This document shows positions 1 to 55,982 of a stretch of DNA of 55,982 nucleotides, one piece after another. The stretch is from a virus, in IMG/VR virus record IMGVR_UViG_3300025289_000030, positions 1-55,982 of that record. The stretch is one strand, 5' to 3'. The first letter of the stretch is position 1. Each line of letters starts with the position of its first letter. The notes beneath the pieces are model-generated. The model worked only from the letters and a program-made list of their open reading frames with translations. It ran no database searches and had not been told where the DNA came from. The translations under genes were made by a program, and so were the position numbers.

Positions 1-845
1 TCGTAGCAGCTAAAAAATAGGCATATTCCATTTTTTTGTGTAGTATCCCATTTGTTGTCTTTATAAGGATCTACTGAATTCCAAGTTGCTAAAGGAGTGC
101 TGAGTGCCCCATGTAGATCAAATTTAGAAGCGCTATTTCCTATTGCAATACAGCTAAATTCTACTCCACCTGCTTCTAAATTAGGTAAGCTTTTTAAAAT
201 TGCTGGATTTAAATCAGTAGCTTCGTCAAGAACTACCATTATAGCTTCTTTAGGATGCTTTCCTATCCAATTTGAAATTGTTTGTTCATCAGTGCCGCGC
301 CCTGCGGCAACCGCGTACATGCCGTGAATTGGATCGTTTTTATCATATAAGACTTTTGGGCAGTTTCCTCTAAAGTACCTATAAGGATATTGAATAGCTA
401 ATTCAGATAATAAACGAGTGATATACCCCCAGATACGTGTTGTAGCCGATTCTAGGGTGGTAGAAGCGACAATTACCGTTCTTTTATTAGGAGCAGCTAA
501 CCAAAATAATATTGCAATTCTAGCTGCCATATGACTTTTACCAGTACTTGCACCGCCTGCATAACTTATATAGTTATGACCATTACAGTGTGCTTGAAGC
601 CTTCTTTCGTCCCAATAGTTCCATGTAGGAATTAAATGAGGCCACGCATAATCATGCATAGCTTTTATATGTAGGTATTTTTCTTCAGAATTTTTACTTT
701 CTCTATAAAGTTTAGCATGTATTGCAAAAGGATGATTATAAGTAAATTCTTTATTTCCAATAATAACTATTCTTTTTCCTAACTTATTTTCAATTTTCCA
801 GTCTTCAGCGTATATAATATCATCAAAGGGGTATTGCTTACTCAT
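1..845 (-). CDS. terL: Terminase large subunit, N-terminal ATPase part (truncated by window edge)
   Basis: This is the DNA-packaging motor ATPase. Reading leftward from the ATG at 845 gives 281 open codons to the window edge. A Walker A motif (GGASTGKSH) lies at about residue 97-105 and a Walker B-like segment (IMVVLDEATDL) at about residue 205, the usual spacing for a phage large terminase. The C-terminal RNase H-like nuclease domain lies outside the window. The gene is divergent from the portal-side genes, with only 25 bp between start codons. Possible upstream elements are weak: an AAAGA-like Shine-Dalgarno and a TATAAA about 10 nt before the start. The family call rests on the two ATPase motifs and on the position next to the portal. 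Confidence 0.88.
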   Translation of the reverse strand, partial: MSKQYPFDDIIYAEDWKIENKLGKRIVIIGNKEFTYNHPFAIHAKLYRESKNSEEKYLHIKAMHDYAWPHLIPTWNYWDERRLQAHCNGHNYISYAGGASTGKSHMAARIAILFWLAAPNKRTVIVASTTLESATTRIWGYITRLLSELAIQYPYRYFRGNCPKVLYDKNDPIHGMYAVAAGRGTDEQTISNWIGKHPKEAIMVVLDEATDLNPAILKSLPNLEAGGVEFSCIAIGNSASKFDLHGALSTPLATWNSVDPYKDNKWDTTQKNGICLFFSCY

Positions 846-871
846 TAGGTTAATCTTTATAATCAGTTATA
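834..871 (+). promoter_or_regulatory. Sigma70-like promoter for the rightward virion block, leaderless start
   Basis: The sequence shows TTGCTT (834-839), an 18-nt spacer and a perfect TATAAT (858-863). The expected transcription start falls at or within one base of the ATG at 871, and no Shine-Dalgarno precedes that ATG. A leaderless mRNA is inferred. The same geometry recurs at two leftward genes (starts 36075 and 42633). Confidence 0.55.
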
Positions 872-1473
872 TGCCAATCAACTTCTTAACTTTTAAGCCC
901 TTTCAAGGCTCTAAAGAGCACGTGTTTATAGATCCAGATACTCAACATCAGTATAAAGCTAACTCTAGAAAAGAACTAGTCCAAATGATTGTTTCTTATC
1001 GAAGTCAAAATAAACTTTCTAAGTTGGATTTACTTGATGCGGTGCTTGATAACTATCAATGTAAATTACCAATGAATTCTGGTATGTGTGAAACAAATAA
1101 TAAATTACAAAGAGGGGTACTTGCTTATATTAAAGGGGGTTTGGCACTTCTTAAACAAATGGCTTTTAAGAAATTTGCTACACAAGAAGTAGCTGACACA
1201 CGAGCTGAAATATGTATAAAATGCCCTTATAATATATTTCCAGATAAAGGTAATTTCGTTAAATGGACAGATGAGATAGCATTACATTCTATAGGAGAAA
1301 AGAGGTCTAAGTATCATGATGAACTTGGTTCTTGTGAAATCTGTAGCTGCATTTTAAAAGCAAAAGTATTTTATAGTGGTGAGCTGGACTTAACTAAAGA
1401 AGAAGTAGAAAAGTTACCTCATTTTTGTTGGCAAAAAAAGGAAATAAATGGCAAAGAAAGAAAATCAGCCTGA
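871..1473 (+). CDS. Hypothetical protein with cysteine pairs, upstream of portal
   Basis: The protein has 200 residues of unknown function. The second half contains C-x2-C (ICIKCPYN, residues about 114-121) and another C-x2-C group (CEICSC, about 152-157) followed by a single Cys near the C terminus, so a zinc-binding fold is plausible. Its 3' end overlaps the portal start by 26 nt, which suggests translational coupling and a role in head assembly or packaging. The position between terminase and portal would fit an unrecognised small terminase subunit, but no helix-turn-helix is visible. The start codon has no ribosome binding site (see promoter at 834). Confidence 0.75.
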   Translation: MPINFLTFKPFQGSKEHVFIDPDTQHQYKANSRKELVQMIVSYRSQNKLSKLDLLDAVLDNYQCKLPMNSGMCETNNKLQRGVLAYIKGGLALLKQMAFKKFATQEVADTRAEICIKCPYNIFPDKGNFVKWTDEIALHSIGEKRSKYHDELGSCEICSCILKAKVFYSGELDLTKEEVEKLPHFCWQKKEINGKERKSA

Positions 1474-3913
1474 AAAATCAGTGCCGATTCAATCTTCGAC
1501 TGACGGTCTCCGCGGTCAAATTACTAGAGAAGAAGACGGAAAACTTAAAGCTCCAATTAATATAATTCAAACTGTAACTGCCGCAAAAACACTTTATTAT
1601 AAATATCGTTTTGAAGCCCTTAGAAGAATTGAACTTTATGCTAGAATTGAAGGACTTATTGCTGGAAATCCTCCTTATAATCCAGTGGAACTTGATAGAC
1701 ACGGATTATCTCATATATCAAATTTTAATAATTTAGATGGTCGAGCACTTTATGAAAGAGGCGCTCTGGCTTATTGGAATTTACTTAATGAAGCTGAAAC
1801 TCTATGTAAATTTTATATTCATGATATGAATCCAGAAGCTCCAAAAGTAGCTGCTACTATGGCTAAAAATTGGGACTATGTAGTTAGAAAGTGGCCTAGT
1901 TTTTATACTCAAGTAAATACTTTAAGTGCTCAGATAATTAAATTTGGACTTTCTCCTGTAATTTGGCCTGATGAAAGAGATTGGAGGTGGCGAACTGTAG
2001 AATTATCAAGATTTTTTATAACTGACCAAGCTCAAGCTGATGTTGAAAGACTTACTTCAATTTTTGTAGAAACTACTTTTACAGTGCAGTATTTATTTGA
2101 AGTTTATAATGAATTTAAAGACGTTTCAAAAAAAGAAAGCCCTTGGAATATAGAAGAATTAGAGAAGTTTTTACTTTTTAGGGCTAATCGCTATGTAAAA
2201 GATAGAGGGCAGGAAATTATAAACCTAATGGATTTACAACTTAGACTTCAAAATGGTGATTTGCGTTTCGATGGATTATTTACAGATTCAGTTAGATTAG
2301 TATCACTTCTTCAGCAAGAATATGAAAATAGTGATGGTAAAAGCGGTGTTAGTCACTATTTATTTGATTCAGTATACGACCATGGTAACTTTTTATATTT
2401 TGTTGATAAACAATATAAAGAAATTCAGGAAGCATTAGTGATATTTACAGCTAGTCCTGGCGAATTTACGCTACATTCTAACCGCGGTCTTGGACATAAA
2501 ATATTTGCAGGCTGCCAAGCTATGATGCAGTTAGATTGCTCAATTGTAGATAGTGCTAAATGGGCGAGTACTATTTTCTTAAAATCTCTTGCAACTGGTA
2601 GTAAAGATATTGAAGCAATTAGATTTGTTCCAGGAGCGCCTACTAATATTGGAACTGCTGAATTTGTTCAGAATAATTTTGGTTCAAACATCAGTCAACT
2701 TATTGGTGCTAGTCAATATATTAATCAAAAACTTCAATATAATACTGCAAATTCAGGGGACGATCCAGGAGTGCCTGATAGGAATTATGGTTCAATTTCA
2801 CCTACTCAAGCCAGGATGGAAAGTTACCGTGAATTTGGAGTACTTAAACATAATATTGCTCATTTTTATTCCCAATTTGATATTGTTATTCGTAATATGG
2901 TAGCAAAAATGCTTCATTCTAAAAAAGGCTATCCAGGTTATGAGTATGCTAAAGAATGGAAAGACAGATGTTTAGAAGATGGTGTTCCAGAAGAGATGTT
3001 CTCAATAAAAGATGAATCTGAATGGGGTCTTCCAAGACAACTTGATGTTAAAGCGACTCGTGTTGCAGGAGACGGTTCTACATTAGGACTTCTTATGGGA
3101 CTTCAAGAACTTGGACCAATTAGTGCTAATTTCGGTCCAAAAGCTAGTGCTTGGTATGAGAGGAAGTATGTTATGGCTACTATGGGCAAAGACGAAGTGG
3201 AAGCATTTACTTCAGAAAATGAAACTCCTGATGAAATGGCAGGTGGAGCTTCTTTAGCGGGGTTAGAAAATATAGCAATGCGGCAAGGCGAATCTCCAGT
3301 ATTTTCTCTTGATAACGAACATCGTTCTCATTTTATAACTCATATGGCTTTAGCAAAGGATACAATTGAGCAGTTAGGACAGCAGCAAACAGATCCTGTA
3401 GAAGCTGATAAAATATTTAATGTATTACTTCCTCATGTAGATGAACATTTTCAAGCACTTCAAAGAAGTCCATTTAATCGTAATTTTGTACAGTCAATAG
3501 CACAATCTTATAATCAATTTAAACAATATGCTACTTTAAACCGTAAAAATGCTTCTAGTATGCTTCAAGCAGAGTTAAAGCAACGTCAGAAAGATGAGCA
3601 AAATCAGCAAAAAGCTATGAGTGAAGAAGAGTTAAATCAATTTACAACTCTTCAAGATGAAAAGAGAAAAGACTTTAAAATTCAAAGCCAAGTAACTAGG
3701 GCAGCAAGAGCTAATGAGAACAGGGCAGATGTTATGCGTGATAAAGTTAAAATGGATGCAGATAATCAAAGATTAAAAATACATCTTGAAAATTCAAACA
3801 AAATAATTGATAATAAATCAAAGCTTGACGAAAGGTCAACTGAAGAACTTAGAGGAGATATTAATACTATTCAAGGCGCAACGATTTCTCCAAATGATAT
3901 TGAGCTGCAATAA
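1448..3913 (+). CDS. Portal protein (head-tail connector)
   Basis: The 821-residue product sits between terminase and scaffold, the standard place of the portal ring through which DNA is packaged and ejected. The size matches large podoviral portals (about 500-850 residues). It is acidic and mixed-helical, with a long Gln/Lys/Glu-rich region from about residue 680 to the end predicted to be helical, resembling the barrel or crown of P22-type portals. The start is supported by an AAAGGAA site 6 nt upstream, within the previous gene. The assignment is by context, size and composition; no short diagnostic motif exists for portals. Confidence 0.75.
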   Translation: MAKKENQPEKSVPIQSSTDGLRGQITREEDGKLKAPINIIQTVTAAKTLYYKYRFEALRRIELYARIEGLIAGNPPYNPVELDRHGLSHISNFNNLDGRALYERGALAYWNLLNEAETLCKFYIHDMNPEAPKVAATMAKNWDYVVRKWPSFYTQVNTLSAQIIKFGLSPVIWPDERDWRWRTVELSRFFITDQAQADVERLTSIFVETTFTVQYLFEVYNEFKDVSKKESPWNIEELEKFLLFRANRYVKDRGQEIINLMDLQLRLQNGDLRFDGLFTDSVRLVSLLQQEYENSDGKSGVSHYLFDSVYDHGNFLYFVDKQYKEIQEALVIFTASPGEFTLHSNRGLGHKIFAGCQAMMQLDCSIVDSAKWASTIFLKSLATGSKDIEAIRFVPGAPTNIGTAEFVQNNFGSNISQLIGASQYINQKLQYNTANSGDDPGVPDRNYGSISPTQARMESYREFGVLKHNIAHFYSQFDIVIRNMVAKMLHSKKGYPGYEYAKEWKDRCLEDGVPEEMFSIKDESEWGLPRQLDVKATRVAGDGSTLGLLMGLQELGPISANFGPKASAWYERKYVMATMGKDEVEAFTSENETPDEMAGGASLAGLENIAMRQGESPVFSLDNEHRSHFITHMALAKDTIEQLGQQQTDPVEADKIFNVLLPHVDEHFQALQRSPFNRNFVQSIAQSYNQFKQYATLNRKNASSMLQAELKQRQKDEQNQQKAMSEEELNQFTTLQDEKRKDFKIQSQVTRAARANENRADVMRDKVKMDADNQRLKIHLENSNKIIDNKSKLDERSTEELRGDINTIQGATISPNDIELQ

Positions 3914-3915
3914 TT

Positions 3916-4173
3916 ATGAATAATTATATTTTTGAAGAAAGTATACGAGTTAATGCTGCTAGGCTATGTAGTGAACTTTTTATTTGTTACGATTTTATAG
4001 ATAATGAAAAAGGTATTATTTTAAAAGATATGAATTCTCCTGCTAAAGTTTTATTTAATTTTAATGAATTAAATGTACTAGATGATAATAACTTTAAGAT
4101 TGAATTAGCAGCAATATTTAGTAAATTTTTTAGAAAAATAGAACTTACTAAAAATATTAAATTAGCAGCATGA
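3916..4173 (+). CDS. Hypothetical protein, 85 aa
   Basis: A small soluble protein of unknown family, starting 2 nt after the portal stop and overlapping by a few bases the longer form of the next frame. There is no clear ribosome binding site, so translation is probably by reinitiation after the portal gene. It belongs to the cluster of short genes between portal and scaffold that is typical of podoviral head operons. Confidence 0.6.
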   Translation: MNNYIFEESIRVNAARLCSELFICYDFIDNEKGIILKDMNSPAKVLFNFNELNVLDDNNFKIELAAIFSKFFRKIELTKNIKLAA

Positions 4174-4235
4174 GATTTTGTAAAATATCGTATAGAATTA
4201 GATTTATAAATTATATTTTAAAGGGAACTAAAATA

Positions 4236-4424
4236 ATGAGTACATTAGAAGAATTAGAAGCACATCTTAATAATATTGGTGTTGATGTTGATAGTTTATT
4301 AGTTACTGTTCAAGAGTTAAAAGATGCTTTAGCTAATGTTGGTATTCCAGCAGAAGTTCAAGCAAAAATTGATGAATTAGTAGCAAAAGCAACAGCAATT
4401 GATGAAAAAGTTCCTGTCGCATGA
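4236..4424 (+). CDS. Hypothetical small helical protein, 62 aa
   Basis: The open frame extends upstream to 4170, but the ATG at 4236 is preferred because AAAGGGA lies 8 nt before it and the upstream stretch lacks a binding site. The 62-residue product is acidic and almost wholly helical (LEELEAHLNN, then VQAKIDELVAKA), like small head-assembly coiled-coil proteins. Its stop overlaps the next start as ATGA. Function unknown. Confidence 0.65.
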   Translation: MSTLEELEAHLNNIGVDVDSLLVTVQELKDALANVGIPAEVQAKIDELVAKATAIDEKVPVA

Positions 4425-4792
4425 TTATAGATAAGTTAAAAAGCATAAAAGAAGATAAAGGATTTTTAGTTCTTTATCTTGACGGCATGAGTAAACTTTA
4501 TCAATCAGGAATATTTGATTTTTTACAAGAAAAAGGTCGAGTAAGAATAATTGGTATAGGAGAAAATGTCCAAGTTCTTGCTACTCAAGCAGCAAGAAGT
4601 GCTGGTTATATGGAAGCTTTAGAAGATTTATTTAATTTTAAAAAACTATATTTAGATCAGCAATTAGGGGAGGGTGCTATGCTGTCTCCTGATTATGGGG
4701 CTTTAGACTTAGCAGAAGAAAAAGGATATTTAACTAAGGAAGAAATAAATGCCATCAGAAACAACACCAAGCCAAGTTACATCAATTCATAG
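4421..4792 (+). CDS. Hypothetical protein, 123 aa, before scaffold
   Basis: Starts by ATGA overlap with the previous gene and ends 44 nt inside the scaffold gene in another frame. The N-terminal half (LVLYLDGMSKLYQSGIFDFL) reads as a compact alpha/beta fold; the C-terminal half is helical and acidic. I do not recognise the family. The tight packing suggests stoichiometric co-translation with the scaffold. Confidence 0.65.
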   Translation: MIIDKLKSIKEDKGFLVLYLDGMSKLYQSGIFDFLQEKGRVRIIGIGENVQVLATQAARSAGYMEALEDLFNFKKLYLDQQLGEGAMLSPDYGALDLAEEKGYLTKEEINAIRNNTKPSYINS

Positions 4793-6092
4793 TCCTGGAA
4801 AAGATGCTGCTTCTATACTTCAAAATTTAAAGGACGGCAATAGTCCTTTAGAGTTTATATTAAATAATTCTAAGAGTATAGCGCCACAAATTGCTCCAAA
4901 TACACAACCTATAAGTGTTAATGAACTATTAAATTCTGCAACTTCTGAAATTATACAAAAGCCAAAAGAAGAAATTAAAGAAGTACTAAAAGAAGAAATT
5001 AAAGAAATTGCAGTTACTACACCTTCAATAGAAACCACTCCTCAAAAAATAGAAGTTAAAGAAGATGATGAATTAGATATTTTACCAGATAATTCAACAG
5101 GAGAAAACTTTAAAAAACTTAGAACAAAACTTAAAGAAACATCAAAAACATTAAAAGAAATTGAAAATGATAAATATACATTAACACAAACTTTAGAAAA
5201 ATATAATAAAGGAGAAGCCGTCCCAGAAGCTACTCAAAAATTATTAAAAGAAAAAGAACAAAGAATAGCAGACTTAGAAAAATATGAAAAAATAGTAAAT
5301 TTAAAAACTTCTAAAGAATACGTAGATAATTTTATAACACCAATAACTGAAGTAAAAACTAAAATAAATGAAATAGCAAAAGATTATAGTATTCCAGAAG
5401 ATGTAATGGCTGAAGTTCTTACACTTAATAACAGAGCTGAGATTAATCGATTTCTTAGTGATCATTTTGATGATGTAGGTGCTTTAGAAGTAAAACAATT
5501 AATAGATAAAGTAAAAAACATAGAGCATGAAGCTAAAGAAGCAGAAAATAAACCAACAGAAACTTTAATAAATTTACAATTAGAAAGTACAAAATTATCA
5601 GAATCATTAGAAGTTAATAGAAAAAATAAGATACATGAACAAGCTGAGAGTTCTTGGGACGGCGCTCTCGATTTTATAAAAAAAGAAGGTAAAGCTAAAG
5701 AACTTATATTTAAAGAAAATGATACTGAATATAATAATACTTATATAAAGCCAGTTGTAGAGAAAGCTAGAACTGAATATCAAAAATTAGTAAGTGGTTT
5801 AAGAGATTTAGGGTTAAAAGACCTTCCTTCTGAATTAGCACATGCTTTAGCCAGGATGACTTTACATGCTATAAGCTCCTATAATTCAATTGACACTAGA
5901 GAGGCTGCCGTACAAACAATTAATGAATTAGAAAAAAATGTTAAACGTACTACTAATTACATCAGACCTCCAATTGGAGGAGGTGCTCCTGGTGTTGGAA
6001 ATGTTTCTCCTAGACAAACTCCAGAAAATCCAGCAGAAAGTGCTGCTGCTAATTTACTAGAAAGTACTTTATCTAAAAGAAGTAGATTTTAA
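4749..6092 (+). CDS. Scaffolding protein (putative)
   Basis: A 447-residue, strongly charged, Lys/Glu-rich protein directly upstream of the major capsid gene. Residues about 70-300 are predicted coiled coil (runs such as KEEIKEVLKEEIKEI); the C terminus has a flexible Gly/Pro stretch (GGGAPGVGN) followed by a basic end (STLSKRSRF). Coiled coil plus basic C terminus and location before the capsid gene are typical of internal scaffolds that template procapsids by binding the coat protein. The AAGGAAG site 7 nt upstream supports the ATG inside the previous gene. No protease signature is visible. Confidence 0.7.
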   Translation: MPSETTPSQVTSIHSPGKDAASILQNLKDGNSPLEFILNNSKSIAPQIAPNTQPISVNELLNSATSEIIQKPKEEIKEVLKEEIKEIAVTTPSIETTPQKIEVKEDDELDILPDNSTGENFKKLRTKLKETSKTLKEIENDKYTLTQTLEKYNKGEAVPEATQKLLKEKEQRIADLEKYEKIVNLKTSKEYVDNFITPITEVKTKINEIAKDYSIPEDVMAEVLTLNNRAEINRFLSDHFDDVGALEVKQLIDKVKNIEHEAKEAENKPTETLINLQLESTKLSESLEVNRKNKIHEQAESSWDGALDFIKKEGKAKELIFKENDTEYNNTYIKPVVEKARTEYQKLVSGLRDLGLKDLPSELAHALARMTLHAISSYNSIDTREAAVQTINELEKNVKRTTNYIRPPIGGGAPGVGNVSPRQTPENPAESAAANLLESTLSKRSRF

Positions 6093-6125
6093 AATAACCT
6101 ATTGCGTTATTTTAATATTTTAATA
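6091..6125 (+). terminator. Hairpin after scaffold gene, weak intrinsic terminator
   Basis: AAAATAAC (6091-6098) pairs with GTTATTTT (6106-6113) across a 7-nt loop, starting at the scaffold stop codon and followed by an AT-rich tail with T runs. The stem is AU-rich, so it may attenuate rather than stop transcription. Confidence 0.4.
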
Positions 6126-6190
6126 TATCCTGTAATTACGTTATTTCTTTACGTTAGTAAGAATTAAAGTTAGTCTACTTTACAAAATAA

Positions 6191-6231
6191 GGACACCAGC
6201 CTAAATCGGTGGCTACGTAAAGCTAGGCAGG
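6191..6231 (+). ncRNA. Structured element in the leader region of the capsid gene
   Basis: The sequence allows two overlapping folds. CACC (6194-6197) can pair with GGTG (6208-6211) while GCCTA (6199-6203) pairs with TAGGC (6224-6228), an H-type pseudoknot with a small GCT/AGC hairpin between. Alternatively CCAGCCTA (6196-6203) pairs with TAGGCAGG (6224-6231) around one A-A mismatch. The element is markedly more GC-rich than its surroundings. It does not match the hammerhead, twister or pistol cores as I know them. Function unknown. Confidence 0.4.
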
Positions 6232-6245
6232 GAAAAATAGTTAAA

Positions 6246-6273
6246 TTATCAACTGTGTTTTACACAGTATAAT
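6246..6273 (+). promoter_or_regulatory. Promoter of the major capsid gene with embedded palindrome
   Basis: A perfect TATAAT (6268-6273) is preceded by a weak -35 (TTATCA, 6246-6251, 16-nt spacer). The spacer holds a 7-3-7 palindrome, ACTGTGT-TTT-ACACAGT (6252-6268), which could be an operator or an RNA hairpin. The capsid ATG follows about 30 nt downstream with its own ribosome binding site. Confidence 0.5.
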
Positions 6274-6305
6274 ATTATTTTAATTTTTTCTTGTTGGAGC
6301 TTTAT

Positions 6306-8147
6306 ATGCCAGTAGCAGAATGCAATCTTACAGAACAGGAAGTATCAGATGCGTTTTTAGCAGCACCTCCTGCGATTTCACAAGCAATTATAGACTTATC
6401 AATTATTAATCCAGTTTGGTTAAGGGACCTTTATAAAATTCAAGAGTGGCCTCGAGGTAGTGGCACTCAAATGCAGCAATTAATTGTTAGGGGCGGTAGA
6501 CCAAAAATTGAACGTGGTTTTGCTGCTTGGAAGAAATTAAATAATAACACTGGTTGTGATCCCTGCGATGGTCCAGATTGTTCTTATAACTGGACGACTT
6601 TTCCAGGACTAGGTATTGAGAGAAAAGTAACTAGCCTTATGAGTAGGGAGTTTAAATCACCTCCTTATTGTATTAAAGAGATTCAAACTACTTCAAATTT
6701 TAAAGAAGTTTTTGCGAAAGTAGTTGAAAATCTTTATGCACAAGTTGATTACTTTAAAGAACTTAATATTGGTCAAAACATTCTAACTGAATTAGCTAAG
6801 AAATATGTAGTTGATTCAGGCGGACCAAAACCAAATACACAAAATCCGTATGTGTATAGGCCTGCTGGAACAGCTAGATTATCTACATTAAATATTGAAA
6901 TGCTTGAATTTTTCTATGAATATATGAGAAAAATTCCAGATTGTGTTCCTTATGATGTAGTAAACGGCTCTCCAATATTTTCAATTATAGCTTCACACCA
7001 ATTACTTGGAAGATTGTATAGAGATGACCAGGATTTACGTCAAGACGTAAGATTTTCTGGCTTAGCTAATGATTTACTAAGTAAATATAATTTCATGAGC
7101 ACAATTAGGGGCATGTTTATAGCAGCTCCTGTGCTTTACCCAAGACGTTTTATTTTAGATGCTGTAACAGGTGTAGCAACTGAAGTACTTCCTTTTGTAG
7201 ATGAAATCCCAATGGAAGTAGGCTCATTTACAGGATTTAATCCTTTATATGAAGCAGCTACTCATGAAGAACTTATACTTCATGGAAAATTTCCATTTAG
7301 TATATTTGTAATGCCGACTGAACAAAGTTTAGGGCAAAATACTTCATTTGGTCCTGAATTTAGTCTCTTTAATAATTGGGCTTGGATTAATCCACTTACT
7401 ATGGAAGATCCATTTAGGCGTCTTGGTTATTTTGCTACAAGTGCTACTATCGGTATCAGTCAACAGTATAGCGATGGAATCTTTGCAATACTTGTAGAAC
7501 GTGTACAACCTAATCTTGCGGCAACATGGCTATGTGAGCCATTATGTCCTCCAGAAACAGTGGATTGTGATAATGAAGTACCAGATGTGACTTGTCCTTG
7601 CCCATTAATACTTGGCTTTACAGCTAACCCAATAACTGGAAATAGTTATATTATTACTTTAGCAGTACCGACTACTGCTGTAGTAACTGATGAAATTCAA
7701 TTTGGAATTGATACTGGCGGTTATGTAACAGGTACTGTAACAGGAGTATCAGCCGATAGTCTTTCAGTAGAAGTCACTTTCCCACAAGGAACTGATTTAG
7801 GTAATTGTGACAGATTCACAACTATCTTCTGTGATGACACATTAGGTTGCTCTGCAAATATAATTGATTACCGTCCAAATTGTACTGATAACACCAGGGT
7901 TGACTTAGTATTAAGTAATCCAATTAAGGGTGATGTTGGTGAAACTATCACAATTACAAATGGTGATGGAACTACAAGTGATGTAACCATTATAAGTATT
8001 GACTACACAACTAATACTTGGGTAGTCGATTACGGTGCTACAGTATTCTGTGATACTGTTGGTGGTCTTGTTTCAGTCTGTGTACCGACTGCAACTGATG
8101 CTTCATGCCCTGCATGCGGTGGACCAAGTGCTACACAATGTAGTTAA
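6306..8147 (+). CDS. Major capsid protein (putative), with Cys-rich C-terminal extension
   Basis: A 613-residue protein in the canonical place after the scaffold, with its own promoter and a terminator behind it, as expected for the most abundant virion protein. The first ~415 residues look like a globular HK97-type coat, without a motif that proves it. From about residue 415 the protein changes character: beta-rich, Thr/Val-rich and with many cysteines (for example CEPLCPPE, CPCP, CPACGG), probably one or two Ig-like or disulfide-bonded decoration domains. The open frame extends to a TTG at 6291, but GGAG at 6296 places the start at the ATG at 6306. Confidence 0.7.
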   Translation: MPVAECNLTEQEVSDAFLAAPPAISQAIIDLSIINPVWLRDLYKIQEWPRGSGTQMQQLIVRGGRPKIERGFAAWKKLNNNTGCDPCDGPDCSYNWTTFPGLGIERKVTSLMSREFKSPPYCIKEIQTTSNFKEVFAKVVENLYAQVDYFKELNIGQNILTELAKKYVVDSGGPKPNTQNPYVYRPAGTARLSTLNIEMLEFFYEYMRKIPDCVPYDVVNGSPIFSIIASHQLLGRLYRDDQDLRQDVRFSGLANDLLSKYNFMSTIRGMFIAAPVLYPRRFILDAVTGVATEVLPFVDEIPMEVGSFTGFNPLYEAATHEELILHGKFPFSIFVMPTEQSLGQNTSFGPEFSLFNNWAWINPLTMEDPFRRLGYFATSATIGISQQYSDGIFAILVERVQPNLAATWLCEPLCPPETVDCDNEVPDVTCPCPLILGFTANPITGNSYIITLAVPTTAVVTDEIQFGIDTGGYVTGTVTGVSADSLSVEVTFPQGTDLGNCDRFTTIFCDDTLGCSANIIDYRPNCTDNTRVDLVLSNPIKGDVGETITITNGDGTTSDVTIISIDYTTNTWVVDYGATVFCDTVGGLVSVCVPTATDASCPACGGPSATQCS

Positions 8148-8156
8148 CATAGTTTA

Positions 8157-8187
8157 AAAAGGGAGTAAGAAATTACTCCCTTTTACT
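8157..8187 (+). terminator. Intrinsic terminator after capsid gene
   Basis: GGGAGTAA (8161-8168), loop GAAA, TTACTCCC (8173-8180) form a perfect 8-bp stem, extended by A4/T4 pairs and followed by a T-run. It lies 13 nt after the capsid stop codon and 20-odd nt before the next start, so it sets a high capsid to fibre transcript ratio. Confidence 0.85.
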
Positions 8188-8203
8188 CTTTTGTGGGGTA
8201 GAA

Positions 8204-8638
8204 GTGGCTACTAGGTCAGTTACTTATTGCTCAGGAAATAGGTTATCTTGTACAGGCTGTTTGCCAGCAAATGTAATTCTTTGTTTAGATAGTGATGAAT
8301 TATTAGCTCCTATTACTTGCCCAGAAACAGATGTAGATACTCCTTTTCTTTTTAACATTATAGAAGCTTCTTTAATTAGTTTTTCTAAATCCAGTGGCTC
8401 TTGCAGCACTAGTATTTATAAATATATTTTTGAATATGATGATGTTTTGTTATTAGATCCTTCTCAGCCTTTAACATCTGCTGATATAATAGGAGTATTT
8501 TGTAAAGGATGTATAACTAATTGGGTAGAGCAGAAAATTGGTAATGAATCTTATTTTAGAGATAATGGTGATGGTACTATAACTTTTATATCTCCTCATG
8601 GATGTGAATATACTTTTAGTGGAGCTTTAATACCTTAA
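8204..8638 (+). CDS. Cys-rich fibre-base protein, stand-alone copy of tailspike N-terminal domain
   Basis: A 144-residue protein starting at GTG (8204) behind GGGGTAGAA. Nearly its whole length is homologous to residues 1-140 of the following tailspike: both share C-S-x-x-x-L-S-C-x-G-C-L-P, F-EYDD, IGVFCKGC and SPHGCEY, with the cysteines conserved. It is most likely a virion attachment module that exists alone as well as fused to a beta-helix. The stop overlaps the tailspike start (TAATG), so the two are co-translated. Disulfide or metal binding by the cysteines is inferred. Confidence 0.75.
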   Translation: MATRSVTYCSGNRLSCTGCLPANVILCLDSDELLAPITCPETDVDTPFLFNIIEASLISFSKSSGSCSTSIYKYIFEYDDVLLLDPSQPLTSADIIGVFCKGCITNWVEQKIGNESYFRDNGDGTITFISPHGCEYTFSGALIP

Positions 8639-10407
8639 TGGCACTTAAACAAGTTGGATATTGTTCTTCAGTTAAACTTTCTTGTATTGGTTGCTTACCA
8701 TCTAATATAGTGCTTTGCCTTAAAGATAATTCTTTATTAGCTCCTTTTGTATGTGATCCTGAATCAAGTGGGTCACAGCCTTTTAATTTAAGTTATATAG
8801 AAGCATCCCTTGTTACTTTTTCAAAATATAATGCTGCATGTGGCGGCAATACTTTTAAATATGTATTTGAATATGATGATTCTTTTTTAGTAAATGTAGA
8901 TGAACCAATAGCATCTGATGATATAATTGGTGTTTTTTGTAAAGGCTGTTTACCTACTTGGGTAGAAGAAAAAGTAGGAGATGAGCCTTATATAAGAAAT
9001 AATGAAGATGGTTCAGTTACATTTGTATCTCCTCATGGATGCGAATATGATTTTGATGTGCTTGGATTTCAAGGATTTTCAGTACTTGTTTATGGTGCAG
9101 TAGGGGATAATGCTACTGACGATACGGCAGCTATCCAGGCAACTATAGATGCAGCTTCTAATACTGGCACAAATAGTGATGGAGATGGTGCACAAGTAAT
9201 ATTCCCACCAGGAATATATAGACATACAGGTATAACAGTTCCAAGTAATGTTTCTCTTCTTGGAGCTGGTGTAGTAGCTACTGTTCTTAGATACACTCCA
9301 GTAGTAGGAAATGCTATAACTCTTGCTAATACTCCAGCGGCTAATTCTAGATATAATAATATATTTGGTTTTAAGATAGATTGTCTTACTTCTACATCAG
9401 GTATAGCTATAACAAGTTCAGTACCTCCTTTAACAGCAAGAGATTTATTTGTAGATAGATATGAAATAGATGGATATTTTAGAGGAATATATATTCCTTA
9501 TAGCACTGTAAGTATAAGAATAGGTGCTGGTAGAATCATAGGACAAGGATCTGGAGTAGCAGGGGGTGTTGGCATACAGCTTGGAGATATAAGTTTAATT
9601 CCAGCAAGATTCGTTGATAGAGCAGATTTTCAAGGTTGTTATGTTAGTGATTTTGCGACTTCTTTTATTTCTCAAGGTTTTGTTCATACAATGACAGAAG
9701 TTACTTCAATTAATTCAGATAGAGCTATTTTATGCACAGGTAAACTAACTGTTGTAGGTTCTTGGATTCAAGCAAATACTACTTTATATCAAACTGGTCC
9801 TAGTAGTGCTGATATTACTTCTATTAATAATAATCATTTAAATGGGGCTTCAGTTGAAGTAGATGACCCATCTACTATGTCAATATTAAATAGTACTACA
9901 GATTTAGCAGTATTTGGTAGGTCAGAATTTAAAGGTGCAGGTCGTTTCAGGATGCGTTTTGCAACAAGCGCTCTTAGAGGATTTCAAATAGGTCCTACAG
10001 GCACAGAATCTGTATTATATAATTCAGCTGGTACTGCTAGATTTGAAGCAACAGCTAGACCTATTGAATCAAATAGAGTTGCAGCAGCAGCTTCTTTGAT
10101 TATGTATGCAATAAGACGTAGTGGAGTCCTTATAGGAGGTCTTGGGTCAGATTCTTCCGATAGAAGTGCTCTTTTCAATGCTACACCTGATATTTGTGCT
10201 TTCTGGGATAATAGTAGAAATTTTGCTGCTGGAGCAGGGCTACTTCTTACTACAGCTACAAATGGATTTATATATTTACCTACTTGTGCAGGCGTTCCTA
10301 CAGGAGTTCCTACTGCTATAGCAGGATATGTTCCTATTGTTATTGACACTTCAAATTTTAGAATTCAAATTTTTACTGGTGGTGCTTGGAGAGATGCACA
10401 ACTATAA
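8638..10407 (+). CDS. Tailspike with pectate-lyase-like beta-helix
   Basis: A 589-residue protein. Residues 1-140 are the Cys-rich module shared with the previous gene, probably the virion-binding part. Residues about 150-420 begin with the hallmark of the Pectate_lyase_3 right-handed beta-helix family (VYGAVGDNATDDTAAIQA, followed by FPPGIYRHTG and LLGAG), typical of trimeric tailspikes that bind or cleave surface polysaccharide. The C-terminal ~150 residues resemble fibre tip or trimerisation sequence, ending FTGGAWRDAQL. Host-surface binding is inferred from family; the enzyme activity and substrate cannot be told. Confidence 0.85.
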   Translation: MALKQVGYCSSVKLSCIGCLPSNIVLCLKDNSLLAPFVCDPESSGSQPFNLSYIEASLVTFSKYNAACGGNTFKYVFEYDDSFLVNVDEPIASDDIIGVFCKGCLPTWVEEKVGDEPYIRNNEDGSVTFVSPHGCEYDFDVLGFQGFSVLVYGAVGDNATDDTAAIQATIDAASNTGTNSDGDGAQVIFPPGIYRHTGITVPSNVSLLGAGVVATVLRYTPVVGNAITLANTPAANSRYNNIFGFKIDCLTSTSGIAITSSVPPLTARDLFVDRYEIDGYFRGIYIPYSTVSIRIGAGRIIGQGSGVAGGVGIQLGDISLIPARFVDRADFQGCYVSDFATSFISQGFVHTMTEVTSINSDRAILCTGKLTVVGSWIQANTTLYQTGPSSADITSINNNHLNGASVEVDDPSTMSILNSTTDLAVFGRSEFKGAGRFRMRFATSALRGFQIGPTGTESVLYNSAGTARFEATARPIESNRVAAAASLIMYAIRRSGVLIGGLGSDSSDRSALFNATPDICAFWDNSRNFAAGAGLLLTTATNGFIYLPTCAGVPTGVPTAIAGYVPIVIDTSNFRIQIFTGGAWRDAQL

Positions 10408-10426
10408 TTTTAAGTAGGAGATTTAT

Positions 10427-10987
10427 ATGCCACGTTCATCATGTGATTTTTGTTGTAGACCAGTTCAATTAGCATTAACTACTGACTCTTATAGAGGAGC
10501 AGTTCTGCAAGCTCTTTGTAAATTAATTGAATTAGATGGTACTGAACTTGCGAGTCAACTAAAAGTATCATCTGTAACTCCTACAATTGATACAGCTATA
10601 TATGCTGCTGGTGATTTAATTGGAGGTAAACTAGTATTTACTGATGTTATTCCAAATGGGATTATAACTTCTGTAAATATTATAGATAGAGATAATGAAG
10701 CAGCAGATTTAGAAATTAATTTTTTTACAGTTGATCCAACTAATACAACTTTTACAGATAATGCTCCTTTTGATCCAGATCTTTTAGATATTATAAATAT
10801 GCTGCCTCCAGCACTTGTTAATACACATTCAGCTTTTGCTAATAATGGATTAAGCTATGCTACTAATTTAAATATACCTTATAAAGTGGCAGGTACAACT
10901 TTATGGGGAGCTATAAAAAGTATAGGAACACCAACGTATACTAATGATGATGATTTAACAGTTATTATAACAACGACACTTTTGTAA
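10427..10987 (+). CDS. Virion structural protein (decoration or fibre), 186 aa
   Basis: The N terminus is Cys-rich (SSCDFCCRP), then a beta-rich body with the run IYAAGDLIGGKL and a later NAPFDPDLLDIIN. I know this layout from uncharacterised phage virion proteins encoded near the capsid gene, so a decoration or fibre role is inferred. A site AGGAG sits 7 nt before the ATG. The 131 nt downstream are non-coding, AT-rich, with a possible TTGTTA-N17-TTAAAA promoter for the next gene. Confidence 0.6.
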   Translation: MPRSSCDFCCRPVQLALTTDSYRGAVLQALCKLIELDGTELASQLKVSSVTPTIDTAIYAAGDLIGGKLVFTDVIPNGIITSVNIIDRDNEAADLEINFFTVDPTNTTFTDNAPFDPDLLDIINMLPPALVNTHSAFANNGLSYATNLNIPYKVAGTTLWGAIKSIGTPTYTNDDDLTVIITTTLL

Positions 10988-11118
10988 TTGGAGATATTTA
11001 GTTTATAAGTATGGTAAAAATTAGATAAATATAATTATTAAGTATTTATTTTTATACTTGTTACTTTTAGTTATTTTAGTTTAAAATAGAGTAGTTATTA
11101 ACCTTTGAGGTAATTTAT

Positions 11119-12186
11119 ATGGTATGCACAAATAAACCAGTTTGTTTTGATTCATCAGTTTTTTATGCAAATTTATTGCCACTTTTAGATTGTCAATATA
11201 ATATTGGCTCACCTACTAAAAGAGTCGATAATATCTATCTTTGCGGAGATATTATAGCAAGTGCTCCTGATTTTAATATATTTTTAAATACTGTTAATGG
11301 TGCTGATACTGGTGCAATTCTTTTTAATGCAGGAGGTGGTATTGGAGTATCTAGGGGGGCGCAACTTCAGTTATTTGGAAATGAAAATGCTGGAACAGGC
11401 ATTGTTATATTAGAAGGTGGTGATGTAGCTGGCGCTAGTCTTATTCTTAGAACTAATCATGCTACACCTAATATCATATTTGCAACTAATTCAATAAATC
11501 GTTGGCAAATTGAAGGTAGCGCTGGAATTTTACAAGGAACACAAGCAGCTAACCTAATTAGTACAAATACAGTAGATGCTGCTGATACTGCATCTATAGC
11601 TATATCTGGTGGCGGGGACTTGGGTGTATCTCGCGGTGCGTTTCTTCAAGTATATGGTAATGAGGCTGGCGGGGGTAATGGCGGTGCGGTTGTTCTTGAT
11701 GGTGGTGATGTTGCTAGCGGTAGTTTGTATATCAGAACTCATGATAGTGGTGCTAGTATATTTCTTTTTACTGATTCACTTTTAAGATGGTCGGTAACTG
11801 GTAATGGTGTATTTCTTCAAGATCCTACTAACGGTAGTGACTTCCAGATGACTAGAGCTAATACTTCAGTAGCTGTACCAGTTGCAGATGGTGTTGCTGC
11901 TGCTGGCACTATAATTACTGACGCTACTGATTTAACCAAGCAAATTACAAATGTAACTACTGTAGGCGCTGGAGAGGGAGTTCAATTATGGGGGGCTAAT
12001 TTGGGTACTGTATTTCACGTAACAAACAGGGGTGCTAATGCTTTACTTGTATATCCACATAGTGGAGTAGCTACTATTAACGGGGGAGCAGGTGGAGCAG
12101 CAATATCTCTTGCTACTAATACATTAGGTATATTCTTATATGTTTCAGCAAATACTTACGTAGCATTTGAAGTACCTCTTGCTTAA
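11119..12186 (+). CDS. Tail-fibre-like protein with two internal repeats
   Basis: A 355-residue beta-rich protein. The N terminus has the fibre motif YNIGSPTKRVDNIYL common in phage fibre stalks. Two tandem repeats of ~90 residues follow (about 55-145 and 150-240), each with GVSRGA, LQ(L/V)(F/Y)GNE, GGDVA and a closing RW segment. The last ~90 residues form a beta-rich end domain (FHVTNRGANALLVYP). The third-position GC content is higher in the second repeat. The GAGGT site 8 nt before the start is good. A related but signal-peptide-bearing protein is encoded at 43097-44071 on the other strand. Confidence 0.7.
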   Translation: MVCTNKPVCFDSSVFYANLLPLLDCQYNIGSPTKRVDNIYLCGDIIASAPDFNIFLNTVNGADTGAILFNAGGGIGVSRGAQLQLFGNENAGTGIVILEGGDVAGASLILRTNHATPNIIFATNSINRWQIEGSAGILQGTQAANLISTNTVDAADTASIAISGGGDLGVSRGAFLQVYGNEAGGGNGGAVVLDGGDVASGSLYIRTHDSGASIFLFTDSLLRWSVTGNGVFLQDPTNGSDFQMTRANTSVAVPVADGVAAAGTIITDATDLTKQITNVTTVGAGEGVQLWGANLGTVFHVTNRGANALLVYPHSGVATINGGAGGAAISLATNTLGIFLYVSANTYVAFEVPLA

Positions 12187-12196
12187 TTCTCAATCA

Positions 12197-12226
12197 ATAT
12201 GATAAATAGTATTTATCATATTTTTA
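12197..12226 (+). terminator. Intrinsic terminator after fibre gene
   Basis: ATATGATAAAT (12197-12207), loop AGT, ATTTATCATAT (12211-12221) make a perfect 11-bp stem followed by a run of T. It lies 10 nt after the stop codon. The stem is AU-rich but long; the palindrome could also bind a protein. Confidence 0.6.
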
Positions 12227-12241
12227 CAGGAGAATTAACAT

Positions 12242-12589
12242 ATGAAGAATTTAAATATTAGCTTTAACACAGAAACAATTAATCTTTCTGATAATGAAAG
12301 TACTGAAATAAAAAAGCATGGATTCGCTATGCCTTTTGAAGTTATCTTTAATCAAGGGCTTGGAGCACTTTACCCACAAGGGTTAACTCTTTCAAAAGGT
12401 AAAGTGCTTTCTCGTATTCAAAAAAAATTAGATGCATTAAAATCTCATGATTTACATTTAGAATTAGAAGAAGCTGAATTTGACTTAGTTAAAGAAGTAT
12501 TTTTAAGTGAATCTGTTAAATTTATGCCCACTCAATACAGACTGGTATCTATATATGTAGATAGTATAGAAAAAGCTAAACTCGAATGA
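12242..12589 (+). CDS. Hypothetical protein, 115 aa
   Basis: A small soluble protein with mixed alpha/beta character and no recognised motif. A strong AGGAG precedes the ATG by 7 nt. The stop overlaps the next start by ATGA, so it is coupled to the L,D-transpeptidase-like gene and may act with it in the virion. Confidence 0.65.
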   Translation: MKNLNISFNTETINLSDNESTEIKKHGFAMPFEVIFNQGLGALYPQGLTLSKGKVLSRIQKKLDALKSHDLHLELEEAEFDLVKEVFLSESVKFMPTQYRLVSIYVDSIEKAKLE

Positions 12590-13173
12590 CCTTTGTACCT
12601 ACTTTATCTGATTTTTTTAAAGAAACTACAGAAAAGGGGTATAAAATCTTTAAAGATGAGACCAAACTTTATAATTTAAACATTATTGGCTGGAGAAACA
12701 AGGCTTCACGTCCGAATTATTTTGATGATTATATAGCTATTTATTACAAATGGTCTAATAATTGGTATTATAAATATTGGAAAGCTACTACACTTCCTGG
12801 TATTCCTTGGCTTAAAAATCCTTTAAATGATAAAGGTACAGCAATTTTAGTTCCTGGACAATATTTTCATGCTTATAGTTTGGGGGCTTATAAAGGATAT
12901 CCAGCTTTAAAACAAGTACTCCCAGTTAAAGTATATAGAGATAATAATAGGGATAGCCAATTTAATAAAGATTCTGCTACTATAGAAGAAGGAATCTTTG
13001 GTATACATATACATAAGGCAAGCCTTTGGACTAAATACGTAAATCGTTTTAGTGCAGGTTGCCAAGTATTTCAATATAAAAAAGATTTTGATACATTTAT
13101 AACGTATTTACGACAATCTGCCCTTTTGTGGGGAAATAGTTTTACTTATACATTATTAGAATATGACGTGTAA
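12586..13173 (+). CDS. L,D-transpeptidase-like (YkuD-like) protein, possible wall enzyme
   Basis: A 195-residue protein without a signal peptide. The C-terminal half shows GIHIHKAS (about residues 142-149) followed some 15 residues later by SAGCQVF, matching the order His ... Ser-x-Gly-Cys of the YkuD/L,D-transpeptidase active site; upstream lie NDKGTAILVPGQY and VPVKVYRDNNRD-like strands. Similar sequences occur in phage virion operons. Peptidoglycan cleavage or modification during entry or lysis is inferred; a purely structural role remains possible. It overlaps its neighbours by 4 and 11 nt. Confidence 0.6.
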   Translation: MTFVPTLSDFFKETTEKGYKIFKDETKLYNLNIIGWRNKASRPNYFDDYIAIYYKWSNNWYYKYWKATTLPGIPWLKNPLNDKGTAILVPGQYFHAYSLGAYKGYPALKQVLPVKVYRDNNRDSQFNKDSATIEEGIFGIHIHKASLWTKYVNRFSAGCQVFQYKKDFDTFITYLRQSALLWGNSFTYTLLEYDV

Positions 13174-14305
13174 ACCTGTTTCTCCTGGAACATCACTTGG
13201 ATTAAAAAATTGTACTTCTAGTGAAATTAATACTACTTCTTGTGATAATCCTACTATAATTACAGAATCTTGTGAATCTCCACCACCTTGCCCTGAAAAT
13301 CATTGTTTAGAAATAATTACTAATATTTACTCTACTGGTATACAAGTAAGTAATTCTTGGATAATACCATCTTGTAATGACTATGCTATTTTAATTGTTC
13401 CTAATTTATTAGCAGTACATCTTGGTTCTTATATATGGAATAATTCCTTTGGATTTTATGAAATTGTAGCTTACAATTCATTAAATGGCGAATTAACTAT
13501 TAAGAATAATTGTAATGTATCTAATGCTGCTCCTGGTACAGAAGTTCCGACTTGTACTATTTTTATTATTACTGATATTCCTTGTGATCAATTAGAAGAT
13601 TTATTTCCATTTTTAGCATCAGATTTTACAGCTCCAAATGTAGGATTTTGTACAGCAATTAAAGTTACTACAACAATTAGTTTATTTGTTGGAGCAATAA
13701 TTACTTTAAGTACTGGTGTATATCTAATAAATAGTATTGTTGATACTACGACTATAGAAATTTGTAATACTGGTAGTGGAATTATAGGAGGGACTACTGT
13801 ATATGCTGTTGGACTAAATGGTCAACTTCAATATAGTTTAATTGTTATTAATTTAAGTGCTAGTGCACAAAATAAAGCAGTTTCTGTGACTGGTACTATT
13901 AATACTGTTACTACTACTTTGATTAATACTATTGGTATAGCTCTTATTAATCCTAGTGTTAATAGAAATATGCAAGCAATGTATGCAATTATAGCAAGTT
14001 GTACTGGTAATGTTCTTGGAGCTAATACTAATAGAGTATCTGCTGGCTTTGCATTAGAAGAATCCATTAATGGTGCACCTAATGTTGTAGTAGGAAATGA
14101 TACTAAAAGTTTTTTTGTAGATAGCAATTTAGCTAGACCTGCTAGCCATATGCTTATTTGGCAAGGTGTACTTACAATTCCTGCATCTACTACTTTTACT
14201 ATAAATGGATTAGTGACAGTTCAATACACAGGAGCTGTCGGAGGATCATATGTTATTGGTTCACCAGGTTTAAATATAAGTGTAGTAGGATTAGGAATAA
14301 TATAA
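13163..14305 (+). CDS. Cys-rich virion fibre or head-fibre protein, paralogue A
   Basis: A 380-residue, Thr/Ile/Ser-rich beta protein with a cysteine-dense N terminus (CESPPPCPENHC). Residues about 50-130 align with the next gene product through SNSWIIPSC / INSWNIPAC, WN(N/S)xxGxxEIIAY and a following T-I-x-N-x-C. The C-terminal halves also match (YTGAVG / YIGAVG). Tandem duplication of a fibre-type gene is clear. Location between head and tail genes suggests a head or collar fibre. Function is inferred only. Confidence 0.65.
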   Translation: MTCKPVSPGTSLGLKNCTSSEINTTSCDNPTIITESCESPPPCPENHCLEIITNIYSTGIQVSNSWIIPSCNDYAILIVPNLLAVHLGSYIWNNSFGFYEIVAYNSLNGELTIKNNCNVSNAAPGTEVPTCTIFIITDIPCDQLEDLFPFLASDFTAPNVGFCTAIKVTTTISLFVGAIITLSTGVYLINSIVDTTTIEICNTGSGIIGGTTVYAVGLNGQLQYSLIVINLSASAQNKAVSVTGTINTVTTTLINTIGIALINPSVNRNMQAMYAIIASCTGNVLGANTNRVSAGFALEESINGAPNVVVGNDTKSFFVDSNLARPASHMLIWQGVLTIPASTTFTINGLVTVQYTGAVGGSYVIGSPGLNISVVGLGII

Positions 14306-14309
14306 TGAT

Positions 14310-15503
14310 ATGGCAAATAAATGTTGTGGTTCAAATGATTCTTCTATTGAAGTAAACACAGAAACATGTGAAGAAGTAACAGCATGTTGTAGTCAAGCTC
14401 AATTAAGTTGTGATCCTAATTGCTCTAAACAATATTTAAATAATCTAAAAACATCAATAGTAATTATTAATTCTTGGAATATTCCTGCTTGTGGAGTCAG
14501 TATTACATTAACTATTTCTGAAAATACTTTTATTCCTATTAAAAGTTTTTTGTGGAATAGTAATTATGGTTATTTTGAAATAATTGCATATGATGAGTTA
14601 TTGAGAAAAATAACTATATTAAATTCATGTCTTACTGATGTAAATATAGGAACTCAAATTACTAGTTATACTTCTTTTGTACTAGTAGCTTCTCCTAAGA
14701 ATTTACTTTCTTCGGGAGCTTCTTTTTTAGTCAGTGACTTTATAGCACCTGCTATAAATATTTGTATAATAATAAGTGTAACTAATACTACAAAATTAAC
14801 TTCAGGAGCATTTATAAGAATATCTTCAGCAATATATCAAATACAATCTATTTTAAGTGATAACTTGATTACAATTTGTAACTTAGGAGAAGGCTTTACT
14901 CCAGGAACTTCTATTTTGGCAAAAAACTCTTTAGGAGAACTACAATATCCTATAATAATAATTAGTTCAGCACTATTAAGTAATGCAGTTTTAATAGTTA
15001 TAGGAGGGGGTTTAAGTGCTCCTATTTTAAGTTCATTTAGTCCTACATTAGTATATTCACAAGATTTAATTATAAATAATCCTAATCAAAATTCAATTTT
15101 AAATATAATGATTTTATCTTTTGCTGAATTAAATGCTAATGTTAGTGGTGCAAATGCTGCTTTTTGTGGCGTAGGAAGTAGAGTAGGAATTATTAGATCT
15201 GATGCTAGTAGTAATATTGAAATAGGAAATGGGCATAGTAAACGGGAATCAAAATTTAAACTTACTGCTGGAGGATTATTTAGTCCAGAACCAGATGCTT
15301 ATAGTCTTTATGAATCAGCAATAACATCTATACCTCCATTGGAAACAATAACAATAACTGCTTTTGTTCGCTTTGATTACATAGGAGCAGTCGGTCCAGT
15401 ATATAGTTTTAGACCACCTGATGCACTTACTTTTCCATTTGCTAATGGGGTTGGAATAAAACTTAGTGTTTCTGCTTTTGGTAAATATTTTCTTGGAAAT
15501 TAA
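14310..15503 (+). CDS. Cys-rich virion fibre or head-fibre protein, paralogue B
   Basis: A 397-residue paralogue of the preceding gene product with the same order of elements: cysteine-rich N terminus (CCGSND, CEEVTACCSQ), the INSWNIPAC and WNSNYGYFEIIAY blocks, a long Ile/Ser/Asn-rich beta region, and YIGAVGP near the end. Codons are more AT-rich than in paralogue A. Its stop abuts the next ATG with no gap. Probably assembled into the same virion structure. Confidence 0.65.
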   Translation: MANKCCGSNDSSIEVNTETCEEVTACCSQAQLSCDPNCSKQYLNNLKTSIVIINSWNIPACGVSITLTISENTFIPIKSFLWNSNYGYFEIIAYDELLRKITILNSCLTDVNIGTQITSYTSFVLVASPKNLLSSGASFLVSDFIAPAINICIIISVTNTTKLTSGAFIRISSAIYQIQSILSDNLITICNLGEGFTPGTSILAKNSLGELQYPIIIISSALLSNAVLIVIGGGLSAPILSSFSPTLVYSQDLIINNPNQNSILNIMILSFAELNANVSGANAAFCGVGSRVGIIRSDASSNIEIGNGHSKRESKFKLTAGGLFSPEPDAYSLYESAITSIPPLETITITAFVRFDYIGAVGPVYSFRPPDALTFPFANGVGIKLSVSAFGKYFLGN

Positions 15504-17372
15504 ATGCCTAATGAAATTATACAAGATGGTGAAACTACTTTTTTACTAGGTCAAGACGCTTCAAAAGATGCAGAAGAAGTAAGACCAGGAGGTTATTTTG
15601 CTGGTGTAAATGTAACTGCACATAATGGCTCACTTGGACCTAGACCTGGTTTTGCAAAACGTAAATTAGATTTTTCTTTATTAACAGATTTAGGAGTAAC
15701 TCAACCAAATGGTATTGATATAAGAGATTTTGAAACTATTTTTAAATCAGGACGTTTTCAAGCAATTATTCCTTATGTAATAGGAAATACTTATTATTTA
15801 CTTATTGTAGTATCAGGTATAATATATTTAATCCATCAACAAACATATCAAGTTAGCGTTATTCCTATAGATGATGGTTCTTTTATAGATGAATCTCTTT
15901 ATAGAGTTAATTCGTCACCATCAGGAAAACAAGTAATTATTTATGATTATCCTAATTTTTCAATAATTGTAGAAGGATTTACAGCTAGACGAGCAGATCC
16001 ATTTTTAGATGAAATACCTATAGCAGTACTTGGAACTTATAATGAAAACAGACTTTTTATAGGAAATGCTGGAAATGAATTTACAGCAGGAGACCCAACA
16101 GGCACAGGCTTTCCTGATGCTCCACTTTCTTTTACTGAAATACTTACTCCAGCAAGTTCTTTTTTTGGACAAGTATTTCAACTTCCTACTGAATATAATA
16201 ATGAAGTAATTACTGCTATGGCTTTTTTACAAGTAGCAGATACTTCTACTGGTATTGGACCGTTACTAATAGGAACTTCTCGTGCTATTTATTCTTATGC
16301 TACACAATTATCTCGCCTTGATTGGGAACTTAATCAATTTGGAACACTTTTAAATTATAATACAGGTATTGCTGGTCCAAGAGCACTTACTAATGTTAAT
16401 TCAGATTTATTTTTTATGGGAACTGATGGTCAAATTAGATCCTTATCAATGGCAAGAAATTCTCAAGCTAAATGGGCAAATGTGCCTTTAAGTCGTGAAG
16501 TCAGAGACTGGCTAAAATTTTGGGATAAAGATTTAACTAAATTTGCTACTATGAGTTATTTTAAGAATAAAATTTATATAACTGCTAATCCTTATAGAGT
16601 TAAAGCTTACGATAGTAATGGCGTGTCTATCACTGATATAGCTCATGGTGGTATGGTAGTTCTTTCTTTTGATAGCGTAGGAAATCTTAGTTCTGAATCT
16701 CCGCCTGCTTGGGATGGGCTTTATACAGGCATTAATCCAATGGATATGACTATAAATAATGATAGATTTTTTATAATGTCAAAAAATAGATCGCTTGTTA
16801 ATAACCTTTACGAATTAACTCCTGACACTACTTTAGATATTGAAGACGATGCTACACTTTATATAAGATCAATACTTTATACTAGAGAATTTCAATTTGA
16901 ATCACCTTTTAATAATAAAGAAGCTAAAAATATTGAATTAAGTTTAGAAAATATTAAAGGTGACTTTAATCTTGTAGTTGAATATAAACCAAGTCATGCT
17001 TGTTGTTTTTTACCTTGGAAAGAATTTAATCATATAGCTCCTTGGAGAACTTGTAAAATACCTACAAATGAAGAAGTTAAAGGATTTTGTGGGCATCAAT
17101 TTAGAGAACTTAACTTAGGTAGTCCTAGTAATGCTTTAGATTGTAATCCAGTTTCTAATGAAATATATAGCGTTTTTCGTACAATGCAGTTAAAATTTAC
17201 TATAGAAGCTCGTTATTGGGAATTACACGCTTTTGTTATAAGAGCCAGATTAATGTCTCAAAATGATATTGAAGCTGTTTGTAGTGATTATCCTGTGTTA
17301 ATATTACCAGAGTGTTGTAATACTGATTGGTTTACTAAAAGTATAAATTTATGCCAGAAAACACAAACATAA
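15504..17372 (+). CDS. Tail tube or nozzle-like protein (T7 gp12-like, putative)
   Basis: A 622-residue protein. Its N terminus (RPGGYFAGVNVTAHNGSLGPRPGF) reads like the opening of podoviral tail-tubular protein B and related hub proteins, which begin with a reference to a gridded beta-propeller and an RPG segment. The middle contains repeated beta-propeller-like strands (SRAIYSY, ADTSTGIG, FFMGTDGQIRSLS). The C terminus is Cys-rich (CCFLPWK, CGHQF, LPECCN). Its position in the tail cluster fits a tail nozzle. The family assignment is inferred from pattern and context. Confidence 0.55.
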   Translation: MPNEIIQDGETTFLLGQDASKDAEEVRPGGYFAGVNVTAHNGSLGPRPGFAKRKLDFSLLTDLGVTQPNGIDIRDFETIFKSGRFQAIIPYVIGNTYYLLIVVSGIIYLIHQQTYQVSVIPIDDGSFIDESLYRVNSSPSGKQVIIYDYPNFSIIVEGFTARRADPFLDEIPIAVLGTYNENRLFIGNAGNEFTAGDPTGTGFPDAPLSFTEILTPASSFFGQVFQLPTEYNNEVITAMAFLQVADTSTGIGPLLIGTSRAIYSYATQLSRLDWELNQFGTLLNYNTGIAGPRALTNVNSDLFFMGTDGQIRSLSMARNSQAKWANVPLSREVRDWLKFWDKDLTKFATMSYFKNKIYITANPYRVKAYDSNGVSITDIAHGGMVVLSFDSVGNLSSESPPAWDGLYTGINPMDMTINNDRFFIMSKNRSLVNNLYELTPDTTLDIEDDATLYIRSILYTREFQFESPFNNKEAKNIELSLENIKGDFNLVVEYKPSHACCFLPWKEFNHIAPWRTCKIPTNEEVKGFCGHQFRELNLGSPSNALDCNPVSNEIYSVFRTMQLKFTIEARYWELHAFVIRARLMSQNDIEAVCSDYPVLILPECCNTDWFTKSINLCQKTQT

Positions 17373-17803
17373 CAGTTAGAGGATCTTTAAAAATAGATAA
17401 TTTACCTGATTTAGCTTGTTTTGATAGTTTCGAAGAGCTTCTTAAAGCTATTCCTAACTTTTATTCTGTTGAAGTGCCTAGAAGTATTACAAATGTAACA
17501 GTTTCAAATATTGAACCAGATGATACTCAAAGAAATAACCTTTGGGTAAGGCAAGATGATGCTGGCGGATTTATAGGATTATTTGTATTTGCGGCAGGTA
17601 ATTGGCAGCAAATATCTCCTATACCTAACGGTATATTTAGAATGTTCGGTGATAGCCGTGATATACCTCCTGGATTTTTACTAGCAGATGCCAGTAACCC
17701 TAATCTTACAGGAGCTATTGCTGTTGACTTAATAGCTACTTGGACATTAGATCCTAGTTCTACATTTTACATAAATTTTCATGTAACGTTTGAAGGTTTT
17801 TAG
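17351..17803 (+). CDS. Fibre-like protein with tail-collar-type end
   Basis: A 150-residue protein overlapping the previous gene by 22 nt. Residues about 62-120 contain NLWVRQDD, VFAAGNWQQI and then GDSRDIPPGFLLADASNP, close to the GxxxxxPxGWLLCDG signature of phage tail-collar/fibre-tip domains. It probably forms or docks to a receptor-binding fibre. The C terminus is beta-rich (STFYINFHVTF). No further function can be read. Confidence 0.6.
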   Translation: MPENTNITVRGSLKIDNLPDLACFDSFEELLKAIPNFYSVEVPRSITNVTVSNIEPDDTQRNNLWVRQDDAGGFIGLFVFAAGNWQQISPIPNGIFRMFGDSRDIPPGFLLADASNPNLTGAIAVDLIATWTLDPSSTFYINFHVTFEGF

Positions 17804-17816
17804 ATAAATTAGGTAT

Positions 17817-17844
17817 TTTACAAATATGAAAAAACTTGTATAAT
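17817..17844 (+). promoter_or_regulatory. Sigma70-like promoter for neck and ejection genes
   Basis: TTTACA (17817-17822), 16-nt spacer, perfect TATAAT (17839-17844), in the only sizeable gap between the tail and ejection genes. The first downstream start is at 17884 with AGGAG 8 nt before it. Confidence 0.65.
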
Positions 17845-17883
17845 GTATTTTAACTAGTTAATTTAAACAATTAGGAGCTAAAT

Positions 17884-18099
17884 ATGGAAGGAATTGAATC
17901 TTTTGATTATGCTAAAAATATGGCAAGAGTAGCAACTGGATTTGCAGATGGTCCGTTTTTTAAAAATCCCGTACTTCAGCCTATGAGAAGTTTTACTGAA
18001 TATCCTAATGAGGTAAAAGAAAAACTTATGGGCGGAAGTCTTACTAAATCTACACCAAGTGATCCTTGGGTAGAAAGACGATCTAATGCAAAATTATAA
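17884..18099 (+). CDS. Hypothetical protein, 71 aa
   Basis: First gene after the 17817 promoter, with a good AGGAGC site. A small polar protein without a recognised motif, ending in DPWVERRSNAKL. It heads the operon of neck and ejection genes. Confidence 0.65.
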   Translation: MEGIESFDYAKNMARVATGFADGPFFKNPVLQPMRSFTEYPNEVKEKLMGGSLTKSTPSDPWVERRSNAKL

Positions 18100-18119
18100 T
18101 TTTTTAAAAGGAAATTAAT

Positions 18120-18356
18120 ATGGCAAAACAATTATTACCTTTATGTTCTGTTCCTAAAGTAGCAACTCGTGATGGTTATGTTGGTGCTACTGCAAGACTA
18201 TTACTTCCATTTTATTCTTTTGGCTATTGGTTTGCTTCTGGGCAGCAATATACTTTCCCAAATAGTACTCTGCCACAAGATCAATCAATTGCTTTAACTG
18301 GCTTAAGACAACCTAATGTTTATCAGAAAGCAGCAGGTATTTGCTTAGGCGGGTAG
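18120..18356 (+). CDS. Hypothetical protein, 78 aa
   Basis: The ATG is preceded by AAAGGAAATTAAT. The middle (TARLLLPFYSFGYWFASGQQYTF) is hydrophobic and aromatic but interrupted, so a membrane segment is uncertain. No family recognised; probably a minor virion protein. Confidence 0.6.
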   Translation: MAKQLLPLCSVPKVATRDGYVGATARLLLPFYSFGYWFASGQQYTFPNSTLPQDQSIALTGLRQPNVYQKAAGICLGG

Positions 18357-18359
18357 TTA

Positions 18360-18653
18360 ATGGGGTGTTCTAGTTGCGGGAGGAAATATCCTCGTGGTAG
18401 TTCCTCTCGCTCTATTAGTAGAACTGCACCAGCACTTAATAAGGTAAATATTTCTATGAAAAAGAAATCAGTACGTGGAGTAATTCAAGCTGAAGATACA
18501 AAAGAAGCAGTAATTGCTTCTAAACCTGATTGTGGTCCAGTAATTCCTAGTACTGGTCAATATGAATATTTAGTAACTAGTGGCGAATCTGAATCTACTT
18601 TAAATACTGAGAAACCTAGTCTAACTATAGAAAGAAAGGTTAAGGATGAATAA
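18360..18653 (+). CDS. Hypothetical basic protein with N-terminal CxxC, 97 aa
   Basis: Starts 4 nt after the previous stop. The N terminus is GCSSCGRKYPRGSSSRS, a Cys pair in a basic, Ser-rich context; the rest is polar and probably disordered. Its stop overlaps the next start. No function recognised. Confidence 0.6.
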   Translation: MGCSSCGRKYPRGSSSRSISRTAPALNKVNISMKKKSVRGVIQAEDTKEAVIASKPDCGPVIPSTGQYEYLVTSGESESTLNTEKPSLTIERKVKDE

Positions 18654-19642
18654 TGCCAATTACTTTTGGAGAAGCGAGAAAAGTCCTTGCTAGATATTCT
18701 GGTGTTGGAGGGAAGTGTGCTGATTCTGAAGATGTAGCTTTATTTGTTCGTCAAGTTCTTGAATATATGCTCTTTTCAGGGCATTACGGAAATCTTAGAA
18801 AATTTACTTTTTTTGCTTGCAAAGGAATGTTTACTGCTCCACCTGAATTAGAAGAACCCTTAAAAGTTAGAATTGATACTAAAATTGGTACAGTTTGGGA
18901 TAAATGGTACGAATGGCATGCAACAAAAGAATGGCAAGAAGACTGTATTCCAGTAGGTGAAGCCTTATTTGAAGAACCCAATCTTTTTCCTACAGCATAT
19001 GATATTCCTGATTTTGGAACTCGTGTAGGTACTTATGGGCTTTGTTTAGAAAAAGAAGATGCTCATGTAATTGTTAAAGGTATTGACCCTTTTAATAAAG
19101 AAATAATTACGGTTCATAAAGGTGAACAAGTTGTAGGCGAATATTTAAGTATTAAAAAAGGTCAAATAATTTATTCTCAATCTACTTTCAAAGAAATAAC
19201 AGCAGTAGTTAAAACTATAACGAATGGTTACGTTCAATTATTATGGGTAAATCCCGTATCTGATTTAAAAGGATTTCTTTCTAATTATTCTCCATTAGAA
19301 GAAAAACCTGCTTATAGAAGATTTAAATTAACTACAAGATACTGTCCGAAAGGAAATAGCCATAAAATAGAAGTATTAGGACGAATAAAACTTAAAGAAA
19401 AATATGCTGATAATGATTATATTCCTTTTGATAATATTTACACTCTACATTTAGCTGGTCAATCTATTAATGCTAATTTTAATAATGATGTAGCTACTTC
19501 TGACTATAAAGATAAAAAAATGGTCGATATTATAACAAGAGAGAATGAATATCGTCGCGTAAATACAGGTCAGCCTTTAGAAGTGTATCATCCAACATCA
19601 GGTGGTAGTATTACAAATATAATAGGTGGAAAATTGTGGTAA
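18653..19642 (+). CDS. Neck or head-tail adaptor protein (putative)
   Basis: A 329-residue soluble protein. The N-terminal helical part (ITFGEARKVLARYSG..., LFVRQVLEYML) resembles the start of tail-tubular A or adaptor proteins, which begin with a helix bundle that docks on the portal; the rest is beta-rich. The position just before the ejection proteins fits. The assignment is by pattern and order; no diagnostic residue can be cited. Confidence 0.5.
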   Translation: MPITFGEARKVLARYSGVGGKCADSEDVALFVRQVLEYMLFSGHYGNLRKFTFFACKGMFTAPPELEEPLKVRIDTKIGTVWDKWYEWHATKEWQEDCIPVGEALFEEPNLFPTAYDIPDFGTRVGTYGLCLEKEDAHVIVKGIDPFNKEIITVHKGEQVVGEYLSIKKGQIIYSQSTFKEITAVVKTITNGYVQLLWVNPVSDLKGFLSNYSPLEEKPAYRRFKLTTRYCPKGNSHKIEVLGRIKLKEKYADNDYIPFDNIYTLHLAGQSINANFNNDVATSDYKDKKMVDIITRENEYRRVNTGQPLEVYHPTSGGSITNIIGGKLW

Positions 19643-19917
19643 ATGAAAATGAAGAACACACAACAATTATCTGTCCTTTATCTTTATATGGATTAGATTT
19701 TAAAAAAGCATTAAATGCTTTAACAGAAATGGCTATTGATATGAAAGATATAAAAAATCAATTGTTAGATGCGGCTACTGGTAAAGGTTATCTTTCTACT
19801 AAAGATGCGCGTTTTGTATTTAAAGTTTTAGGTACGGTTATTATAGGATTAGTTGTAGTCATAGTTTTTTTACTGACAGGTGAAACTACAGGAATTATAG
19901 GAGGATTACATAAATAA
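19636..19917 (+). CDS. Small membrane protein with one TM segment (XhlA-like layout)
   Basis: A 93-residue product from GTG at 19636, chosen because GGTGG lies 6 nt upstream. Residues 20-60 form an amphipathic helix, and residues about 65-82 (VLGTVIIGLVVVIVFLL) a single transmembrane helix near the C terminus. Short helix plus C-terminal TM is the layout of XhlA-type holin partners, and of some virion membrane proteins. Location before the ejection genes would fit either DNA entry or lysis. Confidence 0.6.
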   Translation: MVNENEEHTTIICPLSLYGLDFKKALNALTEMAIDMKDIKNQLLDAATGKGYLSTKDARFVFKVLGTVIIGLVVVIVFLLTGETTGIIGGLHK

Positions 19918-22900
19918 ATGGTTTGGCGATGGGACGATGATATGGTAAACCCTAATCAAATTAGAAATACTAATTTAGGTCAAGCTCCATCTAATCAATA
20001 TAAATTAAGCGATGGTTTACGCCTTGAAACTATGGGGGGAACTGCTCCTTCAACAACGCCTCCAGTATCTAAACAAATGCAGAATATTTATGAAAATAGA
20101 TATTCTAAAAGAAATAAAGCTCCTATGCAAAAATATCCAGAAAATGCATACGATCAACCTCAATATTTTTATCCTGAAGAAAGAAGAAAATCTAAAGATA
20201 ATCAATATAAATTAAGCGATGGGTTACGTCTTAAAACTATGGGGACTGCGGGAGCAGAAACTGGAGGAGAAGACGAACCGCCACCAATTGAGCCTCCTGA
20301 AGATATAGAGGGAAAATTTCCCACTCCTAAAACTATTGATGCGCCTGAAATACCTATTCCTAAATATAAAAAATTAAGACCTAAAAGATATGCTAAACGT
20401 TGGGGCAAATTTACACGTCAAGAAATGGCTAAGAATTTTGAAACAGCTCAGGGAATGGCACTTAAAACACTTGAAACTGAATTAGCTGGTTTAGAGAAAT
20501 TTGCTCCAGCAGCAGGTGCTCTTAAAAGACGAGAAACTGCACTTGATAATATTTTTAATCAATTAGAACGTACTAAACAAATAGATGAAGCACTTCCTGG
20601 TTTTAGACAAAAATTTGAAGATCAATATGGTCAATTAGAAGAATCTCGTGGTGATATAGAATCTCAAGCTGAAAGAATAGCTACACAAGGTGAAAGGGCT
20701 GATATTTATGCAACAGGTCGTGCTCCTGATGAAGTTACAGATAGAGGATTAGAATTAAATGTAAGATCTCGTGCTGCTGATAGAGCACGCCAAGGTGGTT
20801 TTGGTGCTATGAGTAATGTTGCTCGTAAAGCATCAGACTTAATGAGTGCCGAACAAAGACTTCAAATAGCACAATATGGAGAAAATCTTTACAGCCAAAA
20901 TATTCAATTAGGTACTCAAAATATTCAGTTATCTAATCAAAATGTAGGTATGCGCGGTGACATAATGAATCAGCAAGCAAATTTATTACTTGCTCCTACA
21001 GAATATTCTAATGCTGGAAGTCAAATAAATGTAATGCCAGAAGTTGGTGCTGGAAGATTAACTACTAGTATGATGGGGGAACTTAATCAATACGGTATGA
21101 TTCCAGCAGGTCAAGCTGCTTCTATGGTTATAAATCAAAGACAATTTAGAGCAAATTTAGAGCAGCAGACAAATATGTTTAATGCTTCTAATCAAATGAC
21201 AGCTAGTCAATTTAATGCTGGAGCTGCCAATCAATTTGCATTAAGTAAATTTGGTTATCAAGTAGCGCAAGCTGGAGCAGTAGCAGGCGCTACAAATGCA
21301 ACTAATACAGGTCAGTTCGAATATGCACAGCAACAAGCTGCATTTGCTACTTTTGGTGATTACATGAATCAAGCACAGCAAGCTGGTCAAGCTGGTGCAA
21401 TAAGTCAAGGATTTGGCGCTATAGGAGGTATACTAGATGCAATAAGTGGAGTTAGTAGCTTATTTGGTGGAGGACAGCAGCCTAGTCAGGGAGCTGCTGG
21501 CGGCGGTGGTTTTGTAACAGGAACTGGAGGTGTTGGTGGTGGTATAACTGAAATAACTCCTTCTAGTACAGGTGGTATGCAAGGTACTCCAAGTGGTTCA
21601 ATAGTAGTACCTGAAGGAAGTGTTCCACCTGGTTATACTCCAATAGGTTCTGCTCCAACTCCAAGTGGTGGGGCTGGAGTAATAGTTTCTCCTAATCAAA
21701 CACCAGAAACTCAAGGTTTTGAAGACTCTTTGGGGCTTAAAATAGGTCGTCCTGGGGCACAAGAAGACACGACTCAAACACTACTTAATCAAAACGCTAA
21801 AATGCTTAATATGAGTGGTGTGTCCAATCAACCGCAACCAGGTTTTGTTGAAACTGGTATAAATAATCAAGGGCAAAAAATTTATAGTAATGCAAGACTT
21901 TCTAGCTCAAATGATAATCGTGAAGGATTTAATCTTACTAATACTTTAAGAAGAGTAATAGATCCAACAGGAGTACTTGATGATGAAGACAGAACTGCAC
22001 TTGATAAAGTAGCAATGCTTTCAAGTAGTGCTAATTTTTTAGGAGATTTAACCGAACTTCAAGCAAATGGGGATACTCGCGGATTTGTGAATGCAATACT
22101 TGAAAGATATCAACAACCAATAATTGAAAATTTAGCAAAAGATCCAACTGATCAAGCAGGCTTATCTGCTGCATTTAATGCGTTTAGTCTATCAGAACAT
22201 TGGGATAAAATGAGTGCGGCACAAAGAAGTCTTGGTTTAGCTTCAATCGGTATTCAAGGTTATCGTTATGGGACAGGTGAAAATTTAGCTGAAAAATTTA
22301 TAATTAAACCTCCTAATCCAGATGCTCCAATCGGTCCAAAAAATATGGGATTAAATGTAGGTCAAGCTCTTAATTTAATGAGCGCAGGTGTTAATTCTTA
22401 TGGACTTATAAAAAATTGGAATCAATTAAATGCTCTTCAAAAAGTAGCTTATGGAACTGGAAATTTAAGTCAATTAGCTACTCTTGGTAGACAGTTTGGG
22501 CTTCTTGGTAAAGGTGTAAGTGGTGCTGCTGTAAATGTTACAGCACAACAACTAACCGCTCAAGGTTTTAGTCATGTACCTGCATTTGGACCAGGTGCAA
22601 TAATGGGTTCTGCAAGTTCTAAGTTGCCTGAAGGTTATACTATAATTGATAAGGTAGCTAATGGTACTCGCGTTATTGCTGCACCTGGCCCAAATGCAGC
22701 TAGCGCAGTAGGCGCTACAGAAGGGGCTACTGAAAGTCAATTAATGACTCAAGCTGGACAAGGACTTAGAGTAGTAGGTGGAGCTGCCAGTATAGCCCTT
22801 GGTGTACAAGCTGTAATGAAGAATTGGGGCACTGGTGGCGGAAAAGGGGCATTAAACGGAGCTTTAGGAGGTAGTGCTATAGCTGGTGGTTTAATGTCAA

Positions 22901-24114
22901 TGGGTAGCGGTTTAGGTGTGGCAGCTATGAGTAATCCTTATTTATTAGCTGGTGTTATGGCTGTATCAGTTTTAGGGGGGTTGGCTAAAACAGGTATTAC
23001 AAATAAAGGACAATTACAAAGAAACGCTGTAAGGGACAGCTTAAAAGGAGGAAATTTTGTAGATGACGATTATAATATAACTTTAGCTGATGGTACTAAA
23101 TTTAATATTGGAGTCGATGGTCAAGAAGGAAAACATAAATTTAGAGATCCAAGTTTAGTTGTAGATAAAGGTCCAACTGAAGGACATTCTTACGATATAG
23201 ATTGGACTAATGATTTAGATTATATGTCTGGAATGGGAGGACAATCATTAATGCGTATGTTAAGTGGTGGCATTAAAGATGAAACTGATAAAATAGGATT
23301 TCAAATAGGAAATGGTGCTTTATCAAGTGTAGGTTTTGGTAAAGATATGACTCCAGAAAACTTTACTAAAGTCACAACTAATTTACGTTCAGTTTATGCA
23401 CAAGCTGGAATTAAATCTAAATCAGACGCCTATCAATTATCCAATCAAATGTATGCAGAAGGACGTATATCTGAAACTGACATGGTAACTATGCAGCAGT
23501 CTTTTAATATGATTTATGACGATAATGGACTTCAAACTGCTCAAGCTTTATTAGGTGGTAGACATGGTGGTATTCAAGCTATGGCTAAAGATCCAGGTCT
23601 TTCTACTAAACCTGGTTATCAAATTGATCCAGGACGTACTCCAGGAGCACAACAGCCAACTGGTAGTGCTGGTGCTACTACAGGTAAACCAATAAAAGAA
23701 AAACCAGTGCTAGAAGGTGGTCCAATGAGACTTCCAACAGATAATAAATATACTCAAAGAATACCAATTATTGGTGAAGACGGTATGCTTAATATGACAG
23801 ATAAACCAAGAACGCGATTTGATGAAAATGGCGAAGTAATTAGTAACGGAACTTCTAGATTACAAGGAGAAAGAGTTAGAGGACAACCGCCTTTATTAAG
23901 ACCACCAGCACCAATTAATGCTGGACAAATGTTAGATAATATAGCTCCAGTAGAAAGACCAACTGTACCAGCTATACCTACACCAAGAAGACCAGCAAAT
24001 ATAAATACTGGTGAAATGCTAGAGGATATTAAACCACTTCGTTCAAAACTTCGTATGTCAAAAGAAGAGCTTCAAAGAGTAAATAGTGAGCGCTATGCAG
24101 AAGCAGGAGCATAA
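19918..24114 (+). CDS. Large internal virion (ejection) protein I
   Basis: A 1398-residue protein, first of three giant consecutive genes in the arrangement of T7 gp14-gp15-gp16. The N-terminal 110 residues are polar with a duplicated segment (QYKLSDGLRL...TMG) at about 27-40 and 95-108. Residues about 150-320 are coiled-coil and charged; 320-530 are Gln/Asn/Ala-rich; Gly-rich hydrophobic stretches (SIALGVQAV, LMSMGSGLGVAAMSNPYLLAGVMAVSVLGG) could insert in membranes. The C terminus repeats a short motif (INAGQMLDNI, then INTGEMLEDI). No enzyme motif is seen. An ejectosome role is inferred. Confidence 0.6.
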   Translation: MVWRWDDDMVNPNQIRNTNLGQAPSNQYKLSDGLRLETMGGTAPSTTPPVSKQMQNIYENRYSKRNKAPMQKYPENAYDQPQYFYPEERRKSKDNQYKLSDGLRLKTMGTAGAETGGEDEPPPIEPPEDIEGKFPTPKTIDAPEIPIPKYKKLRPKRYAKRWGKFTRQEMAKNFETAQGMALKTLETELAGLEKFAPAAGALKRRETALDNIFNQLERTKQIDEALPGFRQKFEDQYGQLEESRGDIESQAERIATQGERADIYATGRAPDEVTDRGLELNVRSRAADRARQGGFGAMSNVARKASDLMSAEQRLQIAQYGENLYSQNIQLGTQNIQLSNQNVGMRGDIMNQQANLLLAPTEYSNAGSQINVMPEVGAGRLTTSMMGELNQYGMIPAGQAASMVINQRQFRANLEQQTNMFNASNQMTASQFNAGAANQFALSKFGYQVAQAGAVAGATNATNTGQFEYAQQQAAFATFGDYMNQAQQAGQAGAISQGFGAIGGILDAISGVSSLFGGGQQPSQGAAGGGGFVTGTGGVGGGITEITPSSTGGMQGTPSGSIVVPEGSVPPGYTPIGSAPTPSGGAGVIVSPNQTPETQGFEDSLGLKIGRPGAQEDTTQTLLNQNAKMLNMSGVSNQPQPGFVETGINNQGQKIYSNARLSSSNDNREGFNLTNTLRRVIDPTGVLDDEDRTALDKVAMLSSSANFLGDLTELQANGDTRGFVNAILERYQQPIIENLAKDPTDQAGLSAAFNAFSLSEHWDKMSAAQRSLGLASIGIQGYRYGTGENLAEKFIIKPPNPDAPIGPKNMGLNVGQALNLMSAGVNSYGLIKNWNQLNALQKVAYGTGNLSQLATLGRQFGLLGKGVSGAAVNVTAQQLTAQGFSHVPAFGPGAIMGSASSKLPEGYTIIDKVANGTRVIAAPGPNAASAVGATEGATESQLMTQAGQGLRVVGGAASIALGVQAVMKNWGTGGGKGALNGALGGSAIAGGLMSMGSGLGVAAMSNPYLLAGVMAVSVLGGLAKTGITNKGQLQRNAVRDSLKGGNFVDDDYNITLADGTKFNIGVDGQEGKHKFRDPSLVVDKGPTEGHSYDIDWTNDLDYMSGMGGQSLMRMLSGGIKDETDKIGFQIGNGALSSVGFGKDMTPENFTKVTTNLRSVYAQAGIKSKSDAYQLSNQMYAEGRISETDMVTMQQSFNMIYDDNGLQTAQALLGGRHGGIQAMAKDPGLSTKPGYQIDPGRTPGAQQPTGSAGATTGKPIKEKPVLEGGPMRLPTDNKYTQRIPIIGEDGMLNMTDKPRTRFDENGEVISNGTSRLQGERVRGQPPLLRPPAPINAGQMLDNIAPVERPTVPAIPTPRRPANINTGEMLEDIKPLRSKLRMSKEELQRVNSERYAEAGA
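19993..20244 (+). repeat. Two 45-bp direct repeats inside ejection protein I gene
   Basis: 19993-20037 and 20200-20244 are 45-bp direct repeats differing at a few positions, 207 bp apart and in the same frame. They encode NQYKLSDGLRL-(E/K)-TMG twice. The repeat could be a duplicated docking peptide or a recombination remnant. Confidence 0.8.
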
Positions 24115-24117
24115 AGC

Positions 24118-25821
24118 ATGGCGTACGATATCTATACAAATATACCAGGACCTAATATAGACACGTCTTTATTTGTAAATGCAGCTAGTAGAGGTATAGC
24201 CGCTGGTAATGCACTTCCAACAAAAACAACTGCTATTATTCAAGGCGCTCTTAAGGGATTTGAGCAAGGTTTAGATTTTCGCACTCAAATGCAGGAACAA
24301 GAAGTTAGACAGAATCAGATAGAACAATTACCTACTACTAATGCAATTCAAGAACAGCAACTACAAAATGCAGAATTAGCTAATCAACTTAATACATTAA
24401 AAGTAGATATAGCAAGTCGTACACATGAATTATCTATTGAAGATGAAATAGCAAAACTTACTAATGAAAAAGGTAAATTACAACAAGAAACAGCTCTTAG
24501 AAATAGATTAGTTGATTTTAATAAAACTTTTCAAGAATCAGATCCTTTAAAACAAAAACAAATGATAGAAAGTGGTCAATATAATGATATATTTGCAGCT
24601 AATCCAAATACATATAGTCAAGCTATCACTACAGTTTTTCCTTATTTGAATCAACAAGAAAAAGCTGCTGCTAGTCTTAATTTAAAACGAGCTAATATAA
24701 ATAATTATCATGATAAACAAGCTTTAAATAATATAAAAGATTTAGAAACTGCACAACTTGCAGCAGAAGATGCTTTAGGGCAGCTTGGAGTAAATGAAAA
24801 AGTAAATTTACCTCCAGATCAAATTCCTTTAAAAGTAGAAGTAGTACCTCTTGGAAAATATATAACTGATGATAATGGTAATATTACTGGACAAAACGAT
24901 ATTTATACCCCTAGTAGTAACGCTGCTGATTTAAAAATTGGTAATCAAATTGTAGCTAAAGATGTTGATAATGCTACTTTAAAACAAATTAGAACTTATA
25001 AAAATAAATATAATTGGGTAAATGATGTTTACAGAAATAGAGCGCTTGGTCAAGTAGGAAGAGCTTTTAACGATACACAAAAAGCGATTTCAGGGGCTAC
25101 TCCTCAGCCTCAATCACGCACTCAAACACCTCAAGAATTTACTGGTTTTGCCCCTGAAGCTCCTGAAGAACTTCCAACTAAATTAGAAGAAGGAAAAGTT
25201 ACTCCTAATATAGAAGCGGTTAAAGATATTAGAAAAGTTCCGATTGTGACTAAAAGTAAGCAAATAAATGTAACTAATAACCCAAAAATGTATAAAGCTG
25301 TGCAAGAAAGTTTAGGACTAGCTGAACCTGATTTTAAACCAATAATGCCAGTGATTAAAAACTTACTTACTGAAATAAGTGCTGCACCTGAAGATAAATA
25401 TAATAAATACAGTAATTCACAACTTATAAAATTAAATGATGCTAAAGATAAAATAGGTAAATATACTTCAGGACTTCAATTTGAGAAGTCACCTGAACTT
25501 CAAAAAACATTTACTCCTGAAATGGTAGATTTACATAATAAAATTGTAGATGAATTTAATTATTTTATAAAAGATCCAATGGCTGAAGGATTTGGTATGG
25601 CTGCTTATTTAGCTAATAATTATAAAGGCATTACATTAGATCAATTAGTTAAAGTATCCTCTCCAAAAGATTTATATAGTATAAAACAACAAGGATTTTA
25701 TAATGAAATGTTAGATCAAATTGTAGCTAATGTGCGAAGTCAAATATCTGCTTCCGAAAAAGCATTAGCTAAATTTGGTTCAAGATCTTCAACTTTTTCA
25801 AGTATATTAAATAATGGCTAA
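24118..25821 (+). CDS. Internal virion (ejection) protein II
   Basis: A 567-residue, highly charged, Gln/Asn/Lys-rich protein between the two larger ejection genes, corresponding in order to T7 gp15. Residues 55-160 are predicted coiled coil; the rest is helical, with a Pro-rich segment near 330-350 (PQPQSRTQTPQE). No signal peptide or catalytic motif. It overlaps the next gene by 8 nt. Function is inferred from position. Confidence 0.6.
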   Translation: MAYDIYTNIPGPNIDTSLFVNAASRGIAAGNALPTKTTAIIQGALKGFEQGLDFRTQMQEQEVRQNQIEQLPTTNAIQEQQLQNAELANQLNTLKVDIASRTHELSIEDEIAKLTNEKGKLQQETALRNRLVDFNKTFQESDPLKQKQMIESGQYNDIFAANPNTYSQAITTVFPYLNQQEKAAASLNLKRANINNYHDKQALNNIKDLETAQLAAEDALGQLGVNEKVNLPPDQIPLKVEVVPLGKYITDDNGNITGQNDIYTPSSNAADLKIGNQIVAKDVDNATLKQIRTYKNKYNWVNDVYRNRALGQVGRAFNDTQKAISGATPQPQSRTQTPQEFTGFAPEAPEELPTKLEEGKVTPNIEAVKDIRKVPIVTKSKQINVTNNPKMYKAVQESLGLAEPDFKPIMPVIKNLLTEISAAPEDKYNKYSNSQLIKLNDAKDKIGKYTSGLQFEKSPELQKTFTPEMVDLHNKIVDEFNYFIKDPMAEGFGMAAYLANNYKGITLDQLVKVSSPKDLYSIKQQGFYNEMLDQIVANVRSQISASEKALAKFGSRSSTFSSILNNG

Positions 25822-28800
25822 TGGAGAGGAAAGTGTTGAATTATTGTCACCTGATGAGTTTGTTACAAACTTTGAAGGAGATTTTCAAAATACAGTATCT
25901 TCAGTGGAAGGAAGCCCTATTACTACTCAAATTTCAACTACAGAAGAAGCGATAAGTAATGATCCTATCCAAACTACTTTAGAAGAAACTGCTTATAAAT
26001 ATAATTTAGAACCTAGTTTACTTAAAGCTATAGCAAAGCAAGAATCAGGTACAAAAGAAGGTTTTAACCCAAATGCTAAAGGAACTTCTGGTGAAACAGG
26101 ACTTATGCAAATAATGCCTACCAATTGGAAAAAATATGGTGGAGGAGAAGACCCTTATAATGTAGAAGAAAATGTAGATATTGGGGCAAATATATTATTA
26201 GATGAAATTACACGTTTTTCAGGAAATGAAGATTTAGCATTAGCTGCTTATAATGCAGGTAGTCCTGCTGTAATCAATGCAATAGAAAAAGCTGGTTATT
26301 CTATAAAAGATGCTAAAAATATAACATTTGATGATATTAAAGCATATTTACCAGATATAACTCAAGAATATGTACCATCTGTAAAATCAAAATTATATGC
26401 TTCAAAAGAAGATACTTTAAATTCTTATAGTTCTGGTGAAACATTAGGTACAGAAGAAGATTTAAAAAAAGTATTAGATCCAATTATAAGTGATCCTGCT
26501 TTTAATACATTAAGTGCTACTCAGTCAATGCAAGTTCTTAAAAGAGTTTATGACTCAAAAACTTTTTGGAATAAAAAAGCTAGAGATACTATTCAAAAAC
26601 TTTCAACTGAAATTTGGGATAGTGCTATGCCTAATGAAAAGCCTAATTATGGATCACTTATAAATTCTGTACCAGAAATTACGGGTAATGAAAAAGATCC
26701 AGATAAATTATTAAATACTTGGAAAAATAAACAATTAGAAATGCTACGATCTAGTGGCTATGATCCTATACTTCTTGGAAACGGTATTATTGGTTATTTA
26801 GATGCGGCTATTGATAATGAAAAAACAGCTTCAAGATATAGAAATAGAGGACTAGTAGGAACTGCACTTTCAGAGGGAACTAGTACAGCAGCATTAGTTG
26901 GTAAAGGATTTGTAAGTGGTTTATCAGGTATGGCAGCAGCACCTTTCAGATTAGCTGGATATGAAGATTTTGCTAAAATGATAGATAAAACTTCAGAACT
27001 TTTACCAGATCCAGCTAGAAACACAGTCTATTCTGTAGATGATAAAGGTTATATAAGGCGAGATGAATATGGTCGCCCTATTACTACTTTTCAAGCCGAA
27101 TGGACAGGAGCAGTAGGAAATGTACTTTCTTTTATAGCTCCTTACAAAGCTCTTCAAGCGGCTAATATGCCTCGTGCAGCAGTAGCTTTTGGTATAAGTC
27201 AAAATGTATTACTTACAGCAAATAGTGCCTATCTTCAAGCTAAAGAAGAAGGAGTAACTGACAACGAAGCTTTAAAAGCTGCTTTATTTGCCGAACCTTC
27301 AGTACTTGCTGGAGCATTAGGAGACTTTATAGTAGCAGGCGGAGGTAAAGCATGGATAAAAGGTCTTGGACCAGTAAATAGAGCTAAAGCTATAGCCACT
27401 CAAGCAGGAAAAGGTGCTTTTATAATGGGAGCATCAGGTGCTGCTCAAAAATATGTACAAGATTTAGGAGTAAGTGCTGCAATTAATAAAGATGTAACTT
27501 CTTTAAAAGAAACAGGTAAAGCAGCTTTAGCTATGGGAATAGCTGGTGCAGTTACTTATCCTTTTACTTCAAAATACGAAGTTAGACCAGAAGTTTTAGA
27601 TAAAGATTTTCCTGTGCCTGAAGCACAAAAAGCACTTTCAGCTCCTGAAACAAGAGAACTTCCTTGGTCAGCAGAAGGTAAGAAATTACTTCCTTATAAT
27701 CCAGAAGACCCTACACCAATTGAAGCAGGAACAAAGTTACATGCGTTAGATTTACCTCAACCTGATGAACAGATAAGACTTGCAAAATCATTTGAAGACT
27801 TTCAAAATTCTCCTGATATGGAAAGAACTTTTATAATTAGATCTCCTTCAGATGTAGATCCTGAACTAGTTGCTAATTTTGGTTATGTACCAGAAATACT
27901 TCCAGATGGAAGGCTTAAAGTTACTAAAGAAACTACACACGTACCAGAAGAAATAACAGGCGAAGCACCAGAAGGAACTATTCCTCGTATAGAAATGCTT
28001 TCTAAAGAATTAGCAGTTATACCAAAACAAGAGGAAGTACCTAATTTAATAGCAAGAAGAACTGAACTTCAAACAAAAATAAAAGAGTTAGAACCACAAA
28101 CTAAAGCAATTATTGGTACTGTAAATGAGCTTATACCTAAAAGACAAGAACTTATTAAAGAGGTGACCACTTTAAAAAGATCTTCTAAAAAAGAAGGAGC
28201 AAATAAAGCTCTTATAAAATCTAGATTAGCTGATGTTAGAAATGAAGTAGCTATTATAAATACATTTTTAAAAGAACATCCTTTAGAAAATAATTTATCT
28301 GAATTAAAAACTGAACTTAAATTAGTAAATGATAATATTAAACAAATAGGTAGACCAAGTTATTTAAATAATATTAAAGCTAAAGAAAATGAACTTAAAG
28401 ATTTAATTATTACTAAAGAAATTGGAGAACTTGAAAGAGTATCTCAGGAAAAAGAAATAGCTAAAAAAGTTCGTAGAGAGCAGCAAGGCGCAATCATAGA
28501 AACTAAAAAAGGTAAACGTTATATTTATCCATTTGAAAAAAAATGGTATGTATTAAATGAAAAAGGTGAAGCACTTAGTAATGGTATGGATTATTTTATA
28601 GATGCTGCAAATACAGCTAAAGGGATTATAAGTACAGAAGCTGAACGTGGTTTTATACCAAGTGTAGAAAAAGGAATAATAGAAAAACCGCTTCAATTTA
28701 AAAAGACTATAGAAGTTCCTAAAATAGCTGAAGAAATTCCAGCTATGAAAAGATCTAAATTAACTGGAGCTATGTATTCTGATGAAATTAAACCAGAATT

Positions 28801-31800
28801 TAGAAATTTACTTAACTATTGGGCACATGCTTTAAAACTTCCAGAAACTATTTTTGCTACTCTTAAAGATATAAATAATCCTGAATTTAGAAAACATTTA
28901 TCAGAAGAACAATTAAAATTTGTAGATGAAGTTACTAAACAATTTACTCCAAAAACTTTATTAGGAGCTGGTAAAACTGTAGGAGACAAAGGAATTGTTA
29001 TATTAGGTAAAGGAGATCTTAATTATGAATCAGCAAGAGTAGCTTCTCATGAAATAGGACACGTACTTGAAACTAGTGCATTTAAAGAAGCTTCTCCTAA
29101 AATGAAAGATGCTGTATCTAAAGACTTAGCTAAAGCTATAGGAGGACTCAATTTAAACGATCCTGTAAGTAAGTGGGCATCTCAAATAATAGGACCAGAT
29201 AGTATTTTTGAGGGAGATACTAGGCCTTATAATAGTTTAACTCCTGAAGAAAAATCCTATCTTTTACATCAATCTGAATATTTTGCAAATAATGTTTCTG
29301 AATTTTTACTTAATCCAAAAAAAAGACCAGCTACTTTAGCTGATAGCTTTTATAAAAATATAGCAGAAAAATTTAAAGAACTTTGGACAGGACTTAAAAA
29401 TGCATTTAGACCAAGCGAATCTATACAAAATTGGTTAAATGACTATTTTGATACTACACGTGGTAAAGAGTTTTTAGAAACATTGCCTCCAGAAAAAGAA
29501 CCAACTAAAATATTTAAAGAAGGTGAAAAAGAACGTAAATTTGCTAAACGTGTTCGGGAAGCAGAAAGTACGACTGCTGAAACAGCAGAAAAAATAGGTA
29601 AAAAATCTTATAAACCAAAAAGCCCTAAAGAAGCTGCTAAGTTTTTTAGAGAAAAAATTAAACCAGAAACTATAGATGAAAATATAAATGAAGCAACTGA
29701 TTTTGATAATAATTTAAGTTATCAAGATAGAACTGCTTACGGTATTGAAATTATAAATGAACTTAGAAGACAGATTGAAACTTCTAAAAAAGAAGGTAAA
29801 TCTATAGATGCACTTACTTCAAAGGAAGCTGATTTAGTGGGTAAAATGGCAGAAGAAGGAACTCGTCTTGGACAAGGCGTACAAGCTTTTACTCTTTTCA
29901 GTTCTATGAGTAGAGAAAGCATGCTTAAAAAGTTTAAACGAGATCTTAAAAAATTTAATGGTAAAGATTTTGAAATACCTCCTGAACTAGAAGAGCAAAT
30001 AAAAGCTATACATAATAAAATACAAGAAGTATTCACTGAAGCAAAAATACCAACTAATGAAATTAAAGAAACAAGTAATTTAGTTGTCGATGCTCTTACA
30101 AGAGAAGCACTTAATTTAATTTCTACTCAAATAAAAGCACCACTTTCTAAAGCACTTTCATATTATTGGTATGCTAATATGTTAAGTGGTCTTTCCACTC
30201 AAACTATAAATATAGCTGGCTCTGGTATGAACTTATTTGGAAGAGGATTAGCTACTGCTATAACTAATCCTAAAAATTTTGATGCATTTATTAAAGGTAT
30301 TGTCAAAGCAGCACCAAAAGCAATTGAATCTGCAAAAGGAGTTTTTACTGGAAAATATCCAATTTCAGGTAAATATGAAAATAGAATATTAGGTAAAACA
30401 ATAATACCTATAACTGGTTTTGAGAATAAATTATTTAATAATTTAATGGCTAAACCTTTAAACTTTTTAAATAATAAATTATCATTTGTTTTTAAAGCTA
30501 TGAATAGTGCTGATGCTTTTTTCTATGTAACTGGAAAAGAAGGACAAGCTTATTTTGCAACAAAACGTGCACTTAAACAAGAAGGACTTCGTGGTGAAGC
30601 ATTAAGAGTTAAAATATCTGAAGAACTTCATAATTCAACTAATGAATTTATTAACGCGAAAGAACAAGCTACTCGTGAATGGGAAGCTTCAGGACTTAAA
30701 TTTAAAGATAGAGATGTTAACTTAAGAGCTTATGAAATTATTGATAATTTACGTTCAGAAGCTATAAAAGAAATATCAAAAAGGTTTGGGCAATTAATTA
30801 CTTTCACTGAGCCACCAGCAGGTTCTTTAGGAGGTATTGCTAAAATGCTTAAAGCTGGTATGGAATATATATCGCCCCTTAAAATTATATTTCCATTTGT
30901 TGATGTAGTTTCAAATGTGCTTTCACAAAGTTTAGATTTTTCTCCTATTGGAATAGCAAGAGCAGCTCTTGGTGAACATATTACTGATTTTATGCAGCAA
31001 AAACTTGGAGGCAAAACATCAGGAATTACATTTGGACCAGAAGAAAGACTTCAAAGATTAGGTGCTGGCATAATAGGAACTACTTTAGGAGCTGTAATTT
31101 ATAAAGAAGCTGAAAAATATTTAGATGATCCTGATCCTAAATTTTCTATATATGCTAGAGGTCCGACAAATAAAGGTGAAGCTGCTACTTTAAAAAGTGC
31201 TGGATTTAAACCTTATACAATTAAAATAGGTGATACTTATTTAAGATATTCAGAAACACCCCTTGCGCCGCTTTTAGCTTGGATCGGAGAACTTCATGAT
31301 GCTTATAGGTATAGTCCTTCCTTTAATAAAAAAGATCCAGGAGAAAAATTTCTAATAGGTCTTACAAATGTAGGTAAAGTAGTACTTGACACTGGCTTTT
31401 TAAAAGGAGCAGCTAATTTAGTCGATACTATTCGTGGTGAAAAATCTCCAAGAGATTTAGTTCTTAATCCAACAAAATCACTTATACCTTTTAAAGGACT
31501 TTTAAATGATATAGCAAAAACTACTGACGCATTTGAAACTGACCCAAAATCATTTTTAGCAGCTACAGTTAGAGGACTGCCCTTTATTCAAGGATATGCT
31601 GGTAAACCAGCACTTAATGCTTTTGGCGAACCAATTGAAACTTATCAATTTTTAAAAGATTATCCCGCATTATCTACTTTTGTAACTCCAATTGCTGGCA
31701 GATTTGCTACTACTAAAACAGTAAATCCAGAGTGGAAATTTTTAGTAGAAAACGGTGCTTATGTGCCTCAAATGGGAACTAATACGTCAATTGGTATTTC

Positions 31801-32056
31801 AGGTAAAAGTGCTGTGCAAGAGATAAAAGAAGAAAGACTTAAAAAACAAAGAGTAGAAACTTTAGGTCGAGCAGCTTATGATGTTCTTACTTATGATGAA
31901 ATATATGAACTTACTAAATTAGCTGGACCACAGATAAAACAAGGTATAAATAGACTTATGAATAAAAAATTAACTGGTGAAAAATTACAAGATGAAATAG
32001 AAAAAATGACTAAAGAAGCAAGACGTAATGCAAAAATTAAATATTTTAAATATTAA
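25814..32056 (+). CDS. Giant ejection protein III: transglycosylase plus HExxH peptidase-like domain
   Basis: A 2080-residue protein, counterpart of T7 gp16. Residues about 55-150 are a soluble lytic transglycosylase domain: AIAKQESG with the catalytic Glu, GETGLMQIMP and LALAAYNAGS, for cutting peptidoglycan during DNA entry. Coiled coil spans about 740-900. Around residue 1079 is ARVASHEIGHVLE, an HExxH zinc-protease-like motif followed by LLHQSEYFANNVSEF that might supply a third ligand. Further on are hydrophobic helices and long charged regions. The 3' end overlaps the convergent gene by 11 nt. The transglycosylase call is strong; protease activity is inferred from one motif. Confidence 0.85.
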   Translation: MANGEESVELLSPDEFVTNFEGDFQNTVSSVEGSPITTQISTTEEAISNDPIQTTLEETAYKYNLEPSLLKAIAKQESGTKEGFNPNAKGTSGETGLMQIMPTNWKKYGGGEDPYNVEENVDIGANILLDEITRFSGNEDLALAAYNAGSPAVINAIEKAGYSIKDAKNITFDDIKAYLPDITQEYVPSVKSKLYASKEDTLNSYSSGETLGTEEDLKKVLDPIISDPAFNTLSATQSMQVLKRVYDSKTFWNKKARDTIQKLSTEIWDSAMPNEKPNYGSLINSVPEITGNEKDPDKLLNTWKNKQLEMLRSSGYDPILLGNGIIGYLDAAIDNEKTASRYRNRGLVGTALSEGTSTAALVGKGFVSGLSGMAAAPFRLAGYEDFAKMIDKTSELLPDPARNTVYSVDDKGYIRRDEYGRPITTFQAEWTGAVGNVLSFIAPYKALQAANMPRAAVAFGISQNVLLTANSAYLQAKEEGVTDNEALKAALFAEPSVLAGALGDFIVAGGGKAWIKGLGPVNRAKAIATQAGKGAFIMGASGAAQKYVQDLGVSAAINKDVTSLKETGKAALAMGIAGAVTYPFTSKYEVRPEVLDKDFPVPEAQKALSAPETRELPWSAEGKKLLPYNPEDPTPIEAGTKLHALDLPQPDEQIRLAKSFEDFQNSPDMERTFIIRSPSDVDPELVANFGYVPEILPDGRLKVTKETTHVPEEITGEAPEGTIPRIEMLSKELAVIPKQEEVPNLIARRTELQTKIKELEPQTKAIIGTVNELIPKRQELIKEVTTLKRSSKKEGANKALIKSRLADVRNEVAIINTFLKEHPLENNLSELKTELKLVNDNIKQIGRPSYLNNIKAKENELKDLIITKEIGELERVSQEKEIAKKVRREQQGAIIETKKGKRYIYPFEKKWYVLNEKGEALSNGMDYFIDAANTAKGIISTEAERGFIPSVEKGIIEKPLQFKKTIEVPKIAEEIPAMKRSKLTGAMYSDEIKPEFRNLLNYWAHALKLPETIFATLKDINNPEFRKHLSEEQLKFVDEVTKQFTPKTLLGAGKTVGDKGIVILGKGDLNYESARVASHEIGHVLETSAFKEASPKMKDAVSKDLAKAIGGLNLNDPVSKWASQIIGPDSIFEGDTRPYNSLTPEEKSYLLHQSEYFANNVSEFLLNPKKRPATLADSFYKNIAEKFKELWTGLKNAFRPSESIQNWLNDYFDTTRGKEFLETLPPEKEPTKIFKEGEKERKFAKRVREAESTTAETAEKIGKKSYKPKSPKEAAKFFREKIKPETIDENINEATDFDNNLSYQDRTAYGIEIINELRRQIETSKKEGKSIDALTSKEADLVGKMAEEGTRLGQGVQAFTLFSSMSRESMLKKFKRDLKKFNGKDFEIPPELEEQIKAIHNKIQEVFTEAKIPTNEIKETSNLVVDALTREALNLISTQIKAPLSKALSYYWYANMLSGLSTQTINIAGSGMNLFGRGLATAITNPKNFDAFIKGIVKAAPKAIESAKGVFTGKYPISGKYENRILGKTIIPITGFENKLFNNLMAKPLNFLNNKLSFVFKAMNSADAFFYVTGKEGQAYFATKRALKQEGLRGEALRVKISEELHNSTNEFINAKEQATREWEASGLKFKDRDVNLRAYEIIDNLRSEAIKEISKRFGQLITFTEPPAGSLGGIAKMLKAGMEYISPLKIIFPFVDVVSNVLSQSLDFSPIGIARAALGEHITDFMQQKLGGKTSGITFGPEERLQRLGAGIIGTTLGAVIYKEAEKYLDDPDPKFSIYARGPTNKGEAATLKSAGFKPYTIKIGDTYLRYSETPLAPLLAWIGELHDAYRYSPSFNKKDPGEKFLIGLTNVGKVVLDTGFLKGAANLVDTIRGEKSPRDLVLNPTKSLIPFKGLLNDIAKTTDAFETDPKSFLAATVRGLPFIQGYAGKPALNAFGEPIETYQFLKDYPALSTFVTPIAGRFATTKTVNPEWKFLVENGAYVPQMGTNTSIGISGKSAVQEIKEERLKKQRVETLGRAAYDVLTYDEIYELTKLAGPQIKQGINRLMNKKLTGEKLQDEIEKMTKEARRNAKIKYFKY

Positions 32057-32276
32057 CAAAATATTTTAATTCTAAATTCTCTACTATATTATAACATTTT
32101 TTTTGACATTCTACTATAGCTTCACCTAGTAAACTCATAGAATACGTTTTAGCTAATTTATCTATTTCTCCTATAACTTCTTTTAAAGCATATTTAAGGT
32201 CTTCAGCACGTATAATGGCTTCTAATCTTTCTTCATCTTCTATTGATTCAATTAAAAATTCAAGCTTCGTCTTCAA
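32046..32276 (-). CDS. Hypothetical helical protein, 76 aa, TTG start
   Basis: No ATG precedes the body; a TTG at 32276 follows AAGGAAAAGTATA and is taken as start. The product is acidic and helical (FLIESIEDEERLEAIIR), possibly coiled coil. It overlaps the upstream nuclease gene by 17 nt and the convergent ejection gene by 11 nt. Last gene of the leftward block. Function unknown. Confidence 0.55.
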   Translation of the reverse strand: MKTKLEFLIESIEDEERLEAIIRAEDLKYALKEVIGEIDKLAKTYSMSLLGEAIVECQKKCYNIVENLELKYFVNI

Positions 32277-32691
32277 TATACTTTTCCTTAAGTACTAATT
32301 TAAGCCAATCTGTAGCATCCATAACTACTAGCCAAGGCTCACTGCTTTTTTTCTGTGCTATCATTGGGATTAGTCCTTTAGCATCGTGCCTAGCTTGTTT
32401 CATATATTTATGTACTGGAAAATTCTCAGTGCCTTTAACTTCCATTGAAAATTCAGGTAAATCATCTGGAGCAATTACATCTCCCAATCCTTCTTTACCA
32501 TTAAATTGGGCTGACCTACGTGCTGATTTAGCACCATGAAATTTTAGAAAATTAGCCCATTCACGCTCTCTTCTCGACCCCTTGTGTTTTGATTTCTTCC
32601 CCGTATGAGAATATATTTTTCCCAATTTCTCCTTCGAGAGCATCTTCTTCTCTAACACTTTTAAGGATTCTTCGATTGAGCTTAATTGCAT
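32260..32691 (-). CDS. PD-(D/E)XK nuclease, Holliday-junction-resolvase-like
   Basis: A protein of up to 143 residues. The order R-R-E-R-E-W-A-N, then GKEGLGDVI, then SMEVKGT, then a later Lys/Gln-rich helix matches the Glu ... Asp ... Glu-x-Lys catalytic core of Hjc-like and restriction-fold nucleases, with a basic N terminus (SKHKGSRRERE). A likely job is cleavage of branched recombination or replication intermediates before packaging. The start is uncertain: the first ATG (32691) lies well within the upstream gene, and the ATG at 32643 is an alternative; neither has a strong ribosome binding site. Confidence 0.65.
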   Translation of the reverse strand: MQLSSIEESLKVLEKKMLSKEKLGKIYSHTGKKSKHKGSRREREWANFLKFHGAKSARRSAQFNGKEGLGDVIAPDDLPEFSMEVKGTENFPVHKYMKQARHDAKGLIPMIAQKKSSEPWLVVMDATDWLKLVLKEKYIEDEA

Positions 32692-32983
32692 AGTCTACTC
32701 TATATTTTATGTAAGTTAAATGTTTTTCATTTAAATTTAAAAGGTCTTTTACATCTTCAAATTTAATATATTCATTGTTTGATCCATTATAATTTCTTGT
32801 AAACCATAAAATAGCATCGCGTCTGAACCGATATGGTGCATGACTCTGAAGATCCCAAAGTGCTCTTTGAAGCATTGCACCATAAAGTAATATAACAGGC
32901 AAATGTTCTGGCGAATAATAATTTATTAAATTTTCATCTAGTTTATAATTAATGCCGTTCGTACAACCATTAATATCATTCAT
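32561..32983 (-). CDS. Hypothetical protein, 140 aa, possible DNA-binding
   Basis: A protein with aromatic and basic residues (YRFRRDAILWFTRNY) then a helical part (IKFEDVKDLLNLNEKHLTYIKYRV) reminiscent of a winged or simple helix-turn-helix. It could be a regulator or a small terminase-like DNA binder; neither is established. It overlaps the nuclease gene by up to 131 nt in another frame. The 33000 hairpin lies between it and the upstream holin gene. Confidence 0.5.
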   Translation of the reverse strand: MNDINGCTNGINYKLDENLINYYSPEHLPVILLYGAMLQRALWDLQSHAPYRFRRDAILWFTRNYNGSNNEYIKFEDVKDLLNLNEKHLTYIKYRVDYAIKLNRRILKSVREEDALEGEIGKNIFSYGEEIKTQGVEKRA

Positions 32984-32995
32984 ACATAAAGCGAT

Positions 32996-33018
32996 GAACC
33001 GTTACTTAATAACGGTTC
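32996..33018 (-). repeat. Perfect 9-bp inverted repeat between genes
   Basis: GAACCGTTA (32996-33004) and TAACGGTTC (33010-33018) form a 9-5-9 hairpin just after the putative holin stop and before the start at 32983. No T-run follows on either strand, so it is more likely an RNA-processing or stability hairpin, or a protein site, than a terminator. Confidence 0.6.
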
Positions 33019-33028
33019 TTAAATATAA

Positions 33029-33373
33029 TTACTTCTTTAAATTAGCCCCAAAACCAGCAGCACCTAATGTAGCTGCTATAATCTGTAATTCATTACTATA
33101 AGGCAGTAACCAAGGAATACCATAAGATAAAGTAAGTAAAGTTGCTGCTACTGAAGCAAAACTACTTAATTTATTTTTATCTAAAGTACTGCCTATAACA
33201 GCATGACCTAATCCAGTAGCTCCAAATAAACCAGCTAATAACTGAACTATTTGATTAACAGTATCAGCTCCAGGAATTAAGGCAATTAAACTAGATAGAG
33301 CTGATAAAGCACCAGCAATACCTCGCTTTACTCCCTTAGATTTGAATAACAGTTTTTCTATGAATTTACTCAT
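33029..33373 (-). CDS. Putative holin or small membrane protein, 114 aa
   Basis: After a basic N terminus (MSKFIEKLLFKSKGVKR), three hydrophobic segments follow: about 19-34 (AGALSALSSLIALIPG), 40-60 (IVQLLAGLFGATGLGHAVIG) and 75-110 (VAATLLTLSYGIPWLLP ... IIAATLGAAGFGA). The size and multi-span layout match holins that permeabilise the inner membrane at lysis. It sits beside a lipase-like gene and a fibre gene in the late leftward cluster. No sequence family is recognised, so the role is inferred. Confidence 0.5.
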   Translation of the reverse strand: MSKFIEKLLFKSKGVKRGIAGALSALSSLIALIPGADTVNQIVQLLAGLFGATGLGHAVIGSTLDKNKLSSFASVAATLLTLSYGIPWLLPYSNELQIIAATLGAAGFGANLKK

Positions 33374-33430
33374 ATATTAAATCCTTTTTAAAAGAACAAC
33401 TTACAACACCAATTATATCATTAAAAAAGC

Positions 33431-33610
33431 TTAGTAACCAGCGGCTGCTAGTTTTTTTGCTTTTTTAACTTTTTTGGTTTTCTTTACTTTTTTAGCTTTT
33501 TTTACAGCTTTTACTTTCTTTACTTTTTTTGCTTTTGGCATGTTTTTTGCTCCTTTTTGTTTTATAACACCAGTTAAAATATCATTTATATATTGTTCAT
33601 TATTAGCCAT
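33431..33610 (-). CDS. Lysine-rich basic protein with nested second start
   Basis: A 59-residue frame from the ATG at 33610, behind AAAGGAC. The last 36 residues are a repeated Lys pattern (KKVKKVKAVKKAKK and similar) ending LAAAGY. Within it, at 33541, a second ATG lies 6-8 nt after a perfect AAAAGGAG, so a 36-residue form made only of the basic part is likely. The composition resembles histone H1-like or DNA-condensing peptides; binding of DNA or RNA is inferred. Missed by length-filtered gene finding. Confidence 0.7.
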   Translation of the reverse strand: MANNEQYINDILTGVIKQKGAKNMPKAKKVKKVKAVKKAKKVKKTKKVKKAKKLAAAGY

Positions 33611-33621
33611 ATTACAGTCCT

Positions 33622-34629
33622 TTATATTGGAGGTAAAAGAGTTTGAAGTTCTGTTATATCTGCATGAATAGATACTAAATCTGTATTAATAACTACTATA
33701 TCATTTTTACTTTGATCTACATCTGTTCTAAGAGAAGTTACATCTAATTGAATAGTTGTTACATTAGAATTAATAAGACCAATATTTGTATTAATTGAAG
33801 TTATATCAGTAGTAGCTATTGATAGACTTGAATCAAGATTAGCTACATTAGTATTAATAGCTGATACATTAGCATTAGTAGTTATTAATCCTGATTCAAC
33901 AATAGCTGTAGCTGCACTAATAGCAGATACATTATTATTAGTAGCTATTAAACTAGCATCAAGATTAGCAACATTATTATTAGTAGCAAATAAATTTGTG
34001 TCAACTGAAGATATAAGAGTACTAAGTGTAGATACATTTGTACTAGTAATATCTAAATTTGTAGTAAGAGTAACTACAGAAGCATTAAGAGCAGCTACAT
34101 TAGCGTTAGTAGCGGCAAAATTTGCATCAACATTACCTACAAGTATATTAGTAGCTACTAAATTTGCCTCTACAGTATCTAAATCTGAATCAATAGTAGC
34201 TAAATTTGCATTAATATTCACTATATCTGTTTTAGCAGTCGCCACATCTTCAGTCAAAATAAGTACTGCGCCTGTATTAAGAGTTTCTAAAGTTAACTTA
34301 ATATCAATTATATCTTGTTTAATTAGTACAGCATCTGCACTAAGAGCGACTACTTCATCTGCATTTATGGATTGTAAAGCAGCTTTAACATCTATCATAT
34401 CTTGTTTAAGAGTTTCTACATCAGAAACTAAAGCAGCTATAGCTACAGGATTAATTAATGCTAAAGCTGTATCTACTTTTGTATTTAAAGTCGCTTGACT
34501 ATTATTTATATTAACAACTAGTGCTGCAAGTTCAGCACTAAATTGTTGAAAAAGAGGCTCAAGCACAGCTAATTTATTTTCGTGTTGTATCCAAAGTACT
34601 TCAAAAGAACTAGGTGTTACTGTTGTCAT
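33622..34629 (-). CDS. Long coiled-coil fibre or whisker protein
   Basis: A 335-residue protein of Ala/Asn/Thr/Asp/Leu/Val-rich heptad-like repeats, for example repeated (T/A)NNNVA, (S/V)LIATNNNV and DI(V/I)DI, over nearly its whole length with no globular end. Such proteins form trimeric coiled-coil needles, whiskers or fibre shafts. The start is the ATG at 34629, with AAGGAG 11 nt before it; the longer frame begins at a TTG. It overlaps the upstream lipase-like gene by 20 nt. DNA shows matching short repeats (ATTAGTAGCTA-type). Confidence 0.65.
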   Translation of the reverse strand: MTTVTPSSFEVLWIQHENKLAVLEPLFQQFSAELAALVVNINNSQATLNTKVDTALALINPVAIAALVSDVETLKQDMIDVKAALQSINADEVVALSADAVLIKQDIIDIKLTLETLNTGAVLILTEDVATAKTDIVNINANLATIDSDLDTVEANLVATNILVGNVDANFAATNANVAALNASVVTLTTNLDITSTNVSTLSTLISSVDTNLFATNNNVANLDASLIATNNNVSAISAATAIVESGLITTNANVSAINTNVANLDSSLSIATTDITSINTNIGLINSNVTTIQLDVTSLRTDVDQSKNDIVVINTDLVSIHADITELQTLLPPI

Positions 34630-35029
34630 TTTCCCAAAAACTCCTTCCAAAAATTCTACTTAAATAATAGAATGGAACTGCTAAAAATTTATACCATTTT
34701 CCTTTACCAATCAAGATAATATTTTTATAAAGGTAAAGGTCGGCTTCTTTTCTCGTATGAAATACTTGGTAAACTGGACTAGAATACATATAATCATGTA
34801 CTTTACAAACATCAGTTAAAACATGGTCATATGGCAATGAAATATTTCCTACACCACATCTATTTACAGGATCTACTGAAGAATCAATATTATAAAAAGC
34901 ATAAATAGTATTACTTTTATCTCTCCAAAATCCCCAAACATCTTTAGTAATTTCTAGTACTTTACCTCTAAAAACTACATATTTACTTTTTAGACTTAGT
35001 TCGTTTTTTCTTTCTTCGCTTTTTTCCAT
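34610..35029 (-). CDS. Phospholipase A2-like protein
   Basis: A 139-residue protein with CGVGN, then SLPYDHVLTDVCKVHDYMY and TRKEADLYLYKN. The cluster D-x-x-C-x-x-H-D followed by an Asp in a helix (EAD) matches the catalytic His-Asp and later Asp of phospholipase A2 folds, including those of parvovirus capsids. Lipid hydrolysis to help entry or lysis is inferred. The C terminus has aromatic hydrophobic residues (FLAVPFYYLSRIFG). DUF1353-like phage proteins also carry HDxxY plus RKEAD and are the main alternative. Its start lies inside the upstream basic gene. Confidence 0.55.
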   Translation of the reverse strand: MEKSEERKNELSLKSKYVVFRGKVLEITKDVWGFWRDKSNTIYAFYNIDSSVDPVNRCGVGNISLPYDHVLTDVCKVHDYMYSSPVYQVFHTRKEADLYLYKNIILIGKGKWYKFLAVPFYYLSRIFGRSFWENDNSNT

Positions 35030-35159
35030 GCTTACTTTTAGTAATTCCTTCTAATTTACCTTCATTTTCCATTGCATAAAATACTTGCTTTCCTTTTTTT
35101 GCTCCATATTGTTTAAGCATGCTCTTAAGAATTTTAGCGCCTTTACTAGTTAATGGCAT
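34983..35159 (-). CDS. Small basic protein of the PLTxKGxKI family, 58 aa
   Basis: A 58-residue frame behind AAAGGAA: PLTSKGAKILKSMLKQYG, GKQVFYAMENEGKLEG and a very basic tail (GKKRRKKRTKSKK). I know the pattern of a PLTxKGxKI start, KQYG-x-KKGKxVFYA and a basic tail from small phage proteins of unknown function, often near terminase or head genes. The tail overlaps the lipase-like gene by 47 nt. Nucleic-acid binding is inferred from charge. Confidence 0.75.
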   Translation of the reverse strand: MPLTSKGAKILKSMLKQYGAKKGKQVFYAMENEGKLEGITKSKHGKKRRKKKRTKSKK

Positions 35160-35213
35160 TTTATTTTTCCTTTATAAAATTACTCCATATTTTAAAGAAT
35201 ATGGAGTATTTAA

Positions 35214-35486
35214 TTAAGCGCATGGCGATTGTTCTATTTCTTCTCCATTAATATTTCTGCTAGCCACATCATCTAAACAAATTCCTTTTATACCCCACAT
35301 AAGTGCTTCTTCTAACTTAGTATAGCAAAGAGCTGTTTCACGAGAACAGCTTAAATTAGATCTAAGCATTTGTTCTAAATGACTAAACATTTCTCTTAGA
35401 AGTTCGCATTTAAGCTTATTATCATCAGATAAATCAGAAATATAAGCAAAATTACAAGTAGAGTTTCTTTTACAATTAGTTTCCAT
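35214..35486 (-). CDS. Acb2/Tad1-hairpin-like protein, possible cyclic nucleotide sponge
   Basis: A 90-residue protein starting at the ATG behind AGGGAA. The core CSRETALCYTKLEEALMWGIKGI matches the signature RExxLAxTKLEEAxMWxxxAI that I associate with the Acb2/Tad1 helical-hairpin family, whose studied members bind cyclic oligonucleotides or NAD-derived signals and so block CBASS or Thoeris defence. Here the N terminus carries extra cysteines (NCKRNSTC), unusual for the family. First gene after an operator-bearing promoter at 35512-35546. Family membership is likely from the motif; the sponge activity is not shown. Confidence 0.6.
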   Translation of the reverse strand: METNCKRNSTCNFAYISDLSDDNKLKCELLREMFSHLEQMLRSNLSCSRETALCYTKLEEALMWGIKGICLDDVASRNINGEEIEQSPCA

Positions 35487-35511
35487 ATTAATTTCCCTAA
35501 AAAATAAAGTT

Positions 35512-35546
35512 TCAATCAAAATAATATGGAATGCAGGTTAAGTCAA
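35512..35546 (-). promoter_or_regulatory. Leftward promoter with operator-like dyad over -10
   Basis: Leftward TTGACT (35541-35546), 17-nt spacer, TATTTT (35518-35523). The dyad half TCAATCAAAA (35512-35521) overlaps the -10, with 13 of 17 matches to TCAATCATTTTGATTGA over 35512-35528. The predicted start is about 25 nt before the gene at 35486. The -35 overlaps the stop of the upstream lipoprotein gene. Confidence 0.55.
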
Positions 35547-35704
35547 CAATGATAATCCATATAACAAAAATTATCTGTGGGACAATTTATATATTGATAA
35601 CGAATACATTTTTTATTAACTGTAAGAGGCGTACAACTGCTTAAAAATACTATAATAAATAACGCGATAAATTCTATAATAATTATAATAAGTATTAATC
35701 TCAA
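35543..35704 (-). CDS. Small lipoprotein, 53 aa, TTG start
   Basis: The TTG at 35704 overlaps the stop of the regulator gene (TTGA) and follows AAAGAGATATTAAT. The product has a very hydrophobic N terminus (RLILIIIIIEFIALFIIVFL), then the lipobox LSSC, with Cys-24 as the acylated residue, and a short mature part with four more cysteines. It is a candidate outer-membrane spanin-like or surface-exclusion lipoprotein. The alternative, a plain membrane peptide, cannot be excluded. Confidence 0.6.
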   Translation of the reverse strand: MRLILIIIIIEFIALFIIVFLSSCTPLTVNKKCIRYQYINCPTDNFCYMDYHC

Positions 35705-36075
35705 ATTAATATCTCTTTAATGCTTTTAGGATGGATACTATTTAGAATATGATTAGTAGTCCTGGCATCAAAGCCAATTCCTTTAACTATATCCTCCCAA
35801 GGGACTCCTTTACCTTCATAAAGTACTACATCTTCATAATTAAGCCCAAGTCTCGGTACTTTAAGTTTTCTAGAAACATGCCCTACTAAATGTAGAGGTA
35901 CTTTGCCCCTAAGTTTCCAATTAAGAGGAGCTTGTTGATGCACTCTCAAAAGTTTACTTACTTCAGTAACCCCCCCAAACTTTTCCCAAAGATATTGAAT
36001 AAGTAGTGCTTGACCTTGCGTTCTTTTAAGAGTATGTCTTTCTCCACCACGAAGATCTAATTTTTTATTTTTCAT
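35701..36075 (-). CDS. YdaS/Cro-like helix-turn-helix regulator, candidate phage repressor
   Basis: A 124-residue basic protein. The segment FGGVTEVSKLLRVHQQAPLNW-then-KLRGKVPLHLVGHVSRKL reads as a YdaS/Cro-type helix-turn-helix (GG-V/S-x-x-L-A-K-L-L-x-V-x-Q-Q-x-V-x-x-W, then R-G-x-V-P). The C terminus includes a second helical part. The ATG at 36075 has no Shine-Dalgarno but lies at the predicted transcription start of the promoter at 36082-36110, like lambda cI from its maintenance promoter. The promoter spacer carries a copy of the phage-wide 17-bp dyad, so autoregulation is inferred. It is the only obvious regulator in the window. Confidence 0.7.
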   Translation of the reverse strand: MKNKKLDLRGGERHTLKRTQGQALLIQYLWEKFGGVTEVSKLLRVHQQAPLNWKLRGKVPLHLVGHVSRKLKVPRLGLNYEDVVLYEGKGVPWEDIVKGIGFDARTTNHILNSIHPKSIKEILI

Positions 36076-36081
36076 AACTTC

Positions 36082-36110
36082 ATTATATATCAAAACGATT
36101 GTAATTACAA
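36082..36110 (-). promoter_or_regulatory. Leaderless promoter of the regulator gene with operator in spacer
   Basis: Leftward TTGTAA (36105-36110), 17-nt spacer, perfect TATAAT (36082-36087), with the ATG 6 nt further on. The spacer and -10 edge (36086-36102) match the 17-bp dyad at 13 of 17 positions (CAATCGTTTTGAT core). Confidence 0.65.
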
Positions 36111-36112
36111 GC

Positions 36113-37954
36113 TTATGTTTTTGCCGCAGCCCAAGAGTTACCACTTCCTACTTTAACTAAATTATTTATAACACCATTTGGAAAAACACTTAAGTAGCCA
36201 TCAATCATAGCTTTTTTAATAGCATTTTTTACTATTAATTTATTAACTTTACCATCAGAACATTCAACTAGAATTTCATCATGCACACAATTTACAATAT
36301 GAGCATTTAATTTTTTTTCGTCAATAATATTTTGTAAAATAACTAAAGCATAAAGCATAACTTCAGCAGCACCGCCTTGAATAGGAGTATTCATAGCAGT
36401 ACCATAAGTATTTTCTTTATCTAATTTTCTTACTTTACCGCATGGTGTAGTTACTCTAAGAGTACTTGAACCAATATCGACTTGATTCATCTGCCATTTA
36501 GTGTAGCCAGAGTAAGTAGTTCTAAAAGCATTTATTGCGTCATATGCTTCATCGTCACTTACTTCTACACCATAAGATTTTTTAGCATAGTGTGAAAACT
36601 TCTTAGCGCCTAAACCAAAAAGAAACCCAAAATTAGCAGCTTTAGCACTTTGGCGTTCAGTCTCTGTTACATGCTTAATATTTTTTCCTGATATTTTAGC
36701 GGCAGTTAACGCATGTAAATCTAGACCATCTCTATAAGCTTTAAGCATATTCTTATCCTGACTCACTTCGGCTGCTACTCTAAGTTCTATTTGATTATAA
36801 TCAGCACAGATAAATGTGTAACCATTTTTTGGTATAAAGTTACCCCGTATACCAGAATCTTTTGGAGCATTTTGCATGTTAGGTCTAGTACTTGATAGTC
36901 TTCCTGTTCTTGTGCCACATATATTGTAACTTGCATGTATTCTTTCACTTTTAGGATTTATCATATTAATTAAATTAAACCCGTAAGTAGATGTGAGTTT
37001 TTCTTTAGTCTGAAATTCATGAAAAGGCTTAACAATAGGTAAATAAGAAAAGTCACTAAAGGTGTGGTTATCTGTAGAAAGTTTTCCTTTTTCAGTTCTA
37101 GGCCAGAGATATAACACCTCTTTAGGTAAATTACCTTCCAGCCAAGTAGCAATTGTATGACTTGTAATTTTATTAAGTCCTGTTATCTTTTCAACTTCTT
37201 TTTTAGCTTTATAAAGATCTTCTCTCCATTTTAGAATCATTTCTTGATGGTGTTCTTTATTAATTCTAAGACCGTTTAGTTCTAATTTAGCTATTGGATA
37301 AATTGCATCTTTATATAGTTTATAAATTCTTTCTAGTTTAAATTTCTCTAAGCCGATTACTAATTTTTCCGCTAATTTTAAAACTAACACTGCATCAAGA
37401 GCAGCATATTCAATTTGTTCAAAGGTAAGAAACTTATTACCCCAAGCAGAAGCTTGTAACTCTTTATTAACTTTTTCCTTAAAAACTGTTTCAATAAGTG
37501 CATCTAGTCCAAAGGATAGTCCAGCATCATTTGGGTATGTTGCATGCATAATGAGTTTAGCTAATATCATAGTACAACCTATATTTGGCTTTTTTATACC
37601 GTAATTAAGTAGAAATTTCATTTCAAACATCGCGTTATGTGCTATAAACCTTTTAGTTTGAAGTAATTTAGCTAATTCAAATTTTTCCCAATTAACTTTT
37701 TTCATGTCAATTACGTAAGAAGTAACACCATCAAAAATTTGAATGAGTCTAATATAAGCAAGATGTGGCGATAATCCTGCCGTTTTTCCTAAATGTGTAT
37801 ATTCAGATAATGGTGCTGTTTCAATATCAAGACCAAGTAAGTTATCACACTTATTTAAAACTTTAAGTGCGTTTTCAAGCATAGTATCGTTAGTTATATA
37901 CTTAGCTTTATAAGTTTCGCCGTTAAATTTTATTCTAAATTTTTTAATTTTCAT
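36113..37954 (-). CDS. polA: Family A DNA polymerase with 3'-5' exonuclease domain
   Basis: A 613-residue replicative polymerase. Residues about 30-180 are the DnaQ-like proofreading domain (GLDIETAPL, the Exo I Asp-Glu). The polymerase part has motif A CADYNQIELRVAAEVSQD (about 385), motif B RQSAKAANFGFLFGLG (about 435-450) and motif C CVHDEILVE (about 560-570) with catalytic Asp. It is shorter than bacterial PolA and lacks the 5' nuclease, like T7-type enzymes. The ATG at 37954 is preferred over a TTG nine codons upstream; neither has a strong binding site. Next gene upstream is the ssDNA-binding protein. Confidence 0.92.
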   Translation of the reverse strand: MKIKKFRIKFNGETYKAKYITNDTMLENALKVLNKCDNLLGLDIETAPLSEYTHLGKTAGLSPHLAYIRLIQIFDGVTSYVIDMKKVNWEKFELAKLLQTKRFIAHNAMFEMKFLLNYGIKKPNIGCTMILAKLIMHATYPNDAGLSFGLDALIETVFKEKVNKELQASAWGNKFLTFEQIEYAALDAVLVLKLAEKLVIGLEKFKLERIYKLYKDAIYPIAKLELNGLRINKEHHQEMILKWREDLYKAKKEVEKITGLNKITSHTIATWLEGNLPKEVLYLWPRTEKGKLSTDNHTFSDFSYLPIVKPFHEFQTKEKLTSTYGFNLINMINPKSERIHASYNICGTRTGRLSSTRPNMQNAPKDSGIRGNFIPKNGYTFICADYNQIELRVAAEVSQDKNMLKAYRDGLDLHALTAAKISGKNIKHVTETERQSAKAANFGFLFGLGAKKFSHYAKKSYGVEVSDDEAYDAINAFRTTYSGYTKWQMNQVDIGSSTLRVTTPCGKVRKLDKENTYGTAMNTPIQGGAAEVMLYALVILQNIIDEKKLNAHIVNCVHDEILVECSDGKVNKLIVKNAIKKAMIDGYLSVFPNGVINNLVKVGSGNSWAAAKT

Positions 37955-38010
37955 AAGAAAAATGTGGGCTACTTGTGACAAAAGTAACCCACTAAAGTAT
38001 GGTCGGTAGT

Positions 38011-38760
38011 TTATAGTTTATTTAAAGCTGAATCTAATTTTCTTTTGGGTCTTCCTTTTCCTTTAGCTGCAAGCTTTGTCGGAATTTCTTCATCATCATG
38101 TTCCTCTTTCTCTTCGTCTTCATCCTCATCCTCATCATTATCATCTTCTGAATCATCATCATCTTCATCTTCATCTTCCTCTTTTGAATCTTCATCTAGA
38201 GCTGTTAAAAATGAACTTAAGTCGCGATTAGCACCGCCATAACGAGTACCATCGTCTTTTATAAACTGCACTAATTCTAGTTTAAAGCTGACTCCCTTAG
38301 CAGTTATAATTGGAGTCACTAAAATACGACCTTCAGCACCACCAATAATTTCAGACGGCATAATTTTCTCTTCATCTTTACTATAAATATCTACTGCTTT
38401 TGCATTACGAGCAACTAGAATAAATCTATTTTCATAGTAAGGATATTTTTCTAAGTCAAATCCATCGCCGTCTTTTGCAGCGTCAAGGCCACTTAATTTA
38501 GCAGGATTTTTATGATTATAAAGTTCTAACATCTCTTTAACCATAAAATTTACTTTACGGTAAAATTCCTTAACTTTTTTATCATTTTGATCAAGAAGTA
38601 GAGTTACTTCATAGCGAGGGGCACCATCAAAACCTTGCGGCACATCTTTTGGTTTTATGAGACTAGGCCAGCAGAATCTTCCTACTGGAGTCATAATTGG
38701 TTCTCCGTAAACGTGACCGAATTTTGGGTGTTTATAATATTTACTTTTATATTTTTTCAT
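38011..38760 (-). CDS. ssDNA-binding protein, DUF2815-like, with acidic tract and basic tail
   Basis: A 249-residue protein. Residues 1-185 form the OB-like part typical of phage ssDNA-binding proteins of the DUF2815 type (GRFCWPSLIKPKD..., PRYEVTLLLD, ENRFILVAR, VSFKLELVQF). Residues about 190-230 are almost only Asp and Glu (for example EDEDEDDDDSEDD), then a basic end GKGRPKRKLDSALNKL. In T7 gp2.5 and bacterial SSB the acidic tip is the extreme C terminus and binds partners; here it is internal. It directly precedes the polymerase gene and likely coats replication intermediates. Confidence 0.75.
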   Translation of the reverse strand: MKKYKSKYYKHPKFGHVYGEPIMTPVGRFCWPSLIKPKDVPQGFDGAPRYEVTLLLDQNDKKVKEFYRKVNFMVKEMLELYNHKNPAKLSGLDAAKDGDGFDLEKYPYYENRFILVARNAKAVDIYSKDEEKIMPSEIIGGAEGRILVTPIITAKGVSFKLELVQFIKDDGTRYGGANRDLSSFLTALDEDSKEEDEDEDDDDSEDDNDEDEDEDEEKEEHDDEEIPTKLAAKGKGRPKRKLDSALNKL

Positions 38761-38802
38761 TTTATATTTCCTTATATTTTAAGTTTTTTAAGTTTTTAAT
38801 TT

Positions 38803-39996
38803 TCAGTTCTTAAGATAATCTAATTTAGTTTTTACACTTTCTCTTTTATCATCTATAGGAACTAAAATTTTATTTGGAGTAGTCATCTCACAATATTTAC
38901 TTACAATATTTTTAGCATCATCTTTTCCATGTTCATCACTTAACATTTTTTCTATTTCAGTAATTGTTCGTAATTCAGTTCTATACACGTCTGTTAGTCC
39001 AGCTTTAGTAAGTGCTAGCCCTATTTTAGTTTGATTTTCCTGCCATTTTCTACGACTTACACCTTCCACAATTTTAAAAGGATAGCTTTTATCACCACTA
39101 TCTATTTTATTAAATATATATTTTTTACATTCTTTTATAAATTCTATGAGTTTATCTTCTTTTGAAACGACTGCTATCAATTGCTCATTAGTTAATTTAT
39201 CTGGTAAAGGAAGTAGTTCTTCGTCAGGTTCAATTAATTTTAAACTTAATTCACTTTGTAATTTTTTAGCATATACACTGCATATACTTTGGGCGGGACA
39301 GAATTTACACCAGCTTCCAACTTTGAAAGTAGCTTTTTTCTTAACAAAAATCTGCTCAGCCGCTTTAAAAAATTTAGTTCTCCAAACATCTAATTGCTTC
39401 GCTGTAAAATTAACTTCTTTATAAGGTTCATGTACTTTAGGCTGAATTATTATAGCCCTTACTCTGTCTAAATCTTTTCCTTTTCTAACTATTTCTTCAC
39501 GTAAAGCACAGGCATAAAAAGCAAGTTGTGCATTGTTTTTAACAGTGATTTCTGTGTAACCTGATTTAAAGTCTACAATTACTCCTGTTTTTTTACCGTG
39601 ATCGTCAATATAAATAGCCCAAAAGTCTACAAAACCAAACATTTCTAAATGTTTGTCTAACACTAATTTATCTTCTAACGCATAACTTTTATCAGTAATT
39701 GATTCTTGTAATACATTTTTCCAAACTAAATCTTTATAAGTTTCTCCTAAAGTAAATAATTCATCGTTTAAAACAAGAAGAGGGTCTTGTGGAACTCCAT
39801 CTAATTTATAACTTAAAAAGCCTTCTAATATTACTTCAGCATATTCATGCGCTTTTGTACCTTCAAGTGCTGCTTCACTAGGAATTTCTTTAGGTAAATC
39901 CCTAATGTAAAATACTGAACCTGGGCAATTAAGCCATCTTTCAGCAGTAGAGCCGCCAAGTGCAGCATGTGTGCGGTCAGAATGGTCATTTGTCAT
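38803..39996 (-). CDS. DUF2800-type PD-(D/E)XK exonuclease, Cas4/RecB-like
   Basis: A 397-residue protein starting at ATG 39996, 9 nt after AGGAG. N-terminal STAERWLNCPGS and EGTKAHEYAE, then VIVDFKSG (the D-x-K catalytic strand) with QLAFYACAL (conserved Gln/Tyr), and later CKFCPAQSICS, an Fe-S or zinc cysteine group. This is the DUF2800 or phage Cas4/RecB layout. It probably resects DNA ends for recombination-linked replication. The catalytic Asp and Lys are present. It overlaps the upstream gene by 11 nt and sits with SSB and polymerase. Confidence 0.8.
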   Translation of the reverse strand: MTNDHSDRTHAALGGSTAERWLNCPGSVFYIRDLPKEIPSEAALEGTKAHEYAEVILEGFLSYKLDGVPQDPLLVLNDELFTLGETYKDLVWKNVLQESITDKSYALEDKLVLDKHLEMFGFVDFWAIYIDDHGKKTGVIVDFKSGYTEITVKNNAQLAFYACALREEIVRKGKDLDRVRAIIIQPKVHEPYKEVNFTAKQLDVWRTKFFKAAEQIFVKKKATFKVGSWCKFCPAQSICSVYAKKLQSELSLKLIEPDEELLPLPDKLTNEQLIAVVSKEDKLIEFIKECKKYIFNKIDSGDKSYPFKIVEGVSRRKWQENQTKIGLALTKAGLTDVYRTELRTITEIEKMLSDEHGKDDAKNIVSKYCEMTTPNKILVPIDDKRESVKTKLDYLKN

Positions 39997-40225
39997 CTTT
40001 TGCGTCTCCTGAATAACGGAAAACATGTTTTTCAATTACTTCTATAAATTCTTTAGCAAAGTCATCTGCTGTTAAATTAGGAAAATCTTCTTTATTAAAT
40101 TTAATTGTACCGTCACCATATATAGTTATTACTGTTTTATTATCTTTATTAAGAAACATAAAACTATTAGGTGGTGCAGTTACTTCTATCTTTGGTGTTT
40201 TATCTGTCATTTGATTCCTTCTCAC
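39986..40225 (-). CDS. Hypothetical acidic protein, 79 aa
   Basis: A small acidic alpha/beta protein (NKDNKTVITIYGDGTIKF) with overlaps on both sides, within the nuclease operon. No motif is recognised. Its coupling to the DUF2800-like gene suggests a partner or a regulator. Confidence 0.6.
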   Translation of the reverse strand: MRRNQMTDKTPKIEVTAPPNSFMFLNKDNKTVITIYGDGTIKFNKEDFPNLTADDFAKEFIEVIEKHVFRYSGDAKDDK

Positions 40226-40457
40226 AAAATTCTCTTAAATAATCAAAAACTCCTATTGCCTCCTCATTTACACACATCATATTTTCCTCATATTTCTCAG
40301 CCTGCCCTAAAAGACATAGAGCACCTTTTATGAAATCTTGTTGTGGTAAAAATCTGTCAAAGTCATTACCAGAAAAGTTTGATATTGCAAGCCCATAAGC
40401 AATTGCTGCTTTTTGTAATTCACTTGTCATTATTTTTACTCCAAATAAGTTTGCCAT
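40200..40457 (-). CDS. Hypothetical protein, 85 aa
   Basis: A small helical acidic protein (AAIAYGLAISNFSGNDFDRFLPQQDF). It overlaps the upstream gene by 38 nt and the downstream by 26 nt. No family recognised. In the replication/recombination operon. Confidence 0.55.
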   Translation of the reverse strand: MANLFGVKIMTSELQKAAIAYGLAISNFSGNDFDRFLPQQDFIKGALCLLGQAEKYEENMMCVNEEAIGVFDYLREFCEKESNDR

Positions 40458-40923
40458 CGCGATAGATACATTTTATCCACACTGATGTTATTTCAATTCT
40501 TACCCCAGTTGCACTACGTGCGTATGTATTAAAAGCTTGGATATCTGTTATAATTACAGATCCGTAATCTTCATGTAAAAGAGCATCACCTAATCTCCAC
40601 TCAGGCATTGGATTATAATTAGCAAGTGCTGCTGTTCTTTCAATATCATCTGCGCCGCTTGCTTTATCTAAATCTATATCGCGTTGTTTGTAACCTCTTT
40701 CGTAACCATCTGCATATGCTTTTTTGAGATGATTCTTAGAATAAGAAAGATAAGTTTTCTCTACAGTAGAAAAGTAAAAATCACAACATTGATATTCTAA
40801 ATATTTTTCAGCTTTTTCTTCTAGCGTTTCAGTATTATCGGTTGTTATATAAGTTCGTCCCTGTGCTGGTTGATTAAAATTGCGGTATTCCTCACCTAAT
40901 TCTGATATTGTCTTAGTTGTCAT
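40420..40923 (-). CDS. Hypothetical protein, 167 aa
   Basis: A soluble acidic protein. The centre (KKAYADGYERGYKQRDIDL) is a charged helix; the C-terminal part (LGDALLHEDYGSVIITDIQ, later RIEITSVWIKCIYRDGKLIW) is a small beta-rich fold of SH3-like character. Good ribosome binding site (AAGGAAAAA). Function unknown. Confidence 0.65.
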   Translation of the reverse strand: MTTKTISELGEEYRNFNQPAQGRTYITTDNTETLEEKAEKYLEYQCCDFYFSTVEKTYLSYSKNHLKKAYADGYERGYKQRDIDLDKASGADDIERTAALANYNPMPEWRLGDALLHEDYGSVIITDIQAFNTYARSATGVRIEITSVWIKCIYRDGKLIWSKNNDK

Positions 40924-40940
40924 TTTTTCCTTATATTCCC

Positions 40941-41183
40941 TTATTTAATTAGTTTTTTAAATTTCTTACCAATGCCTTTAAGATTTTTCCTACGTTCGAT
41001 CAACTCTTTGATCGAGATTTTTGCAAAAGCAATCCCTTTAATATCGTACGAATAGATTAGTATAATTAAATCTCCATGTTCGTAAGTATAGTCAAAAACT
41101 AAAGCTCTTTTAGATTTCATAATCTTTTTTAATAACTCCTCACTACTCGTTATACGCTCTTTAATTTTTATTTTCTTTTTCAT
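40941..41183 (-). CDS. Hypothetical basic protein, 80 aa
   Basis: Very basic at both ends (KKKIKIKERI; KNLKGIGKKFKKLIK), with a hydrophobic beta core (RALVFDYTYEHGDLIILIYSYDI). AGAGGAAATATG precedes the start. Possibly nucleic-acid binding; nothing more can be said. Confidence 0.6.
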   Translation of the reverse strand: MKKKIKIKERITSSEELLKKIMKSKRALVFDYTYEHGDLIILIYSYDIKGIAFAKISIKELIERRKNLKGIGKKFKKLIK

Positions 41184-41205
41184 ATTTCCTCTATTATTTG
41201 CTTAA

Positions 41206-41562
41206 TCAAACCTCACTCCCTGTAGAAAAATATTTTATTTTTTCTAAATTTTTTAAATTATTTTTCTTTCTTTCATGCTCGTATCTAATTTTTTCTCTAA
41301 ATTCTTTATTTTTATTATGAAGACCTAGCTCGTGAGACCTTCTTACAGCTTCTATAAGTTGACTCATTGTTAGTTTTATGATCGAATAAGCAGTTAACCT
41401 TTGTTCGCCTTCTATTTCACATTCAATTTGTATACCATCTAATAGTTCAGTATAAGGCTTCGATGATTTATCGAGATATATTATACTTAGACTTTTTATC
41501 GCTATAGTGTTTGGATTATCTAGTCCATCTTGTAATATTTTTTTTATTGAATCATCGTTCAT
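41206..41562 (-). CDS. Hypothetical protein, 118 aa
   Basis: A soluble protein with a beta-rich first half (IKSLSIIYLDKSSKPYTELL) and a charged helix at the end (REKIRYEHERKKNNLKNLEKI). Start overlaps the preceding small frame (ATGA). Unknown function. Confidence 0.6.
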   Translation of the reverse strand: MNDDSIKKILQDGLDNPNTIAIKSLSIIYLDKSSKPYTELLDGIQIECEIEGEQRLTAYSIIKLTMSQLIEAVRRSHELGLHNKNKEFREKIRYEHERKKNNLKNLEKIKYFSTGSEV

Positions 41563-41675
41563 AACTTTCTACCGACCCAAAAATAGCCATTCCAATAATA
41601 TAAATAACAATTATCATTGCCATAATAAAAAGTTCCAGTTGAACCCGTAGTTTGGAAACAACTAATATATTCCAC
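41559..41675 (-). CDS. Aromatic-rich 38-aa protein, GTG start
   Basis: A short frame whose GTG (41675) overlaps the protease stop (TAGTG), behind AAGGAG at 7 nt, and whose stop overlaps the next start (ATGA). The product is Tyr/Trp/Gly-rich (TFYYGNDNCYLYYWNGYFWVG). An alternative frame from an internal ATG gives a 23-residue hydrophobic peptide. Coupling at both ends favours a real gene. Confidence 0.55.
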   Translation of the reverse strand: MEYISCFQTTGSTGTFYYGNDNCYLYYWNGYFWVGRKL

Positions 41676-42313
41676 TAGATTTCTCCTTCTCTTTTTTCAA
41701 ATCTTAGCCAATACTTAATATCTTTTTTACTCTCTAAACTAAAGTCGCAGTTGTAATTAGGAGCGCAGGTAAAGCTTGCATTACTATTCATAACACTAGG
41801 AATAATATAATCATCATGTATAGCTCCTAAATTATGTCCAAGTTCGTGCGCCATAACTAAAGCTACTCTATAAATATTATAATGAGCATGAATCATGCTA
41901 AAATTATGACCTACTTCTCCACAAACGTACCCAAGTCCACCATAAAGATTACCACCAAATTCATTTACAATAGGAGTTACAATAAACATTGTAAAAGTTT
42001 TTCTTTTTACTCTTTTATTTTTATATGCATTTATCCATTTGTAAAACCTAGTATAAAAATATTCTGGTGCACGTAAAGAACTTGTAAAATCTTTAACATA
42101 ATAAATTTTTCTGAGTTTTATAATAACTCCTATTTTTCTAAATTTTACTTTAGCTAATTTAAATGATTCTTTAAGAATAAATTTATTTATAGCATAGTCA
42201 GCTACTATAAATTTTACATAAAACGTTCTTTCTTTAAGTGATAAGAGAGCTTCGGCTGGATTTAAGTTAAAAAAATATATTACTATTAATAAATAGCTTA
42301 AAAATTTATACAT
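41675..42313 (-). CDS. Exported metzincin metalloprotease (reprolysin/ADAM-like)
   Basis: A 212-residue protein with an N-terminal signal peptide or anchor (residues 4-22, FLSYLLIVIYFFNLNPAEA). Zinc motif HELGHNLGAIHD at 156-167 (H156, H160, H166, catalytic E157) and Met-turn SVMN (Met-175) define a metzincin. GGLGYVCGEVG before and CAPNYNCDFSLES after resemble the reprolysin/adamalysin (M12B) catalytic domain, although this protein is shorter than the family's ~200-residue domain plus prodomain. It likely acts in the periplasm or outside, cleaving host surface proteins. Neighbours are a lipoprotein and a membrane peptide. Confidence 0.85.
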   Translation of the reverse strand: MYKFLSYLLIVIYFFNLNPAEALLSLKERTFYVKFIVADYAINKFILKESFKLAKVKFRKIGVIIKLRKIYYVKDFTSSLRAPEYFYTRFYKWINAYKNKRVKRKTFTMFIVTPIVNEFGGNLYGGLGYVCGEVGHNFSMIHAHYNIYRVALVMAHELGHNLGAIHDDYIIPSVMNSNASFTCAPNYNCDFSLESKKDIKYWLRFEKREGEI

Positions 42314-42322
42314 AAAATTTTA

Positions 42323-42532
42323 TTATAAAGAATTTTCTTCTGTACTTTCTTCTGTTTTATCACTATCAAAACAACCTAAATCAGCACAATCTTGAGAAGT
42401 ATTACAGATATTACAATTATCAGTATCATGTGAATCATCTCCTTGCTGTTGATCAGTATCTACTGATACAGATGTGCTAGTATCACCACAAGAAACAAAT
42501 AATAAAAAAAATATAAAAATTAATTTTTTCAT
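42323..42532 (-). CDS. Small acidic lipoprotein, 69 aa
   Basis: Signal peptide KKLIFIFFLLF with lipobox VSC-G, acylated Cys-15, then a Ser/Asp/Gln-rich acidic region and two Cys pairs (DNCNICNTSQDCADLGC). The ATG at 42532 is preferred because AGGTGA is 5 nt before; the frame extends to a GTG three codons earlier. Between the membrane peptide and the metzincin, it could be its surface partner. The acidic linker implies an extracellular position. Confidence 0.75.
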   Translation of the reverse strand: MKKLIFIFFLLFVSCGDTSTSVSVDTDQQQGDDSHDTDNCNICNTSQDCADLGCFDSDKTEESTEENSL

Positions 42533-42537
42533 AAAAG

Positions 42538-42633
42538 TCACCTAGTAAATATAAAAACAATTAAAGCTTGTACTATAATATAAATAGCTACAATTATAAC
42601 ACAACTAATTAAAACAGCTCTATCCTCTTTCAT
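42538..42633 (-). CDS. 31-aa single-TM peptide, leaderless
   Basis: ATG at 42633 with no Shine-Dalgarno; the promoter at 42640-42668 places the transcription start at or next to this ATG. The peptide has a charged start (MKEDR) and a hydrophobic stretch (VIIVAIYIIVQALIVFIF). First gene of the lipoprotein-metzincin operon. A small membrane regulator or toxin-like peptide is possible; unproven. Confidence 0.5.
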   Translation of the reverse strand: MKEDRAVLISCVIIVAIYIIVQALIVFIFTR

Positions 42634-42639
42634 ATAGTT

Positions 42640-42668
42640 TTTATAGCACTCAATCAGATTGATAGCAA
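42640..42668 (-). promoter_or_regulatory. Leaderless promoter of the exported protease operon
   Basis: Leftward TTGCTA (42663-42668), 17-nt spacer, TATAAA (42640-42645), ATG 6 nt later. The spacer contains TCAATC-T-GATTGA (13 bp, 42650-42662), which shares both half-sites with the 17-bp dyad but with 1 instead of 5 bases between. It could be bound by the same regulator only with a different register. Confidence 0.55.
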
Positions 42669-42673
42669 GCTAA

Positions 42674-42901
42674 TTAATGTATTATTTGATTATCTAAATC
42701 AAAATCAAATACTTCTAATTCTAGGGCTTCAATTAATCTAAATAGATCATTGATATCAAACTGTTTTATTTTAATTACAGTAGATAGCCCTCTAAAGGTA
42801 TTACTTTTACTTTCAAAAAAGAATTTACTAAGTAGTATTATTATAGCAAGTTTAGCCGTATAAAAGCCTTCTCTAAATCCATCTATATTAGTATCTTTCA
42901 T
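42674..42901 (-). CDS. Hypothetical protein, 75 aa
   Basis: A mildly hydrophobic helix near the N terminus (FYTAKLAIIILLSKFFF) could be membrane-associated; the remainder is acidic. ATGA overlap with the upstream gene. Not recognised. Confidence 0.55.
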   Translation of the reverse strand: MKDTNIDGFREGFYTAKLAIIILLSKFFFESKSNTFRGLSTVIKIKQFDINDLFRLIEALELEVFDFDLDNQIIH

Positions 42902-43107
42902 TTTAGTAACTCCTTTATTTTATCACACATTTTATTGTAATAATCAGGTTCTAATTCTTTTATTTTATTTAATAAGCCATTTATTCTTTTTACTAAGTTG
43001 AATCTTCTTTTATTAAATTTTCTTTTATTAAACTTAGAAAATAAATTATGAATTTTTTGTTTTAATTTTAAATTAGGATCTTCTTCTATAGTTACTTTAC
43101 CAAGCAT
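42898..43107 (-). CDS. Lys/Arg-rich helical protein, 69 aa
   Basis: A basic protein (KFNKRKFNKRRFNLVKRI) with an acidic start. Predicted helical throughout. It overlaps the exported fibre-like gene by 11 nt. May bind nucleic acid. Unknown. Confidence 0.55.
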   Translation of the reverse strand: MLGKVTIEEDPNLKLKQKIHNLFSKFNKRKFNKRRFNLVKRINGLLNKIKELEPDYYNKMCDKIKELLK

Positions 43108-44071
43108 TTAATATTATCCATTTTGAGTCACTTAAAGCTAAAAAAACCATATTTATATTACTATGCATAGGCTGACCTATATTTACTGCTTTAGGTGCAA
43201 TTTGATCTCCTGTATCTGGAAACACAGTTAAAACAGTACTAGTACTATTTATAATTGTAATTTGTTTACCGCGCTCAGCTATTGGAAGTTTAAGAGCTAA
43301 ATCTGTGACGCTAGCTGTAGTTATTTCATTTATAGTAGATGGTAAAGCTAAAGCAGTTCCTTGAGTCGCACCAGTTGCAGCTAGAGATTCTGTCACAGTG
43401 TTTCTTACCTGTGTAGAACTTTTATTAAAAACTATATCATCTCCATTAATTGATTCTTGATAAAGCTCCCCAACGTCACCAACTAGACCTCCAGAAATAG
43501 CCCACCTTTCCATGGAATCTGTACCAAAATAAACACGTTGTTGACTATGTGTATAAATATAAGCACTAGCACCAGCAATAGAGCCGACATTATTTGTATC
43601 TCCTGCATCTATCCCCGCTTGACCTGAAGCTAAAGTGTGATCAATGCCGTGAAGTAATAATCTTCCACCAGTAGAAGTATCAGAATCAGAACCACCTCCT
43701 ATTTTTATTCTAGAAGTATTAGCAGTCATTGAAATATCTTGAGTATTAAAATTTGTTGAATCTCCTAAATATTCTACTTTACCATTATTTTTCATGGTCA
43801 TAGTATTTATATTATTATTGAAAAAGAAAATTGAATTTGGGCCACGTGTACCAATAGACATATAGCTAGCTGTCCCAGTTAAAAGTGCTGCTCGACCTGG
43901 TTGAGTAGCATGAGTATTACCAAATATTTGAATAATAGCTCCATCCGTATCAGTAAAGCCTAAGCCACCTTCTATAGTATAAGAACTCGCATCATCTGCT
44001 CCAGATACAGTTACATCAGCCGCATAAGATAAATTAGTAAGTAATAAACTTAATAATATTTTCTTTAACAT
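43097..44071 (-). CDS. Exported fibre-like protein (signal peptide plus fibre repeats)
   Basis: A 324-residue protein with a standard signal peptide (KKILLSLLLTNLSYAA, cut after Ala-18 or so) and a beta-rich body. The layout mirrors the virion fibre at 11119-12186: two ~90-residue repeats each ending with a W/M-x-M/I block (for example GTDSMERWAISGG), then a beta-sandwich end domain (KQITIINSTSTVLTVFP compared with FHVTNRGANALLVYP). A secreted protein built like the phage's own fibre may bind host receptors or surface sugars, or shield the cell. Behind AAAGGAAATTT. Homology is inferred from pattern. Confidence 0.7.
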   Translation of the reverse strand: MLKKILLSLLLTNLSYAADVTVSGADDASSYTIEGGLGFTDTDGAIIQIFGNTHATQPGRAALLTGTASYMSIGTRGPNSIFFFNNNINTMTMKNNGKVEYLGDSTNFNTQDISMTANTSRIKIGGGSDSDTSTGGRLLLHGIDHTLASGQAGIDAGDTNNVGSIAGASAYIYTHSQQRVYFGTDSMERWAISGGLVGDVGELYQESINGDDIVFNKSSTQVRNTVTESLAATGATQGTALALPSTINEITTASVTDLALKLPIAERGKQITIINSTSTVLTVFPDTGDQIAPKAVNIGQPMHSNINMVFLALSDSKWIILNAW

Positions 44072-44083
44072 AAATTTCCTTTT

Positions 44084-44485
44084 TTAAACATTCACTTCAA
44101 TATAACTTACCGCCACTTGTGCAAGTACAGCAGCAGAATTATCAATAAATAAACCTTTACCAGCATCACATCTAAAGATTCCAGTCGGATTAAAATACAT
44201 TTCAGTAACACCACCTAGTTGCCCACCACCTGTATTCAAAGGTGTCCAATAAGCTCTCTTAATTACAGCATTAGCTCCACTGTCACTTTTAAATGTTATC
44301 GCTGTTACAATACCACTACTTGATACACATCCCGATAAAATCACTAATTTTTTACCAGGAATACCAGCTACTAATAATTGATTAGCAGTTGCACCAAGAG
44401 CAGATATAAAAGCATCTTTTATTTCACAATTTGCTTTTTTGTCGACAAAAATATTTGGTATATAATAACGTATAAATTCTGGCAT
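44084..44485 (-). CDS. Beta-rich virion-type protein, 133 aa
   Basis: A small beta-rich protein without a signal peptide (GIPGKKLVILSGCVSSSGIVTAITFKSDSG ... FRCDAGKGLFIDNSAA). It resembles phage proteins annotated as decoration or fibre accessory, but lies in the leftward block, directly before the exported fibre-like gene. It may assist or pair with it. Confidence 0.55.
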   Translation of the reverse strand: MPEFIRYYIPNIFVDKKANCEIKDAFISALGATANQLLVAGIPGKKLVILSGCVSSSGIVTAITFKSDSGANAVIKRAYWTPLNTGGGQLGGVTEMYFNPTGIFRCDAGKGLFIDNSAAVLAQVAVSYIEVNV

Positions 44486-44490
44486 AAATT

Positions 44491-44925
44491 TTACCTAAAA
44501 ATACAAATCATTGAAGGAAAAGGTGCTGAATTTTTAGCACCATTAAACTTAAGTCTACCTTTTATAAAACGTATTTCGCAATTAGAATTTTTATAACAAA
44601 ATTCATGAAACCATTTAGTATCAGTACGAGCTGGAAGTAGTGCTACAGTTATAGCATAGGTGTGATTTAGATTAGTATTATAGGCTTTTTCTACCCAATT
44701 ATATATTTCACTATAAGGTGGGTTCATAAAAACATTCTGACTTACCCAATCCTGTTCTAATCCATTATCTCTTTTAGTATAAAATTTCATACATTTTGCA
44801 TTTTTAGCAGTCGCACAAGAATCTAATGTAAAATGAAATTCCTCATTTAATTCATCAAATAATTTTTGAGGTGTTTCCCACTCATCAGATTTTTTAGACC
44901 AAAGGACTTTTGAAAATTTAGGCAT
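44491..44925 (-). CDS. DNA N6-adenine methyltransferase (Dam phage type)
   Basis: A 144-residue protein with the catalytic NPPY motif (FMNPPYSEI, about residue 67), N-terminal WSKKSDEWETPQKLFD and LDSCAT, typical of the small phage DNA N6-adenine methyltransferase family (PF05869 type). It methylates adenine in phage DNA, a common protection against restriction. The N-terminal substrate-binding loop and C terminus are complete. Target sequence cannot be told. Confidence 0.9.
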   Translation of the reverse strand: MPKFSKVLWSKKSDEWETPQKLFDELNEEFHFTLDSCATAKNAKCMKFYTKRDNGLEQDWVSQNVFMNPPYSEIYNWVEKAYNTNLNHTYAITVALLPARTDTKWFHEFCYKNSNCEIRFIKGRLKFNGAKNSAPFPSMICIFR

Positions 44926-44926
44926 C

Positions 44927-45133
44927 TCAGTCCTTTACAAGTTTAGTAACACTACCTAACGGTACTTCACATCTTTTACAAATAATTGTTTGGTTAACTT
45001 CCAATATTCTTTTTTTGTAAGTAGCCACATGATAATGACCGCAATTATCGCATATTACCCATTTAGAATAAGTATCTTGTTTTTTATCATTTACATAAAA
45101 AACTGGTTCAATACTACTTTTTTTGTCATTCAT
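44927..45133 (-). CDS. Small zinc-ribbon protein, 68 aa
   Basis: From the ATG at 45133, which overlaps the upstream stop. C-x2-C (ICDNCGHYH) and C-x2-C (ICKRCEVPLG) about 27 residues apart form a probable zinc ribbon. The longer frame starts further upstream without a binding site. Likely a transcription or nuclease accessory; unknown. Confidence 0.6.
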   Translation of the reverse strand: MNDKKSSIEPVFYVNDKKQDTYSKWVICDNCGHYHVATYKKRILEVNQTIICKRCEVPLGSVTKLVKD

Positions 45134-45317
45134 TTGGAGGGGTCTCTTCGTCTTCATTACAATCAAATAATATAGAAGTAATTCTATTAGAAAGCTCTCT
45201 AAATTGTTTAGAATTATAAACTTCAACTATTTCTTCCGAAGAATGCATAGTTTTATAATATAGAACGTAGTGCTTATCATCTGTTTTAGCTATTTGAAAC
45301 GAACAAAAATGTTTCAT
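45126..45317 (-). CDS. Hypothetical protein, 63 aa
   Basis: Starts by ATGA overlap with the upstream membrane peptide. Beta-rich beginning (FCSFQIAKTDDKHYVLYYK), acidic end (CNEDEETPPNE). Unknown. Confidence 0.55.
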   Translation of the reverse strand: MKHFCSFQIAKTDDKHYVLYYKTMHSSEEIVEVYNSKQFRELSNRITSILFDCNEDEETPPNE

Positions 45318-45487
45318 TTTTTATTTCTTAAAAAGTCATCATGTGCTTCTAAATGTTTTATTATAATATCTACTATCTCTTTATCAGATTTAAACTTACA
45401 CACAGTTATATCATAAAGAGTGTGCAGTATATAAATAATAAGCAGTAAAATTATAGCTAGTATATAGAGAATTGGTTCGTTATTCAT
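45314..45487 (-). CDS. 57-aa membrane peptide
   Basis: A short frame joined by ATGA overlaps to both neighbours. One TM segment (ILYILAIILLLIIYIL, residues about 6-22) and a charged cytoplasmic tail (KSDKEIVDIIIKHLEAHDDF). Missed because of length. Possible antiholin-like or regulatory role is guesswork. Confidence 0.6.
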   Translation of the reverse strand: MNNEPILYILAIILLLIIYILHTLYDITVCKFKSDKEIVDIIIKHLEAHDDFLRNKK

Positions 45488-45702
45488 ACTATTTTTTCCG
45501 TAGAATCAGACTTCCTAGTAATATTTGTAAACATATTTCTTAATCCTTTAATTGCGTCTAAATGCACAATAAGACTACTACGAGTAAGTTCTAGATTTTT
45601 AAAAACAACATCCAGTCTTTCGTTAATAATTTCTAAATTTTTATCTAATTTAGCTTCAAGCCTACTTATTTCTAGTTCACTTGTCATTTCAGTTTCTTTC
45701 AT
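45484..45702 (-). CDS. Coiled-coil protein, 72 aa
   Basis: Starts at the ATG behind AGAGGAAATAAT. Heptads run over the middle (LEISRLEAKLDKNLEIINERLDVVFKNL). It overlaps the membrane peptide by ATGA and might be its partner. Unknown. Confidence 0.55.
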   Translation of the reverse strand: MKETEMTSELEISRLEAKLDKNLEIINERLDVVFKNLELTRSSLIVHLDAIKGLRNMFTNITRKSDSTEKIV

Positions 45703-45722
45703 ATTATTTCCTCTCATCATTT

Positions 45723-45986
45723 TTACCTGCTAGCAATAATTTTTCTAAATGCTTTCTTAACACCAGTTAAAGCATTTCTTTTTTTAATATAGTTATTTAT
45801 TGAAAGCCTACCCCGTTCTACCCAACCTTCAGAGTCTATGCCTATTTTTTGATACTGTTTTATGATTATTATTATATCTTTTTTTTGTTTAAATAAGTCA
45901 GCTTTCCAATCAGGAACTGACTCTTTTAAAAATTCTTTTTTTAATTCTTTTAATTCTACTTCAGTAGATAGTTTTTTCTTTGCCAT
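45723..45986 (-). CDS. Hypothetical basic helical protein, 87 aa
   Basis: A Lys-rich helical protein (KKKLSTEVELKELKKEFLKES ... then KDIIIIIKQYQKIGID). AAAAAGGAACTTT precedes the start. Function unknown. Confidence 0.55.
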   Translation of the reverse strand: MAKKKLSTEVELKELKKEFLKESVPDWKADLFKQKKDIIIIIKQYQKIGIDSEGWVERGRLSINNYIKKRNALTGVKKAFRKIIASR

Positions 45987-46007
45987 AAAGTTCCTTTTTA
46001 AATATTT

Positions 46008-46133
46008 TTACATCACATCAAAAGGATAATCATCATCTGTAGGAGAATAATAATTATGCCCACAGCTCGAAAATAAAGCCGCACCTAAAATAAAAGCAAA
46101 TATAAGATTAACCCAAATATTAGATTCTTTCAT
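46008..46133 (-). CDS. Small lipoprotein, 41 aa
   Basis: Signal peptide NIWVNLIFAFILGAAL with lipobox FSSC-G (Cys-24), mature part of 18 residues ending in acidic DDDYPFDVM. It starts 3 nt after the helicase stop. The third lipobox gene in the window. Probably anchored at the outer membrane; role unknown. Confidence 0.65.
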   Translation of the reverse strand: MKESNIWVNLIFAFILGAALFSSCGHNYYSPTDDDYPFDVM

Positions 46134-46136
46134 AAT

Positions 46137-47435
46137 TTATTTCCTATCAAGTACTGCTTTAAATGTTTCTGTTTTATTAATTAATACTTTTACAATATAT
46201 TCTTCTAATGAATCTTTTACTACAAAGTAATAAATATTAACAGAATTTTTCTGTCCTATCCGATGCAGCCTATCTACACTTTGGTTTATAACCGCAGGAC
46301 TCCAATCTAGTTCTGCTAATATTACGTGACTAGCGCGAGTTAGAGTTATACCAGTGCCGGCCGCAGTAAACTGCCCAATAAATAAATTAGTTTTAGCTTC
46401 TTGAAAAGCTTCTACATAATCAAACCTGTCTTTAGCACTTGTGTCACCAGTAATTATTACTGGTTTAAATTTAGCCAATGCAGCACTTAGTTTTCTTATG
46501 AATTCTCTATGATAAGCAAACAGCACTACTGGTATATTATTTTCTAATAAATTACTTGCAAACTCAGCTATAGCAGGCACTTTAAGCTCTGCTTGAAGGC
46601 GGCGATGCTCTGCTAAAGAATGAGGCACAACCGCAGTTTTTGCATAATCCGCAATGTCAGTTTCTAATCTATCGTTTTCTTCTTTAGTAGTTTTAAGTAA
46701 ATACTCAGCACCAAGTTTTATTTCAGTATAAATCTTAGGCGGTAAATCTTTTAAGACTTCATCTTTTTTTAGTCTTATATAGAAATTACTTTTAATTATT
46801 TTAGAAAGTTTCTTAGTGTTCCTAGCACCAATAATTTTAACGCCCCAAGGTGTCGGTTTCTGGTAAGCATATTCATTAATAAAACTATAGTAATTAGTAA
46901 ATTTTTCAGGCAGCATTTTATTAAAAAGAGTATATCCGTCTGCGACTGATTGCGTGAAAGGAGTGCCCGATAATGCTAGGCGATAAGCAGCTAGATGCCA
47001 AATTTTTTCTAATATTGCTACAGTTCGTTTTGTTTTTCTGGTTTTTATGTAGTGACTTTCATCGAGAATAAGTAAATCAATTTTAGCTGGCAATTTATTT
47101 ATAAATACATCAGAACGAGCAATGTCGTAAGACACAATAGTGTACTTTTTATAAAGCAGCGTCTGCTTAGATGCTAATATAACATCAATGTCCGCACTAA
47201 CACCCCATTTCATAATCTCAGCTTCCCAAGTATAGCGCATTATGGCGGGACAAATTATAAGAATATTTTCAGCATTTAAATACTTGGCAGCACGAATAGC
47301 ACATATAGTTTTACCCAGTCCCATTTCCAAAGCACAGTAGCAAGACCTTTCTTTATTTTTCTCTTTTAGAAAATAAAGTATTTGACCTACCGTGTCTTCC
47401 TGAAATGTAAAAAGTTTTAAAGGAGTTTGCAGCAT
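46137..47435 (-). CDS. SNF2-family DEAD/H-box helicase
   Basis: A 432-residue protein with Walker A MGLGKTICA (about 40-48), motif II LILDESHYI, motif III LSGTPF, and the C-terminal RecA domain with TAAGTGITLTRA (motif V) and QSVDRLHRIGQ (motif VI). This is the SNF2/Rad54-like set (D-E-S-H box, HRIGQ), as in other phage SNF2 proteins. Likely remodels protein-DNA complexes or branches during replication. The start overlaps the stop of the Ser/Arg-rich gene (TAATG), so it is translated with the cassette upstream. Confidence 0.88.
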   Translation of the reverse strand: MLQTPLKLFTFQEDTVGQILYFLKEKNKERSCYCALEMGLGKTICAIRAAKYLNAENILIICPAIMRYTWEAEIMKWGVSADIDVILASKQTLLYKKYTIVSYDIARSDVFINKLPAKIDLLILDESHYIKTRKTKRTVAILEKIWHLAAYRLALSGTPFTQSVADGYTLFNKMLPEKFTNYYSFINEYAYQKPTPWGVKIIGARNTKKLSKIIKSNFYIRLKKDEVLKDLPPKIYTEIKLGAEYLLKTTKEENDRLETDIADYAKTAVVPHSLAEHRRLQAELKVPAIAEFASNLLENNIPVVLFAYHREFIRKLSAALAKFKPVIITGDTSAKDRFDYVEAFQEAKTNLFIGQFTAAGTGITLTRASHVILAELDWSPAVINQSVDRLHRIGQKNSVNIYYFVVKDSLEEYIVKVLINKTETFKAVLDRK

Positions 47436-47671
47436 TATACGTTTCTTCCTGATTCACACAGTGAAGTAGAATAGGCACACCCATAAAATCCGTCTTTAAA
47501 TCTAGAATAAGATCTTGAACAAACTCTCCAGCTCGAATCTATTTTAGACCTACAAAAAGAACTGAATTTATATTCATAGTTATGTGTTCTACAAATTGAA
47601 GTACCTATTTTAAAGTAAGCACTTCTAGATTTAGAATAATAATAAGACTCTTTAACCATTAAATAAATCAT
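47435..47671 (-). CDS. Tyr/Ser/Arg/Cys-rich small protein, copy B
   Basis: A 78-residue paralogue of the gene at 47990-48226 (CSRSYSRFKDGFxGxAYSxSLCxSGR common to both). Composed of degenerate ~14-residue units with alternating aromatic and small or basic residues, for example SSWRVCSRSYSRFKDG. Such alternation suits beta-strands or a solenoid. Overlaps both neighbours (ATGA; TAATG). Function unknown; part of the coupled helicase cassette. Confidence 0.65.
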   Translation of the reverse strand: MIYLMVKESYYYSKSRSAYFKIGTSICRTHNYEYKFSSFCRSKIDSSWRVCSRSYSRFKDGFYGCAYSTSLCESGRNV

Positions 47672-47853
47672 AATCTTTCACCAGAATTAGATTTATATCT
47701 TTTCCACATTTTAGACTTGCAGTTAGAGCACATCCATGACCAAGGTTTTGGGTTAGTTAAAGACCAATTTAATGAAGTAGATAGAAATTTTTGTCTAGAA
47801 AATGATCTTGACCAAATCCAGGGTTTCAATTTATTAGCTACTAAATGAGTCAT
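47668..47853 (-). CDS. Trp/Ser/Arg-rich small protein, 61 aa
   Basis: Contains WIWSRSFSRQKFLS and PWSWMCSNCKSKMW, the same W-x-W-S-R-S-x-S-R pattern as its neighbours. C-x2-C suggests metal or disulfide. ATGA overlaps at both ends. Function unknown. Confidence 0.6.
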   Translation of the reverse strand: MTHLVANKLKPWIWSRSFSRQKFLSTSLNWSLTNPKPWSWMCSNCKSKMWKRYKSNSGERL

Positions 47854-47993
47854 GGTTTTAAGCTTTGAGAAGTAGAATCGCTATATGGTAACTCCCACAT
47901 TCCGCTTCTTGAATATGACCATCTATACTGCCAATGATATGTGTGGGAATATGAAAACCTATTATTTTTATAATTGCGTATAAAGTGCATCAT
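47850..47993 (-). CDS. Trp/Tyr/Ser/Arg-rich small protein, 47 aa
   Basis: A frame of 47 codons fully coupled to its neighbours. Core: SYSHTYHWQYRWSYSRSGMW. It belongs to the same degenerate repeat type. Too short for usual gene callers but supported by the overlap chain and composition. Confidence 0.6.
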   Translation of the reverse strand: MMHFIRNYKNNRFSYSHTYHWQYRWSYSRSGMWELPYSDSTSQSLKP

Positions 47994-48226
47994 AAATGTC
48001 TACCTGAATTACAAAGTGAATTAGAATATGCAAAACCAAAAAATCCATCTTTAAATCTAGAGTAAGATCTAGAACAAACTCTCCATCTGGAATCTAGTCG
48101 AGATGCACAAAAAGAAGTAAATTTATACTCATATTTATGTACTCTACAGACTGAACCACACATTTTAAAATAAGCGCTTTTTGATCTAGAACAATAATAA
48201 GGCTTTTTAATTATAAAATAAATCAT
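47990..48226 (-). CDS. Tyr/Ser/Arg/Cys-rich small protein, copy A
   Basis: 78 residues, about half identical to copy B, suggesting a tandem duplication with the two shorter genes between. At the DNA level, CTAGA/TCTAG-type hexamers recur at 9-15 nt steps. The start overlaps the upstream stop (TAATG). Function unknown. Confidence 0.65.
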   Translation of the reverse strand: MIYFIIKKPYYCSRSKSAYFKMCGSVCRVHKYEYKFTSFCASRLDSRWRVCSRSYSRFKDGFFGFAYSNSLCNSGRHL

Positions 48227-48489
48227 TATTTAGTTTCTCTTGGCAAAGGATGTCGCCATTCATACACGTCAACAATAGATGCAATTGAAACTCTAATTGG
48301 GCACGTAACACATTCGACTTCACTTAAAGTGCCCGTCTCAATAGCTTCACCAAAACGTCCTGAATCTGCTACCCAAGCAGCATCTTTTAAAAATATAAAA
48401 CCACCTACTATTTCAGTTATTTCGCCTGTGCAATGATACGTCACAGTTCTAATAAATACTTTTTCTCCGATTTTAAAAGCTTCTGACAT
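48226..48489 (-). CDS. Conserved small protein (IRTVTYH ... AAWVADSGRF type), 87 aa
   Basis: An 87-residue soluble protein: VFIRTVTYHCTGEITEI, FLKDAAWVADSGRFGEAIETG, SEVECV and a closing WRHPLPRE. I recognise this as a widespread unnamed family in phages and bacteria (IRTVT-H, AxWxADTGRF, LPR end), which I recall beside genes for low-complexity aromatic/Ser/Gly/Arg repeat proteins, as here. The cysteine pair (CVTC) is local. AAAGGTATAT precedes the ATG. It leads the cassette behind a strong operator-controlled promoter and a structured leader. Confidence 0.65.
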   Translation of the reverse strand: MSEAFKIGEKVFIRTVTYHCTGEITEIVGGFIFLKDAAWVADSGRFGEAIETGTLSEVECVTCPIRVSIASIVDVYEWRHPLPRETK

Positions 48490-48516
48490 ATATACCTTTA
48501 TTAAAAATAAAAACTA

Positions 48517-48546
48517 TGCACCGCAGCATGATTGTACTACGGCGCA
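48517..48546 (-). ncRNA. Leader stem-loop upstream of the cassette
   Basis: On the minus strand TGCGCCGTAG pairs with CTGCGGTGCA around a 10-nt loop: 10 pairs of which two are G-U. On the plus strand the same two positions are mismatches (A-C), so RNA pairing is conserved only on the transcribed strand. It lies in a ~95-nt leader between the promoter at 48590 and the start at 48489. Confidence 0.55.
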
Positions 48547-48589
48547 CAGAAAGCCCATGCTTTTTTAAAAGTTTGATCAACTTTTATAA

Positions 48590-48631
48590 AGATTAGCACG
48601 AGAATTAAAAGCTGTCAATCATTTTGATATG
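48590..48631 (-). promoter_or_regulatory. Strong leftward promoter with operator overlapping -35
   Basis: Leftward TTGACA (48613-48618), 17-nt spacer, TAATCT (48590-48595). Immediately upstream and overlapping the -35, 48615-48631 matches the 17-bp dyad at 14 of 17 positions (TCAATCATTTTGAT core). Drives the 87-aa gene, the repeat proteins and the SNF2 helicase. Downstream, AAAAGTT/AACTTTT (48568-48586) forms another short dyad near the transcription start. Confidence 0.75.
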
Positions 48632-48635
48632 AACT

Positions 48636-48707
48636 AGGCTTAGGTGGGAATCGAACTCACGAATATTGGGTTTGCAATCCAATGCATTACCACTTTGCTA
48701 CTAAACC
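48636..48707 (-). tRNA. trnC: tRNA-Cys (GCA)
   Basis: A 72-nt cloverleaf on the minus strand: acceptor GGTTTAG/CTAAGCC with one G-U, anticodon loop TTGCAAA with GCA, T loop TTCGATT, discriminator U73 (a Cys identity base), no encoded CCA. Two stem positions, one in the anticodon stem and one in the T stem, are A-C mismatches. Cysteine fits the many Cys-rich virion proteins. A TATAAT ends 3 nt before the tRNA 5' end, but no clear -35 is seen. Confidence 0.85.
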
Positions 48708-48722
48708 ATATTATAATCAGTA

Positions 48723-48762
48723 CAATAAAACAGCCCCTTAAAATATTAATTCTAAGAGGCTG
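48723..48762 (-). terminator. Leftward intrinsic terminator upstream of the tRNA
   Basis: On the minus strand CAGCCTCTTA (48753-48762) pairs with TAAGGGGCTG (48731-48740), 10 pairs with one U-G, followed by TTTTATTG. On the plus strand the same site has a C-A mismatch and no T-run, so it works leftward. Confidence 0.7.
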
Positions 48763-48894
48763 CCGAAATACTATTGTTATTTATGTTAAGTCTATTTAAG
48801 GAGAACAGTCGTACTTTGACTGCTTAAAAATTATAATAACTGATTATTTTAAATTTAGCTAGCCAAATTAATTTCATTAGCGTATATATTTTTA

Positions 48895-48915
48895 ATACAC
48901 TCAATTCGAGTGTAT
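48895..48915. repeat. 8-5-8 inverted repeat in primase leader region
   Basis: ATACACTC (48895-48902) and GAGTGTAT (48908-48915) are perfect inverted arms with AATTC between. 48916-48932 just after it matches the 17-bp dyad at 13 of 17 positions. Likely a regulatory region for the primase gene; no convincing -35/-10 pair was seen. Confidence 0.5.
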
Positions 48916-48947
48916 GCAATCAAAAATATTGTAATATTGGCTCTTTA

Positions 48948-48988
48948 AAATAAAAAATGCTGGAAGTTAAGTAAGTTAAATTCCAGCA
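48948..48988 (-). terminator. Second leftward intrinsic terminator
   Basis: Minus strand: TGCTGGAA (48981-48988), 15-nt loop, TTCCAGCA (48958-48965), followed by TTTTTTATTTT. A textbook rho-independent terminator pointing leftward, 27 nt before the rightward primase start. Confidence 0.75.
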
Positions 48989-49014
48989 CTCTACGATTAA
49001 TTAAGGCATAAATT

Positions 49015-51540
49015 ATGAATGATAAGTATGAATCATCTATAACACCTAGAAATAACAAAGTCAATTATAAAATAGAAGAAATACTGAGATACTTAAAACT
49101 GTTAAGTGTCATTGATTGTGATGTGCTCTGCTTTAGCTTTATGGATTTAGAAAGTAAAAAAGTGCTTCCAGGTTGTGGCACAGTGCAGCTACAGTCTTTG
49201 GAAGTGAGTGAATACTTAGCTAGAATATGTGAACCGTTCACGCTGCACGTGTGCTTAAACCAAACCAATTTTAAAGGCAGACGTCGTGAGCACATGGTAG
49301 CACCAAGGGTATTATGTTTGGATATTGATAGAGAATTGGATAGAAAGGAGTGGGAACAAATAGTACGGTATGAGGTAAATTTTGTAGTCGAAACGTCGCC
49401 GAAACGCTATCACTTTTACTGGAAAATTGATCCAGGAATCAGCCTAGAAAATTGGAAACTATTGCAAGCAGGAATTGCTGCCAAGTTTGATGGTGATCTA
49501 AATTTAGCACAGGTGCAGCACACAGTTCGTGTGCCTGGATGTGAGCGCATATGTAAAGGTGTCGCCGATGTGCGTTTTATGCCGACTCTATACGACTGCG
49601 ACCTACCACATAAACCATACGTACTAACTGATTTAACTGCAATATTTCCAGGGATATTAGGGAAGGGCAAGAAAGCAATTCTAGCACAAAATAAAGGTAA
49701 AAAAAAGATAAATAATTTAATAACACAAGCAATTGAAAATAAATCAAACGGCTGTTTTAGTGAATCCATTAATGCAGCACTAGCTACTGAACTAGGCAAA
49801 ATCGGTCATAGAAACAATAGTTTATATAGTATACTTTCTACATATATTAGGAAAAATAAAGCTATGAAAAGTAAAAAAAGGCTGTGTGAGGAAGTTGCGG
49901 CACTGGCACAATATGCTAACTCTCATTTTGAGAAACCACTTAGTCAAGAAGAAATCACTAAAACTATAACTTCCGCTATAACAAGAGGATTAGAGGCTAA
50001 AAGCGAGCCGCAGAACGGACATTATGAGGAAAAGGGTAGTCAAGGTGGTGTGAGTGAAGAAAAGCGGTGTGAGAGCTTTAAATACGATTATAGCGACCCA
50101 CACATAATGACAGGCACAATATCAGACGTGTCAATTAAAGCTAGAATAGTACAACGTTATAAGGAGTACTTATGCGCTGTAGGCAATGTACTTTATGCTT
50201 TCAACCAGCATGATAATAATTGGTATTCGCAAAAAGACAATACAAGCGTAGTTAATGCGTTTGCAATTGAATGCGTTAAAGATGTTTTCACTGAACAAAA
50301 GTTTAAAGAAAGATGTTACGATAAAAAAGGCTTTTCTACACTTAAGTACGATAAAGAAACAGAAAAATATTTATCAAATAATCGTATATCAGGAGTGCTG
50401 GCACAGTTAAAAAACTCAGTATTTAATATTGAAACAAAGAATTTAGATGATTTTGATAGTGATAAAGCACATCTTAACTGCAAAAATGGCTATGTAAATT
50501 TAATTGAAGGCACAATTAGAGCACCAAAATCCAATGACTATCTGCTTTTAAAAACAAAAATCTCTTTTGATGCTTCGGCAAAATGCCCAAAATGGAAACA
50601 ATTCTTAGCTGAGATTTTTGAAAATAACGAAGCACCAGAAGCTATGATTTCTTTTCTGCAAGAAGTATTCGGCTATAGTTTAACTGCCTCTATTGCAGCA
50701 CAAAAGTTATTCATACACTGCGGCAGCGGCTCAAACGGCAAAAGTATTGTGTTATATTGCTTACGTTATTTACTTGATAATTATGCCGCTGTCTTAGACT
50801 GTAAATCTTTAAGCACTACAAAATATGGAATACAAAAAGATCCACTTAGAATAGGAGTTAAATTAGTAGGTAAAAGAATTGCTATTATGGATGAAGTTGA
50901 CACAGATTCGGTATGGGGAGAGGCACTAGTTAAAAGTCTACTAGGAGCATATGTATTATCAAGAAAGCTCTTTGGTGAAGAGGAGGAAGTACTAAATAGA
51001 GCTAAATTCCATATAGGCTGTAATGATATACCTAAAACACAGAGCGAAAGTGAAGCACTGCTTCGACGACTATGCATTATCCCTTACAATAGAGAATTTA
51101 CCCCTAATGCAGCTAAAGAAGCATTATTACAAAAAATGATAAGAGAAGAAAGCTCAGGTATATTAAATTGGGCAATAGAAGGGCTAGTACGCTACTTAGA
51201 AATCAAAAAAGATGAAAACGGTGAGGAAATTTTAGATAGTTTTAATTATCCTGAAGAATGTACGGTAAAGCTTATTGAATACAGGGCAGATAACTTTATA
51301 CATGAGAAAACAGCAGCAGAATTAATAATAAAAGGTGACGAAAACAACAAAAACGACTGGCACTCATTAAATAGTATCCAAGAATGGTATAATAAAAATT
51401 CAAGCTTAACACCGATAAGTATCCAACAACTGGGCACTATTTTAACATCTAAGCAAAAAGTGTTAAAGTTACGAACACACAAAAATAAGGTGAAAGCCAC
51501 GTTTTATTGCGTAAAAATGCGGGTTTTATTAATAAAATAA
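49015..51540 (+). CDS. Replicative primase-helicase (RepB-like primase plus D5/P4-type helicase)
   Basis: An 841-residue replication protein. N-terminal half: archaeo-eukaryotic-type RepB primase pattern, with VLCLDIDRELD (about residue 101-111), NFVVETSPKRYHFYWKID (121-138) and a following TVRVPGCE. C-terminal half: D5/P4-type superfamily 3 helicase with Walker A GSGSNGKSIVLY (about 570), then IAIMDEVD (Walker B-like) and an IGCNDIPK motif C (sensor Asn). It unwinds DNA and primes at the origin. AAGG lies 8 nt before the ATG. Unlike its neighbours it is transcribed rightward, toward the candidate origin. Confidence 0.9.
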   Translation: MNDKYESSITPRNNKVNYKIEEILRYLKLLSVIDCDVLCFSFMDLESKKVLPGCGTVQLQSLEVSEYLARICEPFTLHVCLNQTNFKGRRREHMVAPRVLCLDIDRELDRKEWEQIVRYEVNFVVETSPKRYHFYWKIDPGISLENWKLLQAGIAAKFDGDLNLAQVQHTVRVPGCERICKGVADVRFMPTLYDCDLPHKPYVLTDLTAIFPGILGKGKKAILAQNKGKKKINNLITQAIENKSNGCFSESINAALATELGKIGHRNNSLYSILSTYIRKNKAMKSKKRLCEEVAALAQYANSHFEKPLSQEEITKTITSAITRGLEAKSEPQNGHYEEKGSQGGVSEEKRCESFKYDYSDPHIMTGTISDVSIKARIVQRYKEYLCAVGNVLYAFNQHDNNWYSQKDNTSVVNAFAIECVKDVFTEQKFKERCYDKKGFSTLKYDKETEKYLSNNRISGVLAQLKNSVFNIETKNLDDFDSDKAHLNCKNGYVNLIEGTIRAPKSNDYLLLKTKISFDASAKCPKWKQFLAEIFENNEAPEAMISFLQEVFGYSLTASIAAQKLFIHCGSGSNGKSIVLYCLRYLLDNYAAVLDCKSLSTTKYGIQKDPLRIGVKLVGKRIAIMDEVDTDSVWGEALVKSLLGAYVLSRKLFGEEEEVLNRAKFHIGCNDIPKTQSESEALLRRLCIIPYNREFTPNAAKEALLQKMIREESSGILNWAIEGLVRYLEIKKDENGEEILDSFNYPEECTVKLIEYRADNFIHEKTAAELIIKGDENNKNDWHSLNSIQEWYNKNSSLTPISIQQLGTILTSKQKVLKLRTHKNKVKATFYCVKMRVLLIK

Positions 51541-51934
51541 TTTCCGTGTCCAGGCTGTACTTTTTTCGCTTAACACATAACTTATTGATAAATATATATG
51601 TAACCGTGTTTCCGTGTCCAGGCTAAGCGATTTTTTTAGCCTGGGCTAGCCTGGACTGGACAAACATATTTATATTTATCAATAAGTTAAGTATGTGTGT
51701 CCAGGCTGTGTCTTATATTACTTAACCTTATTCTATATAAAATATTATATAGGTATACTATAGAGTGGACATATAGTGTATATATTTATATATAGGAAAG
51801 AGATGCCCGAATAGCCTGGACAGGGTGGACAGTGGAACAATATCAATAGGTTATAAGAATCAGAGTGTCCTAGCCTGTCCTCAGGGTGGACAAATTTTCG
51901 GAAAATTACATTATTATGAATAACTTAAGTCAAT
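51541..51934. other. Candidate replication origin: iterons, inverted repeat, AT-rich unwinding region
   Basis: 394 nt without a gene. A 16-bp direct repeat ending GTGTCCAGGCT occurs at 51541-51556 and 51609-51624, with GTGTCCAGGCT again at 51697-51707. Inverted forms TAGCCTGG(AC) occur at 51647 and 51812, with shorter ones at 51637 and 51871; GGTGGACA occurs three times in 51820-51950, and AGTGGACA once at 51764. An 18-bp perfect inverted repeat (51579-51596 / 51671-51688) encloses a smaller one (CCAGGCTAA/TTAGCCTGG). 51708-51800 is almost pure A/T. Iterons, dyad and AT-rich region next to a primase-helicase gene are the classic origin layout. Confidence 0.7.
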
Positions 51935-51973
51935 TTGCAAGGGTGGACAAACTGGTTTAAGTCAATTAAACCT

Positions 51974-52393
51974 ATGATGAATAAGAAATTTAACTATAAA
52001 CTCTATGAAGTGCTTTCTATATATGAAAACTTACATATTTTTGGTTTTTCTTGGGGGGAGGATTTATTTAAAGAGGAGTTTTTAGTTTCAAGAAATAAAC
52101 TAATAACTGCCGAATCGAGCATAAAATCAGCTATGTTATTTTTGCTGTATGCTAAACTTCAGCCTAAAATATTAAGTAAAGGTAATAACTTTAGTTCTTA
52201 TAGCTTAAAACATGTTTGTGAGCGCTGGTTAAGCTCTTATATTTCTAATGGCGTAATGATTACAGCAGCTTTAATGTTAAATTGGAAAGTAAAAGCTTTT
52301 AAATTAAATATAAACGCAACTATATATAAGCCTAAAGACTGGGATTGGGGTATTAATTTTAAATTACCTAATAAAAGTAATATGAGTTTATAA
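51974..52393 (+). CDS. Conserved hypothetical protein downstream of the origin, 139 aa
   Basis: A 139-residue form from ATG 51974 (the frame extends to a TTG at 51935 inside the last iteron). The core SSYSLKHVCERWLSSYISNGVMITAALMLNW recalls a small phage family, next to primases, with SS-Y-x-LKH-x-x-E-x-W and NGxxIxAAL; the function is unknown. No good ribosome binding site; a 14-codon frame (51917) precedes it and may couple. It converges with the leftward genes. Confidence 0.6.
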   Translation: MMNKKFNYKLYEVLSIYENLHIFGFSWGEDLFKEEFLVSRNKLITAESSIKSAMLFLLYAKLQPKILSKGNNFSSYSLKHVCERWLSSYISNGVMITAALMLNWKVKAFKLNINATIYKPKDWDWGINFKLPNKSNMSL

Positions 52394-53143
52394 AAGTTTT
52401 ACTTGCTTAGGATCATGATATTTATACGGATCTATGATTTTATCCAGTGTTTGCTCTGATAAAGTAACATCTAAGAGAGTTATAGGCTCACAATTATGAT
52501 AAATATCAAAAGTTTTACTTGTGCCAATGGGATTAATAAGCCTATCTAGATCAATTGAACACTCACAGCCAGTTTCATGTGAAAAATATGTGTTAGTTGT
52601 TTCTTTTAGGGTTTGAAATAAGCTAAATAGTGCTGCATCACATAATAATTCTACTTTTTCTATAAACTTAGGGCTAAAATCAGTATTATTTTCTAAATGA
52701 GCTACTAATTTATAGCTAAAATCAGATCTATAAATTGATTCCCAGGCTTCCCATTCTAAATCATTTTCAAGATTACTATGGTGTTCTTCATTAATTAATG
52801 GATAATTTTCTAAGTCTTTTAAAGTTTTAAGGGCTTCTATGCTGTCAAATAGCTTTATATTTATAAGTAATGATTTAGAATTATGCATCTCTTTATACAC
52901 TTCCAGCCATGGCATATTTTTAAAATTTTCATAAAAAACTTCATGATTAGAACGTGTTACACTGCATCCAGTGTAATCGCCGTAAACTAATAATGAAGGT
53001 GCATAATAAACTATTTTACTATAATCAGACAAATTACTAGTCGGTTGAAATGTGTTTTTAGGATGCTGTTCAGCGTCAAAAAAACAAGCATGTAAATCAC
53101 TATGCATAATGTCAATTAGTTCAGTTAATATATTGTTATTCAT
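52388..53143 (-). CDS. Hypothetical protein, 251 aa
   Basis: A soluble acidic protein from the ATG with AAAGGAATAAATAT, no known motif. Rich in His/Asn/Asp/Tyr, predicted mixed alpha/beta, with a Cys pair near the end (ETGCECSID). Its 3' end overlaps the rightward gene by 6 nt. Last gene of the right-hand leftward block. Confidence 0.65.
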   Translation of the reverse strand: MNNNILTELIDIMHSDLHACFFDAEQHPKNTFQPTSNLSDYSKIVYYAPSLLVYGDYTGCSVTRSNHEVFYENFKNMPWLEVYKEMHNSKSLLINIKLFDSIEALKTLKDLENYPLINEEHHSNLENDLEWEAWESIYRSDFSYKLVAHLENNTDFSPKFIEKVELLCDAALFSLFQTLKETTNTYFSHETGCECSIDLDRLINPIGTSKTFDIYHNCEPITLLDVTLSEQTLDKIIDPYKYHDPKQVKLL

Positions 53144-53156
53144 ATATTTATTCCTT

Positions 53157-53510
53157 TTATAAATCAAATAATTCTTCAATAGCGCACTTTATTGTAGTGT
53201 CGGTTAGTCCGAATTCATCATCAATATTGTTATTGAGGTGATTTAATACTTCTCTGGCTTGTGCTTTAGAGAGTTTAGTATTTAGAGCTTTAATATGTGA
53301 GATATTGACTGTGTGAGATATTTCATTTTCAGATTTATACGGTTTATTAATTAATTGTTGCACACAAAATGTAAGAAAGTTAATTTTGTTTTGAGTGTCC
53401 AATTGAACCGATACATCAAATATAAGATCAAAGTCGTAATTTAATTCACTAAACACATGCGATAAATTACCATTTATCCACGATTCTGCTAGTTCTTTTG
53501 CTTTGTTCAT
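53157..53510 (-). CDS. Hypothetical protein, 117 aa
   Basis: Helical, ATGA-coupled to the gene upstream. Near the end KLSKAQAREVLNHLNNNIDDEFGLTD might be a small helix-turn-helix. Unknown. Confidence 0.6.
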   Translation of the reverse strand: MNKAKELAESWINGNLSHVFSELNYDFDLIFDVSVQLDTQNKINFLTFCVQQLINKPYKSENEISHTVNISHIKALNTKLSKAQAREVLNHLNNNIDDEFGLTDTTIKCAIEELFDL

Positions 53511-53860
53511 AAGTTGCCTTGTATATTGTTAATTAAATGTTGAGTGTACAAATCTTTGCCTTTATCATCATTACCTATTAATTTTGCATTTGCTGGCATA
53601 GCTTGTGCGCGTTTAATATCTCTTGATAATTCAATAGCAAACTTTAAATTATAGTATAGTTCTGTTTTAGTGTATGTTTCATGTCCAAACGGCATAGTAA
53701 TTCCATAATTATCTAACATACGGGCTATAGACCATGAATTAGTACCATTATCCCATAGTGCCAATGCGCCTTCGTCTAATCTATTTTTAGCTACTCTATA
53801 TCCGTAACTGTCACAAAATACTTTAAAGATGCCTTCTAAGTTTTTAGTTGTTGCTTTCAT
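53507..53860 (-). CDS. Hypothetical protein, 117 aa
   Basis: Contains ALALWDNGTNSWSIARMLDNYGITMP, a helix-turn-helix-like pattern, and a charged helix at the end. AAAAAGGGC precedes the start. Could be a regulator; not established. Upstream leader 53861-53944 has the hairpin GTACATG/CATGTAC (53906-53925). Confidence 0.6.
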   Translation of the reverse strand: MKATTKNLEGIFKVFCDSYGYRVAKNRLDEGALALWDNGTNSWSIARMLDNYGITMPFGHETYTKTELYYNLKFAIELSRDIKRAQAMPANAKLIGNDDKGKDLYTQHLINNIQGNL

Positions 53861-53905
53861 AATTTTTAGCCCTTTTTAAGGTCTAGGTTAAACGATTTTA
53901 GCTAA

Positions 53906-53925
53906 GTACATGCTAGACCATGTAC
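53906..53925. repeat. 7-6-7 inverted repeat in the leader of the 117-aa gene
   Basis: GTACATG (53906-53912) and CATGTAC (53919-53925). On the overlapping register GCTAG/CTAGC (53912-53930) pair too. No T-run. Could be an operator or an attenuator between the two genes. Confidence 0.5.
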
Positions 53926-53944
53926 CTAGCATCAATGACTTAGC

Positions 53945-54343
53945 CTAATACTCAGTGGTGAGCATTATGACAAACTTAACGGGGTCATAATCAGCTAGTT
54001 GGCTGTAACATTGAAAAGGACTAAGCGGAAAGTCAGTAAAACTTAGTTTAGTTTGATCTAGAATATTATTGTTACCGTCGGAATATTGAATAACCGCTTC
54101 TTTTCCTTTTTTAAATAATCTAACTACAATAAATACATTATCATTATTTTTCTTGTATAATTCTAATGTTTTAGCGGCTATTTCATTCATTAACCAATAG
54201 CAATTTGCTTCATTAGCTAAATAAGCCATGCCGTCTGTGAATACGACATTTTTAAACAATGTAAGCCTATGATAGTTTTCTGTACCATAAAACTGATGTA
54301 AATCAGCTTGTGTTAATTCTTTGTTTTCTTCAGTGTTATTCAT
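53945..54343 (-). CDS. Hypothetical protein, 132 aa
   Basis: A soluble acidic protein (LTQADLHQFYGTENYHRLTLFKNV... FPLSPFQCYSQLADYDPVKFVIMLTTEY). The C-terminal pattern reads like small phage proteins of unknown function that follow a DUF6876-type layout, but I am not certain. It is the first gene after the operator-bearing promoter at 54402-54430. Confidence 0.65.
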   Translation of the reverse strand: MNNTEENKELTQADLHQFYGTENYHRLTLFKNVVFTDGMAYLANEANCYWLMNEIAAKTLELYKKNNDNVFIVVRLFKKGKEAVIQYSDGNNNILDQTKLSFTDFPLSPFQCYSQLADYDPVKFVIMLTTEY

Positions 54344-54372
54344 AAGTTATGTCCTTTTTTAAGTTAAAATAT

Positions 54373-54430
54373 TCAATTTTTATGATTGACTTTATTTTTT
54401 AAGTATAGTCAATCAAAATGATTGAGTCAA
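54373..54430 (-). promoter_or_regulatory. Leftward promoter with a perfect operator in its spacer and a second dyad downstream
   Basis: Leftward TTGACT (54425-54430), exactly 17-nt spacer, TATACT (54402-54407). The spacer is occupied by the perfect dyad TCAATCA-AAA-TGATTGA (54409-54425). A second copy with 15 of 17 matches lies at 54373-54389, 36 bp away, in the leader. A repressor here would block polymerase directly. Drives 54343 leftward. Confidence 0.8.
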
Positions 54431-54431
54431 G

Positions 54432-54536
54432 CTAAATGCAAAATAAATTTAATATGATAATTAATCCAATTATACGAATAATTGCTGTTAGAGTTATTTG
54501 TACAAAAGGTTTAATAAAATCAAGTAGTTGTATCAT
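54432..54536 (-). CDS. 34-aa membrane peptide
   Basis: A small frame 3 nt after the upstream stop, ending 2 nt before the promoter. MIQLLDFIKPFVQ then hydrophobic ITLTAIIRIIGLIIILNLFCI. One TM helix. Weak ribosome binding site (AAGAG). Function unknown. Confidence 0.5.
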   Translation of the reverse strand: MIQLLDFIKPFVQITLTAIIRIIGLIIILNLFCI

Positions 54537-54539
54537 ATA

Positions 54540-54767
54540 TTATGCTCTTAAAAACATTTCAGTTACATGCAGTCTAGCCCAATCCTCACATGTATTTTCC
54601 CACGGCATGAGTCGCAAAGCCTTAATCATATGTTTTGTTGGTATATCTTTATGTGGAGGTCGTTTATTATACTGCTGCACATAATCAGCTATTGCAGCAT
54701 TGTAATAATCGTTATCAGTTAGTTTATAGTAACTTTGCTCGTTTTTAGCTTTTTTTGTATAGTCCAT
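54540..54767 (-). CDS. Hypothetical basic protein, 75 aa
   Basis: A short soluble protein (YNAAIADYVQQYNKRPPHKDIPTKHMIKALRLMPWENTCEDWARLHV) with AAAGGCATAAT ahead. The 84-nt gap to the upstream gene holds ATAACTCA/TGAGTTAT (8-bp arms) but no operator. Unknown; early-region gene. Confidence 0.65.
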   Translation of the reverse strand: MDYTKKAKNEQSYYKLTDNDYYNAAIADYVQQYNKRPPHKDIPTKHMIKALRLMPWENTCEDWARLHVTEMFLRA

Positions 54768-54851
54768 ATTATGCCTTTCTTTAAGAGAGTATAATTACTC
54801 TAATAATAACTCATATGTTAATAATGCAATGTGAGTTATCAATTACAGTAA

Positions 54852-55406
54852 TTATATACGCCAAATTACTTCTATTTTTTCAACATTTTCTGTTTTTAAT
54901 AATAATTCTAATGGATTATTAGAATTATCAGTTAATAATATGTGTCCAGTAAATTTTTCTGGTACAAGATGCATAAAGTCTTTTGGTATAAGATAATGAG
55001 TATCGAGACCTTGCAAAATTATACCGTCAAAGTCATATTTTACATTTTCTATGCTGCACCATAAGCCAAAAGATCCATCGTTAAAACCTAGGTATGTATA
55101 GTCTGGAGTGTAGGTATTAAGTATATCACATGCTTCAGTGACTAACTCATCTGCAATAGATTCTAGTTCACCATCTAGATCAGAATCTACATTAGAATTA
55201 CGATATATTTCATTTAGTTCTTTATTAGTTGAACTAATAAATTTACCTATTTCAAGTAATAAAGCCTTTGTTTTATTGCATTTTATAGCTAATTGTATTG
55301 TTAGACTTTCATTTAGTAAGTCATGCAAAAAACCAAGTACATTACGATTATCTCTAATACTCATGTCTAAGTAGCAGCCAATTTCTAATTTTAATTTTTT
55401 ATTCAT
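54852..55406 (-). CDS. Hypothetical protein, 184 aa
   Basis: An acidic soluble protein (helical first half; beta-rich second half with YTYLGFNDGSFGLWCSIENVKYDFDGI). GAAGGATTAAAAA precedes the start. Its C terminus resembles ligand-binding or small-domain proteins, but no family is known to me. First gene of the rightmost leftward unit. Confidence 0.65.
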   Translation of the reverse strand: MNKKLKLEIGCYLDMSIRDNRNVLGFLHDLLNESLTIQLAIKCNKTKALLLEIGKFISSTNKELNEIYRNSNVDSDLDGELESIADELVTEACDILNTYTPDYTYLGFNDGSFGLWCSIENVKYDFDGIILQGLDTHYLIPKDFMHLVPEKFTGHILLTDNSNNPLELLLKTENVEKIEVIWRI

Positions 55407-55440
55407 TTTTTAATCCTTCTGATTGATTTAATTGATTAAA

Positions 55441-55461
55441 TTATTGCATTGTTTGCAATAA
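55441..55461. repeat. 7-7-7 inverted repeat in the leader
   Basis: TTATTGC (55441-55447) and GCAATAA (55455-55461) with a 7-nt loop, between the promoter and the gene at 55406. May be an attenuator or part of an operator. Confidence 0.5.
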
Positions 55462-55465
55462 AAAC

Positions 55466-55507
55466 ATTTTCGCATAATTTTTAGATCGTGTCAATCATTT
55501 TGATTGA
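55466..55507 (-). promoter_or_regulatory. Leftward promoter overlapped by a perfect operator
   Basis: Perfect dyad TCAATCA-TTT-TGATTGA (55491-55507). The leftward -35 TTGACA (55489-55494) overlaps its end; 17 nt on is GAAAAT (55466-55471) with an extended TG at the -10. This is the promoter for the 184-aa gene unit. Confidence 0.7.
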
Positions 55508-55982
55508 AATAATAAAAATAAATTAAACTCACACATAAAAACACTCACACATTTAGCTCATGCCGCAAGCCTCGCACTTATTAGTATATTAATTCAGTAT
55601 ATTCAATGTATTATATGTATATATTATGTGTGTTATTAGCTAAGTCCTTACTATGCATCACATCCCGAGAATAATAATTCTAGTGAAGTAGACTTTGCTT
55701 AAGATTGATATAGGTGAGGTATAAAGAGGACTCTCTTATTTTTAGGATTCTATTAGAGTCAGGAAAAATTTAGACCGCCCCCGTATGTACTCTATATGTA
55801 CATCCGTATTTTTTACTCACATCGCGCAATAGAAGCAATCTTTTTGATTGAAATTACACTAATATAAGCAATCTTTTTGATTGAATGTAACCCATTACCT
55901 ATACAAATAGCACCCCCACCCCACCCCATTTAGGATCTTCATATACTAATTCTATGTGCATGTATTGCATTTTTAGTGCTTC
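55508..55982. other. Right-end non-coding region with paired operators
   Basis: 475 nt without a convincing gene. 55528-55553 has two ACTCACACAT copies. ATGTAC/GTACAT arms (55784-55803) form a dyad. Two identical GCAATCTTTTTGATTGA sites (55835-55851, 55868-55884) lie 33 bp apart, each 15 of 17 to the phage dyad. A rightward TTGATT-N17-TATACA (55877-55905) overlaps the second site. 55913-55927 is C-rich (three runs of 4-5 C). Probably a divergent early control region, with more genes beyond the edge. Confidence 0.6.

Follow-up and report, generated by a model that had tools for sequence, protein, structure and literature searches.

A probable set of repressor-like sites with a promoter-distal pair beside a phage methyltransferase gene

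The right end of the window and its continuation in relatives

The DNA analysed here, called the window below, is the whole 55,982-nucleotide stretch of IMG/VR virus record IMGVR_UViG_3300025289_000030. Its right end is occupied by the 3' end of a leftward methyltransferase gene, and 14 bp past the stop codon of that gene (55899–55901) lie two operator-like sites, which are exact copies of GCAATCTTTTTGATTGA with a start-to-start spacing of 33 bp (Table 1). The sequence-only reading had singled out these two identical 17-mers and their spacing, and both were found exactly where it had placed them. All 84 window bases of the methyltransferase gene are identical in a close relative, the gene is also intact in two others, and the C-rich run at 55913–55927 is its 3' coding end. 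The first leftward gene after the sites encodes a 184-aa protein that has no Pfam, PHROG or NCBIfam match at an E value of 0.1, and further to the left is a gene for a DUF6876 protein, a family that is not mentioned in the literature searched.

Table 1. Positions of genes, promoter matches and operator-like sites in the window
Feature	Position	Strand	Description
Terminase large subunit gene, N-terminal part	1..845	-	Continues in L005:6449-8323; phrog_2 E=1.4e-15 (L005 protein)
Weak candidate regulator, 147-aa protein with Cro-like stretch	35701..36144	-	phrog_8008 'DNA binding protein' E=2.8e-4
One-mismatch site	48917..48931		Upstream of rightward primase/helicase gene
DUF6876 gene, 132 aa	53945..54343	-	PF21781 E=1.5e-26
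One-mismatch site	54374..54388		Just downstream of inferred start of the 54402-54430 promoter; 36 bp from spacer site
Promoter match TTGACT-N17-TATACT	54402..54430	-	10/12; precedes DUF6876 gene
Operator-like site TCAATCAAAATGATTGA	54409..54425		Exact core 54410-54424; in -35/-10 spacer of 54402-54430
184-aa gene	54852..55406	-	ORF; first leftward gene after the sites
One-mismatch site TAATCCTTCTGATTG	55411..55425		In leader of 184-aa gene
Promoter match TTGACA-N17-GAAAAT	55466..55494	-	10/12, TG before -10; precedes 184-aa gene
Operator-like site TCAATCATTTTGATTGA	55491..55507		Exact core 55492-55506; overlaps -35 of 55466-55494
Operator-like site, pair member 1	55835..55851	+	GCAATCTTTTTGATTGA exact; 55833-55851 = 19/19 identical in L005
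Operator-like site, pair member 2	55868..55884	+	Same 17-mer, exact; 55866-55883 = 18/18 identical in L005
Methyltransferase 3' end, cut by window edge	55899..55982	-	Whole gene L005:8918-9454, 178 aa; PF13578 E=1.2e-10

Three IMG/VR contigs, L005, L006 and L007, match the window at about 97–99% identity in long pieces that reach both of its ends, and at 89% in its last 150 bases. The right end of the window corresponds to position 9371 of L005 and the left end to position 7293, with 2,077 bases between them, so that the window represents almost all of a circular map. By this alignment the genome does not end at the window edge; what lies there is a contig break of some 2.1 kb in the circular map, and comparison with the relatives places it inside the terminase and methyltransferase genes. 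Followed rightwards from the window, these 2.1 kb hold the rest of the leftward methyltransferase gene, then two rightward genes (103 and 105 aa) whose family matches are all at E=0.07 or weaker, and finally the leftward gene for the terminase large subunit. L006 and L007 likewise have all four as open genes of the same lengths. The three contigs are identical to one another at 649 or 650 of 650 positions in the stretch compared, and so count as about one comparison, or one lineage.

Wider searches brought little beyond these contigs. The 184-aa protein matched only the same three plus one weak, short match (L008), and the DUF6876 and terminase proteins matched the same three alone among viral contigs. 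For the terminase, 14 pattern stretches in genome contigs yielded none that was confirmed and the phage collection gave no match, nor did that collection match the DNA of the right 24 kb of the window. Distant matches to the primase occur in 903 phage records, but identity stays below 60% in all of them, and in no case is 80% of the query matched at a single place. What the analysis offers for this phage, which has no collection match for its right 24 kb or its terminase, is a specific motif whose sites are exactly located, together with two promoter matches and a single weak candidate for the regulator.

Since the window edge is a contig break in a circular map, claims about genes beyond it can be checked in the relatives. 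It had been suggested that important early rightward genes may lie past the edge. In all three relatives the DNA there begins with the opposing methyltransferase gene, and the first rightward gene begins 491 bp past the edge, behind it; the suggestion found no backing, and the two rightward genes lie further on.

A palindromic motif in noncoding DNA

Both copies of GCAATCTTTTTGATTGA share the palindromic core CAATC-N5-GATTG. With up to three mismatches the 17-mer is matched six times in the window, a number reached in none of 100 shuffles (mean 0.58, maximum 3). Exact cores occur four times (at 54410, 55492, 55836 and 55869) and all four are noncoding, as are all nine cores with at most one mismatch (those at 42647 and 42651 overlap), in a window whose noncoding share, according to a gene list chosen by hand, is 7.1%. 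When the noncoding segments were shuffled 500 times with dinucleotides preserved, exact cores averaged 0.002 (maximum 1) and cores with at most one mismatch 0.094 (maximum 2). When two mismatches are allowed the core is at chance level, with 23 observed and 24.69 expected. Four exact copies of one 5-N5-5 arm are not rare over the whole window, where 4 or 5 copies are also reached by each of four other arms, and in the noncoding shuffles some arm reached four copies in 2 of 500. The unusual feature of the motif is its concentration in noncoding DNA, not its copy number over the whole window.

Two of the sister sites lie on promoter matches. A consensus scan of 54340–55982 gave two best matches of 10/12 each; both are leftward and each bears an exact core, one in the spacer and the other over the -35 hexamer. 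Over the whole window there are six noncoding promoter matches of at least 10/12, and two of the six overlap a core. Promoter matches are fewer than in shuffled sequence, with 7 against 12.4 expected in 54340–55982 and 8 against 17.5 expected in L005 8200–11100, so that what argues for them is their placement ahead of genes, together with the sites. The spacer and the -35 hexamer are usual places for a repressor site, and exact cores on the two best leftward promoter matches suggest a repressor. A repeated, sequence-specific site thus lies over core promoter elements, as far as consensus matches define these. At the pair itself the same scan found no promoter match of at least 9/12; its two members are 344 and 377 bp away from the site over the -35 hexamer of the 184-aa gene.

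The relatives show how the surroundings of the pair have changed. From 55400 to 55680 the window and L005 are identical at 271 of 281 positions. Within the pair all 37 site positions compared (55833–55851 and 55866–55883) are identical, with site limits that were drawn after the alignment had been seen and that leave out the last base of the second 17-mer; the relatives carry T, not A, at the base matching 55884, so that the second 17-mer read without a gap is 16/17. The flanks and spacer of the pair are identical at only 20 of 37 positions, with 55 gap columns. In the relatives the two sites are 63 bp apart, and a third copy with one mismatch stands 31 bp further on. That the sites are kept while the flanks have been rewritten supports selection on the sites; shuffling of repeat units could yield a similar picture, and the relatives represent one lineage. 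We note that another noncoding stretch, 55681–55784, is just 63/103 identical to L005 and lies between stretches that are 271/281 and 40/40 identical.

The pair had also been held to place bound dimers on the same DNA face, three helical turns apart. At 10.5 bp per turn its 33 bp do make 3.14 turns, and the spacings in the relatives make 6.0 turns (63 bp) and 2.95 turns (31 bp), but the second window pair, at 54374 and 54410, comes to 3.43 turns (36 bp), so the helical phasing is only suggestive.

The distribution of the motif outside this phage was followed in IMG/VR with TCAATCWTTTTGATTGA, the promoter-type 17-mer pattern. It was present in 97 stretches, against 23 for a control pattern of the same composition, and ORFs of 80 aa or more contain 75 of its 99 copies and 13 of the 23 control copies. 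The excess is poor evidence of enrichment, because the copies are mostly within ORFs and the control arms contain TAG. Among all 97 stretches, an intergenic copy with a second site within 1.5 kb was found only in those of the three relatives, which makes a phage-specific regulator more likely than a common host box. The candidate of a host box or wide motif was rejected on the ORF placement of most copies and on this confinement of the intergenic clusters. By these matches the operator set would seem to be peculiar to this phage group, and the literature searched contains none of the four 15-mers.

The gap before the primase/helicase gene, in which one of the one-mismatch sites lies, also holds a tRNA-Cys gene (anticodon gca, 48636–48707, minus strand). 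Two leftward terminator-like hairpins flank the tRNA gene (48514–48549 and 48729–48764; shuffles expect 0.1). Close by are two neighbouring related genes, 47435–47671 and 47990–48226, which encode 78-aa proteins rich in Ser, Cys and Arg and are identical at 187 of 231 DNA positions.

The search for a regulator

The regulator scans covered 41 of the 66 listed window genes with Pfam, 14 of the 66 with PHROGs and 10 proteins with NCBIfam; 24 of the 25 genes left out of the Pfam scan are in the rightward block 1448–32056. A regulator could have escaped detection with this partial Pfam and PHROG coverage. The HTH_3, tyrosine recombinase and serine recombinase families were each found in none of four records that may be incomplete, and control genomes matched for HTH_3, integrase and resolvase in 14, 14 and 11 of 14 cases, respectively; there is thus no sign of a lysogeny module. 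The scans made gave a sole, weak candidate regulator, the 147-aa protein with a Cro-like stretch. Besides its PHROG match it has an NCBIfam match to carph-isopro (E=1.9e-6) at 27.9 bits, below the cut-off of 38, and marginal similarities to Pfam P22_Cro (E=0.18) and Cro protein 3bd1 (E=0.12). Its predicted structure has a mean pLDDT of 35.5 and is unusable, and carph-isopro is absent from the literature searched.

A 101-aa protein encoded at 35214–35519 matches the Acb2/Tad1 hairpin domain PF24729 (E=1.7e-7), a family known from phage proteins that sequester cyclic nucleotides. The leftward gene block also encodes a zinc metalloprotease-like protein (41675–42313; Reprolysin PF01421 E=1.6e-5), whose start looks signal-like by eye.

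Possible roles of the pair and comparison with known systems

The description of the 17-mers as operators is supported, at the level of sequence, by the noncoding bias of the motif, by the sister sites on promoter matches and by sites kept amid changed flanks. Both pair members are genuine repeats and part of a small repressor-like set that probably serves ordinary phage gene control. A more specific reading, to which we give about an even chance, is that they are promoter-distal operators of a phage regulon whose core operators sit on the two leftward promoters. On this reading each site would be bound by a dimer of a protein that recognises this DNA sequence, in all likelihood a repressor encoded by the phage. 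The core operators would be the one in the -35/-10 spacer for the DUF6876 gene and the one over the -35 for the 184-aa gene, where bound repressor would shut both leftward promoters by blocking RNA polymerase. Additional dimers on the distal pair would act cooperatively with the one bound over the -35 of the 184-aa gene, for example by looping. We infer the protein binding, the repression and the joint action of the pair with the leftward promoter. Cooperating auxiliary operators are the most likely role of the pair, and a transcription block is the main rival.

A block of that kind, in the manner of a stoperator or roadblock, would have the bound protein halt leftward transcription that arrives from the methyltransferase gene, leaving the next gene to be transcribed from its own promoter only. 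The place of the pair just past the methyltransferase stop codon suits this, as do the lack of a promoter match of its own and the common orientation of both copies (all three in the relatives). There is a precedent in the stoperators of Cluster A mycobacteriophages, which are described in PMC6550527 as blocking elongation. Against it, just two or three sites stand in one place and the palindrome is found on promoter matches as well; we consider it unlikely as the role of the pair. That the sites serve a host regulator or a phage activator instead of a phage repressor would fit the scans made, which hold no clear phage repressor gene, and is improbable in view of the spacer site (in a 17-bp spacer) and the -35 site, both of which suit repression, and of the 97 IMG/VR stretches, among which no other intergenic motif cluster appeared. 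Sites of quite different purpose, either iterons of a replication origin or small-terminase sites at a packaging start, are suggested by repeats that vary in copy number and spacing between close relatives and by an AT-rich gap near the terminase genes. The same palindrome is present on two promoter matches, though, and GC skew follows the coding strand and otherwise does not mark the location of the pair, which leaves this a distinctly improbable account.

Nor does a rightward promoter over the second site, governing early genes beyond the edge as the earlier reading had it, agree with what was found, and its probability is very low. The letters TTGATT-N17-TATACA are present at 55877–55905, with 4/6 matches in each hexamer, and the consensus promoter scan did not list them. 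All three relatives keep TATACA, which falls in the last codons and the stop of the methyltransferase gene that points the other way; the hexamers that stand 16, 17 and 18 bp before it in the relatives (TCTATT, TTCTAT and ATTCTA) each match TTGACA at only 2/6, so the -35 is lost there. Apart from these letters, the rightward genes of 103 and 105 aa speak for the proposal, as does a different rightward 9/12 match in L005 (9668–9639), left of the sites, which is at chance level and has no listed counterpart in the window; against it stands the whole methyltransferase gene that precedes the first rightward gene. The gene order of the gap and the hexamers of all three relatives led us to reject a rightward promoter with hidden early genes. 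Slightest of all is the chance that the repeats act as RNA hairpins of a leftward leader or terminator and not as DNA sites. The leftward RNA of 55780–55900 (minus strand) does fold better than all 200 shuffles (z -3.60). For a corresponding, longer stretch of L005 (171 nt), however, the z score is -1.56 and 15 of 200 shuffles fold as well, and for the rightward strand of the window it is -1.77, equalled in 10 of 200. Each site on its own makes five pairs (-2.8 or -4.2 kcal/mol), and the scan of 54340–55982 listed no terminator-like site.

Taken further, the repressor reading would describe a private operator set in a phage that has no recognisable lysogeny module, read by an unrecognised DNA-binding protein, with a distal array (33 bp here; 63 and 31 bp with the third copy in the relatives, which are about 99% identical) that acts at a distance on a leftward promoter or as a transcription block and is being rebuilt quickly while its sites are kept. 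We put this fuller picture forward as a rather doubtful one.

The operators of lambdoid CI and Cro proteins are several near-palindromic copies of 15–17 bp on or near early promoters, with neighbours that allow cooperative binding. The set described here resembles them in having a repeated near-palindromic site on and near promoters, with neighbouring copies. Unlike the lambdoid sets, its sites are on two separate leftward promoter matches and in a distal pair, with no divergent promoter pair listed at the sites, and the HTH_3 and integrase families were matched in 0/4 records. A lambdoid immunity region would have divergent early promoters around a repressor gene and an integrase elsewhere; the promoter scans listed no such pair at the sites, and integrase and resolvase were both at 0/4 in the records, which may be incomplete, so the set does not qualify as one. 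The stoperators of Cluster A mycobacteriophages number up to 30 sites of 13 bp, mostly in one orientation, according to PMC6550527; unlike these, the motif here is a palindrome present at a handful of sites, and in place of many one-oriented sites off promoters there are four exact ones, two of them on promoter matches. Like the Cluster A phages L5 and Bxb1, as portrayed in the same source, the phage described here would have one motif placed both at a promoter and away from promoters.
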